Below are positions 1 through 64,000 of a stretch of 64,000 nt of DNA, in pieces. Each line of letters begins with the position of its first letter. The stretch's first letter is position 1. The stretch lies in assembly GCA_016932415.1 (NCBI GenBank), contig JAFGCX010000010.1:248001-312000 (forward strand). The letters run 5' to 3'. The translations under genes were made by a program, and so were the position numbers. The notes under the pieces were generated by a model that worked only from the letters and a program-made list of their open reading frames with translations, made no database searches and had not been told where the DNA came from. Origin of the DNA: Candidatus Krumholzibacteriota bacterium. GTDB lineage: Bacteria; Krumholzibacteriota; Krumholzibacteriia; Krumholzibacteriales; Krumholzibacteriaceae.

Positions 1-967
1 TATTGAGATACTGTTCGGTCAATTCCGCGCTGACCGTCTCCTCGCCATATTTATGATTGAGAAATGCGGCGATCTTGAGCCCGAGATCCTGTTTTTCCCT
101 GAATCTGGCCATATCGTGATCCCTGACGATATAGGTCATGACGGTTTTTTCGACAGTTCCCTTTATACCGGTCATGTGGAAGAACCCCTCGTATTTTTCA
201 GTGTAGAATGGAGTCTGGTTGACGGGAAGCATCGAATTATATTCCATCGCTATCAACATCGAATTGATCATCTTGTTTTTCGCGTATCCAGGATGGACAT
301 TGCGGCCGTGAACGATCACAGTAAGCTTTGCCGCGTTGAAGTTCTCGAACTCGAGTTCGCCTATCTGTCCTCCATCGAGCGTATATGCCAGTTCAGCGCC
401 GAATTTTTTTACGTCAAAATGGTCTGTTCCCTTTCCTACTTCCTCGTCTGGTGTAAAGGCGATCTTGATCGTGCCGTGACTAATATCGGGATTTGCCGCG
501 AGATGTTCCAGTGCCGTCATGATTTCCGCGATCCCCGCCTTGTCGTCAGCTCCGAGGAGGGTCGTTCCATCCGTTGTGATCAGAGTCTTTCCCTTATAGT
601 TGAGGAGTTCAGGAAAATCAGAGGGAGAAAGGATTATATTCTCCTTTTTATTCAGTATGATATCGGTACCGTCGTAATTATCGATAATTCGCGCCTTGAC
701 GCCGCTTCCCGACATGTCGGGGCTGGTATCCATATGGGCGATGAAGCCTATTACCGGGACTTTAACGTCGATATTGGCTGGAAGGGTGGCCATGACATAA
801 CAGTTCTCATCGACAGAGGCGTCTTCAAGACCCAGTTCCTTGAGCTCCTCGACAAGTTTTCTGGCCAGGTCGAACTGGACGGCAGTTGTTGGGTTTGTCT
901 CGGAATCCTCACTGGATTTAGTGTCAATTTTTACATACTCGAGGAATCTGTCTGTTAGACCTGACAT
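1..967 (-). CDS. pepT: Peptidase T (tripeptide aminopeptidase), partial
   Basis: This is the N-terminal three quarters of an M20-family zinc aminopeptidase; the 3' end lies outside the window, leaving about 322 of the usual 410 residues. Translating the minus strand from the ATG at 967 gives MSGLTDRFLEYVKIDTKS, the family's typical beginning. It is followed by the metal-binding segment GFIAHMDTSPD, then LLGADDKAGIAEIM and the TPDEEVGKG segment holding the catalytic and metal-binding acidic residues. The family removes the N-terminal residue from tripeptides in the cytoplasm. It diverges from the YigZ-like gene at 1111. A more distant M20 relative lies at 50622-51698. The assignment is firm because several family motifs occur in order, although the final residues cannot be checked. 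Confidence 0.93.
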   Translation of the reverse strand, partial: MSGLTDRFLEYVKIDTKSSEDSETNPTTAVQFDLARKLVEELKELGLEDASVDENCYVMATLPANIDVKVPVIGFIAHMDTSPDMSGSGVKARIIDNYDGTDIILNKKENIILSPSDFPELLNYKGKTLITTDGTTLLGADDKAGIAEIMTALEHLAANPDISHGTIKIAFTPDEEVGKGTDHFDVKKFGAELAYTLDGGQIGELEFENFNAAKLTVIVHGRNVHPGYAKNKMINSMLIAMEYNSMLPVNQTPFYTEKYEGFFHMTGIKGTVEKTVMTYIVRDHDMARFREKQDLGLKIAAFLNHKYGEETVSAELTEQYLN

Positions 968-1110
968 TTTGGATCCTTCCTTCCGCGGTTACGATCTGCG
1001 TTAAGAGGCCTGCCCGGCCAAAACAATACTTGATTGACCGTCCTGCAATAAATAGTATGAAAGGGCCTGACGTTTCAACACATTTATTGGTGAAAGGACA
1101 CCGACGACTG

Positions 1111-1737
1111 ATGGACAAAGAACTTTATATTCCCGACGGCAGTGTTCAGTCGGAGAGGATCGTTAAAAATTCGAAGTTCATCGCGTGCGGCCTTAACGTA
1201 TCGACCCCGGAAGAAGCCAGGCGAATAATAAGGAAGACAAAGGATGATCATCCTGGATGCAACCATCTCGTCTATGCCTTCATAACGGGTGGGGGCAGGA
1301 GCGAGATAGCGGGAATGAGCGACGATGGAGAACCGAAAGGCACGGCGGGAAGACCTGTTATGGATGTCCTTAAGGGAAGCGGAATCGTAGATCTTCTTAT
1401 TATGGTCGTAAGATATTTCGGTGGGACGAAACTGGGTACTGGTGGGTTGGTCAAGGCGTACGGGGATTGTGCCCGGGATGTAATATCAAGACTTCCGGTC
1501 AGGAGGCTTGTCGAACTTGTCGCTTTTACGATCGATCTGCCGTATAATCTTTTCCGGGAAATAAAGGATGCTGTCCTCGAAGCGGAAGGGGAGATCGAGA
1601 GCGAGGATTTCGGTGATATGATAAGGATAAAGGGAAAGATACCTCTTTCGAGATTCGACGATTGCCGGAAAGCAGTCGAGGATCTTTCCAGAGGCGGCCT
1701 GTCACTTGTAAAAAAAGATAACGGCGATGAAGGATGA
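1111..1737 (+). CDS. yigZ: YigZ/IMPACT family protein
   Basis: A protein of 208 residues with the two-part IMPACT/YigZ layout. The N-terminal UPF0029 domain carries SDDGEPKGTAGRP and VVRYFGGTKLGTGGL, both family signatures, and the C-terminal part (about 140-205) is a ferredoxin-like domain. Members are linked to control of translation and amino-acid stress in eukaryotes; the bacterial role is unclear. The open frame reaches back to a TTG at 1030, but the ATG at 1111 gives the conserved N-terminus (MDKELYIP) and has GAAAGGA 12 bases upstream, so it is chosen. Rhomboid and patatin genes follow on the same strand with short gaps. Confidence 0.9.
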   Translation: MDKELYIPDGSVQSERIVKNSKFIACGLNVSTPEEARRIIRKTKDDHPGCNHLVYAFITGGGRSEIAGMSDDGEPKGTAGRPVMDVLKGSGIVDLLIMVVRYFGGTKLGTGGLVKAYGDCARDVISRLPVRRLVELVAFTIDLPYNLFREIKDAVLEAEGEIESEDFGDMIRIKGKIPLSRFDDCRKAVEDLSRGGLSLVKKDNGDEG

Positions 1738-1809
1738 TTATTCCATGGTGCCCGGACGCGCCCTGGCAGAAGATGGAGACCGGGAAGCAGGGAAAAGGAA
1801 AAGGATCTG

Positions 1810-2487
1810 ATGGAGAATGCGAACGAGACATTTACTATATTTCTGATCGTGGCCAACGTGATATTCTCTCTTAAGGGATTCAGCAGCCGGCGTTTTTTTG
1901 AGCAGTATCTTTTCAACGTGGAAAGGATACTTCGTGGCGGTGAATATATAAGGATTCTCACCTCCGGGTTTCTTCACGCCAATATCGGCCACCTGATGTT
2001 CAATATGATCGCTCTTTATTCGTTCAGCCTCGGTGTGGGAGCAAGGTTCGGGTTCCTCGCCTACCTGGGGATATATTTCGGATCGCTTATAGCCGGTAAC
2101 CTGCTGGCACTGTACATACACAGGGATCATCCCGGGTACAGGGCGATAGGAGCTTCCGGCGCGGTAAGCGGAGTCATTTATTCGAGCATAATCATATTTC
2201 CACACGGAGGGATATCTTTTCTGCTTTTTCCAGTCTCGATCCCTTCATGGCTTTTCGGTATACTCTTCATCCTGGTATCCGTTTACGGGATACGGGCGAA
2301 GCTCGGAAATATCGGTCATGAAGCTCATCTCGGGGGTGCGATCGCCGGGATCATCATTTCCGTAGCGCTCAGGCCAAGGCTTCTCATGGCGCATCCGTTT
2401 CTTATATCGATGCTTCTGATACTTACGACAGGGTTTCTTCTGATCCTGGTCCACAGACCCGATATTCTCAGGATAAGAAAGGATTGA
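1810..2487 (+). CDS. Rhomboid family intramembrane serine protease
   Basis: A 225-residue polytopic membrane protein with about six hydrophobic segments. It has the rhomboid signatures in order: HANIGHLMFNM in the second segment (oxyanion-region His/Asn), GASGAVSG with catalytic Ser116, and GHEAHLGGAIAG with catalytic His173. Rhomboids cleave membrane-spanning substrates within the bilayer using a Ser-His dyad. There is no cytosolic N-terminal domain of GlpG type, so this is a minimal-core rhomboid. The patatin gene begins three bases after the stop codon, so the two are probably co-transcribed. The substrate cannot be inferred. Confidence 0.93.
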   Translation: MENANETFTIFLIVANVIFSLKGFSSRRFFEQYLFNVERILRGGEYIRILTSGFLHANIGHLMFNMIALYSFSLGVGARFGFLAYLGIYFGSLIAGNLLALYIHRDHPGYRAIGASGAVSGVIYSSIIIFPHGGISFLLFPVSIPSWLFGILFILVSVYGIRAKLGNIGHEAHLGGAIAGIIISVALRPRLLMAHPFLISMLLILTTGFLLILVHRPDILRIRKD

Positions 2488-2490
2488 CCG

Positions 2491-3411
2491 ATGAGTAAAA
2501 AGATCGGACTGGCGCTCGGATCGGGAGGAGCGAGAGGATTATGCGAGATCGGAATTCTTCTGTGGCTGAAAGAGAATGATATCAAGATCTCCAGCATAGC
2601 TGGTACTTCGATGGGATCGCTTATCGGAGCCGCCACGGCGGCAGGGTATTCTCCCGAACATCTGAAAGATATCGCGCTGAAGACCAATTGGAAGGATTTT
2701 CTGAAATTCGTGCGTCTGTCGTTCACCGTCAGGAGTATCTTCGACTGGGACAAGATAGGCTCGACGCTCAGGGAAGAATTCGGAAAGAAAAGAATTGAGG
2801 ACCTGCAGATACCATTCGCATGCGTGGCGGCGGATATCGATTCCGGAGTCGAGTTCGTTTTCAGGGATGGAGACATAGTCGACGCGATAAGCGCTTCAGC
2901 CTGCATACCGGGAGTCTTTCCTCCCGTCAGGGTCATGGGAAGAAATCTTGTCGATGGGGAGATAGTCAATCCCGTTCCACTCGATATTGCCCATGAGCTG
3001 GGCGCTGAACGGATCATAGGAGTCAACGCCTGCCGTTCAGTATTCAGTGAAAGATCTCCATATGAATCACGGCATATCCCTGTCGTCGAGCGACTTGATG
3101 AATGGCTGAGGGAGAACATGAAAAAAGCACCGATCATATCTTCCATCGGAGGTATCAGAAAGGTGAGCGGTGAAGAAAAAAAGAAAAGACGCAGCAGGAA
3201 CCTGGTAGATGTCTTCACCGACAGCATGGCTATTGTCACTTCCAGGCTTCTGTCATTCGAAAGGTTGAACGCGGGTCCCCATTTCATGATCCGGCCGAAG
3301 GTCGGTGGATTCCAGGATTTCGATTTCGACAGGGCGGAAGAGATCATAGATGCGGGATACCGGGAGATATCATCGGTAGGCGCAGAACTGCTTGATTTTA
3401 TTGAAAGTTGA
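2491..3411 (+). CDS. Patatin-like phospholipase (RssA-like)
   Basis: A 306-residue cytosolic patatin-fold acyl hydrolase. The oxyanion loop GSGGARG lies near the N-terminus (residues 10-16), the nucleophile is Ser40 in GTSMG, and the partner is Asp155 in LVDGEIVNP, giving the Ser-Asp dyad of the family. Length and layout resemble E. coli RssA. No signal peptide is visible, and a basic stretch (EEKKKRRSRN) lies near residues 228-237. It is probably translated with the rhomboid gene because of the three-base spacing. Lipid substrate unknown. A second patatin protein with an outer-membrane barrel occurs at 20556-22802. Confidence 0.9.
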   Translation: MSKKIGLALGSGGARGLCEIGILLWLKENDIKISSIAGTSMGSLIGAATAAGYSPEHLKDIALKTNWKDFLKFVRLSFTVRSIFDWDKIGSTLREEFGKKRIEDLQIPFACVAADIDSGVEFVFRDGDIVDAISASACIPGVFPPVRVMGRNLVDGEIVNPVPLDIAHELGAERIIGVNACRSVFSERSPYESRHIPVVERLDEWLRENMKKAPIISSIGGIRKVSGEEKKKRRSRNLVDVFTDSMAIVTSRLLSFERLNAGPHFMIRPKVGGFQDFDFDRAEEIIDAGYREISSVGAELLDFIES

Positions 3412-3474
3412 AGTCATCCTTAATCGATCTGCCGTTAATGAACAATCAAGGAATGATTTGAGGGAGATGTTAAG

Positions 3475-5304
3475 ATGGAACTCAAAAGAGGGCTTGGCCT
3501 GATAGACGTCTTCAGTATTGCGAGCGGGGCGATGATCAGTTCCGGGCTTTTTATACTTCCCGGCATTGCGTATGCCCGGGCAGGCCCATCGATGATAGTC
3601 TCGTACATCATAGCGGGACTGTTCGCCCTTACGGGCGTTCTCAGCCAGGCGGAGATCGTCTCGGCGATGCCGAAGGCTGGAGGCACATATTTTTACGTCA
3701 AGAGAGCTCTGGGGCCGGGCGCGGGCACAGTGGAAGGCCTGCTGACCTGGTTTTCGCTATCGCTGAAAAGCGCCTTTGCCCTCGTTGGTATGGCTGCCTT
3801 CACATCGATCTTCATAGATGTCGATATGAGGATCATCGCCGTTGTATTGACGGCGGTATTCGTGTTGATCAATCTCGCTGGCAGCAAAGAGGCGGGCAGA
3901 GTACAGATAGTCCTCTGTTTCTTCCTTTTTTCAGCGCTTCTTTTCTACATAATACGTGGATTCCCTTTTGTCTCTGCCGAGTTGATGCATCCATTCAATC
4001 CCGGGGGATGGGTTCCCACTTTAACGACGGCGGGGTTTATTTTCGTTTCATTCGGAGGGCTTCTCAAGGTAGCGAGCATAGCCGAAGAGGTCAGGGACCC
4101 CGGAAAAGTAATACCTCTCGGGATGATCCTTTCTCTTATAACTGTCAGCCTCCTCTATTTTTTAACAGTCTTTGTCACTGTCGGCGTTCTAAAGTCAGAC
4201 CTGCTCGCTTCGTCGCTCACTCCTATCTCTGACGGAGCGGAAGTCTTTATGGGTAATAGTGGCAGGATCGTGATGGGTATCGCGGCGATACTCGCTTTTA
4301 TATCGACAGCCAACGCCGGGATCATGGCCTCTTCGCGCTACCCCATGGCGCTGAGCCGGGACAGGCTGCTTCCGGAAGCATTATCGAGAGTTGGGAAGAA
4401 GACCGGTACTCCTCATATCGCGATTCTCATAACCGGATCGATCATGGTCTGCTTTATCTTTTTGAGGATAGATCTCCTCGTCAAAGCGGCTTCAGCAGTA
4501 TTGATTATGACTTACATGCTTTCCTGCCTCTCCCTGATCATTCTCAGGGAGAGCAGACTTCAGAACTATCAGCCGGTCTTTCATTCGCCACTCTATCCAT
4601 GGATTCAGATCGGCGGGATCGTGGGATTCATATTCATGTTGATCGGGATAGGAGGCTCCGCCCTTTTAACAAGCGGATCGATCATGGTCTGTGGACTGTT
4701 CGTGTACTGGTTCTATGGGAGGATTAGAGCTGTAAGGGAATATGCCCTTCTGCACCTGATAGAGAGGATAACGGCCCGAGAGCTGACGACAAGGACGCTT
4801 GAGACTGAACTGAAGGAGATCATCAGGGAACGCGACGATATTACGCGCGACAGGCTCGACAGGATAATAGAAAACGCGATCGTTCTTGATATCGAGGAAA
4901 AGATGGACCTCGAGACGTTTTTCTCCATCGTGGCTGATTTTCTCGCGGTGAGGCTTGACGTGGAAAAGGAAGCGTTTATCGAAAAAATGCGAGAGCGTGA
5001 AAGGGAAAGCAGCACTGTTCTGACCCCATTGCTTGCGATTCCGCATATCATCCTTGAAGGAACGGGAAAATTCGATATACTACTCGCCCGATGCAGGGGA
5101 GGAGTTGCTTTTACTGAAACAGAGAAGAACGTAAAATCGATATTCGTCCTGACTGGCACCGGGGACGAGCGCAACTTCCACCTGCGTGCTCTCGCGGGGA
5201 TAGCGCAGATCGTACAGGATCCTCAATTCGAGGAAAACTGGCTCAATGCCAGAGACGGGGAGGGTCTGCGTGATCTTATCCTGCTGGGGAAAAGAAAAAG
5301 ATAA
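3475..5304 (+). CDS. APC-family amino-acid permease fused to a PTS EIIA-like domain
   Basis: A 609-residue fusion. Residues 1-420 form a 12-segment APC-superfamily transporter, beginning with the helix-1 motif IASGAMISSGLFILPG and carrying SFGGLLKVASIAEEVRDPGK in the middle. Residues 430-480 are charged and probably helical. Residues 485-609 resemble a PTS EIIA type-2 domain: TPLLAIPH keeps the histidine (His524) that is phosphorylated in true EIIA proteins, and IFVLTGTGDERNFHLRALA follows. The start ATG has GAGGGAGATG upstream. I infer that transport may be controlled by phosphorylation of the tail or by sensing PTS status; hprK at 63729 shows that part of the PTS regulatory machinery is present. 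The amino-acid substrate is unknown. Confidence 0.85.
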   Translation: MELKRGLGLIDVFSIASGAMISSGLFILPGIAYARAGPSMIVSYIIAGLFALTGVLSQAEIVSAMPKAGGTYFYVKRALGPGAGTVEGLLTWFSLSLKSAFALVGMAAFTSIFIDVDMRIIAVVLTAVFVLINLAGSKEAGRVQIVLCFFLFSALLFYIIRGFPFVSAELMHPFNPGGWVPTLTTAGFIFVSFGGLLKVASIAEEVRDPGKVIPLGMILSLITVSLLYFLTVFVTVGVLKSDLLASSLTPISDGAEVFMGNSGRIVMGIAAILAFISTANAGIMASSRYPMALSRDRLLPEALSRVGKKTGTPHIAILITGSIMVCFIFLRIDLLVKAASAVLIMTYMLSCLSLIILRESRLQNYQPVFHSPLYPWIQIGGIVGFIFMLIGIGGSALLTSGSIMVCGLFVYWFYGRIRAVREYALLHLIERITARELTTRTLETELKEIIRERDDITRDRLDRIIENAIVLDIEEKMDLETFFSIVADFLAVRLDVEKEAFIEKMRERERESSTVLTPLLAIPHIILEGTGKFDILLARCRGGVAFTETEKNVKSIFVLTGTGDERNFHLRALAGIAQIVQDPQFEENWLNARDGEGLRDLILLGKRKR

Positions 5305-5390
5305 TGAACACCCGGTTCATGACATCGAGGTATCCTGGCAGGAAAAGTAAAAATTAAGAATATTGATCGATTGACGGAAAGGAAGTCTCG

Positions 5391-5960
5391 ATGGACGCGA
5401 AAAAGGCTCTTGAAAGACTGATAGAGGGAAATTCAAGGTTCGCAGGCGGCAAACCGGAAGCGCCTCGAAGAGACAACCGGAGGTTGAGCGAGACAGCTCC
5501 CGGTCAGTCCCCGTTCGCCGTAATACTTACCTGCGCCGATTCAAGGGTGCCGCCCGAGATAATCTTTGATGAGGGTATAGGAGATCTCTTCGTCATCCGG
5601 GTCGCCGGAAATATCGTTGATGATCTTGTCATCGGAAGCATCGAATACGCTGCCGGGCATCTCGCCGTTCCGCTCGTCGTTGTCCTTGGCCACAGCGACT
5701 GCGGAGCTGTCAAAGCGGCTCTTTCCGGATGTGACCCGCATGGGCATACAGGCAGTTTTATCGAAGAGATCAGGACAGTGATCAGGCGCATGGAGGGAAC
5801 GGACCCGGACAGTCTCGTGGAGGCGAATATTGAGAACACTGTCGCGGTACTGAGAGAAAGCGGACCAGTCCTGAAAGCTCTCCATGAAGAGGGAAACCTG
5901 CTGATCATTGGAGCCAGGTACGATCTTGTAACGGGAAAGGTGGTTTTTTTTAAATATTAG
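5391..5960 (+). CDS. Beta-class carbonic anhydrase
   Basis: A 189-residue zinc enzyme interconverting carbon dioxide and bicarbonate. The zinc ligands are all present: Cys48 in TCADSRVPPE with Asp50 and Arg52 as the catalytic dyad, then His101 and Cys104 in GHSDCGAVKAAL. No signal peptide, so cytosolic. The start ATG has GGAAAGGAAG upstream. It stands alone: the permease upstream ends 86 bases earlier and the next gene is convergent. A perfect six-base inverted repeat lies just after the permease stop (5304-5320), but no clear promoter was found. Confidence 0.94.
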   Translation: MDAKKALERLIEGNSRFAGGKPEAPRRDNRRLSETAPGQSPFAVILTCADSRVPPEIIFDEGIGDLFVIRVAGNIVDDLVIGSIEYAAGHLAVPLVVVLGHSDCGAVKAALSGCDPHGHTGSFIEEIRTVIRRMEGTDPDSLVEANIENTVAVLRESGPVLKALHEEGNLLIIGARYDLVTGKVVFFKY

Positions 5961-5966
5961 AGCGGC

Positions 5967-6008
5967 AAGCCCGGGCGAGGACCTCTTCCCCTCCACCTGC
6001 CCTGGCTT
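5967..6008. terminator. Possible bidirectional terminator hairpin
   Basis: An imperfect GC-rich inverted repeat (arms 5967-5980 and 5996-6008; AAGCC/GGCTT, GGGC/GCCC, AGG/CCT with one mismatch and one bulge) lies between the convergent carbonic anhydrase and C25 protease genes. Neither side has a clear T run, so function as a terminator is uncertain. Confidence 0.4.
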
Positions 6009-6046
6009 TCGGGAAGGTACGGCGCGCTGTTTCAATGGCGACGCGA

Positions 6047-9000
6047 TCAGCGAAGCAGGATAAGCCTGCGGGTAGCCGAGTAGACACCTATTCTCGCGCG
6101 GCAGAGATAGACTCCGCTCGACACTTTCTTCCCCCTGTCATTTCTGCCATCCCAGGCGATATCATAGATCCCGCTAACGTGATGGCGGTTTACAAGGGAT
6201 CTTATCCTCTTGCCAGAGACGTCATAGATCGTTATTTCGACATCCGAGTCTCCAGAGACCTCATATTTTATGATCGTCGATGGATTGAAAGGGTTGGGAT
6301 ATACCGAGCGGAGGGCTGTAGCCCCTCCAGGAACGGGGATATCGCTATCAGTCAACTGGTCGGTCGAGACCTCTATATCATCTATGAACCAGCCGGTGTA
6401 AGCCAGTTGTTCGTCGGTGGCGAAATGAAATCTTAAAAGAACCGGACCTCTCCATGCTGAGAGGTCGAATGTTTCGCTTTTCCAGCCGATACTCCCTGAA
6501 TAGCACTTCTGATATGGAGCAAGAAAGATCGTGTTTGAAGAACTCGCTCTGCACGGGTAAGCGACTGTAGGGTTGATGATAGTCCATCTGTTTCCTCCGT
6601 CAGTCGATATTTCGACCACACCGGCGTCCTTAGCCCAGTATGGGTATGTAGTCCCCGCTTCCGCTCCCATCATATGCCGGAAACTCAACGATGAATTCTC
6701 ATAGAGGCAGAGGGTGGGAGTCACCAGGACGGCTTCCATGAGATTAGGGTAGACGAGGCCGGTCGGGCTGCCGCATTTCCAGCTGGATGGAGAGGAGTAC
6801 GATTCTTCGGCGCTGATATGCCACCCGTCATATCCGATGATCGCCGAATGCCTCCAGAACCCTTCCTCTGCGACCTCATCGGAGATACTGCTTCCGCAGA
6901 TATTGGTAAAAAGCGTACAGCTCTGAAGAGGCTGATTCTCAGATTCGAGTTGCAGGAAGAGCTCGATCTCGGAAAATGGAGGAGTGAGCTCTCTGACGAA
7001 TACTTCGAGCAATCCGTGGGAATCGATCGTTGCTCCGGCCGGGATATCGGAAAGGGGTTCGCTTTTCTTGGTTATTCTTAACCAGCCGTCATTCCTGCAT
7101 GAAAGGGAGAGGACGGGCGAGATGATCGTGTTGATCCCGCTATTTGTCAATCTTGCCGATAGGTTGAGGTGTTCCCACGCTTCGAGGCAACCGTCCGAAT
7201 CGCCATGCAGGGAATCACTCAGGGCCCAGCTGTCAAAAATGACTCCTGGAGCGTTGACGGTGATCGTCTCGACTGATTTCCACCTGAGTTCGCCGGAAAG
7301 AAGGGTGATTCCGAGATTAAAAGAATATCCATTTGGGATATTCTGATCGAGGCCGAGAGAAAGCTCGTTTTCAATCATGTAAGCGCTCATTTCCGCAAGA
7401 TCGCCTATCAAAAAGGTGTCGACAGTCAGCGACGCGAATGGAGAATCGCAGGAGATGGCTATTCTGGTGCCGACTGCCGGGGACGCTCCTGCGTTGCTTA
7501 CGATTATTGAAAGATCGAGGATCTCTCCCGATTCGGCGATACCATTGCCGTCGCCGCAGCTTATACCTATCGAATCATCGTCGATCGTGAACTGCGTCAT
7601 TTCGAGATGAGCATCGGATGACGATGCGACCAGAACGGTATCTGAATAGAGATAGTAGTCAGGGGCGAAGACAGTGAGTATAGCCGTTCCCGCTGAATCG
7701 GGAGAGGGAGCGAGAAAAGCAGTCCCTGAAGCATCAGTAACAGTCGCACAAAATTTATCGGGATCTTTGATAAGCAATGAAACACGAGCTCCTTCGACCG
7801 GCGTGTCCCCGGCAAAGACCCGTGTGGTGAAGAGTTCGTCGTTGTTCGTAAGGATCACATCGTCATGCGTGACTGTGAGGAAGGAGGGAACACCGGTCCA
7901 GACTGTCATTGCGGGATCACCGAGCAGGCACATGCCGTACATCACGTACCTGACCGCCGCATACGGAATATAGGAGATATTATCTATCCTTGAATCGTCC
8001 AGTATCTCGCCGATCGCGCTTATCCCTTCGCCGAAAATCGCGTCGAAAAACTGGCGGTCGAAATATTGCGACGTGCCGCTCGTCGTTCCAGGCGAACTCC
8101 ATCCGAGGCGGGTATTGCCGATAAAAGCGACGGCGCCCTTTTCACCGTTTATCAGCTGCTCTCCGATCGCATCATCCGGAAGGATCGATCCCGCGTCATC
8201 GCGGTTGTCGAACGCGGCGGGGTAACAGGCTTGAGAATAGCAGATAAAGGGAAGTTTTCCGGGACCTGTGTTGTCGAGAAGATCCAGATCCCAGACGGCA
8301 AGCCTCATGACCGAGAGGTTGCTGGCGTGGCCAAGATGATTGACCAGATTGACTCCGGTGTTCAGGTAAGAAAGCAGATGGGTCTGGCTCCAGCTTCCCA
8401 TATCCCTGTCGTACAGGGTGTTGTTATCGAAGTGATCTGGAATGCCCGAAGTGGTGAACCCGTAATTATCGCTGCCATGGAGTATTTCGTCCTTGCAGTC
8501 GGCTCCCCACGTGTTTGTTTCACCGCTCCATAGAAGTTCTCCGACCATCAGAGAGGTGGCGCATCTTTCCGGGGATGGTGAGATCGCATATGACTCCAGC
8601 TTGGAGATGAAATTCGATACTTCCTCGAGAGTTTCGGCGGGGATCCTTCCGACGGAGACTTCGGGGATCAAATCCTCTTCTCCGGGTTCGCCGAAATAGA
8701 TATCCTGGTCTGTGTTCCAGTCGCCGTCGAGACAGGCGTAATAGAGGTCTGAAGCTATGTCAGGTTCCACCTCGGTTCCGACCTTCACGTACATTCCCCT
8801 GTGGGGGATAACCGAATCGTCACCTCCCAGAAGGACGTATTCGGTCTGCCAGCCGGTCCACGCGTCGATGATGAGATTTCGAATTTTTTCCTGAAGATCG
8901 CTTCCCTGGTAATTTAGCGATATCCATTCGGTGGTGATGATCTCTGTTTTAAGCCCGGATGCCAGTTTCATCTGCGCGAGCGGTTCAAAACCCGGAGCGA

Positions 9001-9700
9001 GTTCCGCGCTGGTGATTATAAGATAGGAGATGTTATCGCATTCAAACATGTCGGTGTTTGCTTCAGGCAGCTTTGGTATCCTGCCCGGACCAGCATTTTC
9101 TTTGTCGATCTCTTCGAGGATCCTTCGGGTCCTATTCGTCAGCGGGCGATCGGGGCGAACGGTGGAGCGGTCGGAAGGCTCAGTCCTGATTATGACCTCG
9201 ATGGCTGACGAGAAACTGATCTCGGATGTCGAAGGAATGACCCGGCAGGGAAAGATATTCACGAATGCGATACGACTGCCGGCTATTTCCTGCTCGGTGA
9301 CCAACAATCCAGATTCGGAAGGGTATAGAGTCGGCAATCGGTAAATTTCTTCATTGCGGCTGATGACGATTGATGCCTGAGAGCCGAGCGGATACTGCTG
9401 CGGCATAGCCATTACTCTTCCCCTGCACTGGATGATGGAATTCGAAAGGGGATTAAAAGAGACAGACGATATCTTTTCCCCGGCGGGAAGAAGAAAACGG
9501 GCGGGATATGCGGGAAGCATCGGTTCGCCGCAATGGCCGACCGTTCTGCAGTGGTCGACCGTCACAAGCAGTCCCGAACCTGTCTCGACTATCCGAGGTT
9601 GCCCGAAGAAGACAGTCTGAGTTATTGTGTCTGACCTTGCAATGCTGGCGAGAAAAAGGAGTGCAAGGAAGATTGAACTCCGTATCAAAGGTACGTCCAT
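6047..9700 (-). CDS. Secreted gingipain-like C25 cysteine protease with FlgD-like C-terminal sorting domain
   Basis: A 1217-residue secreted protein. Residues 1-23 form a signal peptide. The gingipain-like N-terminal region is followed by a C25 catalytic domain (about 220-620) with His458 in VNHLGHAS and Cys492 in YSQACYPAAFD, matching the His/Cys dyad of peptidase family C25. Ig-like segments and a jelly-roll-like region (about 970-1120, rich in W and ending FIDDIEVS) follow. The last 85 residues contain SVYPNPFNPSTIIKYEV and GRNDRGKKVSSGVY, the FlgD-like/type A C-terminal domain used for type IX export in Bacteroidetes and common in FCB candidate phyla. Whether a type IX system exists here cannot be seen. 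A sigma-70-like promoter lies upstream (9736-9764). Confidence 0.9.
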   Translation of the reverse strand: MDVPLIRSSIFLALLFLASIARSDTITQTVFFGQPRIVETGSGLLVTVDHCRTVGHCGEPMLPAYPARFLLPAGEKISSVSFNPLSNSIIQCRGRVMAMPQQYPLGSQASIVISRNEEIYRLPTLYPSESGLLVTEQEIAGSRIAFVNIFPCRVIPSTSEISFSSAIEVIIRTEPSDRSTVRPDRPLTNRTRRILEEIDKENAGPGRIPKLPEANTDMFECDNISYLIITSAELAPGFEPLAQMKLASGLKTEIITTEWISLNYQGSDLQEKIRNLIIDAWTGWQTEYVLLGGDDSVIPHRGMYVKVGTEVEPDIASDLYYACLDGDWNTDQDIYFGEPGEEDLIPEVSVGRIPAETLEEVSNFISKLESYAISPSPERCATSLMVGELLWSGETNTWGADCKDEILHGSDNYGFTTSGIPDHFDNNTLYDRDMGSWSQTHLLSYLNTGVNLVNHLGHASNLSVMRLAVWDLDLLDNTGPGKLPFICYSQACYPAAFDNRDDAGSILPDDAIGEQLINGEKGAVAFIGNTRLGWSSPGTTSGTSQYFDRQFFDAIFGEGISAIGEILDDSRIDNISYIPYAAVRYVMYGMCLLGDPAMTVWTGVPSFLTVTHDDVILTNNDELFTTRVFAGDTPVEGARVSLLIKDPDKFCATVTDASGTAFLAPSPDSAGTAILTVFAPDYYLYSDTVLVASSSDAHLEMTQFTIDDDSIGISCGDGNGIAESGEILDLSIIVSNAGASPAVGTRIAISCDSPFASLTVDTFLIGDLAEMSAYMIENELSLGLDQNIPNGYSFNLGITLLSGELRWKSVETITVNAPGVIFDSWALSDSLHGDSDGCLEAWEHLNLSARLTNSGINTIISPVLSLSCRNDGWLRITKKSEPLSDIPAGATIDSHGLLEVFVRELTPPFSEIELFLQLESENQPLQSCTLFTNICGSSISDEVAEEGFWRHSAIIGYDGWHISAEESYSSPSSWKCGSPTGLVYPNLMEAVLVTPTLCLYENSSLSFRHMMGAEAGTTYPYWAKDAGVVEISTDGGNRWTIINPTVAYPCRASSSNTIFLAPYQKCYSGSIGWKSETFDLSAWRGPVLLRFHFATDEQLAYTGWFIDDIEVSTDQLTDSDIPVPGGATALRSVYPNPFNPSTIIKYEVSGDSDVEITIYDVSGKRIRSLVNRHHVSGIYDIAWDGRNDRGKKVSSGVYLCRARIGVYSATRRLILLR

Positions 9701-9735
9701 TTGTTTGTCTACAGCTCGAGTTGCCGATTAATCGT

Positions 9736-9764
9736 ATTATACCGCTTGAAGTATAGCATATTAA
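9736..9764 (-). promoter_or_regulatory. Sigma-70-like promoter for the C25 protease gene
   Basis: On the minus strand, TTAATA (9764-9759) and a perfect TATAAT (9741-9736) are separated by 17 bases. The start codon at 9700 is about 35 bases downstream. The -35 matches the consensus at four of six positions. Confidence 0.55.
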
Positions 9765-9883
9765 GGGGTGATATTGAAGTGAAATCCCGGTGCTTAAACC
9801 GGTATTTGAAAATCCTGTGGAAAGGCCTTGATGATTTCAGTATGCTGGTCGCATGGTCTTGTTTGTTTTTATAAGGCAGGAGA

Positions 9884-10168
9884 GTGTTTGCCGGTTTGAA
9901 AAAGGTAAGAATCACTATCAAGGGAAGAGTACAGGGTGTCGGATTCAGGTTCTTCACAAGATCGCTGGCTGGCAGCCTTGGCATCTGCGGGTTTGTGCGG
10001 AATCGCCCTGACGGTTCGGTGGAAGCCGAAGCTTCAGGCCCCGAAGATAAGATCGAAAAATTCCTTGAAAGGCTCTCTCGCGGGCCGGCTTCAGCGTCAG
10101 TCTCATCTGTCGAGATCGAAGAGATCGAGAATGATGGATCCGACCACAGGTTCGAGGTCCGTTTCTAG
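9884..10168 (+). CDS. acyP: Acylphosphatase
   Basis: A 94-residue protein with the whole acylphosphatase domain. GRVQGVGFRFFTR carries the phosphate-binding loop and catalytic Arg, and GFVRNRPDGSVE carries the catalytic Asn. These enzymes hydrolyse acyl phosphates such as acetyl phosphate or 1,3-bisphosphoglycerate. The GTG at 9884 has AAGG seven bases upstream; a TTG at 9896 would give a more typical N-terminus (MKKVRI), so the start is open by four codons. It is convergent with the sugar-phosphate transferase gene downstream. Confidence 0.93.
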   Translation: MFAGLKKVRITIKGRVQGVGFRFFTRSLAGSLGICGFVRNRPDGSVEAEASGPEDKIEKFLERLSRGPASASVSSVEIEEIENDGSDHRFEVRF

Positions 10169-10225
10169 CCCGGTTTCAAGTATCTCAGTCTCATCTGGAT
10201 GCGGGGGTGATTGCTGGAAGGAGTC

Positions 10226-10912
10226 TCACGGAATCTTTTCCCCGTCCCTGCCTCCGGTCTCTTCCTTCCCGGTGAAATCGAAATTTTCTCTTGCTCCGTA
10301 CAATCCGCCAGACCGGATAAGGGAGGGGATCGTTCTTGCTATGATGACAATATTGAGAAAGAATGACCGGTTCTCGATATACGACAGGTCGAGTTCGATA
10401 CGTTGAGGCCAGGTCAGGGAATTTCGACCATTGATCTGCGCCCAACCGGTAAGACCGGGAAGAACGCTGAGACGTTTCATCTGCCGCCTTGAATATTCCT
10501 CGACGTGCATCGGCATTCCCGGCCTCGGCCCGACCAGGCTCATGTCGCCGATAAAGATGTTTATAAGCTGGGGCAACTCGTCAAGACTTGTCTTTCTAAG
10601 AAAACGTCCTGTCTTTGTGATCCGGAAGTCATCCTCGCCGTCGATGAACAATCCAGCCCCGGTCTTTTCAGCGCCATCGATCATTGTGCGGAATTTAAAG
10701 ATATTGAAAGGTCTGCCGCCAATTCCAACCCTTGTCTGGATAAAAAAGATCGGGCCGGAGTCCTCGATATTTATCGCCGCGATGATCAAAAGCAGCAGCG
10801 GAGTCAGAACGATCAACGCGCATGCCGAAACGATCATATCAAAAAGCCGGATCGTCATCTCGTGGATCTTACTGATCTGATTTCTGTCGATGTGCGCGTC
10901 CAATAAAAGCAA
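10226..10912 (-). CDS. Polyprenyl-phosphate sugar-1-phosphate transferase (small PglC/WcaJ-type)
   Basis: A protein of up to 228 residues with one N-terminal membrane segment (SACALIVLTPLLLLIIAA) and the catalytic core of monotopic phosphoglycosyl transferases. Visible motifs are KFRTM, RKTSLDELPQL with the catalytic Asp-Glu pair, and GDMSLVGPRP followed by LPGLTGWAQINGRN. Such enzymes load the first sugar phosphate onto undecaprenyl phosphate at the inner membrane, starting an O-antigen, capsule or exopolysaccharide. No glycosyltransferase cluster accompanies it here. The start is uncertain: TTG 10912 and TTG 10903 lie near GGAAGGGG, while the ATG at 10858 matches the usual family N-terminus. 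Confidence 0.9.
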   Translation of the reverse strand: MLLLDAHIDRNQISKIHEMTIRLFDMIVSACALIVLTPLLLLIIAAINIEDSGPIFFIQTRVGIGGRPFNIFKFRTMIDGAEKTGAGLFIDGEDDFRITKTGRFLRKTSLDELPQLINIFIGDMSLVGPRPGMPMHVEEYSRRQMKRLSVLPGLTGWAQINGRNSLTWPQRIELDLSYIENRSFFLNIVIIARTIPSLIRSGGLYGARENFDFTGKEETGGRDGEKIP

Positions 10913-11032
10913 CCCCTTCCGTCAGGACTGATAACGCCGGAATATTTTATTGTTATTGCTTATACTGATAGTTTATTCGATAATCTTGCCGGATTCTTTA
11001 GCATAATATCGACTCGATTCGTTTATCGATTT

Positions 11033-11061
11033 GGAACTTTTTGTCGCCGGACAGGTTAAAG
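11033..11061 (+). promoter_or_regulatory. Sigma-E-like (ECF) promoter for htrA
   Basis: GGAACTT (11033-11039) followed after 16 bases by TTAAAG (11056-11061) matches the RpoE-type promoter pattern (GGAACTT, 16-base spacer, TCAAA-like -10). The htrA start codon is about 40 bases downstream. HtrA/DegP is a classical envelope-stress target, which supports the reading; the -10 differs at one base. Confidence 0.6.
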
Positions 11062-11101
11062 AGGCTTGTAAAAAGCTTCGGGTCATAAAGGAGGTATGGA
11101 A

Positions 11102-12577
11102 ATGAATTTTAAAAAGAGGCTTGCGGGAAATGCGTCAATTATTCTTGCGGCATTGGTGGTATTTCTTGCCGCGATTACTGTGGAAGATTTTTTCAGCGGC
11201 GGAAGAGGACCTGATGGAGTCCTCGATCGAATTTCAACACAGGCTTACGCGTTGGGCAGCGAAGTGGAGTCCTTGCCCGATGTCGTCGAAAAGGTAGTTC
11301 CTGCTGTCGTCTATATTCAGTCAAAATCTATCGTAAGGCAGCAGGAGTATGAATCACCTATGATGCAGGATCCCTTTTTCAGAAGGTTTTTCGAGGATTA
11401 TCTCAGGCGGTATAACGTACCCAAGGAAAGGGAACAGCAATATCTCGGATCGGGAGTGATCGTCGACAAGGATGGATATATTCTTACTAACAATCATCTT
11501 GTGCAGAACGCCGACGAGGTGGAGGTGATTCTTCCGGACAAGAGGACTTTCGACGCGGTAATAGTCGGAAGCGATCCGAGGAGCGATGTCGCTGTTCTGA
11601 AGATCGATGCCAACGATCTCCCGGTCGTAGAGATGGGTAATTCCGAAGAATTGAGGCTTGGACAGACAGTTCTGGCTATCGGTTACCCCTATGCCGTAGG
11701 TCAGACAGTTACCAAGGGGATAATCAGCGCGTTGGGCAGGTCGCTGGAACTCGTTGATTACGAGAATTTTATCCAGACAGACGCGGCTATAAACCCGGGA
11801 AATTCCGGTGGAGCGCTGATAAATACCAGGGGTGAACTTATTGGTATCAATACGGCGATCTATTCAAGATCCGGAGGTAGCCAGGGAATAGGATTCGCGA
11901 TACCGATCGAACTGGCCCACAGCATAATGGAAAACATCATCGCTCACGGACGGGTCATACGCGGGTACGTAGGGGTGGTCCCACAGGATGTCCAACCTGA
12001 GATGGCGGAATTTTTCGGTCTCAAGGATACCGAAGGTGTTCTGATATCTCATGTCGCTGAGGAAAGTCCGGCGAGCAGGGCTGGATTCGAGCGTGGCGAT
12101 GTCGTGACAGAATTCGGAGGAAGGAAGATAAAGGATACGGGTGAATTCAGACGTGCAGCGGCGGAAGCGGAACCGGGAAGCGAAGTCGCGGTGGAGATCA
12201 TCAGGAATGGCAAGCACAGGACTCTGAAAGTCACGATGGGAGAACATCCGTCAAATGAACCAGCCAGGGTCGAGAAGCAGATCGAGGACAGAAATCCTGT
12301 TTTTCTCGGTGTTGGACTTGAGACGCTTTCCGACAGATACAGGGAGGCAATGAATATCCCTTCGAGGATCAAGGGAGTCATAATAAGGCAAATAGACAGG
12401 AACACTCCGGCGGCTAAGGCGGGGCTTGGCACCGGTGACGTAATTGTCGAAGTCAACAAGAAGAAAATCGAGGATATCGATGATTTTCGAAAAGTCGTCG
12501 AAGATTCCGACGGCAGCAAAGTGCTACTTCTTGTTTACAGGAATGGAAGTTACTTTTATACTGCGGTAAAGGAATAG
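11102..12577 (+). CDS. degP: HtrA/DegP-type periplasmic serine protease with two PDZ domains
   Basis: A 491-residue envelope quality-control protease. An N-terminal hydrophobic segment (ASIILAALVVFLAAI) exports or anchors it. The trypsin-like domain has His132 in LTNNHLVQNADEV, Asp162 in RSDVAVLKID and Ser235 in NPGNSGGALIN. Two PDZ domains follow, about residues 285-385 (ending in VAVEIIRNGK) and 400-490 (PAAKAGLGTGDVIVEVN). The ATG at 11096 touches the Shine-Dalgarno AAGGAGGT, so the ATG at 11102, six bases from it, is the likely start. Regulation by an ECF sigma factor is suggested by the upstream promoter. No neighbouring sensor genes are visible. Confidence 0.95.
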   Translation: MNFKKRLAGNASIILAALVVFLAAITVEDFFSGGRGPDGVLDRISTQAYALGSEVESLPDVVEKVVPAVVYIQSKSIVRQQEYESPMMQDPFFRRFFEDYLRRYNVPKEREQQYLGSGVIVDKDGYILTNNHLVQNADEVEVILPDKRTFDAVIVGSDPRSDVAVLKIDANDLPVVEMGNSEELRLGQTVLAIGYPYAVGQTVTKGIISALGRSLELVDYENFIQTDAAINPGNSGGALINTRGELIGINTAIYSRSGGSQGIGFAIPIELAHSIMENIIAHGRVIRGYVGVVPQDVQPEMAEFFGLKDTEGVLISHVAEESPASRAGFERGDVVTEFGGRKIKDTGEFRRAAAEAEPGSEVAVEIIRNGKHRTLKVTMGEHPSNEPARVEKQIEDRNPVFLGVGLETLSDRYREAMNIPSRIKGVIIRQIDRNTPAAKAGLGTGDVIVEVNKKKIEDIDDFRKVVEDSDGSKVLLLVYRNGSYFYTAVKE

Positions 12578-12686
12578 GGGCGGCGCAAGTCGCGCCCGCC
12601 CGCCGGTCTATCGATCTTTCGGCCTGGACTGGCCGGAGGAGACCGGTTTTTCAAATCGTAGAAGAATGAATTATGAGGGATGACCT

Positions 12687-13367
12687 GTGAGTGTATTCGC
12701 CCTGCTGCTGGTATTGATCTTATCCGCCCTGATAATCAAGGTTGGTTCAATAGCGCTACGGATGACGGGACTTGACAAGGAGACAGCCGCTTTTCAGGCG
12801 CTTTCTGCTTATACCGGAACGGGATTTACGACCTCTGAAGCTGAAAATATCGTAAATCACCGCGAGCGACGAAAGATCGTAAAGATGCTCATGATCCTTG
12901 GAAATATCGGGATCGTCTCGGGGTTGGCGATGTTATACATCTCTTTCAGGGGGGACAGTTTTTCAAATGCCCTGGCCAAACTGGGGCTTCTCGGTCTCGT
13001 CCTGATAGTCGTCCTCGCTTTTCCAGTGGCGAAAGGTCTGGACAATGTGGTCGACAGGTTTATCACGAGAAGACTGTCAAAAATGACTCACTTTTCGATG
13101 GGAGCATTCTCGGAAATAATCAAGCTTGCAAGTGGATATGGAATAGCCGAGCTGCTGATAACCGATTCTCATCTTCTTGCCGGCAAGAAACTGATGGAGA
13201 CAGATCTGAGCCAGAGCAACATACTAATCCTTGCCATAAAGAGAGGGTTTCATATGATTCCCACTCCGAAGGCTGACCAGCAGATCAGGGCGGGTGACAA
13301 GTTGCTCTGCTTCGGATACCTCAAGGGGATGTCCGATCTTGTCCGCAAGGATGGAGACCCGGAGTAG
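12687..13367 (+). CDS. Membrane protein with P-loop-like segment and TrkA-C (RCK_C) domain
   Basis: A 226-residue protein starting at a GTG. It has hydrophobic segments near 1-22, 64-86 and 96-114. Between the first two is ALSAYTGTGFTTSEAENI, which resembles the potassium-selectivity P-loop of TrkH/KtrB proteins (compare SAFCNAGFS in the KtrB at 43253). Residues 145-215 form a TrkA C-terminal (RCK_C) ligand-binding domain, with LLAGKKLMETDLSQSNILI and AGDKLLCFG. Proteins of this build are usually annotated as TrkA-C-domain proteins with unproven function. A role in regulated cation passage is inferred. The gene is monocistronic, followed by two terminators. Confidence 0.75.
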   Translation: MSVFALLLVLILSALIIKVGSIALRMTGLDKETAAFQALSAYTGTGFTTSEAENIVNHRERRKIVKMLMILGNIGIVSGLAMLYISFRGDSFSNALAKLGLLGLVLIVVLAFPVAKGLDNVVDRFITRRLSKMTHFSMGAFSEIIKLASGYGIAELLITDSHLLAGKKLMETDLSQSNILILAIKRGFHMIPTPKADQQIRAGDKLLCFGYLKGMSDLVRKDGDPE

Positions 13368-13392
13368 AAGATCGTCGAGGTGAGAATGGTTA

Positions 13393-13420
13393 CGGGGGCG
13401 TTTGATGCGCCCCCGTTTTT
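13393..13420 (+). terminator. Rho-independent terminator
   Basis: Perfect eight-base stem CGGGGGCG (13393-13400) with CGCCCCCG (13408-13415) and a short loop, followed by TTTTT. It ends transcription of the TrkA-C-domain gene. Confidence 0.85.
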
Positions 13421-13422
13421 GC

Positions 13423-13454
13423 TGCCAGCCGTTGATCGGCGGCTGGCATTTATT
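13423..13454. terminator. Second terminator hairpin in tandem
   Basis: Perfect nine-base stem TGCCAGCCG (13423-13431) with CGGCTGGCA (13440-13448), followed by TTTATTTG. It lies between convergent genes and may back up the first terminator. Confidence 0.6.
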
Positions 13455-13492
13455 TGTCCGTGACTGCCTGTGTCTTGCGTGGCGACAGGTGA

Positions 13493-14806
13493 TCAGTCGT
13501 AGTATTCCTGTCCGAGATGCGTGATCATATCCTCTCCCTGTATATACCTCAGCGTATTTTTCAATTTCATCAGCTGTATGAACAGGTCATGCTCTGGATA
13601 GAGTCCGGGAGCATGCTGCGGAGACTTGAAATAGAAGGATAGCCACTCCTGGATCCCTTTGAACCCGATCCGGTTGGCCAGATCGAGAAAAAGTGCGAGA
13701 TCGAGTACGATCGGGGCCGCGAGAATACTGTCGCGGCAGAGAAAATCGACTTTGATCTGCATCGGATAACCAAGCCATCCGAAAATATCTATATTATCCC
13801 ATCCTTCCTTGTTGTCTCCTCTTGGAGGATAGTAGTTTATCCTGACCTTATGATAGAACCGGTCGTACAGATCGGGGTAGAGTTTCGGTTGAAGTATGTG
13901 TTCCAGGACTGACAGTTTGCTCTCTTCCTTCGTCTTGAATGATTCCGGATCGTCGAGTACTTCTCCATCCCTGTTGCCGAGTATATTGGTCGAGAACCAG
14001 CCGTTCAGGCCTATCATCCTTGCCTTGAATCCCGGTGCCAGGATAGTCTTCATCAGCGTCTGGCCTGTCTTGAAATCCTTTCCGCAGACAGGCACGCTGT
14101 TCTTGTCCGCGAGTTCCATCAGTGCCGGAATATCTATCGTAAGGTTGGGGGCGCCGTTGGCAAACGGGATCCCCATTGAAAGAGCGGCATAGGCGTAAAC
14201 CATGCTCGGAGCGATCCGTGGATCGTTTTCCTTCATCCCTTTCTCGAACGCGCTCAGGCTCATATGGACGTCGGAAGGTTTGATAAAGATCTCAGTGCTG
14301 GCGCACCATACGATGACGACTCTCTCACATTTATTTTTTTTCTTGAACTCTTCTATGTCTGTTTTCAGCTGGTCGGCAAGATCGAACCAGTTTTTACCTT
14401 TTTTGACCCATGTCCCGGAGAGTTTTTTTACGTAATTCTGATCGAAGACCGCTTTCATCGGTTTGATACTTTCCAGGAAAGGTCTTATGGCATCGATCGT
14501 GTCGACGTTCAGGACTCCCGCTTTAACCGCCGCCTGATAGGCGTTGTCCTCGAAAATATCCCATCCCCCGAATACGATATCGCCGAGTTCGGCCAACGGG
14601 ATAAAATCTTTAATCATCGGGGTCCTGTTCTCCGTCCTTTTGCCAAGCCTTATCGTACCCATCTGAGTCAGCGAGCCGATCGGTTTGGCCTGACCCTGCC
14701 TGATCGCCTCGACCCCTGCCATGAATGTCGTCGATACCGCGCCCATTCCAGGCGTAAGGATGCCGAGTCTCCCAACTGGTTTTACTGGTTTTTTCTTGAC
14801 CTCCAT
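13493..14806 (-). CDS. ino1: Inositol-3-phosphate (myo-inositol-1-phosphate) synthase
   Basis: A 437-residue NAD-dependent enzyme converting glucose 6-phosphate to inositol 3-phosphate. The N-terminal Rossmann region GRLGILTPGMGAVSTT, the central VVIVWCASTE, and the active-site region GKDFKTGQT with the later LNGWFSTNILGNRDG and KTKEESK match the family. A perfect Shine-Dalgarno (AAGGAGGATG) precedes the ATG. It diverges from a LysR regulator followed by inositol monophosphatase, so the locus encodes both steps from glucose 6-phosphate to free inositol. The product may go to inositol lipids or osmolytes (inference). No downstream user gene is visible. Confidence 0.92.
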   Translation of the reverse strand: MEVKKKPVKPVGRLGILTPGMGAVSTTFMAGVEAIRQGQAKPIGSLTQMGTIRLGKRTENRTPMIKDFIPLAELGDIVFGGWDIFEDNAYQAAVKAGVLNVDTIDAIRPFLESIKPMKAVFDQNYVKKLSGTWVKKGKNWFDLADQLKTDIEEFKKKNKCERVVIVWCASTEIFIKPSDVHMSLSAFEKGMKENDPRIAPSMVYAYAALSMGIPFANGAPNLTIDIPALMELADKNSVPVCGKDFKTGQTLMKTILAPGFKARMIGLNGWFSTNILGNRDGEVLDDPESFKTKEESKLSVLEHILQPKLYPDLYDRFYHKVRINYYPPRGDNKEGWDNIDIFGWLGYPMQIKVDFLCRDSILAAPIVLDLALFLDLANRIGFKGIQEWLSFYFKSPQHAPGLYPEHDLFIQLMKLKNTLRYIQGEDMITHLGQEYYD

Positions 14807-14920
14807 AATTCATCCTCCTTGCTTTCGTCTGATCCGTCGATCGGTTTCCTGGTTTAATCGTCACTTGCCGGCGCCACTTATTTGGCGGCGGATACCTGAC
14901 GACAAGCCGATATTACCATC

Positions 14921-14949
14921 TTGACATAATAAAACAAATTTATTATATT
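14921..14949 (+). promoter_or_regulatory. Sigma-70 promoter with inverted-repeat operator for the LysR gene
   Basis: TTGACA (14921-14926), a 17-base spacer and TATATT (14944-14949). The spacer is almost filled by a perfect 19-base inverted repeat, TAATAAA-N5-TTTATTA (14927-14945), placed where a bound regulator would block or guide polymerase. The LysR start codon is about 24 bases downstream and has no visible Shine-Dalgarno. Confidence 0.7.
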
Positions 14950-14972
14950 AATGATAATTATAAAAAATAATT

Positions 14973-15905
14973 ATGGAAATAAGAACATTGAAATACTATC
15001 TGTCTCTTGCCGAAAAAGGAAGCTTTACAGAAGCGGCCAGGGATCATTTTGTCACCCAGCCGGCAGTCAGTATCCAGTTGAAAAAACTACAGGAAGAACT
15101 CGGGACGCGACTGTATGAAGTCGAGGGGCGGGAAGTGAGGTTTACTGAATCCGGACGTGTCGCCCTTGGATACGCGAAAAGGTTTACCGATCTGGAAAAA
15201 GAATTCTTCCTGGAGATGAACGATCTGGAGGGTTTGAAAAGAGGAAAGTTAAAGATAGGTACGATAGACGCGGCCAGCATATATGTCCTGCCGGGGGTGT
15301 TCTCGAAGTTCAGGGAGATTTACCCCGGAATAGAGGTAGACCTGGAGATATCATCGACACTCCCTCTTCTCGAGGGCCTCGACGGCGGCAGGCTCGATCT
15401 GGTCGTAGGTACTCTTCCCGTCAGTAAAAAAGGGGGGTTCGAAGTCTTTCCCGTATTCAGAGAGAAACTGATTTTTATAGCTTCGCCTGATCATCCCCTC
15501 GCCATGGAAAAAGAAATCAGTCCCGCCCGTATAGGGGAATATTCATTTATCTCATTTCATCAGAAGTCGGTCACGAGGAAGATGATCGAAGAGGTCTTCA
15601 GGAAGAAAAAGACAGACCTGAATATCAAAATGGCTATCGACAGCCAGGAGGCGATACGTAACCTTGTAATAGCGGGGCTGGGGATCAGTATCCTTCCTGA
15701 ATGGACAGTCAGTGGCCAGATCAGTTCCGGAGCGTTGAAGGAACTGAAAGTCCGCGGGTTGGATCTGAGAAGGGAAATAGGCCTGATCCTTTCGTCAAGA
15801 CGGTATATACCATCTACGGCAAGGGCTTTTCTTGGCGTTTTAAAAGATGAGATGGGAGTCGATCTTCCATCGCGGTTCATACTCCAGAAGGGAGATCCCA
15901 AATGA
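14973..15905 (+). CDS. LysR-family transcriptional regulator
   Basis: A 310-residue regulator. Residues 1-60 are the winged helix-turn-helix (EKGSFTEAARDHFVTQPAVS is the recognition region), followed by a linker helix and a two-lobed effector domain (about 90-300; RKGKLKIGTIDAASIYVLP, and later GLGISILPEW). LysR proteins often regulate a divergently transcribed neighbour, here the inositol phosphate synthase gene at 13493-14806. The inositol monophosphatase gene overlaps its end by four bases (ATGA), so both are likely translated together. The effector is unknown; an inositol-pathway metabolite is a reasonable guess from context. The leader is short and AT-rich, with an operator-like repeat in its promoter. 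Confidence 0.92.
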   Translation: MEIRTLKYYLSLAEKGSFTEAARDHFVTQPAVSIQLKKLQEELGTRLYEVEGREVRFTESGRVALGYAKRFTDLEKEFFLEMNDLEGLKRGKLKIGTIDAASIYVLPGVFSKFREIYPGIEVDLEISSTLPLLEGLDGGRLDLVVGTLPVSKKGGFEVFPVFREKLIFIASPDHPLAMEKEISPARIGEYSFISFHQKSVTRKMIEEVFRKKKTDLNIKMAIDSQEAIRNLVIAGLGISILPEWTVSGQISSGALKELKVRGLDLRREIGLILSSRRYIPSTARAFLGVLKDEMGVDLPSRFILQKGDPK

Positions 15906-16750
15906 GAAAGAGGATAGAAGTGGCAAGGGAAGCGATACTTTCGGCAGGCGCCCTTATCAAGGAGACCTTCGGGAGGGAACTTTCCGGAGAAGTTAAGGAA
16001 AAAGACAGGAATGATTTTGTCACGGCTACCGATATGGCCAGTGAGAAGTTGATCAAGGAGACTATCAGATCGGCTTTTCCCGATTCAGGATTCTTAGCCG
16101 AAGAAAGTGTTTCTATTCGATCGGAGAGGGAAATATGGATAATAGACCCTCTCGACGGGACTACCAACTATATCCATGGATATCCATCGATAGGAGTATC
16201 GATAGCTCTCCTGGTAGAGAACAGGATCACGATCGGACTGGTCTATGACCCGTTGCGTGAAGAACTGTTCGAAGCGGTGAGGGGGGAAGGGGCGTACTGC
16301 AACAGCGTGCCGATCAGAGTATCGAGGCCTGGCGCTCTGACCGATTCGTTGCTTGGCACGGGATTTCCTTTCAAGGCTTCAGGGCATCTTGATGATTATC
16401 TCGTCCTTTTCAGGGATCTTTTTCTCAGGTGCAGGGGGATAAGGCGGTCCGGGGCAGCTGTTCTCGATCTCAGCCATGTCGCCGCCGGAAGGCTCGATGG
16501 TTTCTTCGAACTTCACCTCAAACCGTGGGATATGGCCGCCGGAGCCTTGCTGGTCTCCGAGGCAGGGGGGGATGTCAGTGATTTTTTCGGAGAACCTTTC
16601 TGTCTCTCAAGAGGAAATATCATAGCCTCATCGCCGCTCATATTCGGATATCTTGTTGAAGCGGCCTCAAGAGTATTTGACAGTGATGCTATCGCGGACC
16701 TATCAAACGATCTGTTGAGCAGTGGAATAAAGAAAGGGCCGCAGTGGTGA
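15902..16750 (+). CDS. suhB: Inositol monophosphatase family protein
   Basis: A 282-residue magnesium-dependent phosphatase. Metal-binding motifs are all visible: FLAEES near residue 66, IIDPLDGTTNYIHG at 80-93 (Asp82 and Asp85), and KPWDMAAGALLVSEAGG near residue 212. It hydrolyses inositol 1-phosphate to inositol and may act on related sugar phosphates. The ATG overlaps the LysR stop codon (ATGA), so translation is coupled. With the divergent inositol phosphate synthase it completes de novo inositol synthesis. A terminator hairpin begins inside its last codons. Confidence 0.93.
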   Translation: MRKRIEVAREAILSAGALIKETFGRELSGEVKEKDRNDFVTATDMASEKLIKETIRSAFPDSGFLAEESVSIRSEREIWIIDPLDGTTNYIHGYPSIGVSIALLVENRITIGLVYDPLREELFEAVRGEGAYCNSVPIRVSRPGALTDSLLGTGFPFKASGHLDDYLVLFRDLFLRCRGIRRSGAAVLDLSHVAAGRLDGFFELHLKPWDMAAGALLVSEAGGDVSDFFGEPFCLSRGNIIASSPLIFGYLVEAASRVFDSDAIADLSNDLLSSGIKKGPQW

Positions 16751-16762
16751 TTACGGCCCTTT
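16733..16762. terminator. Bidirectional terminator between convergent genes
   Basis: Perfect nine-base inverted repeat AAAGGGCCG (16733-16741) and CGGCCCTTT (16754-16762). The hairpin includes the stop codon of the inositol monophosphatase gene and sits upstream of the convergent lipoprotein 3' end. The A and T tails on the two arms suit termination from both sides. Confidence 0.6.
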
Positions 16763-16792
16763 ACCCCTGTTATCGATATGTGATGATGTGGA

Positions 16793-17926
16793 TCATTCCA
16801 CGAAGTAACAGTCCATCTTCCATTTGCCATGGAAGAAACCAAGCCCCTCGCCATCGGAGATCCATTCCCCTTTCAGGACTCCCTGTCTAAGACGATCCCG
16901 TCCGAGCCATTCCCCTTCGAACCATCCGAAACCGGGATCTTCGATCGACATCGTCGGAGCGAGTCCATAGTCGCCGCGAAGGATACCTCTGAACCTTCCG
17001 TTCATATTGATATACTTGCCGAAGAATTTGTGTTCTCCGGCGCTGTTTATTCCAGCGATGCCCCTGAGATATCCCGACGCGATGCCATGTTCGCTCATCC
17101 AGACGCCTCTGAAATTGCCCAGGAGGACTCCTCTGAGCTCACCTGTTTGTTCATTGAACAGCGAGTCGGGTTCGATGCTTCTCCATTTTCCGAAGAGATA
17201 ACCGTTAGGACAGTCAGGCGGGATGATGTGGCTTCCGATCATGATGCCGTTGCCGCACCGGTCGACAGGTTGCATCAGCTGCAGATCGATAAGCTCTCTG
17301 AGGGTGAAGGTCCTCTCGAACGGACCAGCCTTGAAATATAGTACCGGTTCCGGAATCTCTACTTTTGAACTGTCGCATATTGTACTGTCTGCGGGACCGG
17401 GAGGCACGACGAGTTTGACCTGTATGCCGTCAATGTGAGGATAGGTCTTAGAGACCCACTCTATTGTCGATCTGTCGATCCTGGTAATATAATCGTTGGG
17501 ATCGAATCTTATCGCTTTCTCGATCACGATATATCCGCCCCGGAATTTCATGCCACCGGTCCAGTCGACTCCGCAGCAATCTGCTGTCGCCGTATCGGAG
17601 GCAGTATTGGCGAGATTTCCCCAGATCGAACGCAACCTGAACACTTTCGCGTAGCGGTGCCTGATGCAGTTCGCCACAGCCTCCTCATTCTGGAGGGGAT
17701 CCCCGTAGAGAGGTTCATTTCCCATAAGGGCGAACTGGTATTCTTCTCCGAAGGCGGGGGATTCGTCATCTTCCGTATAACCGCCTGTTGGAGAATTCAG
17801 ATCGATCGTCGCTTCCGTCGTATTGATCTCTGTGTCCGGTGTCGAAGATGTCGAATCAAAAAAGTTGCATCCCGCCCCCATAAAGATCACCAGAACGATC
17901 AATCCAAGTATCCTGATCTTATTCAT
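16793..17926 (-). CDS. Putative lipoprotein with MORN-like glycine/aromatic repeats
   Basis: A 377-residue exported protein of unknown function. The N-terminus (KIRILGLIVLVIFMGAGC) is a lipoprotein signal with the lipidated Cys at residue 20, followed by an acidic Ser/Thr-rich linker. The middle (about 85-215) is not recognised and contains a CC pair at 117-118. From residue 241 to the end the chain repeats short units such as GYLFGKW, GVLLGNFRGVW, GRFRGILRGDYG, GWFEGEWLG and GFFHGKW, similar to MORN-type beta-hairpin repeats. An extended -10 promoter lies about 150 bases upstream, leaving a long leader with a perfect hairpin (17968-17985). Genes on both sides are unrelated. Confidence 0.75.
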   Translation of the reverse strand: MNKIRILGLIVLVIFMGAGCNFFDSTSSTPDTEINTTEATIDLNSPTGGYTEDDESPAFGEEYQFALMGNEPLYGDPLQNEEAVANCIRHRYAKVFRLRSIWGNLANTASDTATADCCGVDWTGGMKFRGGYIVIEKAIRFDPNDYITRIDRSTIEWVSKTYPHIDGIQVKLVVPPGPADSTICDSSKVEIPEPVLYFKAGPFERTFTLRELIDLQLMQPVDRCGNGIMIGSHIIPPDCPNGYLFGKWRSIEPDSLFNEQTGELRGVLLGNFRGVWMSEHGIASGYLRGIAGINSAGEHKFFGKYINMNGRFRGILRGDYGLAPTMSIEDPGFGWFEGEWLGRDRLRQGVLKGEWISDGEGLGFFHGKWKMDCYFVE

Positions 17927-18288
17927 TGTCTCTCCTTCCCTTTAGGTCCTGATCAGGTCCCTGATTTAAATCTGTTGACAGATTTCCCTGGATAGATTTT
18001 CCATGCTGCCGTCAAATCTCATTCATATTTCTGTTGCAGGAGCGATGCCGAAGGCGGGAAAAAATCCATATACATTATAACAGTATGTTAAATAGATAAA
18101 TACGAGGAAATTAAACCGGCTTGATATCGATCCTTTTCAAAAACTGTGTACCATATCGTCCACTCTATAGATATTATTGCTCATAAAGGTCCAATTGATC
18201 GATTTGAAAAAAAACGCTAAATTTAACGCCGGCCGGGACGAAAGTACTATTGTAATATCTTCGACGCAGGCAAAGGGAGAAGCAGCCG
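17927..18288. other. Divergent intergenic region with leader hairpin
   Basis: This 362-base region separates the lipoprotein gene from the NeuD-like gene. It holds a perfect seven-base hairpin AAATCTG-TTGA-CAGATTT (17968-17985), a palindrome CCTGATCAGG (17948-17957) and AT-rich promoter DNA around 18060-18120. No tRNA-like fold or protein-coding frame was found. Confidence 0.6.
18074..18082 (-). promoter_or_regulatory. Extended -10 promoter for the lipoprotein gene
   Basis: On the minus strand the sequence reads TGTTATAAT, a perfect TATAAT with the TGn extension. The matching -35 is weak, as is usual for extended -10 promoters. The leader would be about 140 bases. Confidence 0.5.
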
Positions 18289-18936
18289 ATGAAAGATCTG
18301 GTAATATATGGAGCGGGAGGGTTTGCCAGGGAAGTCGCTTTCCTGGTAGATGATATAAATTCTGCTTCCGGCTTGCCAGTGTACCGCCTGGTCGGGTACA
18401 TCTCGGATGCGCCAGGCGATATCGGCGGCAGGGTCGGCGCGTACAGTGTGGTGGGAGATTTGAAGTGGCTTCAGAAGGGGGGGAGAAGGCTTTGCTGCGT
18501 TTTTGCGATCGGGACTCCTTCGGTGGTAAAACGGCTCAGTGATCACCTCGCCGGGAAGGATGGTCTTGAATATCCCAATCTTGTCCATCCCTCGGTAGTA
18601 TGGAATAAGGACCTCATCACAATCGGCAGGGGAAATATAATAACGGCAGGTTCGATATTGATGCCGGATGTCACCGTTGGATCATTCAATATCTTTAATC
18701 TTAAGAGTTCATTCGGGCATGACGTAAAAGTGGGGGACTGCTGCGTTATCAACCCAGGCTCGAATATCTCGGGGAATGTATCGATCGGTGACAGGGTTCT
18801 TGTCGGTACCGGAGCGACTATTCTGCAGGGCCTTTCGATCGGTGATGAAGCGGTCGTGGGAGCAGGCGCCCTGGTCACGAAAGATGTCAGGGAGGGTACG
18901 ACAGTCTTTGGCGTGCCAGCGAGAAGGATCATGTAA
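18289..18936 (+). CDS. NeuD-like sugar O-acyltransferase (left-handed beta-helix)
   Basis: A 215-residue enzyme. Residues 1-95 form a Rossmann-like sugar-binding domain that begins DLVIYGAGGFAREVAFL, typical of NeuD/PglD proteins. Residues 100-215 are hexapeptide repeats of a left-handed beta-helix, including GNVSIGDRVLVGTGATIL and the closing VFGVPARRI. Such enzymes transfer an acetyl group to a nucleotide-activated amino sugar or sialic acid during surface glycan synthesis. The sugar is unknown, because no sugar-nucleotide genes are adjacent. The ATG is preceded by AAAGGGAG at good distance. Confidence 0.88.
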   Translation: MKDLVIYGAGGFAREVAFLVDDINSASGLPVYRLVGYISDAPGDIGGRVGAYSVVGDLKWLQKGGRRLCCVFAIGTPSVVKRLSDHLAGKDGLEYPNLVHPSVVWNKDLITIGRGNIITAGSILMPDVTVGSFNIFNLKSSFGHDVKVGDCCVINPGSNISGNVSIGDRVLVGTGATILQGLSIGDEAVVGAGALVTKDVREGTTVFGVPARRIM

Positions 18937-19062
18937 TGTCAACGATATTTCCCTGATCGGTGACAGCCTCACAGATAATTTGATTATCCCTGAAACATCC
19001 CCCTTCCCGAATCCGTATCCCAGTTGACAGATGAATATACCGTTTGAAATCAGGAGGTACCG

Positions 19063-19635
19063 ATGAAAAGATTATTGATTGTTTCCGCTGTAATAGGGCT
19101 GCTTTTTCTTCCCGCCACTCAGAATGCCGGCGCGGCGACTTTCCAAGGAGATTGCGATGACGATCCCTTCAGGGGCGAGGATATCTCGATTGATATCGAA
19201 GATGGAGTGATGATCATAGAATGCGAAGAGAATGATGACACGATAGAGATCACGGATGATCAAAAGCTCTATATCAACGGCAAACTCGTCAAGACCAACA
19301 GGAGCCAGGAGAGGTTGCTGGGAGATTATTACGATCAGTTCGAGGATATCACCGAATATGCTACCGAGATAGGGATCGAGGGAGCGAAGATCGGAGTGAA
19401 AGGGGCGGAGATCGGCCTGAAAGCGGTCGCAAATCTTGTCAAACTCGTATTGGAGGATTACGATTCCGATGATCTCGAGCGGGATATGGACAGGGAATCG
19501 GACAAGATAGAAAGAGCGGCAAAAAAACTCGAGAAGAAAGCTGAAAAACTCGAAGAAGTCGCCGAAGATTTTAAAAAGACTCACAGGAAACTGAGAAGAT
19601 CGATTGAAGAGCTCGATGATCTTCATTGGTTCTAG
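19063..19635 (+). CDS. Secreted or periplasmic helical protein of unknown function
   Basis: A 190-residue protein with a signal peptide (KRLLIVSAVIGLLFLPATQNAGA). After cleavage there is a short beta-rich part (about 25-80) with acidic strands such as DISIDIEDGVMIIECEEND. A helical part follows, with glycine-alanine repeats (IGIEGAKIGVKGAEIGLKA) and a strongly charged coiled-coil-like tail (about 145-185). The layout loosely recalls DUF2884/YggN periplasmic proteins, but this could not be verified. A good Shine-Dalgarno (AGGAGG) precedes the ATG. Two small membrane-protein genes follow on the same strand after 48 bases, so it may share their transcript. Confidence 0.75.
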   Translation: MKRLLIVSAVIGLLFLPATQNAGAATFQGDCDDDPFRGEDISIDIEDGVMIIECEENDDTIEITDDQKLYINGKLVKTNRSQERLLGDYYDQFEDITEYATEIGIEGAKIGVKGAEIGLKAVANLVKLVLEDYDSDDLERDMDRESDKIERAAKKLEKKAEKLEEVAEDFKKTHRKLRRSIEELDDLHWF

Positions 19636-19683
19636 GAAGATGGCGATCAGGGCATTAAGGCGCCTGAAAGGGAGAATTTGTAA

Positions 19684-20043
19684 ATGGAACAACATGTGAC
19701 GATTCTTGGGATCCTCAATATCGCCTGGTCGGCTATAGAGATTCTTATCGCTCTTATTGTCTTCATGGCAGTCGCCGGAGGAGGCATGCTCTCGGGTGAT
19801 ATAGAGGTGATGACTATCACTACGACGATAGGGTTCATCATATCGTTCATCCTTCTCATATGCGCCCTGCCCGGCCTTATTGCCGGGATAGCGCTGCTCA
19901 AACACCGTGAGTGGGGCAGGATACTCGCCATGGTAATGGGATTTATCAGGATGATCAGCGTTCCCTTCGGTACGATCCTCGGAATATATACGATCTGGGT
20001 GCTGCTTAATGAAGAGACGAAGAGATTATTCGCCACGGGTTAG
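19684..20043 (+). CDS. Small integral membrane protein, paralogue 1
   Basis: A 119-residue protein with four predicted membrane segments and almost no soluble part. It aligns along its length with the gene at 20154: both share (I/V)TxxGxxxIAW near the start, GG(G/A)GM(L/I)(S/T)GD after the first segment, and SVPFGT(I/V)LGI(Y/F)TI before the last segment. They therefore look like a tandem duplication. The family is not recognised; small hydrophobic proteins of this kind are common in FCB genomes and mostly uncharacterised. Confidence 0.78.
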   Translation: MEQHVTILGILNIAWSAIEILIALIVFMAVAGGGMLSGDIEVMTITTTIGFIISFILLICALPGLIAGIALLKHREWGRILAMVMGFIRMISVPFGTILGIYTIWVLLNEETKRLFATG

Positions 20044-20153
20044 TCTGGAGGCTTGTTCGCAATGTTATCGCTGTTGCTGGAAATATTCTATCTGATCCGG
20101 TACGGGATCTGAACGCGATCCGTATTGCAGGAAATAATTGAAAGGAGAGACAG

Positions 20154-20603
20154 GTGAAAAGCAATATAACGGTCATCGGGGCTATTCATATCGCGTGGGG
20201 TCTGCTTGGAATGCTCCTGGCGATGATAATTCAACTCACGCTGGGCGGCGCCGGTATGATAACGGGCGACTATGAAGTGCAGAGGATCCTTGCGATAGTG
20301 GCTTCCAGCCTCGCTTTTCCCCTCTTTATTCTCGGTATTCCGGCCCTTGTCGGTGGGATCGGAATACTCAGGATGCGTCCATGGGCGAGGATTCTTCTTC
20401 TGGCCTACAGTTTCATAAACCTTCTCAGCATACCTTTCGGTACCGTCCTTGGAATTTTTACGATCAAACTGCTTCTGGACAGGGATACGATCGAGGCGTT
20501 CGCTATCGAGAACGGGGCGTTGGCAGGATATGCGGGCGAAAGAAGAGCGGCCCGGTCAGAATCTGTATCCTCCACTGAAGAAGATGATGACATCGTGTCT
20601 TGA
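20154..20603 (+). CDS. Small integral membrane protein, paralogue 2
   Basis: A 149-residue four-segment membrane protein starting at GTG with AAAGGAGAGA upstream. The first 115 residues match its neighbour at 19684 (GGAGMITGDYEV; SIPFGTVLGIFTIKLL). It has an extra hydrophilic tail of about 30 residues ending in a run of serines and acidic residues. Its last 48 bases overlap the 3' end of the convergent patatin/Omp85 gene, which is unusual for real gene pairs but both frames are well supported. Function unknown. Confidence 0.76.
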   Translation: MKSNITVIGAIHIAWGLLGMLLAMIIQLTLGGAGMITGDYEVQRILAIVASSLAFPLFILGIPALVGGIGILRMRPWARILLLAYSFINLLSIPFGTVLGIFTIKLLLDRDTIEAFAIENGALAGYAGERRAARSESVSSTEEDDDIVS

Positions 20604-22802
20604 ACTGTTGGCGACGGATGCTTCCAGAGGACCTATCGGAGAATCGAATCCAAGCGTAACGGCAGAGCCGAAATAAAGATCATCCTTTACAAGCAGTTCA
20701 TTCCACCTGTCGACGGCATTTCCCGCGTTGCCATGCATGACCAGGTAAAGGTACCGCATCGGCTGGAACTGGAGTTCAAGACCTGCCACGACCGCGTGAC
20801 GGCCTGATAACTCATACCGGTGGTATCCGTAAAGATTCATCTCACCGGGAGAATGGAAGGTAAACGGCGCCCACGCTCCCCCGGCAAAATACTGATATTG
20901 CAGAGGCAACCGGTCTCCCCTTGCCGAACCGATGTTGCAGCGTCCGCCGAGAACGATCCGATCACGCAGCGGTATCCGGAAAGAAAGCCGCCCGCTCACT
21001 CTGTTGAACGAGCGTCCGTTCTCAAGCCACGATCCGGCGATCTGGGCGTCGAGTCTCATCATGATTCCACTGCGGGGAAACCATGTGCGATCAAGATTGT
21101 CGAAATAGATCCCCGAGTCGAGAAAGATAAGCTTGTCCCATTCGACATTTGACCCGGGGGGGGCTATATCCGGCGAGATGCGAGACCATTCGGAGACGAT
21201 GCTCGCCGTCGAGGAGATGTAACGCGACAGGGAAAGACCTGTTCCCGCCGAAGCGCGGATATCGTCTGCTTTCAGCCTGCTGACAAGATTGCTTCTATCG
21301 TAGATATCTATACGGTCATGGATGTAATCGGTTCCAAGATTGAAATGGAGGATATTCTTGAATCCTTTTCTAAAACTCAACATCGATCCGACCCTGAGCC
21401 TGCTTCCAATCATGATATCAAGGTCCAGCTCCGATCCCTTCGTGAGTGGATCATGGATGTCAAGGGCGATAAGCAGGGAGTGCCTTGATATAGTATCGTA
21501 ATACAACCCTATATTGAGAAAATCCCTTTTATCCTCTTTGAGGTAGTAAAGGAGTGAAATACCACCGGCCGTTCTTTTCAGCCTGTACCTTACGTATTCG
21601 AAGGCTCCCGTCCCGAAGAGCCTGCGGGTAGCCCTGTCGAGTATCGAAGCGTCGACGATAGCGGGAGGTTCTATGCCGAGGGTGGATTTTATTGCTTCTT
21701 CAGATATCATTTCCTCGCCAATTATCGATATTTCGGTTATCTCTAGCGGATAGTCGGAAGTTCCCTTCATCCGGGGAGGATCATATTCCCATCGAGACAT
21801 CGAATCGGCAAGCTCGTCGAGGCGCGCCGAGATCTTCCTTGCCGCATCTTCACCGGCTCTGATTATCTCGGAGGTTTTCATGAAATCGATCACGGTGAAT
21901 TTCTCAAGGTCAGGCGCTATCAGGATATCACAAAGTGATCCCTCTCTCTCGAGAGCGGGACGAAGGGTCAGCAGCACTGACTGGGTTATGATTTCTATCA
22001 TCGTGTCAATACTGTCGGCGGAAAGGGGTCTTAATCCCGTATTGACTCCTATGATAATATCAGCACCCATTTCTCTCAGGTCTTCCACTGGAAAATCCCT
22101 TGAAAGAAACCCGTCAACGAGCAACCGGCCGTTCATTCTGAATGGAGTGAATACCCCGGGGATCGACATGCTAGCTCTCATAGCGTCTGGAAGGAATCCC
22201 CTGTCCAGGACGACAGCTTCGCCTGTTTCTATATCTGTGGCCAGACAGCGGAATGGACGGGGAAAATCGGAAAAATCGTTGATGAGATGCGCCGGCCACG
22301 CCAGCCGCGAGAAAAGCATGTGAATACTCTGACCCGATTTGATTCCTGGAAGGAAGTCGACCTTCTTCCCCTGGACAGTGAATCTCACCTGGTATCTTTC
22401 CTCGGAATCTCTCTTATAGACGGGGATAGTAGTCCTGTCAGGTTTTTCCTTGAAGAGATCCATCCAGTCGGTCCCGGAGACCGCGTCCTCTATTTCGTCG
22501 GGTGTATAACCTATGGCGAAGAGCGCTCCAACTACCGCCCCCATCGAATTTCCTGACACGATATCTACAGGTACGCCATGCTCCTGAAGCACTCTGAGGA
22601 CTCCTATATGAGCCAGTCCGAGAGCACCGCCCCCGCTCAACGCCACCCCTACTTTTGGCCGCCGTTGGGCGACCGGTTGTTCGGGAGCCGATCCTGTAAC
22701 CCGCCGGGTTAAAGCGTCTTGTCCTGCTGAAAGATAAGCGGGAGAAGCGATGAGCAGTGCGAGTGATATGGTCAATATCCATCTTCGCCGTCTGTAAGTC
22801 AT
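20556..22802 (-). CDS. Patatin-Omp85 fusion (PlpD-like outer-membrane lipase)
   Basis: A 748-residue exported protein with a signal peptide (about 1-27). The patatin domain (about 50-330) has the oxyanion loop SGGGALG, nucleophile Ser86 in GNSMG and partner Asp230 in LLVDGFLSRD. A POTRA-like segment (about 350-420) and a 16-strand Omp85-type barrel follow, ending in FFSGGYRF with the terminal Phe of outer-membrane barrels. PlpD-type proteins carry a lipase on the outer membrane (type Vd autotransporters). The gene lies 46 bases after the second ABC-2 permease gene on the same strand, so it may be the last cistron of the export operon. Co-transcription is inferred from spacing only. Confidence 0.9.
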   Translation of the reverse strand: MTYRRRRWILTISLALLIASPAYLSAGQDALTRRVTGSAPEQPVAQRRPKVGVALSGGGALGLAHIGVLRVLQEHGVPVDIVSGNSMGAVVGALFAIGYTPDEIEDAVSGTDWMDLFKEKPDRTTIPVYKRDSEERYQVRFTVQGKKVDFLPGIKSGQSIHMLFSRLAWPAHLINDFSDFPRPFRCLATDIETGEAVVLDRGFLPDAMRASMSIPGVFTPFRMNGRLLVDGFLSRDFPVEDLREMGADIIIGVNTGLRPLSADSIDTMIEIITQSVLLTLRPALEREGSLCDILIAPDLEKFTVIDFMKTSEIIRAGEDAARKISARLDELADSMSRWEYDPPRMKGTSDYPLEITEISIIGEEMISEEAIKSTLGIEPPAIVDASILDRATRRLFGTGAFEYVRYRLKRTAGGISLLYYLKEDKRDFLNIGLYYDTISRHSLLIALDIHDPLTKGSELDLDIMIGSRLRVGSMLSFRKGFKNILHFNLGTDYIHDRIDIYDRSNLVSRLKADDIRASAGTGLSLSRYISSTASIVSEWSRISPDIAPPGSNVEWDKLIFLDSGIYFDNLDRTWFPRSGIMMRLDAQIAGSWLENGRSFNRVSGRLSFRIPLRDRIVLGGRCNIGSARGDRLPLQYQYFAGGAWAPFTFHSPGEMNLYGYHRYELSGRHAVVAGLELQFQPMRYLYLVMHGNAGNAVDRWNELLVKDDLYFGSAVTLGFDSPIGPLEASVANSSRHDVIIFFSGGYRF

Positions 22803-22848
22803 GCCCGGATAATCAATGATTCTTGACCGAGTTACAAGGAAAAATTAC

Positions 22849-23553
22849 CTAGATGAATTTTTCTCTTTTTTGAAGATTAAGAAGGCCGTACAGAATTGCC
22901 AGCAGAGATCCGACAGAGAGGTATATCCTGTTCTTCAACACTGTAGCGGCATAGACAGCTTCGTTTTCCTGCGTGGAGAACGGGTTGAGGAAAAGGTTCC
23001 ATTTGCTGTTTTCAAGCGGTTCGACAAATATCCAGAATGCCATGCCGATGACTATCATTATTACGGCAGTGCCGTTGCCGTTTTTGACGAGGGTGGAAAA
23101 CATGAATGACAGACAGCCCAGGAAGAATATGGGAAACATGAGGTGGTAGACCATATCGATTATCGGTACTCCGACAAGGGCAACGGAACTAATGATCGTC
23201 AGGGCGGTCAGTATAAGAAAGACTATCACCCATATAAGCATCATCCTTATGCCCCAGACTTTGTAACGGTAATCGGGTATTCCAAAAAGGATCTCGATCA
23301 TCCTCGAATCGACATCGTTCTGTATCCCGAAGACGCTTGGATAGAAAATCAGCAGTATCCCTGGAAAAAGAAGGAGGTTGTATATCGTTCCCGAATCGGG
23401 ATCGGAATCGGAATTAAAGAAAATGATCGCCGCCACAAGAAGAAAAAAGAGAAATGAGGCTAGAAGGAAATAAACGAATTTGTTGGCGAAAATGATCTTA
23501 AGGTTGTATTTGGACAGTCTCATGACAATATCTGCTGAATTTCTTATTTTCAT
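22849..23553 (-). CDS. ABC-2 type permease (second permease of the cluster)
   Basis: A 234-residue membrane protein with six hydrophobic segments, starting at the ATG at 23553 (GGAGGTG upstream), which overlaps the stop of the RND-ABC fusion by four bases (ATGA). Longer N-terminal extensions are possible but would overlap more. The order of segments, the soluble loop VDSRMIEILFGIPDYRYKVW after the second segment, and the final pair of helices fit ABC-2 permeases. It is probably the membrane partner of the ATPase domain fused to the upstream RND pump. The substrate is unknown. Confidence 0.85.
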   Translation of the reverse strand: MKIRNSADIVMRLSKYNLKIIFANKFVYFLLASFLFFLLVAAIIFFNSDSDPDSGTIYNLLLFPGILLIFYPSVFGIQNDVDSRMIEILFGIPDYRYKVWGIRMMLIWVIVFLILTALTIISSVALVGVPIIDMVYHLMFPIFFLGCLSFMFSTLVKNGNGTAVIMIVIGMAFWIFVEPLENSKWNLFLNPFSTQENEAVYAATVLKNRIYLSVGSLLAILYGLLNLQKREKFI

Positions 23554-26500
23554 CTCGCACCTCCGGTTGCCAGGAGCCACAGATAGGAATCCTCAAGGGA
23601 CGGACGGACCTGTTCAGCGAGCGGGTGGGGTTTTGCCTCCGAGAGGGATCTGACCCTTATCTTGCTGCCGTCGCGCATATGATGGACGATCATCATCTCT
23701 TTCCTGATCTTCTCAAGTTCTCCGGGATCGGCATCAAATTGCCATACGTGTCCTTCGGCTATTTCGACCATTCTGGACGGGTCATCGAGATATACGAGCT
23801 GCCCCTTGTTCAGTACTGCGACTTTGTTGCAGGAACTGTATATGTCCTCGATGATGTGAGTCGAGAAGATGACTACTCTTTCGCGGCTAAGTTCGACAAG
23901 CAGGTTGCGGAATCTTATCCTTTCTCTCGGATCGAGACCCGCGGTAGGTTCGTCTACGACGAGTATCCGGGGAAGATGAAGCAATACCTGCGCTATACCG
24001 ATCCTCTGTTTCATCCCGCCGGAAAATGAACTTATCGCTTGATGGCGGCTTTCCTCCATATGCACCATCGCCAGGACCCTGTCGACCATTTCTTCGCGAT
24101 GATCCTTGTCCGTAAGGCCTTTAAGGACCCCCTGGTAATTGAGGAATTCCCACGCTGTGAGGTTTTCATACATCCCGAATTCCTGGGGAAGGTATCCGAT
24201 CAACGATTGAAGCTCTTCACGTTTTTCATTAATATCTATTCCGTTTATGTCGATCCTGCCGTAACTCTGATCGAGGATTCCGCATATGATCCTCATGAGA
24301 GTCGTCTTGCCGGCGCCGTTCGGTCCGAGAAGACCGAACATGCCTTTTCCGATCTGAAGAGATACTCCCGAAAGGGCCATGAACGATTCCTTTTTCTTCC
24401 CGATCAACGGGATCGATCTTACAAGATAGTAGAAGGCTTTTCTGAGTCCCCCAAACCGCCCCGATATCCTCGCGATATTGACCTGGTCCCTATGCAGCTT
24501 TCCGGCCGTCGAGTATACGATGAGGGCGAAATACCAGAGGAAGGCTACAAATATAAGGGCGGGGATATTTTTCCATCGTATCCAGAAAATCATAAGATTG
24601 ATCAGGGGTATTCCCCAGACGATCGTCTTTTCGCACAGAATCGTCAATTTCATGGCTAGTCCCGCGCCTCTTCCGCCGGAATGAACCGTGATAAGACGGG
24701 GTAACGGTCTCCATAGCATCAGTATATAAAAATATACGGTGTGTGAGAGAAGGAATATCCAGAATGGGCTGTCGAGGTATGAATAGATGAAATAGATCAT
24801 GAAGAAAAGAAGAGGTATTTTCCAGAGCATGCTGCCGCGGTCGAAAAGGTTATTTTCCTCTCCCGGTTCGTTAACTGTCCTTTTCCTGCGATTCTTTCCC
24901 TTGTTCCATTCCCTGATGAATCTTGATGGCTGGTCGTATATCTTGACGAGGTTCCTGATAGTGATCGATATCGGTTCATCTGCCGGTATGATGTTCTTCC
25001 TTGCCGTATGCAGGCTTGAGAGTACGAACCATGTCATGCCGGGTATAATGAAGATCAGGGTGGCCAGAAAGACCATCTGCCAGATAGTACCCGAGACCCT
25101 GGAATATATCGTCAGGGATCCCAGAAGGAAGGCTGCGATCTGCATTGATTTTATTTTCCAGTGGAGAGACCGTGTCCAGGAGAGGACCGATTCGAGTCCC
25201 GAAAATACTACCGGAATGAATATCAGTGTAAAAAGGGTGCTGAGCGTCAATCCTCCGATAACGGTTATGGCGAAAGGAGCGCCGATCAGAGTGATCTCGT
25301 CCGCTTTTCCCATAGCCAGCGGGATCATCGCCGCTATTGTCGTTATGGCCGTGATAAGTATCGGCCTTGTCCTGGCCCTCCCCGCGACCATAAGCGCCCT
25401 TGATCTGCCGTAACCTCTGCGCATGAGTATAAGAGAGTAGTCGATAAGGATGATACCGTTGTTTACCACGACTCCAAGCAGGATCAGGAACCCGGTAAGG
25501 GTATAGGCGTTCAGCAGAGATGTCCCGGTCGCGATAAGAAGCCAGAACGATCCTATCGCGGCAAGCGGGATCGTAAACATCATCACGACCGGAGTAGACA
25601 GGGATTCGAATACCGACGCGAGGATCATATAGATAAGTATGAAAGCTACAAGGATAAGAAATTTGAATTCGCTGTAGTCATTTTCTTCATGCACGACTTC
25701 GATGGCAAGTCCGGCAGGTATGACAAGGGATGAGACCAGTTCATCTATTTCGAGCCGCGACGCTTCGAGAAGACTTTTTGAACTGTTGACGTCGGAATTG
25801 AACTGGAAGGTGATCTCTACCTGTTTTTCCTGATTGACCCTGCTGATCGTAGGCATGCCATGGGAGTATATAATTCTGCTGAGATTCTCCAGGTCGACCT
25901 GGTTTCCCGCCTGGCCGCTGATCTGAAGCGCGCGAAGGTCCTCGATATCGCTTTCTTCCTGGTTTTTCTTGCTGATCATTATATCATAGGTGTCCGTCCC
26001 CTGTCTGAACTGCATGCGTGATGAATATTCGTTCTGGAAGGAAGTGAGTTCCGAAGCTATCGAGGCCAGGGTTATTCCGTAATAACTCATTACCCGGGTG
26101 TCGAACAGAAGGTGTATCTCCGGCCTGCTTTCTGAAATATTCATTCCGGCCGATGAGATGGTGGAAAGATTGTCGAGATAATATTCGATATTCCCGGCAA
26201 AATCCTGCATAACCTCAATATCGTTTCCCTTTATTACGATCTTTTCCTGCTGGGAGCCTATTCCGAACATCCTTTGCATCGCCTGGCCCATACCGCCTCC
26301 GCTGCCCCTGAACCGTCTGCTTGACTGGGGAGGGTCGAAACCGATGCTGCCTGACTGGACCTTGTCGAAACGGTTTCGGATATCCTCCTTTATTTCCTGC
26401 ATATCCCTGCCGGCTATCTCTTTGAAATCGTCTTTAAGGTTGATCGTTATGACAGCTTCTTCAGCGCGGATATCGCTGATCATTTCTTTTTTCTCTTCGA

Positions 26501-28262
26501 GAGATTCGAATCGTTGTTCAAGATCCGCGACAGTAAGGTCAGTCGTCTCCAGGGTGGAGCCCTCGGGCATCGTGATGTAGACGTTAAAACTCTCAGACTC
26601 CGCTTCCTCGGTGACATTGAGGCTTATTCCGAAGCAGATGATCACGCTGGCGAAGAAGATCACTACAGCGCCGATGATGGTCCGCAGTGGAAAACGAAGG
26701 CACGATTTCAGGAGAACATTGTATATTTCCAGGAGCCTTGTTCCGCCCTTTCCAGATTGGAAATCAGCAGAGTCTGCCGTCTTTCTTCTCGTCAGGAAAA
26801 AATGGGTTACCATCGGAACGAGGAGAAGAGCCAGCACGAGCGAGACGAGAAGAGTCGAGATGATCGACACGCCGATATGCTTCCCGATAAGCTGGATAAG
26901 GAAGTTCGAAGAGAAGATAAACGGGACGAAGACGATCACTGTCGTGATCGTCGCGGCAAATATCGAACGCCATACTTCTTTTACTCCCTGGATCACGGCG
27001 AAATCGGTCTCTTTTCCCGCGGATTTCAACCGGTAGATGTTTTCAAGCACTACTATGCTGTTATCGAGAAGCATCCCCACAGCCAGCGCCATCCCGACTA
27101 GGGTGAGGCTGTTGACCGAGATCCCGGCGGCGTAGAAAAAATTGAAAGCGGTGAAGACCGATATCGGTATCGCCAGGGCGATTATCAGTACAAGCCTGAG
27201 ATTCCTCAGGAAGACCCACAGGATCGAGATCGCTATAAGCCCTCCGATGATAGCGAGCCTGATGATCAGGTCGATATTCTTTTCCATTATCTCGGCCGTG
27301 TCGTTCTGGATTATCATTTCGATATCACGCGTGGCAAAGTTCTCGTTGAGCCTTGAGATGACATCCCGAGTCCTGTGCGAAAGATCTATAAGGTTGACCT
27401 GCGCGTCACGCACCAGATTGATCGTCACGGCATCCTTGCCGTTCACCCTCGATATCGATTCCTGTTCCTTGACGCCGAAATACACGTCGGCGATGTCCTT
27501 CAAAAGAACAGGGCCGTCTCGTAGCACGGTGATATTCTCTATGTCTCTGATATCCCTGTATTCGGCGACAACATTGACAAAATATTTGCTGCCCCCCTCT
27601 TTGACCTGTCCGACGAATGTGCTGGTAGCGCTGTTCTGCCTGATAAGCGAGCTTATTCTCGAAGGAGTTATTCCGTAGGCTTCGCAGGTCTCATCGTCGA
27701 GGATGATCTCCACCGATTTTTCAAGTCCCCCAGAGACATCAGCGTTGGAGATCCCGTCGATCGATTCGAGTTCTTTTTTTATTTCAGTGTCGACGATCTT
27801 CCTGACCCTGTCGAGTCCTCCTCCTCCGCGGACCTGGAGGTTCATGAACTGGTTCGATATCTGTTCAGTATCGACCTTGAATACCTGGACCGCGTAATTT
27901 TCCGGCAGGGAGGAGGAAGCGCTGGATATTTTTTCCTGTAACTTCAGGTAGGCGTATTTGATACTTGTGCCCTTGTTATAATATACCATGATCATCCCCG
28001 ACCGGGGATATATAGTCGATTCGATCCTGTCGATATCCTCAAGAGTTCCGATCGCTCCTTCAAGAGGGATGATCGCGTCCCTCTCCATATCGCCTGGATC
28101 AGTCTCCTGGTAGCTGTATACCTGGGCTATAAGGAAGGGCAGTTCCGCGTCGGGAAAGAGCTCGACGGGAAGCAGCCTGTACGAGACGAAGCCGAGCATC
28201 GTCAGCGCTATGAAGAACATGCTGATAAGAATCTTCCTGTTGATTATCAGGTTGCCCGTCAT
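23550..28262 (-). CDS. RND efflux pump fused to an ABC ATPase domain
   Basis: A single open frame of 1570 residues. Residues 1-1030 are a complete RND permease: GNLIINRKILISMFF in helix 1, a large periplasmic loop, GMLLDNSIVVLENI with the conserved Asp of the proton relay, a second periplasmic loop, and GRARTRPILITAITT near the end. After two more hydrophobic segments comes ISITIRNLVKIYDQP (near 1100), which resembles the first strand and A-loop Tyr of an ABC ATPase. About 180 residues with further membrane segments follow. The ABC core then resumes with [12 protein letters not shown] (Walker A near 1313-1321), FSGGM (1413-1417), ILVVDEP (1433-1439) and the STH His loop. The start at 28262 overlaps the upstream RND stop (ATGA); an upstream start at 28295 is less likely. 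Confidence 0.93.
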   Translation of the reverse strand: MTGNLIINRKILISMFFIALTMLGFVSYRLLPVELFPDAELPFLIAQVYSYQETDPGDMERDAIIPLEGAIGTLEDIDRIESTIYPRSGMIMVYYNKGTSIKYAYLKLQEKISSASSSLPENYAVQVFKVDTEQISNQFMNLQVRGGGGLDRVRKIVDTEIKKELESIDGISNADVSGGLEKSVEIILDDETCEAYGITPSRISSLIRQNSATSTFVGQVKEGGSKYFVNVVAEYRDIRDIENITVLRDGPVLLKDIADVYFGVKEQESISRVNGKDAVTINLVRDAQVNLIDLSHRTRDVISRLNENFATRDIEMIIQNDTAEIMEKNIDLIIRLAIIGGLIAISILWVFLRNLRLVLIIALAIPISVFTAFNFFYAAGISVNSLTLVGMALAVGMLLDNSIVVLENIYRLKSAGKETDFAVIQGVKEVWRSIFAATITTVIVFVPFIFSSNFLIQLIGKHIGVSIISTLLVSLVLALLLVPMVTHFFLTRRKTADSADFQSGKGGTRLLEIYNVLLKSCLRFPLRTIIGAVVIFFASVIICFGISLNVTEEAESESFNVYITMPEGSTLETTDLTVADLEQRFESLEEKKEMISDIRAEEAVITINLKDDFKEIAGRDMQEIKEDIRNRFDKVQSGSIGFDPPQSSRRFRGSGGGMGQAMQRMFGIGSQQEKIVIKGNDIEVMQDFAGNIEYYLDNLSTISSAGMNISESRPEIHLLFDTRVMSYYGITLASIASELTSFQNEYSSRMQFRQGTDTYDIMISKKNQEESDIEDLRALQISGQAGNQVDLENLSRIIYSHGMPTISRVNQEKQVEITFQFNSDVNSSKSLLEASRLEIDELVSSLVIPAGLAIEVVHEENDYSEFKFLILVAFILIYMILASVFESLSTPVVMMFTIPLAAIGSFWLLIATGTSLLNAYTLTGFLILLGVVVNNGIILIDYSLILMRRGYGRSRALMVAGRARTRPILITAITTIAAMIPLAMGKADEITLIGAPFAITVIGGLTLSTLFTLIFIPVVFSGLESVLSWTRSLHWKIKSMQIAAFLLGSLTIYSRVSGTIWQMVFLATLIFIIPGMTWFVLSSLHTARKNIIPADEPISITIRNLVKIYDQPSRFIREWNKGKNRRKRTVNEPGEENNLFDRGSMLWKIPLLFFMIYFIYSYLDSPFWIFLLSHTVYFYILMLWRPLPRLITVHSGGRGAGLAMKLTILCEKTIVWGIPLINLMIFWIRWKNIPALIFVAFLWYFALIVYSTAGKLHRDQVNIARISGRFGGLRKAFYYLVRSIPLIGKKKESFMALSGVSLQIGKGMFGLLGPNGAGKTTLMRIICGILDQSYGRIDINGIDINEKREELQSLIGYLPQEFGMYENLTAWEFLNYQGVLKGLTDKDHREEMVDRVLAMVHMEESRHQAISSFSGGMKQRIGIAQVLLHLPRILVVDEPTAGLDPRERIRFRNLLVELSRERVVIFSTHIIEDIYSSCNKVAVLNKGQLVYLDDPSRMVEIAEGHVWQFDADPGELEKIRKEMMIVHHMRDGSKIRVRSLSEAKPHPLAEQVRPSLEDSYLWLLATGGAR

Positions 28263-31200
28263 GATCTGACCCGATCCAGTACGGAATATACACAAGGTAT
28301 CACCAGAAGAGTGAGAATCGTGGATGTGATCAGTCCACCGATGACCGCCAGAGCCATCGGGGATCTGAGCGCGGCACCCTCGCCGAATCCGAGGGTCATT
28401 GGAAGAAGGGCGAGGATCGTAGTGGCGCTAGTCATGATTATCGGCCTGATCCTTCTGCGCCCCGCCTCGATTATTGCTTCTTTTCCTCCTACACCTTCCT
28501 TGCGAAGCCGGGTTATCGCGTCGACCAGTATTATGGAGTCGTTCACAGCGATTCCCACGAGCATGATCATCCCGATATATGCCATGATGTTGAGACTCTT
28601 GCCGAGAATGAAGAAGATAAGTACCGCCCCGACTCCCGCCAGGGGTATGGTCAGCAGGATCGAGAATGGATGGATGAGCGATTCGAACTGAGCTGCCATG
28701 ACCATGTAAACGAGTACTATTGAAAGGATCAGAGCGAATTTGAGATCGTTGAATTCCGATTGCCTTTTTTCCTCTTCTCCGGTTATCTCTATCTTGTACT
28801 CCGCAGGGAGTTCGATTCCCCCGATGTTATTCCTGATATCGGCGATCAGGTGGTCGAACGGCCGGCCCTTTCGCTGGTGGGCCGTGACGAACGCCGTACG
28901 GGCCTGGTTCCGCCTGTTTATCTCTTTGGGAGCATAGCTGTATCTGATATCAGCTATCTCGCTCAGCCGGATCTTTCCGTCACCGCCGTCGAGAGAGACA
29001 GACGAAAGTTCACCAAGCCCTATATCCGGAGTGCGGATAGTGATATCTTTCTTTTCCCCTCCATGGTCCCAGTAGCCGGCTTCTTTTCCGGAAAGGAGGC
29101 CCTCGAGCTGGGAACTGACCGAACTTACTCCGATGTCACTCATTCCCGCTCTCAACCTGTCGACGACTACTTCGACTTCCGGTCTCCCTTTCTCGAGGCT
29201 CGTCTCGATATTGTACAGGTCAGCGATATCGCCAAGTCTCATTTTTACGGTTTCGGTCAACTCCTCGAGGATCGCTATGTCGTCTCCCTCTATCTCTATT
29301 ACTACCGGGGCTGATTCGGCTCCGAGAGTGGCGAGCAGGGCGGTCTGATCCATCAGGATCTCCGATTCTATGTCGGGCAACGCGGCGATCTCCCTGCCGA
29401 GACCGGCAATCACCTTCTCATATTCCATGCCGCTTTCTTCGGCAAGAATGATCTTGATCGAGGCTGTGTTCTCATCCTGAAACACAGATTCTTCACTGCC
29501 ACTTATGCCGGCGACCGGACCTATCGTACTGAAAAGAGTCTTGACGTTCTCACCGAGGAACTGACGGATCATGTTTTCGACGCCCCTTACTGTTCCGACC
29601 GTCCTCTCGAGCTCGGTCCCTTCGGGAAGGTTCAACTTAATCGAGAACTCATTCATCCCGCTTCTCGGAATGAATTCGCTGCCGACAGAGGGGAGCAGCA
29701 GCCAGGCGGTCGCTACGAGCAGCGCCGCTGCGCCGATCACGATCCACCTGTGCCTGAGTGCTGAATCGAGAAGGTCGCCATACCATTGGAACCTGACCGA
29801 TTTTTCATTTTCTTTGCCGGCGCGGGGCCTTATGAATCTGCTGCACAGCATCGGGATCACAAAGATCGCCACGACAAGGGAAGATATCAGGGAAAAAGCC
29901 ACGGTCCATGCCTGGTCCTTGAAAAGTTCCCCAGAGGCGCCATGCAGGTATACTATCGGCAGGAAAACGACGATCGTAGTTATCGTCGAAGCTGTGATCG
30001 CTCCTCCGACCTGTGAAGCGCCGGTTATCGAGGCTTCCCGGACACTCATTCCCGATTCCATGTTCCGGACTATGTTTTCCAGGACCACTATCGCGTTGTC
30101 GACAAGCATCCCGGCTCCGAGGGCCAGCCCTCCGAGAGTCATGATATTGAGAGTGAGCCCGTTGAAGTACATCAGGTTGAATGTCGCGACGACGGATATC
30201 GGGATCGCCATGCTCACGATAAGGGTAGTCCCAAGCCGCCTCAGGAAGATATATAGTATCAGTATGGCGAGGAATATTCCTATCATCGCGGTCTGTTTGA
30301 CCTCATCGATCGCGCCCGTTATATATGATCCCTGATCCTGAATAACGACGATCTCATAACCCGGGAGGGCGTTGCCAAGTTTTTCGACCATTTCGTGGAG
30401 AGTCTTTGAAGCCTCGACAGTATTGAATTTCATCTCCTTGTAGATTGAAAGCCCCAGGCATCTTTTCCCGTTATAAAGGACGACAGATCTCGGGTCCTTG
30501 TTAGTGAAGTCGATCGTTGCCACGTCTTTGAGGTAGACAGGCGTCTTTTCGCTTGATGGGGTCATTTCACCCGCTGCGGCACCTTCCCCGGCCCCGGCGG
30601 TCTTCCAGGTCAGAATAATATTTTCTATATCCTCTATACTCTCGAAGACGCTGACACCCTTGATAAGGTATCTCAGTCCCATCTCCGTGATCGAACCTCC
30701 CGACGCAGTCTGGTTATAGCTCATGATCCTGCTGGAAAGAATGTCGGGAGTAAGCCCGTACGCTTCGAGAAGATAGCTGTCAGTCATGATCACTACTTCT
30801 TTTTCTTCTTCTCCCGATATCTCCACGCCGGCGACGCCTTCCAGCCTGGTAAGTTCGTTGCGTATGTAGTTTTCAGCTACTTTTCTGAGCTCATCCATAT
30901 CGTCGATTTCGGGATGCATCAATCCGATCGTCATTACAGGTTCGGAATTCGGGTCGTGCTGGGTTATGGTGATCTCTTCGACGTCGTTGTTCTGGCTGAA
31001 ATCGGAAACGCTTTTCTGCAGGTCCAGAAAAGCTTCATCCATATCGGTGTCCCAGGAATACTCGACCGTTATCCTTGCCGATCCTACCCTGATCGCCGAC
31101 GAGACGCCGACGACTCCCCTGCTTCGGCTCGCCAGTGATTCTATCTGTTCGACGTAATCCTTTTCGATCTCCTCGGGAGGGGCTTCCTGCGCCTTCAGCT

Positions 31201-31345
31201 CTATGTATATGCGTGGATTGTTCAGGTCGGGGAAAAGGTCTACTCCGAGCCTGTCGAACGAGATGATTCCGAGCAGGAGGATTCCGAGAACGAACATCAT
31301 GACTGTGACAGGATGATTGACTGAAAAATCGGATATTTTTCTCAT
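28259..31345 (-). CDS. RND efflux pump (AcrB/HAE-type permease)
   Basis: A 1028-residue inner-membrane pump of standard RND length. It has the N-terminal helix (SVNHPVTVMMFVLGILLLG), two large periplasmic loops, GMLVDNAIVVLENI with the proton-relay Asp in helix 4, and the C-terminal GRRRIRPIIMTSATTI. RND pumps exchange protons for drugs, lipids or other amphiphiles and act with an adaptor and an outer-membrane channel; both are encoded just upstream. Its stop overlaps the start of the RND-ABC fusion gene by four bases. The two pumps may pair as a heteromeric trimer, as MdtB and MdtC do (inference). Substrate unknown. Confidence 0.95.
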   Translation of the reverse strand: MRKISDFSVNHPVTVMMFVLGILLLGIISFDRLGVDLFPDLNNPRIYIELKAQEAPPEEIEKDYVEQIESLASRSRGVVGVSSAIRVGSARITVEYSWDTDMDEAFLDLQKSVSDFSQNNDVEEITITQHDPNSEPVMTIGLMHPEIDDMDELRKVAENYIRNELTRLEGVAGVEISGEEEKEVVIMTDSYLLEAYGLTPDILSSRIMSYNQTASGGSITEMGLRYLIKGVSVFESIEDIENIILTWKTAGAGEGAAAGEMTPSSEKTPVYLKDVATIDFTNKDPRSVVLYNGKRCLGLSIYKEMKFNTVEASKTLHEMVEKLGNALPGYEIVVIQDQGSYITGAIDEVKQTAMIGIFLAILILYIFLRRLGTTLIVSMAIPISVVATFNLMYFNGLTLNIMTLGGLALGAGMLVDNAIVVLENIVRNMESGMSVREASITGASQVGGAITASTITTIVVFLPIVYLHGASGELFKDQAWTVAFSLISSLVVAIFVIPMLCSRFIRPRAGKENEKSVRFQWYGDLLDSALRHRWIVIGAAALLVATAWLLLPSVGSEFIPRSGMNEFSIKLNLPEGTELERTVGTVRGVENMIRQFLGENVKTLFSTIGPVAGISGSEESVFQDENTASIKIILAEESGMEYEKVIAGLGREIAALPDIESEILMDQTALLATLGAESAPVVIEIEGDDIAILEELTETVKMRLGDIADLYNIETSLEKGRPEVEVVVDRLRAGMSDIGVSSVSSQLEGLLSGKEAGYWDHGGEKKDITIRTPDIGLGELSSVSLDGGDGKIRLSEIADIRYSYAPKEINRRNQARTAFVTAHQRKGRPFDHLIADIRNNIGGIELPAEYKIEITGEEEKRQSEFNDLKFALILSIVLVYMVMAAQFESLIHPFSILLTIPLAGVGAVLIFFILGKSLNIMAYIGMIMLVGIAVNDSIILVDAITRLRKEGVGGKEAIIEAGRRRIRPIIMTSATTILALLPMTLGFGEGAALRSPMALAVIGGLITSTILTLLVIPCVYSVLDRVRS

Positions 31346-31367
31346 TTCAGGTCTTTCTGAGTGAATA

Positions 31368-32417
31368 TTATCGTATTACTTTGACCTTCGACCGGTTGCG
31401 AAGGGTCTCGAAACCTTTTATTACAAGGCGGTCGTCCTTTTTAAGGCCTTCGAGCACCTCGATCTCGTCGGGATTTTCAAGGCCGGTTATTATCATCCTT
31501 TCCTGCGCGGCCCCTTTTTCGACTATGAAGACTGTCTTGCCTCTCTGTTTTACCAGGATTATCTCTTTCGGGATGACTATAGTCGAGTCGTGCATCGCGA
31601 CTATGATCTCCGCCTTGACGAACATCCCCGGCCGCAGAAGGAGGTCATCATTTCTCACATCGATCGACGCTCTGAAAGACCTCGTTTCGGGGTCGAGGGT
31701 GGGGGAGACCTGCGTCACCTTTCCGCTCAGAGTATCGTCGGGGATCGCGTAGTTCATTATCCGTACGCTATACCCTGCCTCTATCTTTCCGAGGTCCTTT
31801 CCGGGGAGGGAGACCTCGAGGTAGAGGTCCGAATAATCCATTATCTGAACCATGATATTTCCGGCCTCGATCATCGTGCCGGAGGTATAATATGGAAGAG
31901 TGGTGATGATCCCGTCGAATGGAGCGGTTATGTCAAGTTTCGATTGCTGGATGAGCGCGTTATCGTAATCGTATCGCGCGTCCATATAAGTCCGCTCCGA
32001 ATTTTTGAGCTCAGTCAGGGTCACTCCGCCTTTCTCGTAAAGCGATTTCTGTTTTTCGAAATCAAGACGGGATGTCTCAAGGTTCAGTTTTCTGGAATCG
32101 ATCCGTATAGAGTTCTGTTCCTCGATGTTTTCCAGATGGATTATTACCTGGCCCTTCCTTACCGGATCTCCCAGGGACAGCTGGCGACCGGTGACCGGGT
32201 TGGTGAGCAGATGGTAGTCGCCTCTTTTTTCCGATTTAAGGGTAGCTTCTCTCGAGGAGTTCACCGTCCCCGTCGCTATACTGAACTGTTCGATAGATTT
32301 GAGTCTGATCTCTTCGACTGAGACGGGAGTCGATATCTCAGTCTCGACGCTATCGTCGTCTTTTCCGCATGATGAAAAGAGCAGGAAAGGTATAAGTATC
32401 AGGATTGTCTTCTTCAC
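31368..32417 (-). CDS. RND periplasmic adaptor lipoprotein (HlyD/MFP family)
   Basis: A 349-residue adaptor. I choose the GTG at 32417: it has AAGGAG upstream and gives a clean lipoprotein signal (KKTILILIPFLLFSSCGK) with the lipidated Cys at residue 17. The longer frame would bury it. The usual parts follow: a lipoyl-like domain with SLGDPVRKGQVI, an alpha-hairpin of about 60 residues (IDSRKLNLETSRLDFEKQKS), a second lipoyl half (DITAPFDGIITT) and a beta-barrel with RPGMFVKAEIIV. It links the inner-membrane pump to the outer-membrane channel encoded 26 bases upstream. Confidence 0.94.
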   Translation of the reverse strand: MKKTILILIPFLLFSSCGKDDDSVETEISTPVSVEEIRLKSIEQFSIATGTVNSSREATLKSEKRGDYHLLTNPVTGRQLSLGDPVRKGQVIIHLENIEEQNSIRIDSRKLNLETSRLDFEKQKSLYEKGGVTLTELKNSERTYMDARYDYDNALIQQSKLDITAPFDGIITTLPYYTSGTMIEAGNIMVQIMDYSDLYLEVSLPGKDLGKIEAGYSVRIMNYAIPDDTLSGKVTQVSPTLDPETRSFRASIDVRNDDLLLRPGMFVKAEIIVAMHDSTIVIPKEIILVKQRGKTVFIVEKGAAQERMIITGLENPDEIEVLEGLKKDDRLVIKGFETLRNRSKVKVIR

Positions 32418-32443
32418 TTCGGGCTCCTTGCTTGAAACCGTTT

Positions 32444-33919
32444 TCAGTCTGTGACCAGCGATTTGTTCAGTTCGAAATCCCACAGGGACTGGATCTTCAT
32501 GTCCAGAATGTACTGTTTGTATTTGATCAGGGCGGAGACTTCGTTAAGCCTCGTTTCGGACAACTGGGTCTGAAACTGGTTCAACTGATAACTGGAAAGG
32601 TCTCCGTTCCGGTATTTTTCAAGGTTGATCTCGTAGGTCAGCTGCGAACGCCGCACGTTCTGCCTTGCGATATCTATCTGTATCATCTGATTCTCGAGGT
32701 TCCTGTAAGCCTGGCGGATCGAGATCAGGATATTATCCTTTTCCTGTTCGAGCGAAAGTCTGTTCGATTCCAGGGAGGCCTGCGAAGCTCTCATCTCCGC
32801 CTTCTTTTCGCCCCAGTCCCAGATCGGCATCTCGAACATCACGGAGACCTGCTGGTTCTTGTCCGGAGCGTCATACAGCTCCCTGAACACTTCATTTGTC
32901 CCTATCGATCCGTACGACAGGGAGATGTTTCCCAAAAACTCGTTTTTCGTCCCTGCCCGCACCAGGGCGTTTTCAGCGTTCTCAATCGCGATCTGTCTCT
33001 GCCTCAGTTCCGCCCTGTGGCGGAGTCCGTTTGCTATAGCGGTCTGAAGATCGACAGCTATATTTTTGTACGTGATGTCGGCGGATATTTCGATATCGTC
33101 GTCGAGAGGGATCCCGAGGAGCTGTTTGAACAGGTCATGGGCGTCTTCAAGACTGACTTTCTGGTTCTGCAGGGAGGATCTTGCGTTAGCCATATTAAGC
33201 TCGGCCTGGTAAAGTTCCTCGAGACTCGCGATCCCGGCGTCGACCTTGTTTTTGCTTATCTCATAACTGACTTCGTTGTTCTTGTACTCCTCGACCGCGA
33301 TCTCAAGGCGCATCTTGGTCTCGTACACCGCGTAGAAACGCTCCATTACCGATTTTTCTATCGCCAGTTTTTCAAGGGCGTAAGCGAGCTGTGAATTCTC
33401 CAGTTCGAGTTCAAGGGTCCTGAGGTCCATTTTTGTCCGGTTATACGTAAAGATCGGCTGCTGAAACTGGATATAGAGGTTGTTCGAATATGTTTCACTC
33501 GACTCATCGGTGTATTCGCTGTAGGAATCTTTCCATGAAAAGCGGTTAATAAGCGACAGGGTGCCGTCCGTCCACTTGACCGGCTGGTCGATCCTGAACG
33601 TTCCGTAAGACTCCATTGTCTCCTGCCTGTACCATGTCGAGAAGATGTCGTTGAACTGGTTCGAGTTGGAGTAGTTGATCGGAGCTATCGACAGGCTGAA
33701 TCTTGACTTCAGCCTCGCGTTCGCCGCCCTGAGATTCGCTTCGCTTCTTTCAAGGCTTATCCTTGAATGCCTGATCCTCGGACTCTGTTTCATGGCGATT
33801 TCCAGAGCATCAGTTAGCGTCAGTACCTGTTGAGCCATCAGACCAGCCCCTGGATCGGTCATCAGAAACATTATGGCGAGAAAAAATGTCCCGGCGATCG
33901 CCGGGTTTCTTTTAAACAT
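32444..33919 (-). CDS. TolC-like outer-membrane efflux protein
   Basis: A 491-residue outer-membrane factor. I choose the ATG at 33919, which lies just after GAAAGGTG. A signal peptide (about 1-29, ending before QQVLTLTDALEIA) is followed by two repeats of the TolC fold, each with long coiled-coil helices. LTLTDALEIAMKQSPRI is the typical beginning, and the second repeat includes VSVMFEMPIWDWGEKKAEM. It forms the exit channel for the pumps encoded downstream and probably also serves the ABC components. It lies a few bases after the permease-M1 gene. Confidence 0.94.
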   Translation of the reverse strand: MFKRNPAIAGTFFLAIMFLMTDPGAGLMAQQVLTLTDALEIAMKQSPRIRHSRISLERSEANLRAANARLKSRFSLSIAPINYSNSNQFNDIFSTWYRQETMESYGTFRIDQPVKWTDGTLSLINRFSWKDSYSEYTDESSETYSNNLYIQFQQPIFTYNRTKMDLRTLELELENSQLAYALEKLAIEKSVMERFYAVYETKMRLEIAVEEYKNNEVSYEISKNKVDAGIASLEELYQAELNMANARSSLQNQKVSLEDAHDLFKQLLGIPLDDDIEISADITYKNIAVDLQTAIANGLRHRAELRQRQIAIENAENALVRAGTKNEFLGNISLSYGSIGTNEVFRELYDAPDKNQQVSVMFEMPIWDWGEKKAEMRASQASLESNRLSLEQEKDNILISIRQAYRNLENQMIQIDIARQNVRRSQLTYEINLEKYRNGDLSSYQLNQFQTQLSETRLNEVSALIKYKQYILDMKIQSLWDFELNKSLVTD

Positions 33920-33929
33920 GATCACCTTT

Positions 33930-36900
33930 CTAGCGTTTTACCCATTTTACAGCGTCGGCGATTATAAACCGTCCATTGTCAGATTTATCGGTCAGTTCGA
34001 CTGTCGCGGCCCCCTGAGAAATGTAATAGGATCCGAGGAAATTCCATCCGTCTTCCGATCCGTCAAGTTCCAACTGGGTCTCATCGACTCCATCGTCATG
34101 ATGGATCATAAAATTGTTACTTCCGTATTCGACCGTATCGTTATGCCGCCCCCACGGAGGCCTGATCCTGGAAATGTAAACATAAATATCGTAGTACCCG
34201 CTCTCTCCGAGCTCGGCGTTCCAGGAGACTTTCTTCGTTCCTTTTCCCACATTGGTAAAGTGAGCGGATCGGATATATTTCCCGTAGAATTTCGAATCGG
34301 TAGAGATCAGCCATCTTCCCGACGAGCGCCATGAGATCATGCCCACATATTTTTCCTCATCGGAGGGACCGATATCGGGAAGCAGTCTTCTAAGAAGACT
34401 TTTTTTCGAGGTCTTGTCGAATTTGAACCCAGGGTCCTCGTTGTCGATGATTATCTCTCCCGGTTCTCCGAGGGAGACTGTCTCGACGCCTTTTTTCTCG
34501 CCACTGAAAGGAAGGACTTTCTTTTTAAGCTCAAAATCTTCAAGTCCGACAGTTATGACTGATGGTATGTTTTTGGAAATAAGAGTGTTGATCTCGATAT
34601 TGCCGGGTTGGTAGTCGAGGACGAATCCAAGTTCCCTTGTCTCCCCGGCTTCGAGCCCGATGAACTCTTCCAGTTCATCATCGCGTTCGCTCCTCGGTAT
34701 CCTGGGACCGAAGAAACCGCCCCGTCCCTGTCCCATCCTTCTTTTCAAGGTTATCCTGAGCAGTCCCCTGACCGGCTCCGGATTACTTATCCGGGCCTTG
34801 ACCTGGTATCTTTCCCTGTCGCCGTCAAGCACCTTGTATGAATCGATGTTGCCGATCAGGAAACCGGGGAGTTGCCGGCTTTCGTACCAGTCATCGATCT
34901 GCGGCGCGAAATCGAAACCGAATCGCTCCCTGATCCTGTCGATAATCTGATCATCGGTCATCGATCCGAAACGGTTCTCTGTTATCAGACCCGAAAGAAA
35001 ATCGTTGAACTCCTCCTTTCCCAGGATACTTTCCAGGAGGAGAAAGAGATAATCCCCTTTTGCCTTGATCGCGAAATGCGCCAGGTCGCGTTTATCCCTG
35101 TCAGACATGATCTGTTGCAGAGTCTTTTCTCCCAGAGCGAGATTTATCCTTTCGTCGGGGGAGAGTCCCGTTATGAATCGTACAAATGAAGAGGGAGTCC
35201 CTTCCATCTTGCCGGCGTAATATGCTTCGAGCGCCATATTGAGGACAGGCCATCTTTCAGATCTGATATTGGTCGTGAAGGTAAGGAAGTTGGGAAAGAC
35301 GTTGTAGCTGGGAGCGAACGCGAATGGATTTTCATTGTCCCCGAAAGAAAAGAATCCGGAACTGCCGGTCAGGGTGGAATTGACGAAACGGGTCAGGTTG
35401 TCCGCCTGCTTTTCCGCGGGAGATGTCGTCTCGTTGCTTCTTTCCCTGCGTCTTTCCATCCTTCGCTGGATCCTTCTGAAATCAATAGCCCTGAAAGAGA
35501 GGCCTTTCTCGGGAAGAAGGACCAGTTCCGGCTGCACGATCTCCTGAGCGACAGACCACAGGTGCCGGTAGCTGAAAAAATGGGCCGGTACTTCTATCAT
35601 GGAGAACTGCTCGAAGGGGTAATCCAGCCCGAGTTCGTTTTCGGTCTCCTGTCGAAAATCGCGTATCATCACTCCCAGCGTATCTCCGATCTCGTTGAAA
35701 TATTCCGAGAAGAAATCGTGCCCCTTCTTTATGTAGATCGAATACTTTATCGAGTCGACGTTTACCGATATGGGGGAATAATCTCCGATCACCAGCGTCA
35801 TCGCCGGGATCGGGGACAAGGTTCGGAATGACCATTTGCCGGATGAACGATCCTTGCAGAATCCCTGGGAGACCGCGATCAGGTCCTCCCGCGTCTTTAC
35901 GTCGAGCTTGAAATATATGAAATCCTTCCGTGATATCTCGGGATGCGAAGGGCTGTACCCCGCTCCCGGAGTAGGATACCAGAGCGATTCGGGTGTCAGC
36001 AGAAGGAAATCATCGGTCATGTATGAATATCTCTTGCCCGGGCTCACCGGGCCGGCGTTGTCTATCCGGGCTATCTTTTCCCTGTCTTTTTCGAGGATAT
36101 CTGCATAGCAGGCATCTTCATCGATCGTCCCCCGGTATTCGACTGTGAAGGTGTCAGTAGCTCCCGGAACAAGGGGGGCGGCGGGTGAGATGACAAGCAG
36201 TTGGATATTCCTGGAGAATTCGATTTCTCCGCTCAACCCCCGGACCGATTCGACTTTAAGCCCGGGATTGAGCCTGAAGATATATTCGTCTATCACTGAT
36301 TCGGTCTGGTTCTCGATCTTCAGCGACGCCGTGGCCGAGATCTTTCCTCCAAGATGTTCCATATCTATCCTGCAGATCCTGGGAGTGACGACCGGTCTGT
36401 CTACCATCTCGTCTCCGATAGCGGCGATCCGTTCCCGCATCGAGACACCGGCGCTGATATCATTTATATACAGGAAAGCGAGAACAAGAGCGACTGCGAG
36501 AAAAGCGACCGCGCTTATCCTTGAGACTGCCGTCATCATCCTAGATTGGGGAAGACGCTTTATCATCAGGATCGTCACGCTTATGAATGAAAGGCCGAGA
36601 AAGAAGTAGATCGAGCGGTGCATTATCAGGCGGCAGGTGTCGCTGAATCCGGTGAAGTCCGAGTATAGAAGAGGCATGTTGTACGCCATGTAATCGAAGA
36701 GATGGTGAAATTTTTGAGAGAGATAGAAAAGAGTCAGGGCGATATACCCCAGTACCAGTATGAATGTGATCGCCTGGTTTCTGATAAGCACCATCATAAG
36801 AAAGGAGAGTCCCAGGATGAAGACCAGGGTCGGCAGGCTGATGATCAGCGGATAGATAAGGTATGATCCCCACATTATGCCTGTATCGCCCAGGATCAGA

Positions 36901-37298
36901 TGCATCGCCAGTGTAACGAGAAGGACGACGAAATTCAGGCAGAGGAAGATCATCAGTATCCCCGTGGTCTTCCCTATGACGTAATCGCCGTTTGTCATCG
37001 ATCTCATATAGACGACTTCGGTGGTATCAAGCTTCTTGTCTCTTTTGAGAAAGTCGGATGCGAGAAAAACCGCTATGACGGCCTGGACCGTGTTGAGAAG
37101 GAGGATGACTACATATGGGACAGTCGAGGGGATCGCTCTCATGCCCCAAGGTAGCGACGTGACGGGAGAGAGGACCGCGAAAGTCCAGAAACCGAGAAAC
37201 CCTATCGCGATCATCGAAAAGATCCTGAAAAACCAGCTTCGGAACAGTGTCTTGACCTCGATCCTGGCGACAGCCCAGATATTGTAAAGAGAGATCAT
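33930..37298 (-). CDS. ABC-2 permease fused to a degenerate M1-peptidase-like region and a golvesin-like domain
   Basis: A 1122-residue protein. Residues 1-285 hold six to seven membrane segments of an ABC-2 permease, with the soluble loop FLKRDKKLDTTEVVYMRSM. From about 290 it is extracytoplasmic and resembles the M1 aminopeptidase family: a beta-sandwich (RICRIDMEHLGGKISATAS), then a catalytic-domain-like region (SPSHPEISRKDFIYFKLDV). The zinc motif HExxH is missing; the matching place reads SVAQEIVQPE, so the region is probably not an active metallopeptidase. Residues 985-1122 resemble the golvesin/xanthan-lyase C-terminal beta domain (WNFLGSYYISQGAATVEL, IADAVKWV). The ATPase encoded upstream is the likely partner. 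Confidence 0.85.
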   Translation of the reverse strand: MISLYNIWAVARIEVKTLFRSWFFRIFSMIAIGFLGFWTFAVLSPVTSLPWGMRAIPSTVPYVVILLLNTVQAVIAVFLASDFLKRDKKLDTTEVVYMRSMTNGDYVIGKTTGILMIFLCLNFVVLLVTLAMHLILGDTGIMWGSYLIYPLIISLPTLVFILGLSFLMMVLIRNQAITFILVLGYIALTLFYLSQKFHHLFDYMAYNMPLLYSDFTGFSDTCRLIMHRSIYFFLGLSFISVTILMIKRLPQSRMMTAVSRISAVAFLAVALVLAFLYINDISAGVSMRERIAAIGDEMVDRPVVTPRICRIDMEHLGGKISATASLKIENQTESVIDEYIFRLNPGLKVESVRGLSGEIEFSRNIQLLVISPAAPLVPGATDTFTVEYRGTIDEDACYADILEKDREKIARIDNAGPVSPGKRYSYMTDDFLLLTPESLWYPTPGAGYSPSHPEISRKDFIYFKLDVKTREDLIAVSQGFCKDRSSGKWSFRTLSPIPAMTLVIGDYSPISVNVDSIKYSIYIKKGHDFFSEYFNEIGDTLGVMIRDFRQETENELGLDYPFEQFSMIEVPAHFFSYRHLWSVAQEIVQPELVLLPEKGLSFRAIDFRRIQRRMERRRERSNETTSPAEKQADNLTRFVNSTLTGSSGFFSFGDNENPFAFAPSYNVFPNFLTFTTNIRSERWPVLNMALEAYYAGKMEGTPSSFVRFITGLSPDERINLALGEKTLQQIMSDRDKRDLAHFAIKAKGDYLFLLLESILGKEEFNDFLSGLITENRFGSMTDDQIIDRIRERFGFDFAPQIDDWYESRQLPGFLIGNIDSYKVLDGDRERYQVKARISNPEPVRGLLRITLKRRMGQGRGGFFGPRIPRSERDDELEEFIGLEAGETRELGFVLDYQPGNIEINTLISKNIPSVITVGLEDFELKKKVLPFSGEKKGVETVSLGEPGEIIIDNEDPGFKFDKTSKKSLLRRLLPDIGPSDEEKYVGMISWRSSGRWLISTDSKFYGKYIRSAHFTNVGKGTKKVSWNAELGESGYYDIYVYISRIRPPWGRHNDTVEYGSNNFMIHHDDGVDETQLELDGSEDGWNFLGSYYISQGAATVELTDKSDNGRFIIADAVKWVKR

Positions 37299-37368
37299 CG
37301 CTTCAGCCTTTCTTTTACGCGGGAAGCGCGCGGCGCGTCGTCGCGGGGCGCGCGAATGTCACGGATCG
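37299..37368. other. GC-rich hairpin between ATPase and permease genes
   Basis: The 70-base gap contains a CG-rich inverted repeat (GCGCGC at 37326-37331 and again at 37348-37353) unlike the surrounding DNA. It may be an intercistronic processing or attenuation element. No T run follows it, so it is not a simple terminator. Confidence 0.35.
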
Positions 37369-38256
37369 TCAGTTATTCTTCGTAGTGTTATGCTCCATGA
37401 AATAAACATACGCGTGTTCGAGATTCGGATCGATCTCCGTTCCGGGATAACCGTCGAGCTCTTTTCCCACCACGTCGACTTCCCATCCGTTGGTGGAAGG
37501 AAAGGTCGAGATCACCGAATATCTGCTTTTAATATCCTCGAGTTCGCTTTCTACAGCTTCGATCCGCCATACGTGCCCCCTGGTCATCGTTATCAGTTCA
37601 GTGGGAGCTCCGCGAAAAACGACCCTGCCTCCGTCGAGAAGGGCCATGTTATGGCATGTGCTTGAGATATCTCCGACAATATGGGTCGACAGGATGATAG
37701 TCACGTTCCGGTGGCCCATATCGGCTATCAGGTTCCTGAACCTTATTCTCTCTTCCGGATCGAGACCCGTCGTCGGTTCGTCGACTACTATGATCTTTGG
37801 ATCTCCTATCAGGGCCTGCGCTATACCGAGCCTGCGCTTCATTCCACCCGAGAGTTTGTTTGCCTGCCGGTCCCTGACATCGAAGAGTCCTACCTGTTCG
37901 AGCATCTCATCTACCGCCCGGGTCCTTGTGGCCTTATTCTTCAGTCCGGCCAGGCTCGCCACGTAATCGAGGAATTCCCATGTCTTGAGTTTTGAAAAGA
38001 ATCTGAAATCCTGCGGAAGATAACCGAGCATGCTTCTGATCTCCCGCCTGTTTCTGAGGATGTCGAGACTGCCGAAACTGATATTTCCCGATGAGGCTTT
38101 CATCAGTGTCACGAGAATCCGGATCAGAGTGGTCTTTCCAGCGCCATTAGGTCCGAGCAGGCCGAACATTCCACTCCCTATCTCCAGATTCACGTCGTCC
38201 AGCGCCCGTTTCCCTCCCTTGTAGACCATGTTCAGTCCGTTTATGGAGATATTCAT
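37369..38256 (-). CDS. ABC transporter ATPase (first ATPase of the export cluster)
   Basis: A 295-residue ATPase with Walker [10 protein letters not shown] (35-43), signature LSGGM (135-139), Walker B IIVVDEP (155-161) and the His loop (LSTHIVGD). The tail after residue 215 is a short regulatory extension with RGHVWRIEAVESELEDI. It is clearly a paralogue of the ATPase fused to the RND pump: both share [14 protein letters not shown], GLDPxERIRFRNL, GHVW and a closing LE(D/H)xY segment. The pair therefore probably arose by duplication within the cluster. The start ATG has AAAGGACAGG upstream. It serves the permease-M1 protein encoded 70 bases downstream. Confidence 0.95.
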   Translation of the reverse strand: MNISINGLNMVYKGGKRALDDVNLEIGSGMFGLLGPNGAGKTTLIRILVTLMKASSGNISFGSLDILRNRREIRSMLGYLPQDFRFFSKLKTWEFLDYVASLAGLKNKATRTRAVDEMLEQVGLFDVRDRQANKLSGGMKRRLGIAQALIGDPKIIVVDEPTTGLDPEERIRFRNLIADMGHRNVTIILSTHIVGDISSTCHNMALLDGGRVVFRGAPTELITMTRGHVWRIEAVESELEDIKSRYSVISTFPSTNGWEVDVVGKELDGYPGTEIDPNLEHAYVYFMEHNTTKNN

Positions 38257-38343
38257 CCTGTCCTTTCTTTCTGCGTGGCGGTGACGATCAGGGATCGAAC
38301 AACTAGCATACGTCGAGTCGGTGTTTATAGTTTCAGTCGCTCT

Positions 38344-40647
38344 TTACCCTGACGCGGTTTCGTCATTATTTCCTGAAAAGCGAAGAAAGATATCCATCGC
38401 CTTCATCGCGCGGTCGATCTTTCTGAAAACAGGGATACCCGCATCTTCCATCATCGCTACCGCGGCATCATATATCCTACCCTCATTCATGCATACGATC
38501 ACCGGTTTCGCCGTTGAATTGAATAGTCTGATCAGGGTATTGGGATGCGAGCTTTCCCTGGTGATATCCTCATCGTGACCGGGCCCCGCTTCGAGGTTCT
38601 CCTGGGTAGCTGTCGCGGCGACGTTCGATATGATTATACAGTCGGTGTTCGCGTCGTCTATTATAGCCCGGACGCATTTTCCGAACTCCGCTGTCGTCAC
38701 AGCGGGAGTAGTGTCGGTCGGATTATGGATATCGATTATGCCGGCAGGGAGATGCTTCCCCAGGTTCGTCCTGGTCGAGGGAGTGAACTGAGCGAGTACC
38801 ATCGATCCGAGCCTGTCGGCGGCGACTGAGCATTCATAACCTGCGTCGCTGCATATCCCTACCCTGTTGCCGCCCGGATTCCTTGTCCCAAGCAGAGTGA
38901 GGACCTTTACCGCATCTTCAATATCTTCGAGAGTATCGGCCTGATAGACACCTTCTTCGGCGAGGAGCCTGTCGAAGATTTCGTGGTCCGTCGCCATTGC
39001 CGCCGTATGGGACGCGGCAGCGGCGGCCCCTTCCGCCGTACGTCCCGTCTTGTAGACTATGATCTTTTTTCCTGAACGGATGATCTCTCTTGAGACATCA
39101 AGAAATCTTTTTCCCCCGCCCGGCTTGAACCCCTCGAGGTAGAGGCAGAAAAGATCGGTTCCGGGATCGTCCTTGAGGTTTATCATGTAATCGGTGATCG
39201 TCAGGTCGATCTGGTTTCCGACCGACACCATGTAGCGTGGCGAAAAGACCGCCGACAGAGTGCTGATAAGAGTGACAAGCCAGGCGCCGCTCTGGCTCAG
39301 TACAGCGGTGGAGCGTCCGAATCTTCCATCGAAAGATATCTTGTACCCGGGAAGAAAGAAGGTGTTGTATCCTCCCGGTCTCGATATTATGCCCATGCAG
39401 TTGGGGCCGTTGACGACGGTGCCGCCCCCTTTGCCTCTCCGGCTGTCAGATATCGCTTTCCTGATCTTTCTGTCCAGCTCTTTTCCTTCTTCGAGTTCGC
39501 CGAATCCCCCCGATATAAGTATGATCGATTCGGTTATGCCCGAACTGATCAGCTCTTCGAGGAGAGCCGCGGCCGCATCGCCCGCCGGGATCGTAAATAT
39601 CGTCATGTCGATTTTTTCCGGAAGCTCGCCGAGACTTCTGAACGCTCTGCACCCGTCTATCATCGATTCCTCAGGATGGAGGAGTACGATATCATCTTTT
39701 CCTATGGAGCTTCCATCAGACCGAAGATTTGCGAGTATCGTTCTCCCCATATTCATCCTGGTCGCCGAAGCCCCTATTATAAGGATTTTTTCAGGCCTTA
39801 AAAGCCGGTCGATCTTCTTCTGGGGCGGGAACAGATCATCTGACCGGCGTCTCGATATCTTTGCCAGGGCGTCAAGGGGTACGAGCTTGCCATCGACGGT
39901 TATCTGAAGTGGATTGATCTCAAGTTCCTCGATCGTACCGTAGAAGAGCTCAGAGGGGGGAGAGAACGATTCGGCGAGTGAGGCCATGACTGTGAGGGCT
40001 TCTTCTATCTTTCCGGTGTCGATGATCGCTCTTGGAGAGATTCTTGTCGAGCCCGAGATGATCGGGTAGAAAAGGGTCTTCTCAAGATACTTCCCGTTAT
40101 CGGCAGATTCGAGAACGCGTGACGCCGATCTGATGAAGAGTCCTTTTTCATTTTTCAATCCGTCCTGATAGACTTCCGTGCCTGTGCCACCCAGGCCCAT
40201 TACGATCACGGGGCCGAAAGATCTGTCCTGCCTGAGCGAAAGCAGAAGCTGCCAGGGGATCGATTCATCTATATCGAGCAGTTCCGCGATAAGCATTCCC
40301 GACAGTTCAGCGCCGAGTCTGCCCGCGATATTCGAGAAATCATCAAATACCCTGCCCAGTTCCTTTACATCCTTTTCGACAATTGCAATCCCGCCATGCT
40401 CTGAACGGTGGGGGATCTGCGGCGATAGCAACTTGCAGATGACCCTGTCTCCCGGTATCGAGGCGAGATCAGCGGTCAGTATCCCGTTTTTTTCTTCAAT
40501 ATTGAGAAATTCGGGAGTATCGAACCCGATAAGCCGGAATATCCGGTATGCTTTATCCTCGAGCAGATGACCCCGGCCCTTATCAAGTTCAACCGAGATT
40601 ATCTCCCTGACCTTCTCTACCACTGACCTGTCAGTGATCGGGGGCAT
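38344..40647 (-). CDS. ADP-forming acyl-CoA synthetase (acetate-CoA ligase type), ATP-grasp first
   Basis: A 767-residue protein that makes ATP from acyl-CoA and ADP, or the reverse. The ATP-grasp part comes first (about 10-260: VICKLLSPQIPHRSEHGG, LGGTGTEVYQDG, IEELEINPLQI). The CoA-binding domain follows (about 280-400: ILIIGASATRMNMGRTIL), then a succinyl-CoA-ligase-like domain with the phospho-His region AAAASHTAAMATDHE. Most fused archaeal-type enzymes run CoA-binding first and ATP-grasp last, so this is the opposite order. The ATG at 40647 has AAGGA upstream and overlaps the end of the small Cys-rich gene by 17 bases. Substrate range unknown. Confidence 0.85.
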   Translation of the reverse strand: MPPITDRSVVEKVREIISVELDKGRGHLLEDKAYRIFRLIGFDTPEFLNIEEKNGILTADLASIPGDRVICKLLSPQIPHRSEHGGIAIVEKDVKELGRVFDDFSNIAGRLGAELSGMLIAELLDIDESIPWQLLLSLRQDRSFGPVIVMGLGGTGTEVYQDGLKNEKGLFIRSASRVLESADNGKYLEKTLFYPIISGSTRISPRAIIDTGKIEEALTVMASLAESFSPPSELFYGTIEELEINPLQITVDGKLVPLDALAKISRRRSDDLFPPQKKIDRLLRPEKILIIGASATRMNMGRTILANLRSDGSSIGKDDIVLLHPEESMIDGCRAFRSLGELPEKIDMTIFTIPAGDAAAALLEELISSGITESIILISGGFGELEEGKELDRKIRKAISDSRRGKGGGTVVNGPNCMGIISRPGGYNTFFLPGYKISFDGRFGRSTAVLSQSGAWLVTLISTLSAVFSPRYMVSVGNQIDLTITDYMINLKDDPGTDLFCLYLEGFKPGGGKRFLDVSREIIRSGKKIIVYKTGRTAEGAAAAASHTAAMATDHEIFDRLLAEEGVYQADTLEDIEDAVKVLTLLGTRNPGGNRVGICSDAGYECSVAADRLGSMVLAQFTPSTRTNLGKHLPAGIIDIHNPTDTTPAVTTAEFGKCVRAIIDDANTDCIIISNVAATATQENLEAGPGHDEDITRESSHPNTLIRLFNSTAKPVIVCMNEGRIYDAAVAMMEDAGIPVFRKIDRAMKAMDIFLRFSGNNDETASG

Positions 40648-40825
40648 CGTTTTTATCCTTTTTGTTGTCGATGCACAGGGCGCTTTTCCGGACAAGCCGC
40701 TTGTACTTACCGCAATAAAGAGCGGTAAAGGTACGGCACGCTCCACCGAGGTGTTCTTCCTCGGGGAAAGAACAGTAAGGACAATCGGGAGCGCACCATC
40801 TCAGAGCGTCCTTGTGGTTCAGCAT
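40631..40825 (-). CDS. Small cysteine-rich protein, possibly metal-binding
   Basis: A 64-residue protein starting at the ATG at 40825 with AAGGAAG seven bases upstream. It contains CAPDCPYCSFPEEEHLGG, then CRTFTALYCGKYKRLV and a final Cys, six cysteines in all, spaced as for a zinc or iron-sulfur site. Its last codons overlap the start of the acyl-CoA synthetase gene by 17 bases, a typical coupled arrangement. The family is not recognised. The ribosome-binding site, cysteine pattern and overlap favour a real gene, but its shortness leaves doubt. Confidence 0.6.
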   Translation of the reverse strand: MLNHKDALRWCAPDCPYCSFPEEEHLGGACRTFTALYCGKYKRLVRKSALCIDNKKDKNDAPDH

Positions 40826-40833
40826 CTCTTCCT

Positions 40834-42657
40834 TTGCATCTAAAGAAAAATTCGTTTCTTCCGAGATACAGGTGTAAGGTATTATATTCAAACAGGCCTC
40901 TCTTGTCGAATATTAATGAAGAGGTCTTTCGAATCGATTTGCCGACCGGGGAGTCCTTTGCCTTGATGATAGACAGGAAACATATCGAAAAAGAGATCGA
41001 TGTCCAGGAAAAGATAGTGTCCGGTCTTAAAAAAGAGATATTCGGTTCGGATAAGTCATCCAGTTCAAGTTATATACGCGAGTTTCAGTCTGAGTTCGCC
41101 GGTTACAGAAAGATCGTCGGCACTGATGAGATTATCTCAAGGGCCCTTGCCAGCGATATAGTCTACTTCGGCGATTACCACCCTCTCGATGACAGCCAGG
41201 AGTGGGTCCTTTTTCTTGTCAGGGAAATGAAAAAAAAGGGAGCCGATGTAGTCCTTGCCCTCGAGATGCTCTATGAATATCAGCAGGAATCGCTCGACAG
41301 GTGGATGAAGGGAAAATACAGCGAAAAGGAATTCCTCAGGGTGATCAATTACGATTCGGAGTGGGGGTTCGACTGGGAGAGTTACAGGCGGATATTCGAG
41401 ATGGCGAAAGAACCCTTCGTCCCTCTTTTCGGGATTGATTATGAACCCCGGGACCAGCTGAGATTCATAAAACGGCGCGACAGGATGATGGCGCGCAAGA
41501 TACTATCGATAAGACAGTTTTTCCCTGGCCATACTGTAGTCGTAATGGCCGGCGAATCGCACCTCGCTTCATCTCACCTGCCCGACGAGTTGAGGAAGAT
41601 CTCTGAGGGGAAGCTCAGGGAACTGGTAATAGTACAGAATATTGACGATATATACTGGGATCTTCTTCGCGAAGGACGCGAGGAAGCCACCGCGGTGATG
41701 GTCGCAAGGAACAGGTATTGCGTCTTTACCGCCTCCCCGCTTGTCAAGTACCAGTCGTACAGGGATATAATAGAGAAGTGGAGCGATCAGCCGGTCTCCG
41801 AAGCTGTGTCGGGTTCGCTGAAAGAGATGGTCGATAATATTTCCGCGATCCTGCTGGGAAAGGGAGAAGCTCTCGAGGTGGAGATCTCCCGGGACTGGGT
41901 CGAACCGGTAGAATCGGTCTTTCCCGAGATCCACTTCAGAAAGACTTATAAATCCTTTTCGACTCTTCTCAGGTCGAAAAAGGTCAGCCTTGGAGGACTT
42001 CTTGCCGTCAAGCAGGATCTGCGAAGGACCGGTCTGAGCTATTTTCCCGCCTTGAATATATTTTTAATGCTTCATTTCAACCGGATGAGCGCCGCCGTCG
42101 AGGCATCGAGGTTTGTCGTCTACGCTATGAGGGGCGAACTGGGAATGTCAGGCAGGATAAGGAGGAGTATAGAGGACAGGTTCTACGCTTTCGTCATAGA
42201 GGAGGCTCTTGCCTGGGCTGGCGCGAGGATCATCAATCCAAGGATCGGCGCGGCCTCAGCCGACGATCTTCTCGGCAGGATAGATGAGGCGGGAGAGGTC
42301 TCACGGCCGTTGGACGGTTTTTCCATCGGACAGACGCGGGATATCGCGGCGATGTTGAAATACCATTTCAAATGGGAGAGGGAATGGAAGAAGGGGAGCA
42401 GGGTCACCTGCAAGCTTGGTGAGATCCACAGGCTCGAGATAAGAAAAAGGCTTTTTATAATCAAGACTCTTGGAAGGACTCTCGGTGATGCGATCCATAA
42501 GGGTTATCGCGAGGGGAAGATAAGGCGCAGGGAACTTCTAAGACTTTTCAGGGATAATTTTTCACATAAAGGATCAGGGATCAAGACCTACATGCGATGG
42601 GTCGAAAAAACTTCTCCTCAAAGGGATTTTCGATCAGGCGGGAAAGAGGCCGGGTAG
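40834..42657 (+). CDS. ChaN-domain protein with long unrecognised C-terminal region
   Basis: Up to 607 residues. Residues 85-275 match the ChaN/haem-binding-uptake (Tiki-like) domain: DIVYFGDYHPLDDSQEWVL, VVLALEMLYEYQQESLDRW, GFDWESYRRIF, and VVMAGESHLASSHLP, which keep the conserved His and Glu residues. ChaN-type proteins bind haem or act like metalloproteases of the erythromycin-esterase/Tiki superfamily. The C-terminal half (about 290-607) is mostly helical, basic and not recognised. There is no signal peptide, so it is probably cytosolic. The start is uncertain: TTG 40834 is the longest option, TTG 40903 and ATG 40966 (GGGGAG upstream) are others. It diverges from the small Cys-rich gene. 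Confidence 0.78.
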   Translation: MHLKKNSFLPRYRCKVLYSNRPLLSNINEEVFRIDLPTGESFALMIDRKHIEKEIDVQEKIVSGLKKEIFGSDKSSSSSYIREFQSEFAGYRKIVGTDEIISRALASDIVYFGDYHPLDDSQEWVLFLVREMKKKGADVVLALEMLYEYQQESLDRWMKGKYSEKEFLRVINYDSEWGFDWESYRRIFEMAKEPFVPLFGIDYEPRDQLRFIKRRDRMMARKILSIRQFFPGHTVVVMAGESHLASSHLPDELRKISEGKLRELVIVQNIDDIYWDLLREGREEATAVMVARNRYCVFTASPLVKYQSYRDIIEKWSDQPVSEAVSGSLKEMVDNISAILLGKGEALEVEISRDWVEPVESVFPEIHFRKTYKSFSTLLRSKKVSLGGLLAVKQDLRRTGLSYFPALNIFLMLHFNRMSAAVEASRFVVYAMRGELGMSGRIRRSIEDRFYAFVIEEALAWAGARIINPRIGAASADDLLGRIDEAGEVSRPLDGFSIGQTRDIAAMLKYHFKWEREWKKGSRVTCKLGEIHRLEIRKRLFIIKTLGRTLGDAIHKGYREGKIRRRELLRLFRDNFSHKGSGIKTYMRWVEKTSPQRDFRSGGKEAG

Positions 42658-42846
42658 CAGTTTTCCGGTTTTTTTTCGTTTTTGTTTGAATTTTTTCCCC
42701 GTAACCCCCAAAATCACCGCAATCCTGGCTCTGATCAAGCTTGGCGCCTGCTGTGCCCGGAGCCTGGACTCGGGGAGCAGCGTTCCACTGCGCGGCGCGA
42801 TCACCCGTTGGCGCGCGTACTGGTCCGTGTGTGAAGTGATCATATA
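42658..42846. other. Intergenic region of atypical composition
   Basis: This stretch starts with long T runs after the ChaN gene (a possible terminator at 42660-42690) and then turns into unusually CpG-rich DNA (42720-42830), unlike the GATC-rich coding style around it. No convincing gene, tRNA or repeat was found. A 69-codon minus-strand frame crosses it but has no family signature. Confidence 0.5.
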
Positions 42847-42861
42847 ATGAGGGAGAGAGAA

Positions 42862-43221
42862 ATGGAAGATGCCAGGGACCTTGTCGATCAGACAGTTCTT
42901 GTAAGGCTTGATTCGACAGAGGGGCTTGAATTTACCGGCATTGAAAAGGACTGCCCCTTTTTCTGCAAGGTGTCGGCAGTCGATGAGATCGGCATCTGGG
43001 TCGAGAACAGGAAATTCGTCACCATAGAACTCAAAGATTCCGGCGGTAAGTGCATACCCGTGAATAAACAGAAGGAAGAGATCAATACGGTGAATTTTCT
43101 TCTTCCTTGGCGAAAGGTCCTGACTGTAGTAAAATTTCCCGATATCGACCCCGAAAAATTGGAAAATGAGACAGTCGGATCGCTCGACGGAAGCGACAGA
43201 AGAATAGGTTTTCTGAAATAG
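42862..43221 (+). CDS. Small protein of unknown function
   Basis: A 119-residue cytosolic protein. The ATG at 42862 lies just after GGGAGAGAGAA and is preferred; the ATG at 42847 is the longest option. It is rich in beta-strand-like stretches (LVDQTVLVRLDS, IGIWVENRKFVTIEL, PWRKVLTVVKFP), suggesting a small barrel of SH3 or Sm type, but no family is recognised. It ends 31 bases before ktrB and may be co-transcribed with the potassium uptake genes. Confidence 0.68.
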   Translation: MEDARDLVDQTVLVRLDSTEGLEFTGIEKDCPFFCKVSAVDEIGIWVENRKFVTIELKDSGGKCIPVNKQKEEINTVNFLLPWRKVLTVVKFPDIDPEKLENETVGSLDGSDRRIGFLK

Positions 43222-43252
43222 GTTTTTTCTTTAATACAGGACAGGGATCATA

Positions 43253-44635
43253 TTGAGATCTTCTATCGCAAAGATGATCAGGATCCAGGTGCAGAGGATG
43301 CGTCCGGGATCGCTAGTCATAATAAGCTTCCTGATCGCCGCGTTTAGTGGAGCGCTACTTCTGGCGATGCCGATATCATCGACTGGAGATTCCCTTCCTG
43401 TTGTCGACGCTCTATTTACATCTACTTCAGCTATATGCGTCACCGGGCTCATCGTCGTCGATACGGGCAGTCAGTTCACCATTTTCGGGAAAGGTGTCAT
43501 CCTGCTGTTGATCCAGCTTGGAGGACTCGGTGTAATGACTTTTTCGGTTTTTCTCTTCCTTTTTCTCGGCAAGAGCCTGGGGATCCGCGAGAGATGGATA
43601 GTGACTGAGACTTTCACTCCGGCCCCGATACGCGACGTGCGAAAACTGATCAGTTCGATATTTATCTTCACCTTCATAGCAGAGGGGCTGGGAGCGCTTT
43701 CACTTTTTCTCTTCTGGTATAACGATCTCGGATTTTCCCATGCCGTTCGAAAAGCAGTCTTTCATTCCGTTTCTGCTTTCTGCAACGCCGGGTTTTCGAC
43801 ATACAGGACCAGTTTCATCGATTTCAGGACGAGCGCGTGGCTGAATACGACGATAATACTTCTGATAATAGCCGGTGGCCTCGGTTTTCCAGTGATCTAC
43901 GAATTCAGGAACAGGATAAGGTACCGCAGGGAGCACAGGCGGGTCCCGGTCTCATTGCACACCAAGATGGTACTTTCGACGACGGCAGTGCTTATTTTGA
44001 CGGGATGGGTCCTGATATTCATTTTCGAAATGGGCGGGGAACTCTCGTCACTTTCCATCAAGGGAAAGCTTTTCGCGGCTCTTTTTCAATCGGTGACGGC
44101 AAGAACGGCCGGTTTCAACACTCTTGATATCCCCCTTATGGGACCGGCGGCTCTTTTCGTGATCGTGATGCTGATGTTCGCGGGAGCCAGCCCCGGATCG
44201 TGCGGGGGAGGGATCAAGACGACATCCGTCGCGGTCTTCTTTGCGATCCTGAAGGACAAATTCCGGGGGCGCCATGTGATAAGCATGTTCAGGCGGACGA
44301 TCCCGGATGATATGATTGCGAGGACGCTTTCGATTTTTTTCCTCGCGGTACTGGTCGTTACGGCCGGGCTGATACTGCTTCTGGTGACGGAGATGGATTC
44401 GATGAGATCGGGGAGTGAATTTTTCCTCGCCTATCTGTTTGAAGCAGTATCGGCTTTCGCGACTGTGGGCCTTTCCATGGGGATAACCTCAGCATTGACG
44501 GCGGGTGGAAAGATCGTACTGATAGTACTGATGCTACTGGGAAGAGTCGGACTTCTCACGGTAGCTTACGTAATAACAAGACAGGAACACGGCAGGCTAT
44601 TCAAATATGTGGAAGAAAGGGTTATGATCGGATGA
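43253..44635 (+). CDS. ktrB: KtrB/TrkH-type potassium transporter membrane subunit
   Basis: A 460-residue membrane protein with the four M1-P-M2 repeats of the Trk/Ktr/HKT family. P-loop regions are visible as FTSTSAICVTGL, SVSAFCNAGFS, SVTARTAGFNTL and AVSAFATVGLSMG, each with the selectivity glycine. It moves potassium, often driven by sodium or membrane potential, with a KtrA/TrkA ring bound on the cytosolic side. The start is a TTG with AGGG upstream; the ATG at 43274 is possible. ktrA follows directly and the frames overlap or nearly touch. Confidence 0.94.
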   Translation: MRSSIAKMIRIQVQRMRPGSLVIISFLIAAFSGALLLAMPISSTGDSLPVVDALFTSTSAICVTGLIVVDTGSQFTIFGKGVILLLIQLGGLGVMTFSVFLFLFLGKSLGIRERWIVTETFTPAPIRDVRKLISSIFIFTFIAEGLGALSLFLFWYNDLGFSHAVRKAVFHSVSAFCNAGFSTYRTSFIDFRTSAWLNTTIILLIIAGGLGFPVIYEFRNRIRYRREHRRVPVSLHTKMVLSTTAVLILTGWVLIFIFEMGGELSSLSIKGKLFAALFQSVTARTAGFNTLDIPLMGPAALFVIVMLMFAGASPGSCGGGIKTTSVAVFFAILKDKFRGRHVISMFRRTIPDDMIARTLSIFFLAVLVVTAGLILLLVTEMDSMRSGSEFFLAYLFEAVSAFATVGLSMGITSALTAGGKIVLIVLMLLGRVGLLTVAYVITRQEHGRLFKYVEERVMIG

Positions 44636-44670
44636 CCGGCCCGGTCACCGGGGCGAGGAAAGGATCGGAA

Positions 44671-45333
44671 ATGGCTGGAAAATATACAGTGATAGGATTG
44701 GGGAATTTTGGCTTCCACGTGACAAGAACGCTGTTCGAGGATGGCCAGGACGTCATGGGTCTTGATATCGATGAAGAGAGGGTGATGGCAATAAGGCCAT
44801 ATTCCACCCAGGCTATTGTCGGTGACGCGACCCAGAAGGAGATGATAAAGACGCTCGGCCTCGAGGAGATGGATGCCGTGGTCGTCGGTATGGGAGGAAG
44901 GACCGAGGCCGCGACCCTGATCACGCTGTATCTCAGGGAGATCGGCGTCAAACGTATCATCGTAAAGGCGACGAATCAGGATCACGGAAAGATCCTGACA
45001 GCTGTCGGAGCTACCGATATCATCCATCCGGAGAAGGATATAGCGATAAAGATCGCGAAAAACCTCTCTTCGCCCGATATCCTCGATTTCTTTCCGATGT
45101 CGGAGGATTATATGATAGCCGAGATCGCTCCGGTCAACAGTTTCGTAGGCAAGTCTCTCGCCGAACTGCAATTAAGATCGAAATTCAATATCAATATTAT
45201 AGGCATTAAAGAACTCGTGCCTGAGAACTTCGTCCTCGTACCGGCAGCCGATTTCGTGATAAAACACAGCGATATACTTCTTGTCACCGGCAAGCGGACT
45301 GATATTAAAAAGCTGGAAGAGATGAGGGAATGA
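44671..45333 (+). CDS. ktrA: KtrA/TrkA-type potassium uptake regulatory subunit
   Basis: A 220-residue cytosolic gating subunit. Residues 1-135 are the RCK_N nucleotide-binding fold (VIGLGNFGFHV, then VGDATQKEMI), and residues 140-220 are the RCK_C ligand domain (VNSFVGKSLAELQLRSKF, HSDILLVTG). The ATG at 44671 has AAAGGA upstream and gives the usual family length. An ATG at 44632 overlaps the ktrB stop and cannot be excluded. It binds ATP/ADP or NAD and opens or closes the KtrB dimer. Confidence 0.94.
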   Translation: MAGKYTVIGLGNFGFHVTRTLFEDGQDVMGLDIDEERVMAIRPYSTQAIVGDATQKEMIKTLGLEEMDAVVVGMGGRTEAATLITLYLREIGVKRIIVKATNQDHGKILTAVGATDIIHPEKDIAIKIAKNLSSPDILDFFPMSEDYMIAEIAPVNSFVGKSLAELQLRSKFNINIIGIKELVPENFVLVPAADFVIKHSDILLVTGKRTDIKKLEEMRE

Positions 45334-45421
45334 CAGCGGTGGAGGCGCTGAAGAGGTCCCGAGCGCGAAAGAGGAGGGGAGAGAGTCGACTTTGAGACAA
45401 TTCATCGATTGAGGAGGACAG

Positions 45422-46192
45422 ATGAGAAAATCTACGACAGCTGTGATGATCTTTCTTCTGGCGGGAATCCTCTGGCCGCAGGCGATAAGGGCCGGTATGG
45501 GCGTCAGGGTCACGGGTGGTTTTACACATATTTCATACGGTGATTTCAACGACTGGATCGACGGGATGAACACTGATATGGCGGGGATCGCCGAAATGGA
45601 TAATATCACCTGGATCCCCGAATTCGGCGCTGAATACTACTATTCGATCCTTCCTTCACTCGATGCCGGTATCGGGGTCTCGATGATGTCGGCAGGGTGG
45701 AATTTCGATTTCATGTACGGAGAGAACGGGATAGAGCTCGATCATACGGTAAAAGCATATCCGGTGACGGCGACGGTCTATTTCAAACCGCCGGTCCCGT
45801 TCGTAAGCATGAAACCATACTGCTACGCTGGCGCGGGTCTCTATTATTCGAAGATCACCTTCAGTCACAGGAGGACTCCTTCCGATCCTGTAGCCGGGTA
45901 TGATGCCGAACTGACAGACCGCGGATTCGGGACTCATCTCGGTCTCGGGATCGAGTTCCCGGTAATGCCGGCTGTGACTTTTGATCTCGGTTTCAAGATC
46001 AGATGGGCCGATCTGAAAGGGTTTGAGGGGACAGCTGAGAATCTTGAAGGGGACAGGAAGGATGTATTTCTCGGCAACGATGACGAAGAGGGATTCGGGC
46101 CTGCCGATATCTCGGAAAAGGACAATATAAGTGAAGGTTCTGTCGACCTTGGCGGATATTCGTTTTACGTGGGAGTAACTATCGGATTCTGA
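45422..46192 (+). CDS. Outer-membrane beta-barrel protein
   Basis: A 256-residue exported protein. The signal peptide (RKSTTAVMIFLLAGILWPQAIRA) is followed by alternating strands such as MGVRVTGGFTHISYGDF and KAYPVTATVYFKP, and the chain ends with GGYSFYVGVTIGF; the final Phe is typical of BAM-inserted barrels. It looks like a small eight-strand barrel (OmpW- or OmpA-barrel-like). An acidic loop (about 215-240, DEEGFGPADISEKDN) is probably surface-exposed. Function unknown. GAGGAGGAC precedes the start codon. Confidence 0.78.
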   Translation: MRKSTTAVMIFLLAGILWPQAIRAGMGVRVTGGFTHISYGDFNDWIDGMNTDMAGIAEMDNITWIPEFGAEYYYSILPSLDAGIGVSMMSAGWNFDFMYGENGIELDHTVKAYPVTATVYFKPPVPFVSMKPYCYAGAGLYYSKITFSHRRTPSDPVAGYDAELTDRGFGTHLGLGIEFPVMPAVTFDLGFKIRWADLKGFEGTAENLEGDRKDVFLGNDDEEGFGPADISEKDNISEGSVDLGGYSFYVGVTIGF

Positions 46193-46241
46193 TGGCGATG
46201 TTGAGGGACCGCCATTCTGGCAAGACTGAAAGCGAGAGAGA

Positions 46242-47630
46242 ATGGATATCAGGAGATTTCCAAGGACCTTCTGGGCGGCCAACACTATCGAACTTTTCGA
46301 GAGGCTCGCCTATTACGGGATGAACGTGATCCTTGTCCTCTACCTCACCAGGAGAGTAGGTTTCAGCGTCGAGTATTCCGCTTCGATAACCGGGATATTC
46401 ATAGCATCTCTCTATCTGCTCCCAATACCGACGGGGGCGATTTCCGACAAGATCGGTTTTAAAAACGGCCTCTTCATCGCTTTTTCCGTCCTGGCTCTCG
46501 GGTACGCGATACTGGGGCTGATTCCGTCAAAGATGACCGTGCTGATCGCCCTCTCCCTGATCGCGGTGGGAGGCGCTTTCGTCAAACCGGTCATCTCCGG
46601 TACGATCAAGAAGACATCTCCCGGCGACCTGTCGAGGATCGGGTTCTCGATATTTTATATGGTTGTCAATATTGGCGGATTCACGGGGAAGATCGTCGCC
46701 AAGACGCTTCGCCAGGATCTTGGAAGGTGGATAGCCGCTTCGGACTACGCGAGGCTTAAAGACTGGGTGTACGCCAATGTGCCGCCGTTTGAAATATCTG
46801 CCAGCCTCGCCGACAGAGCGGCGTCGCAGAATCCGCCGATGACTCCCGAGGCATTCCTCGATCTGTTGAAATGGCAGGGGTTCGGGATGCAGGTCATATG
46901 CCTGTTCTCGGTAGCGATGGCCCTGGTCGCTCTTGCTCTCGTGGCTTTCGCCTACCGTGAACCGGACAGGACCGGCGAACCGGTCCGCTCGGTCTCGGAG
47001 ACTTTCAGGGATATGTTCAGGTTATTCCTCGATCTCAAATTCGTTTCTTTTATCATCATATTCGCCGGTTTCGACCTGATGTTCTGGCAGCTTTACCTCT
47101 CGGTCCCGACCTACATTGTCACGCATATATCGGAGACCGCCCCGATGGAATATATAGTAGCGATCAACCCCGGGATGATAATAGTCTTCCAGATGATCGT
47201 CGCGGCGCTTGTCGCAAGGATGAAGCCGATCGGAACCATGGCTCTCGGAATGGCGATCTCGGTGGCTGGGATGATACTGCTGGGATTGTTGCCGACCCTC
47301 TGGGGCGCTGTCATAGCGATTGCCGTTTTCGCTCTGGGGGAGATGACCTTCGCTCCGAGATTTCTCGACTACGTCTCGACCCTGGCGCCGAAAGGAAAGA
47401 TCGGACTCTATCTCGGTTTTGCGTATATGCGCTCTTTTATCGCCAATATGCTCGGCGGACCGCTCTCCGGTTACCTTCTGGGAAAATACTGTCCGGCAGA
47501 AGGCGCGAGAGAGCCGTACAAGATGTGGTTCACATTCGCCTTCATAGGAATATTAGCTTTGATAGCGCTATCTGTCTATAACAGGGTCGTCGGCGATCAG
47601 ACCGGAAAGGAGGAGACAGCCACCGCATGA
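46242..47630 (+). CDS. POT/PTR-family proton-dependent peptide transporter
   Basis: A 462-residue member of the major facilitator superfamily. IELFERLAYYGMN near the start matches the ExxER proton-coupling motif of POT transporters, and FSIFYMVVNIGGF is the PTR2 signature. About 12-14 membrane segments are visible. A loop of about 70 residues (WIAASDYARLKDW to about residue 205) looks like an inserted soluble part. Family members import di- and tripeptides with protons. The sodium:solute symporter gene overlaps its stop by four bases (ATGA), and peptidases follow, so a peptide-use role fits. Confidence 0.87.
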   Translation: MDIRRFPRTFWAANTIELFERLAYYGMNVILVLYLTRRVGFSVEYSASITGIFIASLYLLPIPTGAISDKIGFKNGLFIAFSVLALGYAILGLIPSKMTVLIALSLIAVGGAFVKPVISGTIKKTSPGDLSRIGFSIFYMVVNIGGFTGKIVAKTLRQDLGRWIAASDYARLKDWVYANVPPFEISASLADRAASQNPPMTPEAFLDLLKWQGFGMQVICLFSVAMALVALALVAFAYREPDRTGEPVRSVSETFRDMFRLFLDLKFVSFIIIFAGFDLMFWQLYLSVPTYIVTHISETAPMEYIVAINPGMIIVFQMIVAALVARMKPIGTMALGMAISVAGMILLGLLPTLWGAVIAIAVFALGEMTFAPRFLDYVSTLAPKGKIGLYLGFAYMRSFIANMLGGPLSGYLLGKYCPAEGAREPYKMWFTFAFIGILALIALSVYNRVVGDQTGKEETATA

Positions 47631-49477
47631 CCCTTACCTCTCCCGATTTTATCGTGCTGGCACTGTATATCGTCCTGGTATTCGGCGTCGGCATTCTCCT
47701 CTCAAGCCGCGCATCGCGAAATACTGAAGAGTTCTTCGTTTCGGGACGGTCTCTCCCCTGGTGGATAATAGGTACATCGATGGTCGCTACCACTTTTGCC
47801 GCAGATACTCCTCTCGTCGTATCGGGACTGGTGGCAAAAGGCGGGATCTACATGAACTGGATATGGTGGTATTGGGGAATAGCGTCGACGGTAACGGTAT
47901 TCCTTTTTGCCAGGCTCTGGAAAAGGGCTGGAGTGACTACCGATGTCGAGCTGATCGAACTGAGATATGATGGAAAGCCGGCCGCCGCGCTCCGGTTCTA
48001 CAGGGCAGGCTGGTTCGGATTCTTTCAGAACGTTCTCGTCATCGCGTGGGTGATGAAAGCGATGGCGAAGATCCTTCTCGTAGTCGCCGGCTGGGACTCG
48101 GGGACTGTCATTTTCGGCCTCAGCGCCGAGGTCCTGACTGTCCTGATCCTCTTTTTCATTGTAGTGGCCTATACTGCGATATCGGGCCTGTGGGGTGTGG
48201 TGATGACAGACCTTCTTCAGTTCGCGCTGGCGATGGGAGGGTCTGTATATCTCGCCGTTATCTCTTTCAGGAAACTGGGAGGGATAGCGGGCATAACTGA
48301 AAGACTGGCAGCTTCGGGAGCCGATCCCGGCAGGATCTTTCAGATCATTCCCGAACGCTCTCCCATCCTCGCGGCGAATCCTTTCACGGAATTCCTCATA
48401 CTGATACTTGTCGTATGGTGGGCATCGTATTCCGTTGACGGCGGAGGTTATCTCTCTCAGCGGATCTTCGCCGCGAAAAACGAAAGGCACGCCGTATTCG
48501 GGTACCTCTGGTTCTGCGTCGCTCATACCGCTCTGCGGCCATGGCCGTGGATAGTCGTGGGGCTCTGTGCCCTCGCCTGGTTCGGCCCGGTCGATGATCC
48601 GGAGAGATATTATCCGATGATGATGAAGGAGATGCTGAGGCCCGGGATATTCGGCCTTGTCATAGCGTCTTTTTTTGCCGCTTTCATGTCCACGATAGAT
48701 ACGCAGCTCAACTGGGGTTCTTCCCTTATCGTCAACGATATCCTTCGCAGGTTTCTGTGGAAAGGAAAAAGTGAGAGGGAATATGTCAGGGCGGCTCGTC
48801 TTTCAATCATCTTTCTCGCCCTTCTGGGCGCTCTGGCCTCTTTCGCCGTTAATGATATCTCCCTCGCGTGGAAGCTTGTAGTCTCGGTGACAGCCGGTAT
48901 AGGATCGGTCTACATAGCAAGATGGTACTGGTGGAGAGTCAACGCCTGGTCGGAGATAGCGGCGATGGCGACGGCGATGGCAACGACATTCATCTTCGCT
49001 CTCCTGGGGCGCCGCCCTGGTCTCGAAGGGGCCGCGTGGCTTGCTTTTCCATACTCGACCGCCCTTACGGCGGGGCTTTCCATCGTCGTATGGATAGGCG
49101 CCACCTTTCTGACCAGGCCGGTCGGTGAAAAGAACCTTGCCCGGTTCTATGGGAAGGTAAGGCCGGGAGGTGTAGGATGGAAAAAGATATACACATCGCC
49201 GCTCAATGGTTTCGAAGGAAAAAGGCTGTCGATCAAGGGAGGGTTACGGAGCCTGTCCAACATACTCGCCGGCCTCGTCATGACCTTCGGGACTCTCATC
49301 GGGACAGGCCGGCTTATCCTTGGCCATACCGGGTCCGCGATAATCCTTTTTATCTGCGTCGCTGCTTCGGCGTCGGTACTCTTCTTCACGATGAGAAAAA
49401 GCATCGGTCCGGCAACCGGAATAGGAGACGAAGTAGATGCAGGTACGCGATCAATACCTGCCTGGAAGGGGAAGTGA
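47627..49477 (+). CDS. Sodium:solute symporter (SSS family)
   Basis: A 616-residue transporter with about 13-15 membrane segments. It starts SPDFIVLALYIVLVFGVG and carries FFVSGRSLPWWIIGTSMVA, the helix-2 region of the family, and SFFAAFMSTIDTQLNWGSS, the conserved sodium-site region. The substrate may be an amino acid, sugar or other solute. The start codon overlaps the POT gene stop, so the two are translated together. The S41 protease gene begins four bases after its stop. Confidence 0.9.
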   Translation: MTLTSPDFIVLALYIVLVFGVGILLSSRASRNTEEFFVSGRSLPWWIIGTSMVATTFAADTPLVVSGLVAKGGIYMNWIWWYWGIASTVTVFLFARLWKRAGVTTDVELIELRYDGKPAAALRFYRAGWFGFFQNVLVIAWVMKAMAKILLVVAGWDSGTVIFGLSAEVLTVLILFFIVVAYTAISGLWGVVMTDLLQFALAMGGSVYLAVISFRKLGGIAGITERLAASGADPGRIFQIIPERSPILAANPFTEFLILILVVWWASYSVDGGGYLSQRIFAAKNERHAVFGYLWFCVAHTALRPWPWIVVGLCALAWFGPVDDPERYYPMMMKEMLRPGIFGLVIASFFAAFMSTIDTQLNWGSSLIVNDILRRFLWKGKSEREYVRAARLSIIFLALLGALASFAVNDISLAWKLVVSVTAGIGSVYIARWYWWRVNAWSEIAAMATAMATTFIFALLGRRPGLEGAAWLAFPYSTALTAGLSIVVWIGATFLTRPVGEKNLARFYGKVRPGGVGWKKIYTSPLNGFEGKRLSIKGGLRSLSNILAGLVMTFGTLIGTGRLILGHTGSAIILFICVAASASVLFFTMRKSIGPATGIGDEVDAGTRSIPAWKGK

Positions 49478-49481
49478 TAAG

Positions 49482-50642
49482 ATGATATCCGGCATCCGTT
49501 GCAGCGCGGGCCGAGCCTTGCTCCTTATCCTGGCCGCTATGACAGTGTCAGTATCGCCCCGTTATTCTAAAGCTCATGGTGCTGGAGCCGGCAATGGAGG
49601 AGATCGATCTGCAGGTACTGATCCGCCGAGGATCGATGCTGCGGTGAGGAAAGAGGTGATCGATAAAGTCGCCCTGTATATGAAGGACTTCTATGTTTTT
49701 TCCTCCACTGGGGAGATGATGGCTGCGCGTATCAGGATGCTCGACAGGGAGGGAAGGTACGACGCCTTTGATGATGTAAGGGAGTTCTGCGATGAGGTCA
49801 CCTCTGATCTGAGGGATATCTGTCATGACAGGCATGTATTCGTCTTCCACAGCCCCGAAGAGGCGAAGGAAGTGGCGGCGAGGAAAGGACTTCTGCCTGA
49901 CGACGAGATCGAGAAGATCGAACTGGCGCACCTCGAAAGGGACAGGCAGGCGAATTTCGGCTTCCAGGCAATCGATATCCTTGACGGGAACCTCGGTTAC
50001 ATAAAGCTGAATTATTTCTCCCGGGCCGATGAAGCCTGCGAGAAGGTGGTAGGAGCTATCGGGCGCCTTGGCGCGACCGACGCTATAATAATAGATCTGC
50101 GTGATAACCGAGGTGGAGGTGGAGGAGTCGGTGCCGTACTTTCATCATATTTTTTCTCGTCACGCAAGGTCCAGCTTACCGGGATCTATTACCGCCGCAC
50201 CGATTCGATTGAACAGTCGTGGACTCTTCCATACCTTCCAGGCAAACGGCTCCCCGAAATCGACCTCTATATACTGACCGGTCCGAAGACCTTCTCCGCG
50301 GCAGAGGATTTCAGCTATACGATGAAGCATCTCGGCAGGGCGACAATAGTGGGTGAGAGGACTAAGGGAGGCGCCCACCCTGTCGACGTGATGATCGTAA
50401 AGGATGCGATCCTCGTGCAGATATCAATAGGGAATTCGGTCAATCCGATTACTGGTACAAACTGGGAAGGAACAGGAGTTATTCCCGACATAGAAGTCCC
50501 GGAAGGCGAAGCTCTTGACAGAGCAATCCTCGTTGCCTTAAAGAAGGTCCTTGACCGGACCGGAGCGGGCAGGAAGAAAGAAAACCTCAGGTCGCTTATC
50601 AGATGGATGGAGCAGGAAGCTCTACTCCGAACAGATCCTTAA
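49482..50642 (+). CDS. S41-family peptidase (IRBP/tail-specific type), exported
   Basis: A 386-residue protein starting at the ATG at 49482, four bases after the symporter stop. An N-terminal hydrophobic stretch (GRALLLILAAMTVSVS) is a signal peptide. The S41 core follows: LGYIKLNYFS, AIIIDLRDNRGGGGGVGAVL, and TGPKTFSAAEDFSYTMK with the catalytic Ser, then GERTKGGAHPV. It lacks a PDZ domain, so it is the IRBP-like rather than the CtpA type. It probably trims periplasmic peptides or proteins. Its 3' end overlaps the convergent M20 gene by 21 bases. Confidence 0.9.
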   Translation: MISGIRCSAGRALLLILAAMTVSVSPRYSKAHGAGAGNGGDRSAGTDPPRIDAAVRKEVIDKVALYMKDFYVFSSTGEMMAARIRMLDREGRYDAFDDVREFCDEVTSDLRDICHDRHVFVFHSPEEAKEVAARKGLLPDDEIEKIELAHLERDRQANFGFQAIDILDGNLGYIKLNYFSRADEACEKVVGAIGRLGATDAIIIDLRDNRGGGGGVGAVLSSYFFSSRKVQLTGIYYRRTDSIEQSWTLPYLPGKRLPEIDLYILTGPKTFSAAEDFSYTMKHLGRATIVGERTKGGAHPVDVMIVKDAILVQISIGNSVNPITGTNWEGTGVIPDIEVPEGEALDRAILVALKKVLDRTGAGRKKENLRSLIRWMEQEALLRTDP

Positions 50643-51698
50643 TATCTCGATTATCATCTTCAGCGCCTTCTCCATATCTTCGACCCTGATATGCTCGTCT
50701 GTAGAATGTTCGAGCTGCGCCCCGATGCCGATGACAGCCATTTCGATCCCCATATTATTGTAGATCGAAGCGTCGGTGAAACCGGTGATGAAGGTCGTTT
50801 TCGCGTCCACGCCCACCGTCTTGAGCGCTTTTTTCGATATCTCGACAGTCAATGAATCGTCGGGGATATCGACCGCCTTGCAGAGGTTGTCCACTATGAT
50901 ATCTGCACTCGCCCCTGACCGTTCGATCTCTTCATGTATGATCCCTACCATCTCGTCGGCGAGTTTCTGGCCTTTGTCATGGTCGAGGCTCCTGCATTCG
51001 GCAAGGAAGGATGCGCTGTCGGGGACGCCATTTCTGATCAGGCCGCCTTTTATCACGCCGACGTTCGCCGTCGTTCCGGCGTCGAGCCTTCCGAGTCTCA
51101 GAGCGGCAATAGCCCTTGCAGCCGCCTGGATGGCGTTGATACCCTTTTCCGGCTCCATCCCGGCGTGCGCAGCCTTGCCCCTGATATTGACGTCGATGGC
51201 AAAATACGAAGGTCCGCCGATCACGATAGTGTCGAGAGTGTCGTTATCGAGAAGAAACCCCATTCTGGCGCTTATCAGCGAAAAATCGAGATTTTTCACG
51301 CCGAGAAGACCGACTTCCTCCTGGCGGCTGATCGCGACTTCTACCGGCGGATGGATCCTGGCTACTCTCAGAGCTTCGATCATCTCGGCGATCCCCGCCT
51401 TGTCGTCGGCGCCGAGAATAGTATCCCCCTCGGAACGTATCACTCCATCTTTGAGGACCGGTTTGATGTCTTTGCCGGGCATTACCGTGTCGGCGTGGCA
51501 GGAAAGCAGGATCGGATCCTTTCCCGTGCAGCCTTTTTCGGGAAATTTCGCCACGAGGTTGCCGTACGCGTCCTTTGTCGCTTCGGCTCCCATACTTTTG
51601 AATTCTTTATAGAGGTAATCCATCATCTCAGCTTCATTACCCGATTCGCTTTCTATCTGTACCATCTCCATGAACTGCTTTATCATTCTTTCCGACAT
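50622..51698 (-). CDS. M20-family peptidase (PepT-like)
   Basis: A 358-residue zinc peptidase. Metal and catalytic motifs are in order: LLSCHADTVMPGKDIKP, GDTILGADDKAGIAEM and ISRQEEVGLLGVKNL with the catalytic Glu. A dimerisation insert (about 175-285: RGKAAHAGMEPEKGINAI) follows. It is shorter than true peptidase T and belongs to the PepT-like group. Its own promoter (51749-51777) shows separate transcription from the transport genes it faces, but the function fits the peptide-use theme of the neighbourhood. Confidence 0.92.
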   Translation of the reverse strand: MSERMIKQFMEMVQIESESGNEAEMMDYLYKEFKSMGAEATKDAYGNLVAKFPEKGCTGKDPILLSCHADTVMPGKDIKPVLKDGVIRSEGDTILGADDKAGIAEMIEALRVARIHPPVEVAISRQEEVGLLGVKNLDFSLISARMGFLLDNDTLDTIVIGGPSYFAIDVNIRGKAAHAGMEPEKGINAIQAAARAIAALRLGRLDAGTTANVGVIKGGLIRNGVPDSASFLAECRSLDHDKGQKLADEMVGIIHEEIERSGASADIIVDNLCKAVDIPDDSLTVEISKKALKTVGVDAKTTFITGFTDASIYNNMGIEMAVIGIGAQLEHSTDEHIRVEDMEKALKMIIEILRICSE

Positions 51699-51748
51699 CG
51701 CGCATCCTCCTCATCGGCCTGACGTGTAGATGACTTCATAAGACGCAG

Positions 51749-51777
51749 ATTCTACACGATCATCACCCGGTTGACAA
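51749..51777 (-). promoter_or_regulatory. Sigma-70 promoter for the M20 peptidase gene
   Basis: On the minus strand, TTGTCA (51777-51772) and TAGAAT (51754-51749) are separated by 17 bases, each matching the consensus at five of six positions. The start codon is about 50 bases downstream. Confidence 0.6.
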
Positions 51778-51862
51778 TTATTATCGGCGCCACGCTGCCG
51801 GGCGGGGAATCTATATTATTGTCAACTTTGCTCTTGACTTGCGGCGGGCCGTTTGTTATTTA
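51770..51862 (+). promoter_or_regulatory. Regulatory region upstream of rplU with inverted repeat
   Basis: A perfect nine-base inverted repeat, GTTGACAAT (51770-51778) and ATTGTCAAC (51818-51826), frames the region. A possible rplU promoter follows: TTGACT (51834-51839), 17 bases, and a weak -10 at 51857-51862. One arm overlaps the -35 of the divergent peptidase promoter. Confidence 0.4.
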
Positions 51863-51899
51863 TCAAGGTCTGTTTTGGAATTACAGGAGGTCAGGAATA

Positions 51900-52211
51900 G
51901 TGTACGCAGTCATTGATCTGGCTGGCAAACAATTTACAGTGAAACCTGAAGATAATATCAAGGTTCCGCTTCTTGATGTCGAAGTGGGAAGTACTATACA
52001 ATGTGATAACGTGCTTCTTTATTCGGATGGCGAAGATCTGCGGATCGGCAAACCGAACCTGAGCGGTATCAAGGTAACGGCGGAAGTCGTCCGGCACGCG
52101 CGTGACAAGAAGATCATCGTATTCAAGATGAAGCGCAGGAAGAATTATCGCAGGAGGAATGGTCACCGCCAGCATTTTACGCAGTTAAGGATAATGGATA
52201 TAACCGCCTGA
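51900..52211 (+). CDS. rplU: Ribosomal protein L21
   Basis: A 103-residue protein of the large ribosomal subunit. The GTG at 51900 follows AGGAGGT and gives the conserved start [14 protein letters not shown]. The family pattern continues with [31 protein letters not shown] and the ending LRIMDITA. rpmA follows after 22 bases, the usual L21-L27 pair. The longer open frame upstream of 51900 is not coding. Confidence 0.97.
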
Positions 52212-52233
52212 GGCGGTCGGGGAGCTGATATTT

Positions 52234-52488
52234 ATGGCACATAAAAAAGGTGTGGGATCTTCCAGAAATGGCCGCGATACAGCAGGCAGAAGGCTCGGCG
52301 CCAAGCGCGCTTCGGGTCAGGAAATCCTGGCGGGGACGATAATCGTCCGTCAGCGCGGAACGAAGATCCATCCCGGAGCCAACGTGGCAAAGGGAAGCGA
52401 TGATACTCTCTATGCCCTGATCGATGGCCGCGTCCAGTTCGAACGATACGGCAGGTCAAGGAAGAAAGTGAGCGTCTACGCAAGTTAA
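52234..52488 (+). CDS. rpmA: Ribosomal protein L27
   Basis: An 84-residue protein with the universal start [15 protein letters not shown], reaching toward the peptidyl transferase centre, and the motif [13 protein letters not shown]. It lacks the cleavable N-terminal extension of Firmicutes L27. It forms the rplU-rpmA operon, closed by a strong terminator at 52530. An obgE gene, often next, is absent here. Confidence 0.98.
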
Positions 52489-52529
52489 AGACGTGGTCGT
52501 CGTGAATCGTTGTAAATATAATTTGAAGG

Positions 52530-52568
52530 ACCTGATGGAAAAAGGGATTTTCCGTCAGGTTTTTTTTG
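52530..52568 (+). terminator. Rho-independent terminator of rplU-rpmA
   Basis: A 13-base stem (52530-52542 with 52549-52561; ACCTGATGGAAAA against TTTTCCGTCAGGT, one wobble pair) followed by eight T residues. Confidence 0.92.
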
Positions 52569-52583
52569 TCCAGGAGGTGAATG

Positions 52584-53240
52584 ATGATACTAAGGTATCT
52601 CGGGCATTCGTCGTTCGAGCTCCGGCTCGGGGATGGAAGAAAGATCATCTTCGATCCTTACGAGGCTGGTTCGTATGACGGGGCGGTCGGGTTCGACCGG
52701 ATAACGGAAAAGTACGACATAGCGGTGGTAAGCCACGATCACCCCGACCATGCTTCCAGAAGGGTGATCGAGGATGCAGGCAGTCTCGTCGACAGCGCGG
52801 GCAGGGTCGATCTCGGCGGTGTGGTGATAGAATCGTTCAGTGTTTATCACGACGAGAGTTCGGGAAGCGAACGGGGAGTCAACCTTGTCTCCATAATAGA
52901 GGCGGATGGCTTGAGGATCGCTCATCTCGGTGACCTGGGACATCCGATATCCGTTCCGGATCTGCCCGCTCTCGAGGGAGTCGATGTCATTCTTATCCCG
53001 GTCGGAGGATATTTCACGATAGATGCCAGGGCGGCAGCAGCCATAGTGCGGGAATTCGAGCCAAAGATAGCGATCCCGATGCATTTCAAGACGGAAAAAC
53101 TAGGGTTTCCTATCGCCGGGGTTGATAATTTTACCGATTTGATGGATAATGTCGAGATCGCGGGTAAATGCGAGATGGAGATATCCGTCAGTATGCTTTC
53201 CGGCCCGAGAAAGGTCGTCGTGCTGGATCCCGCGTTATAA
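52584..53240 (+). CDS. Metallo-beta-lactamase-fold hydrolase (UlaG-like)
   Basis: A 218-residue cytosolic protein of the UlaG/YtnP-like group. Motifs are RYLGHSSFELRL at the start, then VVSHDHPDHAS, the HxHxDH metal site read here as SHDHPDH, followed by LGDLGHP and IPMHFKT holding the later metal ligands. It follows the sequence AGGAGGTGA; the second of two adjacent ATG codons (52584) has better spacing. The substrate is unknown. It stands between the rpmA terminator and the fumarase genes, and may be transcribed with them. Confidence 0.88.
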   Translation: MILRYLGHSSFELRLGDGRKIIFDPYEAGSYDGAVGFDRITEKYDIAVVSHDHPDHASRRVIEDAGSLVDSAGRVDLGGVVIESFSVYHDESSGSERGVNLVSIIEADGLRIAHLGDLGHPISVPDLPALEGVDVILIPVGGYFTIDARAAAAIVREFEPKIAIPMHFKTEKLGFPIAGVDNFTDLMDNVEIAGKCEMEISVSMLSGPRKVVVLDPAL

Positions 53241-53265
53241 AAAGTCGATGAAATGGAGGGAAAGG

Positions 53266-54108
53266 ATGAGAGAGCTCGAAGTGGCGGAGATCATCAGGGT
53301 GGTCGAGCGCCTCTGCAGGGAGGCTAATTTCGAACTCGAAGATGATGTTCAGAAAGCGCTGGAAGCGGCGTACGAAAAAGAAGAATCCCCGGCCGGCAAA
53401 GAAGTGCTTCGCCAGATCGTGGAGAACTCGCAGATAGCAAGGACGGAGCAGATACCGATGTGTCAGGATACCGGCCTCGCGGTGATTTTCGCCGAGCTTG
53501 GCCAGGACCTGCATATAACCGGCGGTGATTTCGAAGGGGCTATCAATGAAGGAGTGAAGCAGGGATATACTAATGGATACCTGCGAAAATCGTCCCTCGC
53601 CGATCCGATCAGGGGAGGAAACACCGGTGATAATACTCCGGCGGTGATCCACCTGACCCTTGTCCCCGGCGACAGGCTGAAGCTGTGGGTAGTGCCGAAG
53701 GGTGGAGGAAGCGAGAACATGAGCCGCATAGCGATGATGAAACCTGCCGACGGAGTCGAGGGGATCAAGAAATTCGTCGTGGACAATATAAGGGCCGCTT
53801 CGGGAAATCCCTGCCCGCCGGTGATAGTCGGGATAGGTATAGGCGGGACATTTGAAAGGTGCGCGCTCCTTGCCAAGAAAGCTCTCCTCAGGGAGATCGG
53901 CAGCGAGCATAAGGATCCATATTACGCCGACCTGGAAAAGGAACTTCTCCGCATGGTCAATGATGTCGGTGTCGGTCCGATGGGATTCGGCGGTGTCACT
54001 ACCGCTCTGGCTGTTCATATAGAAGTGGCTCCGAGGCATATAGCCTCCTTTCCCGTATCGATGAACCTTAACTGCCACGCCGCGAGGCATAAATATATAG
54101 AGCTGTAG
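53266..54108 (+). CDS. Fumarate hydratase class I, alpha subunit
   Basis: A 280-residue iron-sulfur subunit. The ATG at 53266 follows GGAGGGAAAGG; the longer frame upstream overlaps the metallo-hydrolase gene and is not used. Cluster cysteines are visible in IPMCQDTGLAVIF, GTFERCALLAKKA and SMNLNCHAARH, and SLADPIRGGNTGDNTPAV matches the family. With the beta subunit encoded 18 bases downstream it interconverts fumarate and malate in the TCA cycle. Related two-subunit L(+)-tartrate dehydratases share this build, but fumarase is the more likely role. Confidence 0.92.
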   Translation: MRELEVAEIIRVVERLCREANFELEDDVQKALEAAYEKEESPAGKEVLRQIVENSQIARTEQIPMCQDTGLAVIFAELGQDLHITGGDFEGAINEGVKQGYTNGYLRKSSLADPIRGGNTGDNTPAVIHLTLVPGDRLKLWVVPKGGGSENMSRIAMMKPADGVEGIKKFVVDNIRAASGNPCPPVIVGIGIGGTFERCALLAKKALLREIGSEHKDPYYADLEKELLRMVNDVGVGPMGFGGVTTALAVHIEVAPRHIASFPVSMNLNCHAARHKYIEL

Positions 54109-54126
54109 AAAGAAGAAAGGTGAGAG

Positions 54127-54681
54127 ATGGCTGAATATTCATTGAAGACTCCCCTGAAGGATGAGGATATAAAAAAACTCAGGGCGGGAGACAAGGTCTC
54201 CCTCTCAGGGACGGTCTATACGGCTAGAGACGCCGCGCACGCCAGGCTCGTCGCGTTGATAGAAGAGGGAAAAGAGCTTCCATTCGAGCTTGAAGGGCAG
54301 GTCATATATTATGTGGGACCGTCTCCCACGCCGCCGGGAAAGGCTATAGGTTCGGCCGGACCGACGACGAGCTACCGGATGGACCCTTACGCTCCGGTGC
54401 TTCTCGATAACGGCCTTAAGGGTATGATAGGCAAGGGGGCGAGAAACGAAGCGGTCGTCGATTCGATGAAAAAGAATACGGCGGTCTATTTCGCCGCCAC
54501 CGGAGGAGCGGCGGCCCTGATATCAAGGTCGATTACCTCGGCAGAGGTAGTTGCCTACGAAGACCTCGGCGCTGAAGCGATAAGAAGGCTGACGGTAAAG
54601 GATTTTCCCCTTATCGTCGCGCAGGACTGCCTGGGCGGTAATGTCTACGAAGAGGGCCAGAAGAAATTCAGGAAGATCTGA
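54127..54681 (+). CDS. Fumarate hydratase class I, beta subunit
   Basis: A 184-residue subunit with the swivelling beta/beta/alpha fold. It starts YSLKTPLKDEDIKKLRAGD and contains VYTARDAAHARLVALIEEG, YYVGPSPTPPGKAIGSAGP and MIGKGARNEAVVDSMK, all conserved in class I fumarase C-terminal parts. It completes the two-subunit enzyme. GAAAGGTGAGAG precedes the ATG. kdsB follows 81 bases later. Confidence 0.93.
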   Translation: MAEYSLKTPLKDEDIKKLRAGDKVSLSGTVYTARDAAHARLVALIEEGKELPFELEGQVIYYVGPSPTPPGKAIGSAGPTTSYRMDPYAPVLLDNGLKGMIGKGARNEAVVDSMKKNTAVYFAATGGAAALISRSITSAEVVAYEDLGAEAIRRLTVKDFPLIVAQDCLGGNVYEEGQKKFRKI

Positions 54682-54762
54682 GCTTTTGATGATCACCGGT
54701 CGGCTGGACGGTGAAAGAGAGACGGGATAGGCAGGTTACTGGATTTTCGTCGGGAGAAGTCA

Positions 54763-55485
54763 TTGAACGGGACAGGCGTGCTGATAATAATCCCCGCCCG
54801 GTACGGGTCGACAAGATTCCCCGGCAAGCCGCTGGCGCTGATAGACGGCAGAGAAATGATCCTCCATGTAGTTGATGGAGCAACGAGGGTGAAAAATGCC
54901 GACAGGGTGATCGTCGCTACTGACGACGAGAGGATCGCCGGGATCGTCCGCGCGAACGGTGCTGAAGCGATAATGACATCCGCTTCCCATGAAAACGGCA
55001 CGTCAAGAGTCTGTGAAGTCGCTTCCGGGCTGGATTATCAGATAATCGTCAATCTCCAGGGAGATGAACCTCTCGTTCCGGTGACAGGCCTGGAGGATCT
55101 GATAGGCGCGATGGCATCTGATGAAAGTATCGTTATGGGTACGCTCGCATCCGAGTCGGATGACCGCGAGGCTTTCAAAAGCCGCCAGGTAGTAAAGGTA
55201 GCCGCGTCGATCTCGGGAGATGCCCTGTATTTCTCCCGGTCCCCACTCCCTTCAGGCGCTGGAAAGTTCCTCCGTCATGTCGGTGTCTATGTTTTCAGGA
55301 AAGATTTCCTCCTCGGCTACGGAAACCTGGAGAGAGGACCCCTTGAAAAGAGAGAGGATCTCGAACAGCTCAGGGCTCTGGAAAACGGATATAATATCCG
55401 GATAATAAGGTGCGATGAAAAAAGTACGGGTGTCGATACTCCCGAAGATATAAAAAGAGTTGAAAAAATAATCAGAAAAAGTTAA
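54763..55485 (+). CDS. kdsB: CMP-Kdo synthetase (3-deoxy-manno-octulosonate cytidylyltransferase)
   Basis: A 240-residue enzyme activating Kdo with CTP for lipopolysaccharide inner-core synthesis. The nucleotide-binding start LIIIPARYGSTRFPGKPLA, IVNLQGDEPLV and FLRHVGVYVFRKDFL match the family. The start is a TTG with GGGAGAAG upstream. It opens a Kdo/LPS cluster (kdsB-pyrG-kdsA-kdsD-lptC-lptB) that runs without an opposite-strand gene; pyrG supplies CTP for this reaction. Confidence 0.95.
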   Translation: MNGTGVLIIIPARYGSTRFPGKPLALIDGREMILHVVDGATRVKNADRVIVATDDERIAGIVRANGAEAIMTSASHENGTSRVCEVASGLDYQIIVNLQGDEPLVPVTGLEDLIGAMASDESIVMGTLASESDDREAFKSRQVVKVAASISGDALYFSRSPLPSGAGKFLRHVGVYVFRKDFLLGYGNLERGPLEKREDLEQLRALENGYNIRIIRCDEKSTGVDTPEDIKRVEKIIRKS

Positions 55486-55541
55486 GGTCTCTTCGACCTG
55501 AAAAGATTCGCTCTGGCTGATACCGATTGCTGAGGGGTAGA

Positions 55542-57197
55542 TTGGGAAAGAAGACGAAATATATATTTGTCACCGGTGGGGTGGTCTCATCTCTTGGAAA
55601 GGGTATCGCTGCTTCTTCTCTCGGGCTTCTTCTCAAGCAGAGAGGCCTGAACGTCGTACTTCAGAAATTCGATCCATATCTCAATGTCGATCCAGGCACG
55701 ATGAGTCCTTTCCAGCATGGCGAAGTCTTCGTGACAGACGACGGCGCCGAAACCGATCTCGACCTTGGACATTACGAGCGGTTCATAGACCGCTCTCTCG
55801 GCCAGAGGTCCAATGTCACGACCGGACAGGTATACGAAGCGATCATCAACCGTGAGAGAGCCGGAGGCTATCTCGGCAGGACGGTCCAGGTCGTCCCGCA
55901 TGTGACCGATGAGATAAAGAACCGTATTCTGATGGCAGCCAGGGATGGCGAAGGCGTAGATGTAGTGATCACCGAAGTCGGGGGTACGACGGGGGATATC
56001 GAGGGACTTCCTTTCATCGAAGCGATCAGGCAACTCAGGCTCGACCTGGGGCGCGAGAACGTACTCTATATCCATCTGACCCTTGTGCCATATATCAAGG
56101 CAGCCCAGGAGATCAAGACGAAACCGACTCAGCACAGCGTCAAGGGCCTCAGGGAGATCGGCATCCAGCCCGATATCCTTATCTGCCGGTCCGAGACATC
56201 TCTTGAAAAAGATGTCCGCGCGAAGATCGCTCTTTTCTGCAGTGTCGAGGAAAAGGCAGTTATAGAAGCGGTCGATGCGAGATCGATATATCATGTACCC
56301 CTTCTTTTCCATGAACAGGACCTCGACGATATAGTCGTCGAGAAGCTCGGCCTCGATTGTCCCTCTCCCGATCTGGAAGAGTGGGAACGTATGGTCGAGA
56401 AGATATATACTGCGAGCGAGAATGTAGACATAGCGATAGTCGGCAAATATATACAGATTGTCGACGCTTACAAGAGTATCATTGAGTCGTTCATCCATGC
56501 CGGCGTCGCCAACGACGTCAAGGTGAGGATAAGGTGGGTCGACGCTGAAAAGATCGAGGAAAACGGAGCCGGAACATACCTCGATGGTGTCCACGGAGTC
56601 CTGGTGCCGGGAGGATTCGGCGATCGCGGGATCAATGGAAAGATCAACGCCGTGAAATACGCCAGGATGAACGGGATACCATTTCTCGGGATATGTCTGG
56701 GGCTTCAATGCGCTGTTATAGAGTTCGCCAGAAATGTATGCGGTATAGAGGCGGGAAGCAGCGAATTCGATCCCGATTGCGCCGATCCGGTGATCGATCT
56801 GATGCTGGAGCAGAGAGGCAATTCGAAGATGGGCGGCACGATGAGGCTCGGCGCCTATCCCTGCCACCTGAAGGAAGATACTCTCGCAGCGAGGCTATAT
56901 GACGAAAATATAATAAGCGAGCGCCACAGGCACCGCTGGGAAGTCAACAATGATTACAGGGAATTACTCGTCTCGAAAGGGCTTGTGATCTCGGGGCTTT
57001 CACCCGAAGGAGACCTTGTCGAGATCGTAGAGTTGGAAGACCATCCATATTTTATAGCAGTGCAGTTCCATCCCGAGCTCAAATCCCGCCCGATGAACGC
57101 CCATCCCCTTTTCAGGGGACTTGTTGGTGCCGCGAAAGAACTGAGCCGCTCTGGCGCCGCTCCATTTAATACTACCGCGGCGAGCAGCGAAAGCTGA
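55542..57197 (+). CDS. pyrG: CTP synthase
   Basis: A 551-residue enzyme making CTP from UTP, ATP and glutamine. The synthetase domain begins [16 protein letters not shown], and [19 protein letters not shown] is conserved. The glutaminase domain has the nucleophile in [10 protein letters not shown] and the His/Glu pair in [11 protein letters not shown]. The TTG at 55542, after GAGGGG, is chosen over the TTG at 55527. Its place among Kdo genes is common and fits the demand of kdsB for CTP. Confidence 0.97.
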
Positions 57198-57208
57198 CCG
57201 GAGGGGTT

Positions 57209-58027
57209 ATGGATCCCGTTAAAATAGGAGATCAGACTTTTCTGCCCGGAAAGGTCCCGTTGCTTGTCGCCGGGCCCTGCGTGATCGAGGATGAGGATGA
57301 TCTGATGAGGATAGCCGAAGCGGCGGCGGGAGCTGCCGCAAAAGCCGGCTTCTTCTTTGTCTTCAAGGCAAGTTACCTTAAGGACAACAGGTCTTCCCTG
57401 CAGTCTTACACCGGGCCTGGGCTTGAAAAGGGACTCGCTCTTCTCGAGCGGGTGAAACGGGAAATGAACGTTCCCCTGCTGACCGATGTACATTGCCGGA
57501 GCGAAGTCGGACCGGTCGCCGAGGTCTGTGATATTATCCAGATACCGGCTTTTCTCGTGCGCCAGACCAGACTTGTCGTAGAAGCTGCCGGCACCGGACG
57601 TATCGTCAACCTGAAGAAGGGTCAGTTCCTTTCACCTGAAGATATGGGTAACGCGGTGGAAAAGGCTGAAAAGAGCGGAGCGGGAGGGGTCTTTGTGACG
57701 GAGAGAGGGACTTCGTTCGGTTACAACAACCTGGTTGTCGATATGACGTCGTTCATCCGAATGAAGAAATTTGATGTGCCTCTTGTTTTCGATGCGACCC
57801 ATTCGCTTCAACTTCCCGGAGGACTTGGCGACAGGTCGGGCGGCAGGCCGGCGATGGCGAAGAGTCTCGCGATGGCAGCGGTCGCTGCCGGATGCGATGG
57901 ATTGTTCATAGAGACCCACTTCAATCCCCTCAGCTGCAGCTGCGACGCGGAAGTGATGCTTCCATTGGATCAGTTGCAGGACCTGCTCGACTCCGCGGCG
58001 AGGATATTCGAAGCCCGGGAGGGATGA
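57209..58027 (+). CDS. kdsA: Kdo-8-phosphate synthase
   Basis: A 272-residue TIM-barrel enzyme condensing phosphoenolpyruvate with arabinose 5-phosphate. Motifs are VAGPCVIEDEDDLM, FVFKASYLKDNRSS, the segment VTERGTSFGYNNLVVDM and VFDATHSLQLPG. YNNL carries the Asn in place of the metal-binding Cys (compare CxNL of metal-dependent enzymes), so it is probably the metal-independent type. GGAGGGG precedes the ATG. kdsD overlaps or follows directly. Confidence 0.96.
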   Translation: MDPVKIGDQTFLPGKVPLLVAGPCVIEDEDDLMRIAEAAAGAAAKAGFFFVFKASYLKDNRSSLQSYTGPGLEKGLALLERVKREMNVPLLTDVHCRSEVGPVAEVCDIIQIPAFLVRQTRLVVEAAGTGRIVNLKKGQFLSPEDMGNAVEKAEKSGAGGVFVTERGTSFGYNNLVVDMTSFIRMKKFDVPLVFDATHSLQLPGGLGDRSGGRPAMAKSLAMAAVAAGCDGLFIETHFNPLSCSCDAEVMLPLDQLQDLLDSAARIFEAREG

Positions 58028-58083
58028 CTCCGGGCGAACAAGATCCCGACTGGGGGAATCGATGGCAAGGCAATGGAGATGAT

Positions 58084-59076
58084 ATGTCGGAGAAAAACGG
58101 CGATAAAAGCATAATCGAGATCGGCAGGGAAGTCCTTTCTCTGGAGATCGAAGGTCTCCAATCCCTCTATGACAGCATCGATGGCGATTTCGAGAAGGCA
58201 GTCGGGCTCATCCTTTCATGCTCCGGGAAGGTTATAGTATGCGGAATCGGTAAATCGGGGATCATAGCGAGAAAGATCGCGGCGACTTTCAGCAGCACAG
58301 GGACCCCTTCTGTCTTCCTTCACCCGGTAGAGGCTGCCCACGGGGATATGGGGATGATGACATCTGATGATCTTCTTCTCGCGGTAAGCAAGAGCGGAGG
58401 GGATGATGAGTTCTCGAGGATACTCCCGTTCATAAAGAATATAGGGATAAGCCTGATCTCGATCACCGGCAGCCTCGATTCCCCCCTGGCCAGGCAGAGC
58501 GACGTGATCCTGCCTGTCAATATCGCGGGGGAGGCTTGTCCGATGGATATCGTTCCGACTACCAGCACTACCGCTTCGCTTGTTCTCGGAGACGCGCTGG
58601 CAGTCGCGGTCTTCAGAAGCAGGGATTTCAGCAGGGACGATTTCGCGAGGCTTCATCCCGGGGGGATACTCGGTAAACGGCTCATCGTTACGACAGGGGA
58701 ACTGATGCATAGTGGAGAGGAGATGCCCCTGGTAGGGATCGACACTCTTCTCAAGGACGCGCTATTCGAGATCTCGGAGAAACGGCTTGGTTGTACGGGC
58801 GTCATAGACTCTGATGGCAGGCTTGCCGGAATGATAACAGATGGCGATATAAAACGATTCCTGATAAAAGACCCGAATGCCCTCGGATCGAGAGTATCGG
58901 AACTGATGACTCCCGATCCAAGGACGACGCGGTCCGACCATCTTGCCGTTAAAGCTCTTGAAGATATGGAGATGAATCCGGGCGGACCGATAACACAGCT
59001 TTTCGTGATCGATGACGATGGAAAGCCGGTAGGATTGATCCATCTGCATGATATCCTGAGGGCGGGATTAAAATAA
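58084..59076 (+). CDS. kdsD: Arabinose-5-phosphate isomerase (KpsF/GutQ family)
   Basis: A 330-residue protein. Residues 35-170 form the SIS sugar-isomerase domain (VIVCGIGKSGIIARKIAATF, VSKSGGDDEFSRI), and two CBS domains follow (about 205-325: GCTGVIDSDGRLAGMITDGD, QLFVIDDDGKPVGLIHLHD). It converts ribulose 5-phosphate to arabinose 5-phosphate for kdsA. The ATG at 58084 (GGAG upstream) gives the usual length; an ATG at 58024 that overlaps the kdsA stop would add 20 residues. Confidence 0.95.
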   Translation: MSEKNGDKSIIEIGREVLSLEIEGLQSLYDSIDGDFEKAVGLILSCSGKVIVCGIGKSGIIARKIAATFSSTGTPSVFLHPVEAAHGDMGMMTSDDLLLAVSKSGGDDEFSRILPFIKNIGISLISITGSLDSPLARQSDVILPVNIAGEACPMDIVPTTSTTASLVLGDALAVAVFRSRDFSRDDFARLHPGGILGKRLIVTTGELMHSGEEMPLVGIDTLLKDALFEISEKRLGCTGVIDSDGRLAGMITDGDIKRFLIKDPNALGSRVSELMTPDPRTTRSDHLAVKALEDMEMNPGGPITQLFVIDDDGKPVGLIHLHDILRAGLK

Positions 59077-59379
59077 TCGTTTTAACTTCTTTTATTCCAC
59101 GAAGATAAGCCTCTTTTGGACTGGCATACATATTGCTTGACTATCCTTTACGCGTGTGTTATATCTGATGTGAAAGTAAGCTTTTTTCCTGTGTTGTCAA
59201 CAGGTTACACGAATAAGAGATCCAGGCGGAAGGGATCGGGTGGCAGGTGAAAAAATCAGCATCTGGATGATTTTCAGAGTGTGAAAAGTAAAAAACCCGG
59301 TTTTTTTCAAAAAAACGGGGTATAATTTATATGTGGGTCCGATTTACCGATGAGATTTTAGAAAAGGTATAATATTTTA
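59077..59379. other. Intergenic regulatory region between kdsD and lptC
   Basis: This 303-base gap breaks an otherwise compact cluster. It contains a sigma-54 motif (59123-59137), an A/T-tract inverted repeat (59296-59320) directly followed by TATAAT, and a second TATAAT just before the lptC start. No tRNA or coding frame was found. Confidence 0.65.
59123..59137 (+). promoter_or_regulatory. Sigma-54 (RpoN) -24/-12 promoter motif
   Basis: TGGCATACATATTGC (59123-59137) matches the TGGC-N8-TTGC type pattern: invariant GG (59124-59125) and GC (59136-59137) are exactly ten bases apart, and both flanks agree with the consensus. It reads toward lptC-lptB-rpoN, so rpoN may promote its own operon. 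Confidence 0.6.
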
Positions 59380-60024
59380 ATGGTCCACGCAAAAAAGAAA
59401 GAAATCCCCTCTCTGGCGCCGCCAGATATAAAAAGAGTCTTTTATCCAAGTTTTCTGATTTTCCTTACACTATCGATACTCTTGTCGTGCAGCGGTTCTG
59501 ACCGTCCCGAGCGCTCGGTCGGCGAGGCGGAGATGGCTGACCAGGAATTTGCCGATTTCACGACGATTGAAAGCGATTCGGGAATAGTGGAGTGGATCCT
59601 CGACGCTCCGGTCGCCAGGGTCTACAATATAAGAAAACTCCTCGTGACGGACAGCCCGGAGATCGTCTTTTATGACCGCGATGGAAAGGTCACTTCGATC
59701 CTCACCGCGGACAAGGGAGAGTATAACCAGCAGACTCACGATCTGACAGCCCTTGGAAATGTCGTTCTCACATCGACCGAGGGTTTTATTCTCGAAACAG
59801 AGAGCCTCGTCTGGCTCAATCAGTACGGGCAGATACATACTGAAGATTTCGTAAAAGTCACCAAAGGGAATGATATATTGACCGGGTACGGATTTCAGGG
59901 TTATCCGGAACTTAAGAATATTGATATAAAACGAGACGTGAAAGCATATCTGAGAGATGAAGAAGGCCTCGTCGAAAATGAAGTCGACAGGGAGCGCGGT
60001 AACAAGGCAGGCAAGGATGAATAA
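59380..60024 (+). CDS. lptC: LPS export protein LptC (lipoprotein form)
   Basis: A 214-residue protein with an N-terminal hydrophobic segment ending LSILLSCSG, a probable lipoprotein signal instead of the plain anchor of E. coli LptC. The body has the beta-jellyroll pattern of the family: [37 protein letters not shown] and [18 protein letters not shown]. It bridges the LptB-powered inner-membrane complex and the periplasmic LptA path for lipopolysaccharide. Its last eight bases overlap lptB. A sigma-54 motif lies about 245 bases upstream. Confidence 0.88.
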
Positions 60025-60772
60025 CGGGGCCAGCGGAAACGAACATGACTATCCGGGCCTTGGATGCAGGGGCCTTGTAAAGGCGTATGGCAAGAGGTGC
60101 GTCGTAAATGACGTATCGATAAATGTCAAGCGGGGAGAGATAGTAGGGCTTCTGGGTCCGAACGGAGCCGGTAAGACTACGACTTTTTACATGATAACCG
60201 GTATGATCAGGCCTGATAAGGGGCAGGTCATCCTGGACAGGGACGAGATCACCTCTCTTCCGATGTACAAGAGGGCGAGAAAGGGTATAGGTTATCTTCC
60301 GCAGGAAGCATCGATATTCCGGAAATTGACGGTCGAGGATAACCTGAAAGCTATTCTCGAGACCCTGCCTCTTTCAAAGAAAGAGCAGGATGAGAGGCTC
60401 GAAAGCCTTCTTACCGATCTTAACGTGGAGTATCTTCGCAAAAGTTACGGATACCAGCTTTCCGGCGGGGAACGCAGAAGGGTAGAGGTTACGAGATCGC
60501 TCGTGACAGAGCCGTCATTCATGCTTCTCGACGAACCTTTCGCGGGAATAGACCCTATAGCGGTGGCCGATCTTCAGAGTATAGTAACGAAACTCCGTGA
60601 GAAGGGCCTCGGCGTCCTGATCACCGATCATAACGTCAGGGAGACATTGTCTATAACTGACAGGGCATATATCATGTATGAAGGGAGCATCAAGCGCTCC
60701 GGAACAGCGGACGACCTGGCCGGCGATCCCGAGGTGCGTGAGATCTATCTCGGCGACGCCTTTCGTCTGTAG
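60017..60772 (+). CDS. lptB: LPS export ABC ATPase
   Basis: A 251-residue ATPase driving lipopolysaccharide extraction. Walker A is GPNGAGKTT (47-55), and it has [20 protein letters not shown], signature [10 protein letters not shown] and Walker [17 protein letters not shown], all typical of LptB. The ATG at 60017 is chosen over the longer frame because it gives the standard N-terminus and an eight-base overlap with lptC. rpoN follows 17 bases later. The permeases LptF and LptG are not in the window. Confidence 0.96.
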
Positions 60773-60789
60773 AACAGGATGGATATATT

Positions 60790-62196
60790 ATGGAAATGAA
60801 AATGGGTATGCGCCTTGGGATGAGTCAGCGGCTGGTGATGACGCCAAGGCTGCAACAGGCCCTGAAATTGCTGCAGATGCCTACCCTGGAACTCCAGCAG
60901 GTGCTTAAGCAGGAGATACTGCAGAACCCGCTTCTTGAAGAGGTAGACGAAGTCATTGATTCGGCCGAGGACGATGACAAGGATGATGACGAGAAAGAAA
61001 AAGAACCGGCTGACTCTACCGATGACAAGGACGAGTGGGATGATTTTTATGATACCGCGTGGAACAGCGGTGGTAACGCCGAAGTAGAGGAAAAAGAGGA
61101 TTTTGTCGAAAGGGTCCCGGTAGCCAAGCAGACTTTTTCAGAATATCTCTTCAATCAGCTCAGGCTCTCTTCCGAGGACGAAAAGATCCTGGAAATCGGC
61201 GAATTCATCATCGGGTCCCTGGATGATTCAGGATATCTGACTATGCCGGTGGTCGATATAGCAAGGACGTTCGGCACCGAAGAGAGCGAAGTGGAAAGCG
61301 TCCTGAAGCTGATCCAGACATTCGACCCCGTCGGAGTAGGAGCGAGGGATCTGAGGGAATGCCTCCTGATCCAGCTGAAAGCAAAGAATCTTGAAGACAG
61401 CCTGACCGCGAGGATAGTCAGCGACCATTTCGAGGAATTCAAACAGAAGAAATATCTCGATCTCAGCAAGAAACTGAAGATCTCCCTTAAAGAAGTACAG
61501 GCCCAGGCGGCGGTGATCGGGACCCTCAACCCCAAACCTGGCCTCGACGTGATCGTCGATAATCCGCATTACGTGATCCCCGACCTCGTCGTCGATCTGG
61601 TCGGGGAGAAATACGTGATCTATCTGAATGATCGCAATGTCCCGCGTCTGAGGATCAGCCAGTCGTACAAGGATGAGCTGCAGCGGGATTCCGGTATAAG
61701 CAGCGAGACCCGCGATTTCATTCAGGGAAGGCTCAAGAACGCCAAATGGCTTATACAGACGATAGAGCAACGCCGCAGAACGATGATAAAGGTGATGCAG
61801 TGCATTGTGGAGGAACAGAAGGAGTTCTTTGAAAAAGGGACGGCCGCTCTGAAACCGCTCACCCTGCAGCAGGTGGCAAGCCGTATTGACATGCACGAGT
61901 CGACGGTAAGCCGCGTTACTACGAACAAATATGTCCAGACTCCCAAGGGAGTATTCGAGCTGAAATTCTTCTTCAGTTCCTCTCTCGGGACACAGTCCGG
62001 TGAAGAGGTCTCCGCCAAGAGCGCCAAGGTGAAGATCCAGGGGATCATTGCCAAGGAAAATCCAAAAAAACCGCTGAGCGATCAGAAGATCGCCGATATC
62101 CTGGAGAAAGACGGTCTGATCATAGCGAGAAGAACCGTCGCGAAGTACAGGGAACAGCTTGGAATACTACCAGCAAGGCACCGCAAGGAATATTAG
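60790..62196 (+). CDS. rpoN: RNA polymerase sigma-54 factor
   Basis: A 468-residue sigma factor. Region I is Gln/Leu-rich (RLVMTPRLQQALKLLQM), an acidic region II follows (about 50-80), then the core-binding part and, at the C-terminus, the RpoN box ARRTVAKYRE that reads the -24 element. It needs an AAA+ activator to start transcription. It lies in the common lptB-rpoN-hpf-hprK neighbourhood. The sigma-54 motif upstream of lptC suggests self-regulation. Confidence 0.97.
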   Translation: MEMKMGMRLGMSQRLVMTPRLQQALKLLQMPTLELQQVLKQEILQNPLLEEVDEVIDSAEDDDKDDDEKEKEPADSTDDKDEWDDFYDTAWNSGGNAEVEEKEDFVERVPVAKQTFSEYLFNQLRLSSEDEKILEIGEFIIGSLDDSGYLTMPVVDIARTFGTEESEVESVLKLIQTFDPVGVGARDLRECLLIQLKAKNLEDSLTARIVSDHFEEFKQKKYLDLSKKLKISLKEVQAQAAVIGTLNPKPGLDVIVDNPHYVIPDLVVDLVGEKYVIYLNDRNVPRLRISQSYKDELQRDSGISSETRDFIQGRLKNAKWLIQTIEQRRRTMIKVMQCIVEEQKEFFEKGTAALKPLTLQQVASRIDMHESTVSRVTTNKYVQTPKGVFELKFFFSSSLGTQSGEEVSAKSAKVKIQGIIAKENPKKPLSDQKIADILEKDGLIIARRTVAKYREQLGILPARHRKEY

Positions 62197-62227
62197 TAGA
62201 TTTTACCAGTGGGGTATCTGACGATAA

Positions 62228-63130
62228 ATGATTCGATCTGTCGATGAGAATGCTACAAAAAGGCTTCCTTCCTGGCTGAGGAGGAAGATACCTCTTCTCA
62301 GCGAATCGGCCCGTATCGAGGGAACGATCAGGAGAAGGGGCCTTCATACTATCTGCAGGGAAGGTCTGTGCCCGAACAGGGGCGAATGCTATTCAAAGGG
62401 AAAAGTCACTTTCATGATGCTCGGTGATACCTGTACGAGAGGATGCGCTTTCTGTTCAGTGCGAAAAGGCATACCTTCCGATCCCGACCCGGACGAGCCC
62501 GAGCGGATAGCCGATGCCGCCGGAGAACTCGGTCTGGACCACGTGATCGTGACGTCAGTGACAAGAGACGATCTTCCTGACGGGGGAGCCGCGGCTTATG
62601 CCGATCTTATCAGAGAACTGAAAAAACTCGATCCGGTTCCCGTCATCGAGGTGCTTGTTCCCGATTTTCAGGGCAGGACCGGGTCTATCGAGACTGTCCT
62701 CGACGCGGGACCGGATATTTTCTCTCATAACATGGAGACTGTTAGAAGGCTCTATCCAGAGGTAAGAAAAGGATCCGATTATGACAGATCATTGAATCTT
62801 CTCAGGAATGTGAAAGACCGAAAGGAGGTCCTGACGAAATCGTCATTCATGCTCGGACTTGGAGAAACGTTCGATGAGGTGCTCGGCGCGATGGATGATA
62901 TTCGTCGAGCAGGATGTGATTTTACCGCGATCGGACAGTATCTCCGGCCAGGCGTCAGACAGGTGCCGGTAAAGGAGTATATAGTTCCGGAGAGGTTCGA
63001 ATGGCTTGAAAAAAAGGGGTACGAGATGGGTTTTGCCGAAGTGTCGGCGGGTCCCCTCGTGCGTAGTTCCTATCAGGAAAACAGGCTCGATATGATACGA
63101 AAGCCTGGGCCGGATAAGACGGACATTTGA
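62228..63130 (+). CDS. lipA: Lipoyl synthase
   Basis: A 300-residue radical SAM enzyme inserting sulfur into octanoyl groups on lipoyl domains. The auxiliary cluster cysteines are Cys43, Cys48 and Cys54 (ICREGLCPNRGEC) and the radical SAM cysteines Cys69, Cys73 and Cys76 (CTRGCAFC). The closing VRSSYQEN contains the conserved Ser that ligates the auxiliary cluster. It sits between rpoN and hpf, an unusual place, and no lipB or dehydrogenase gene is nearby. Confidence 0.97.
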   Translation: MIRSVDENATKRLPSWLRRKIPLLSESARIEGTIRRRGLHTICREGLCPNRGECYSKGKVTFMMLGDTCTRGCAFCSVRKGIPSDPDPDEPERIADAAGELGLDHVIVTSVTRDDLPDGGAAAYADLIRELKKLDPVPVIEVLVPDFQGRTGSIETVLDAGPDIFSHNMETVRRLYPEVRKGSDYDRSLNLLRNVKDRKEVLTKSSFMLGLGETFDEVLGAMDDIRRAGCDFTAIGQYLRPGVRQVPVKEYIVPERFEWLEKKGYEMGFAEVSAGPLVRSSYQENRLDMIRKPGPDKTDI

Positions 63131-63148
63131 TAGGAGGAGGAGTACACG

Positions 63149-63694
63149 ATGAATCTGACCACCACAGCAAGACATTTCGAGACAGATTCCATACTTATGG
63201 AGCATATTGAAGAGAGAGTATACAGGTTGAAAAGGTATTTCGATCAGATCCTTAACGTCGATGTCATCATGTCAGTAGAGAAATTCCGTCATATCGCCGA
63301 AATAAATGTCCATGTCAACGGTCATGATTTCAACGCCAAGGAAGAATCGAACGAGATGGCCGTCTCCATAGACAAGGCTACCAAAAACCTTGAGAGGCAG
63401 ATCAAGAAATTCAAGCAGAGGCTGAAAGCGAGCCATCAGAAGACAAAGCGACTGGAGAACAATATTAAACCGCAGGAACTGATCATCAAGGCGGACAGCA
63501 TAGGAAGCGAGAGCGGCATCGAAATAATGGAACCGATAGCTCATGACGTGAGAGAACTCTCCATCGAGGAGGCTATTCTTTCTCTCAAGAAGAGCGAGAT
63601 AGATTTTTCCCTTTTCAAAAACTCGCAAACAGGTAAAATGAACTTCGTCTATAAACGTTCAGACGGAGATTTCGGGGTGATCGATACTTCGTAA
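63149..63694 (+). CDS. hpf: Ribosome hibernation promoting factor (long-type)
   Basis: A 181-residue protein. Residues 1-100 form the RaiA/HPF domain (TTTARHFETDSILMEHIEER, FDQILNVDVIM, SIDKATKNLERQIKKFKQRL), which sits in the decoding region of idle ribosomes. Residues 120-181 are the C-terminal dimerisation domain of long HPF (EAILSLKKSEIDFSLFKN), which pairs ribosomes into 100S particles. AGGAGGAGG precedes the ATG. rpoN, hpf and hprK are neighbours in many bacteria. Confidence 0.94.
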   Translation: MNLTTTARHFETDSILMEHIEERVYRLKRYFDQILNVDVIMSVEKFRHIAEINVHVNGHDFNAKEESNEMAVSIDKATKNLERQIKKFKQRLKASHQKTKRLENNIKPQELIIKADSIGSESGIEIMEPIAHDVRELSIEEAILSLKKSEIDFSLFKNSQTGKMNFVYKRSDGDFGVIDTS

Positions 63695-63728
63695 AGATGC
63701 CACTTTCAGGGAGAGATGGAGGGTTCAA

Positions 63729-64000
63729 TTGGTCAAGGAGCATTCTGTCAGGTCGTTCTATGAAGACAACAGGGAAGAATTCCATCTGGAAGTGCTGACG
63801 AAGGGGCTTGAAAGCAAGATCCCGATCACCACTTCCGATATACACAGGCCAGCCTTCGCTCTCACTGGATTCATGGAGAACTATCTTTACGAAAGGATCC
63901 AGATACTGGGAGAGACGGAGATACTCTATCTGCGATCGCTCCGGCCGATCGAGCATACAGCTGCTATCGAAAGACTTTTCTCCAGGACTCTCTGTTGTAT
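63729..64000 (+). CDS. hprK: HPr kinase/phosphorylase, partial
   Basis: The first 90 or so residues of HprK; the rest lies beyond the window. The TTG at 63729 is preceded by GGAGGG. The translation shows the N-terminal domain: FHLEVLTKGLESKIPITTSD, IHRPAFALTGFM and ERIQILGETEILYLRSL, which match the family (RPxLxLxGF and RIQxxG). The C-terminal P-loop kinase domain is outside. HprK phosphorylates a serine on HPr. With the EIIA-like domain at 3475-5304 it suggests a regulatory, possibly incomplete, PTS. Confidence 0.9.
   Translation, partial: MVKEHSVRSFYEDNREEFHLEVLTKGLESKIPITTSDIHRPAFALTGFMENYLYERIQILGETEILYLRSLRPIEHTAAIERLFSRTLCC

Follow-up and report, generated by a model that had tools for sequence, protein, structure and literature searches.

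A predicted pseudo-M1 ABC permease within a conserved ABC/RND/TolC gene cassette of Krumholzibacteriota and other bacterial phyla

M1 pseudopeptidases, zinc-intact fusions of ABC permeases with M1 domains and tripartite RND pumps are already known, and are the described systems to which the locus considered here is best compared. MdtABC-TolC (which uses two RND proteins) and AcrAB-TolC are tripartite RND efflux systems combining, as in the present cassette, RND permease, HlyD-type adaptor and TolC-type channel; they are not known to possess ABC subunits, whereas the second RND protein (RND2) of the cassette is fused to an ABC ATPase. RND and ABC pumps are normally regarded as separate classes with different energy sources. 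DrrABC and MmpL7, which are not known to involve TolC or HlyD or to carry an M1 or golvesin domain, are separate proteins, as opposed to the RND2-ABC fusion found here. Both of them, the former an ABC exporter and the latter a member of the RND family, take part in the export of a single lipid, PDIM (PMC11539658). As to the M1 fold, yeast Tma108 belongs to the M1 family, is counted as a pseudopeptidase and interacts with nascent polypeptides (PMC11266112); it is a soluble, ribosome-associated protein without a transporter domain, in contrast with the membrane permease described below. The zinc-intact ABC-M1 fusions (L018; L033, same genome) are homologous to our query in both the permease and the M1 domain (807 columns) and are likewise found beside a similar ATPase; they differ from it in keeping HExxH and the zinc Glu and in having two permease modules and, since they align only to query residue ~901, they show no golvesin tail. 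A search of the open-access literature for the pseudo-M1 ABC permease, the cassette or the RND-ABC fusion found nothing, and the cassette and the fusion are apparently undescribed.

The window, i.e., the whole stretch of 64,000 nucleotides that was analysed, contains at 33930..37298 a single open reading frame with an ATG start, uninterrupted in one frame, coding for a 1122-residue ABC-2-type permease/pseudo-M1/golvesin protein; all the features of the cassette given below by their window coordinates lie, like this gene, on the minus strand. NCBIfam has no family for this permease. In named GTDB genomes, at least 422 relatives were confirmed; the best 79 of these loci span six or more phyla (among them Krumholzibacteriota, KSB1, Latescibacterota, Calditrichota, Zixibacteria and Bacteroidota), and nearly all of these 79 align with the query from its first to its last residues. 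Among 58 related genomes, 16 carry orthologues of at least 41% identity, some of them partial at contig ends, and several carry paralogues of about 30% identity. The distribution of permease and cassette is patchy, as indicated by one Bacteroidota class in which only 2 of 198 genomes carry the permease; cultured and named carriers do exist (Mangrovibacterium lignilyticum, Carboxylicivirga mesophila, Gaoshiqia sediminis and Splendidivirga corallicola), so that experiments are feasible.

The AF2 model of the permease, built from 20 sequences (pLDDT 83.5, pTM 0.80), comprises three parts. The membrane part (residues 1-297; 36408..37298) is predicted to consist of an amphipathic helix followed by about 7 TM helices in an ABC-2-like arrangement (helices at 22-43, 59-93, 103-136, 143-172, 175-193, 221-245 and 253-297); its profile matches the permease of the active ABC-M1 proteins, the Pfam ABC2_membrane matches being weak, and the features of an ABC-2/type V exporter permease, namely about 6 TM helices and an adjacent gene for the cognate ATPase, are found. 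The second part, a periplasmic ectodomain (residues 298-904; 34587..36407), was assigned to the M1 fold by Foldseek, hhalign and hmmsearch. The original prediction had described this outer part as M1-like, and the structural comparison bears it out: the top PDB matches of the model are the M1 aminopeptidases IRAP, ERAP1, ERAP2 and PepN (best E 8.4e-20, prob 1.00), with TM-scores that are modest (0.3-0.4) and large rmsd values, partly because the query model includes the membrane and golvesin parts; the domain arrangement may differ from that of true M1 enzymes. Pfam Peptidase_M1 matches residues 728-802 only, below cutoff; hmmsearch matches the ectodomain to the cold-active aminopeptidase 3cia (E 3e-5), and hhalign of the family profile against nine HExxH-containing ABC-permease/M1 proteins, L033 included, gives E 1.6e-34 over the 807 columns. 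The third part, which had been likened to golvesin, is indeed a Golvesin_C-type beta domain (residues 948-1121; 33936..34457), with a match to Pfam PF25275 at residues 992-1120 (E 8.5e-14, 52.2 bits against a gathering cutoff of 31.6) that recurs in 20 of 20 family members, and a profile match to the xanthan lyase 6f2p (3.5e-11).

Judging from gene order, the permease gene does not stand alone: it provides one subunit within a conserved seven-gene ABC/RND/TolC cassette coding for an ATPase, the permease, a TolC-type channel, an HlyD adaptor, RND1, the RND2-ABC fusion and a small ABC-2-like permease; in the named loci scanned with the window's neighbour proteins, the first six occur in the same order and on the same strand. 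The counts that follow refer to those loci, from the best 79 of at least 422 relatives, that have enough flanking DNA. The partner ABC ATPase, a DrrA/GldA-like protein of 295 residues (37369..38256; Pfam ABC_tran 6.8e-30), lies upstream of the permease in 73 of 73 loci; it scores best against DrrA, its matches to TIGR01188 and TIGR03522 being below cutoff. Downstream are found the TolC-type outer-membrane efflux protein (493 residues, 32444..33925; Pfam OEP 8.2e-46; 74 of 75 loci), the HlyD/MFP periplasmic adaptor (371 residues, 31368..32483; Pfam HlyD_D23 5.7e-23; 62 of 64), RND permease 1 (1028 residues, 28259..31345; Pfam ACR_tran 1.6e-219; 55 of 58) and RND permease 2 fused to an ABC ATPase (1581 residues, 23550..28295; ACR_tran and ABC_tran; 50 of 53), so that RND, adaptor and channel, the gene set of a tripartite RND efflux system, are encoded together. 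The last gene codes for a membrane protein of 243 residues (22849..23580) that matches no Pfam family above cutoff and whose homologues were detected after the fusion in 15 of 18 genomes; it is taken from its sequence to be ABC-2-like, and is presumably the partner of the fused ATPase. No cassette protein matches MacB_PCD or FtsX and, unlike in the MacAB-TolC type, permease and ATPase are encoded by separate genes. Beyond the small membrane protein, the 18 downstream regions, searched with the window's own proteins, share no gene. Just downstream of the cassette, at 20556-22802, there is a gene whose product joins a patatin-like phospholipase to an Omp85-type domain; it was considered as an eighth member and discarded, being found, of the 18 downstream regions, in L187 alone, a region from a genome of the same family. 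Three KSB1 loci (L074, L079 and L090) and one of Caldithrix (L083) have a shortened cassette, some or all of the RND genes being absent nearby.

The fusion itself consists of one open reading frame in which an AcrB-like ACR_tran domain (residues 15-1032) is followed by ABC_tran (1309-1452). Long open frames span the junction in 16 of the 16 named genomes tested, and a frameshift or assembly error was rejected as its origin, the same frame being open in these genomes and in relatives. The fusion occurs in 13 of the 16 permease-bearing related genomes, the other three being MAGs that are 80-84% complete; it is absent from the 42 permease-less relatives, in which any match begins at residue 200 or later in the query of 536 residues, leaving the bulk of the TM insert uncovered. 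This insert, identified by alignment and in the AF2 model, comprises ~184 residues with about 4 TM helices (24384..24935) and lies between strands 1 and 2 of the ATPase, the first strand being IRNLVKIYD; in model numbering (to which 1045 is added to obtain fusion residues) the region shows strand 66-75, helices 108-128, 132-150, 166-196 and 199-225, and strand 260-270. The model has a pTM of 0.61, so that it is uncertain how the membrane insert sits with respect to the ATPase. The nucleotide-binding core (23553..24383), recognised by its conserved motifs and by Foldseek, conserves Walker A, signature and Walker B motifs, with GPNGAGK(T/S)T, SGGMKQR, VVDEPT.GLDP and STH across 26 sequences; in structure it comes closest to free ATPases, among them TM_1403 and NosF of the ABC transporter NosDFY, and NosF is a free-standing ATPase which, unlike the fused one, has no transmembrane insert. 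In both RND permeases the TM4 Asp is conserved, and the position that we take to be that of AcrB Lys940 (TM10), matched to AcrB by eye, is a conserved Asn; RND proton coupling may thus differ or be absent.

The reading that we favour, with moderate confidence, is that the pseudo-M1 permease works within a multi-engine trans-envelope exporter, as an ABC-2/type V-like subunit bearing a dead-M1/golvesin ectodomain. Such an exporter would be assembled from the ATPase with the pseudo-M1 permease, the small permease with the RND2-fused ATPase, the two RNDs, one HlyD and one TolC protein; the ABC subunits would move or extract an amphipathic substrate (a lipid, a lipopeptide or a glycan-like molecule) at the inner membrane, the ectodomain could act as periplasmic receiver of the substrate or as scaffold for its transfer, and the two RND proteins, together with the adaptor and the channel, would take it across the outer membrane, energy being drawn from ATP and an ion gradient. 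The predicted fold, the loss of the zinc ligands, the separation from the active homologues, the cassette and the fusion are shown by the data, whereas complex formation, direction of export, substrate class and the role of the ectodomain are inferred. In favour of the exporter speak these observations, the co-occurrence of the fusion with the permease, the conservation of cassette order across phyla, the intact motifs of the fused ATPase, the TM4 Asp of both RNDs and the known case of DrrABC and MmpL7, in which the two kinds of transporter cooperate on a single lipid. Against this exporter stand the patchy distribution of the cassette, the Asn at the Lys940 position, the loci without adjoining RND genes and the fact that, in the 18 downstream regions searched with the window's proteins, no conserved biosynthetic gene was seen beside the cassette as a clue to the substrate. 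A more specific possibility, put forward tentatively and rather less likely than not, is that the cassette represents a novel type of trans-envelope exporter with direct coupling between ATP hydrolysis by the ABC parts and pumping by the RND proteins, RND2 having its own, insert-split ABC motor and the dead M1/golvesin ectodomain passing the substrate on from the ABC side to the RND/TolC conduit; a conserved in-frame RND-ABC fusion in a TolC-type cassette makes such direct coupling testable.

The cassette could instead contain two independent transporters in one operon, a pseudo-M1 ABC exporter and an RND efflux pump, their synteny reflecting co-regulation, e.g., under envelope stress. In favour of this reading, the ABC/TolC part of the KSB1 and Caldithrix loci mentioned above has no RND genes, or no fusion, next to it; yet RND2 is covalently fused to the ABC ATPase in every lineage whose frame could be followed, the order is conserved across phyla, and in 3 of the 5 genomes with a split or shortened cassette the full RND2 fusion is found on another contig, so that it tracks the permease even there. 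We consider independence rather unlikely. A second possibility is that the ABC parts do not transport at all and serve as ATP-driven levers, as in MacB and FtsEX, gating or resetting the RND/TolC conduit via the pseudo-M1/golvesin ectodomain: the large periplasmic ectodomain of the permease and the ATPase fused straight to an RND subunit would suit this role, which is nevertheless improbable considering that ABC-2-type permeases with DrrA/NosF-like ATPases usually drive transport.

Within the exporter as proposed, the ectodomain is predicted, from its sequence and the model, to be a catalytically dead M1 peptidase fold. HExxH is absent from the query, as originally noted, and from the M1 active-site region in 86 of 86 family members; the sole HExxH string among the 86 is at residue 308 of the paralogue L020, far upstream of that region. 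The segment SVAQEIVQPE had been proposed as its degenerated form, a placement ruled out by profile-profile alignment with the zinc-intact homologues: the lost motif corresponds to A628-E629-K630-Q631-A632 (35403..35417), within a helix of the AF2 model (627-642), and residues 582-591 belong to a separate and highly conserved motif, SVAQEIVQPELVLLPE (residues 582-597; 35508..35555), of the form VQPE(L/I/M)VLLPE and about 40 residues upstream. The comparison with active M1 enzymes gave an M1 match, and the alignment of homologues at the zinc site revealed no complete site, so that neither of the two outcomes named beforehand as refuting the original prediction was seen. His is found at 628 or 632 in none of 81 family members, and the position of the third zinc-ligand Glu (NEG motif), placed at M688 by the 3cia profile alignment (the hhalign placement is unreliable there, owing to an insert), is Glu in none of 81; the position of the catalytic Tyr, before the KG motif, is K745, with Tyr in 1 of 81. 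Glu629, by alignment the former general base, is retained (72 of 81) while the zinc ligands are lost; Gln631 is kept in 69 of 81, Q589 in 78 of 81, P590, E597 and D952 in 81 of 81, and Lys-Gly at 747-748 is also kept. With E629 retained, P590 and E597 invariant and the zinc ligands gone, the pseudo-M1 domain seems to be strongly selected for a function other than zinc catalysis. The binding of a peptide or of a carried substrate is plausible. A reading in which the ectodomain remains active as a peptidase and has an unusual metal site, as the retained Glu629 and Lys-Gly might suggest, is scarcely credible, positions 628, 632 and 688 offering no conserved metal ligand (0 of 81 for His, His and Glu) and there being a Tyr at the catalytic position in just 1 of 81.

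A maximum-likelihood tree separates 33 pseudo from nine active sequences by one branch (support 100/100, an unrooted split). The genome that carries the query also codes for a zinc-intact ABC-permease/M1 protein (L191:7040-10651, on contig C7 of G000; HEIAHQW...GESLTQY), which adjoins an ATPase of its own and lacks RND, HlyD and TolC genes as neighbours. The pseudo-M1 ectodomain offers a family of bacterial pseudopeptidases for which one and the same genome supplies an active counterpart. The paralogues of about 30% identity in L019, L020, L021, L022 and L026 form a second group, again with no HExxH in the M1 active-site region, and one genome (G012:C4) has a paralogue of this kind in tandem, immediately upstream of the ATPase gene of the cassette.
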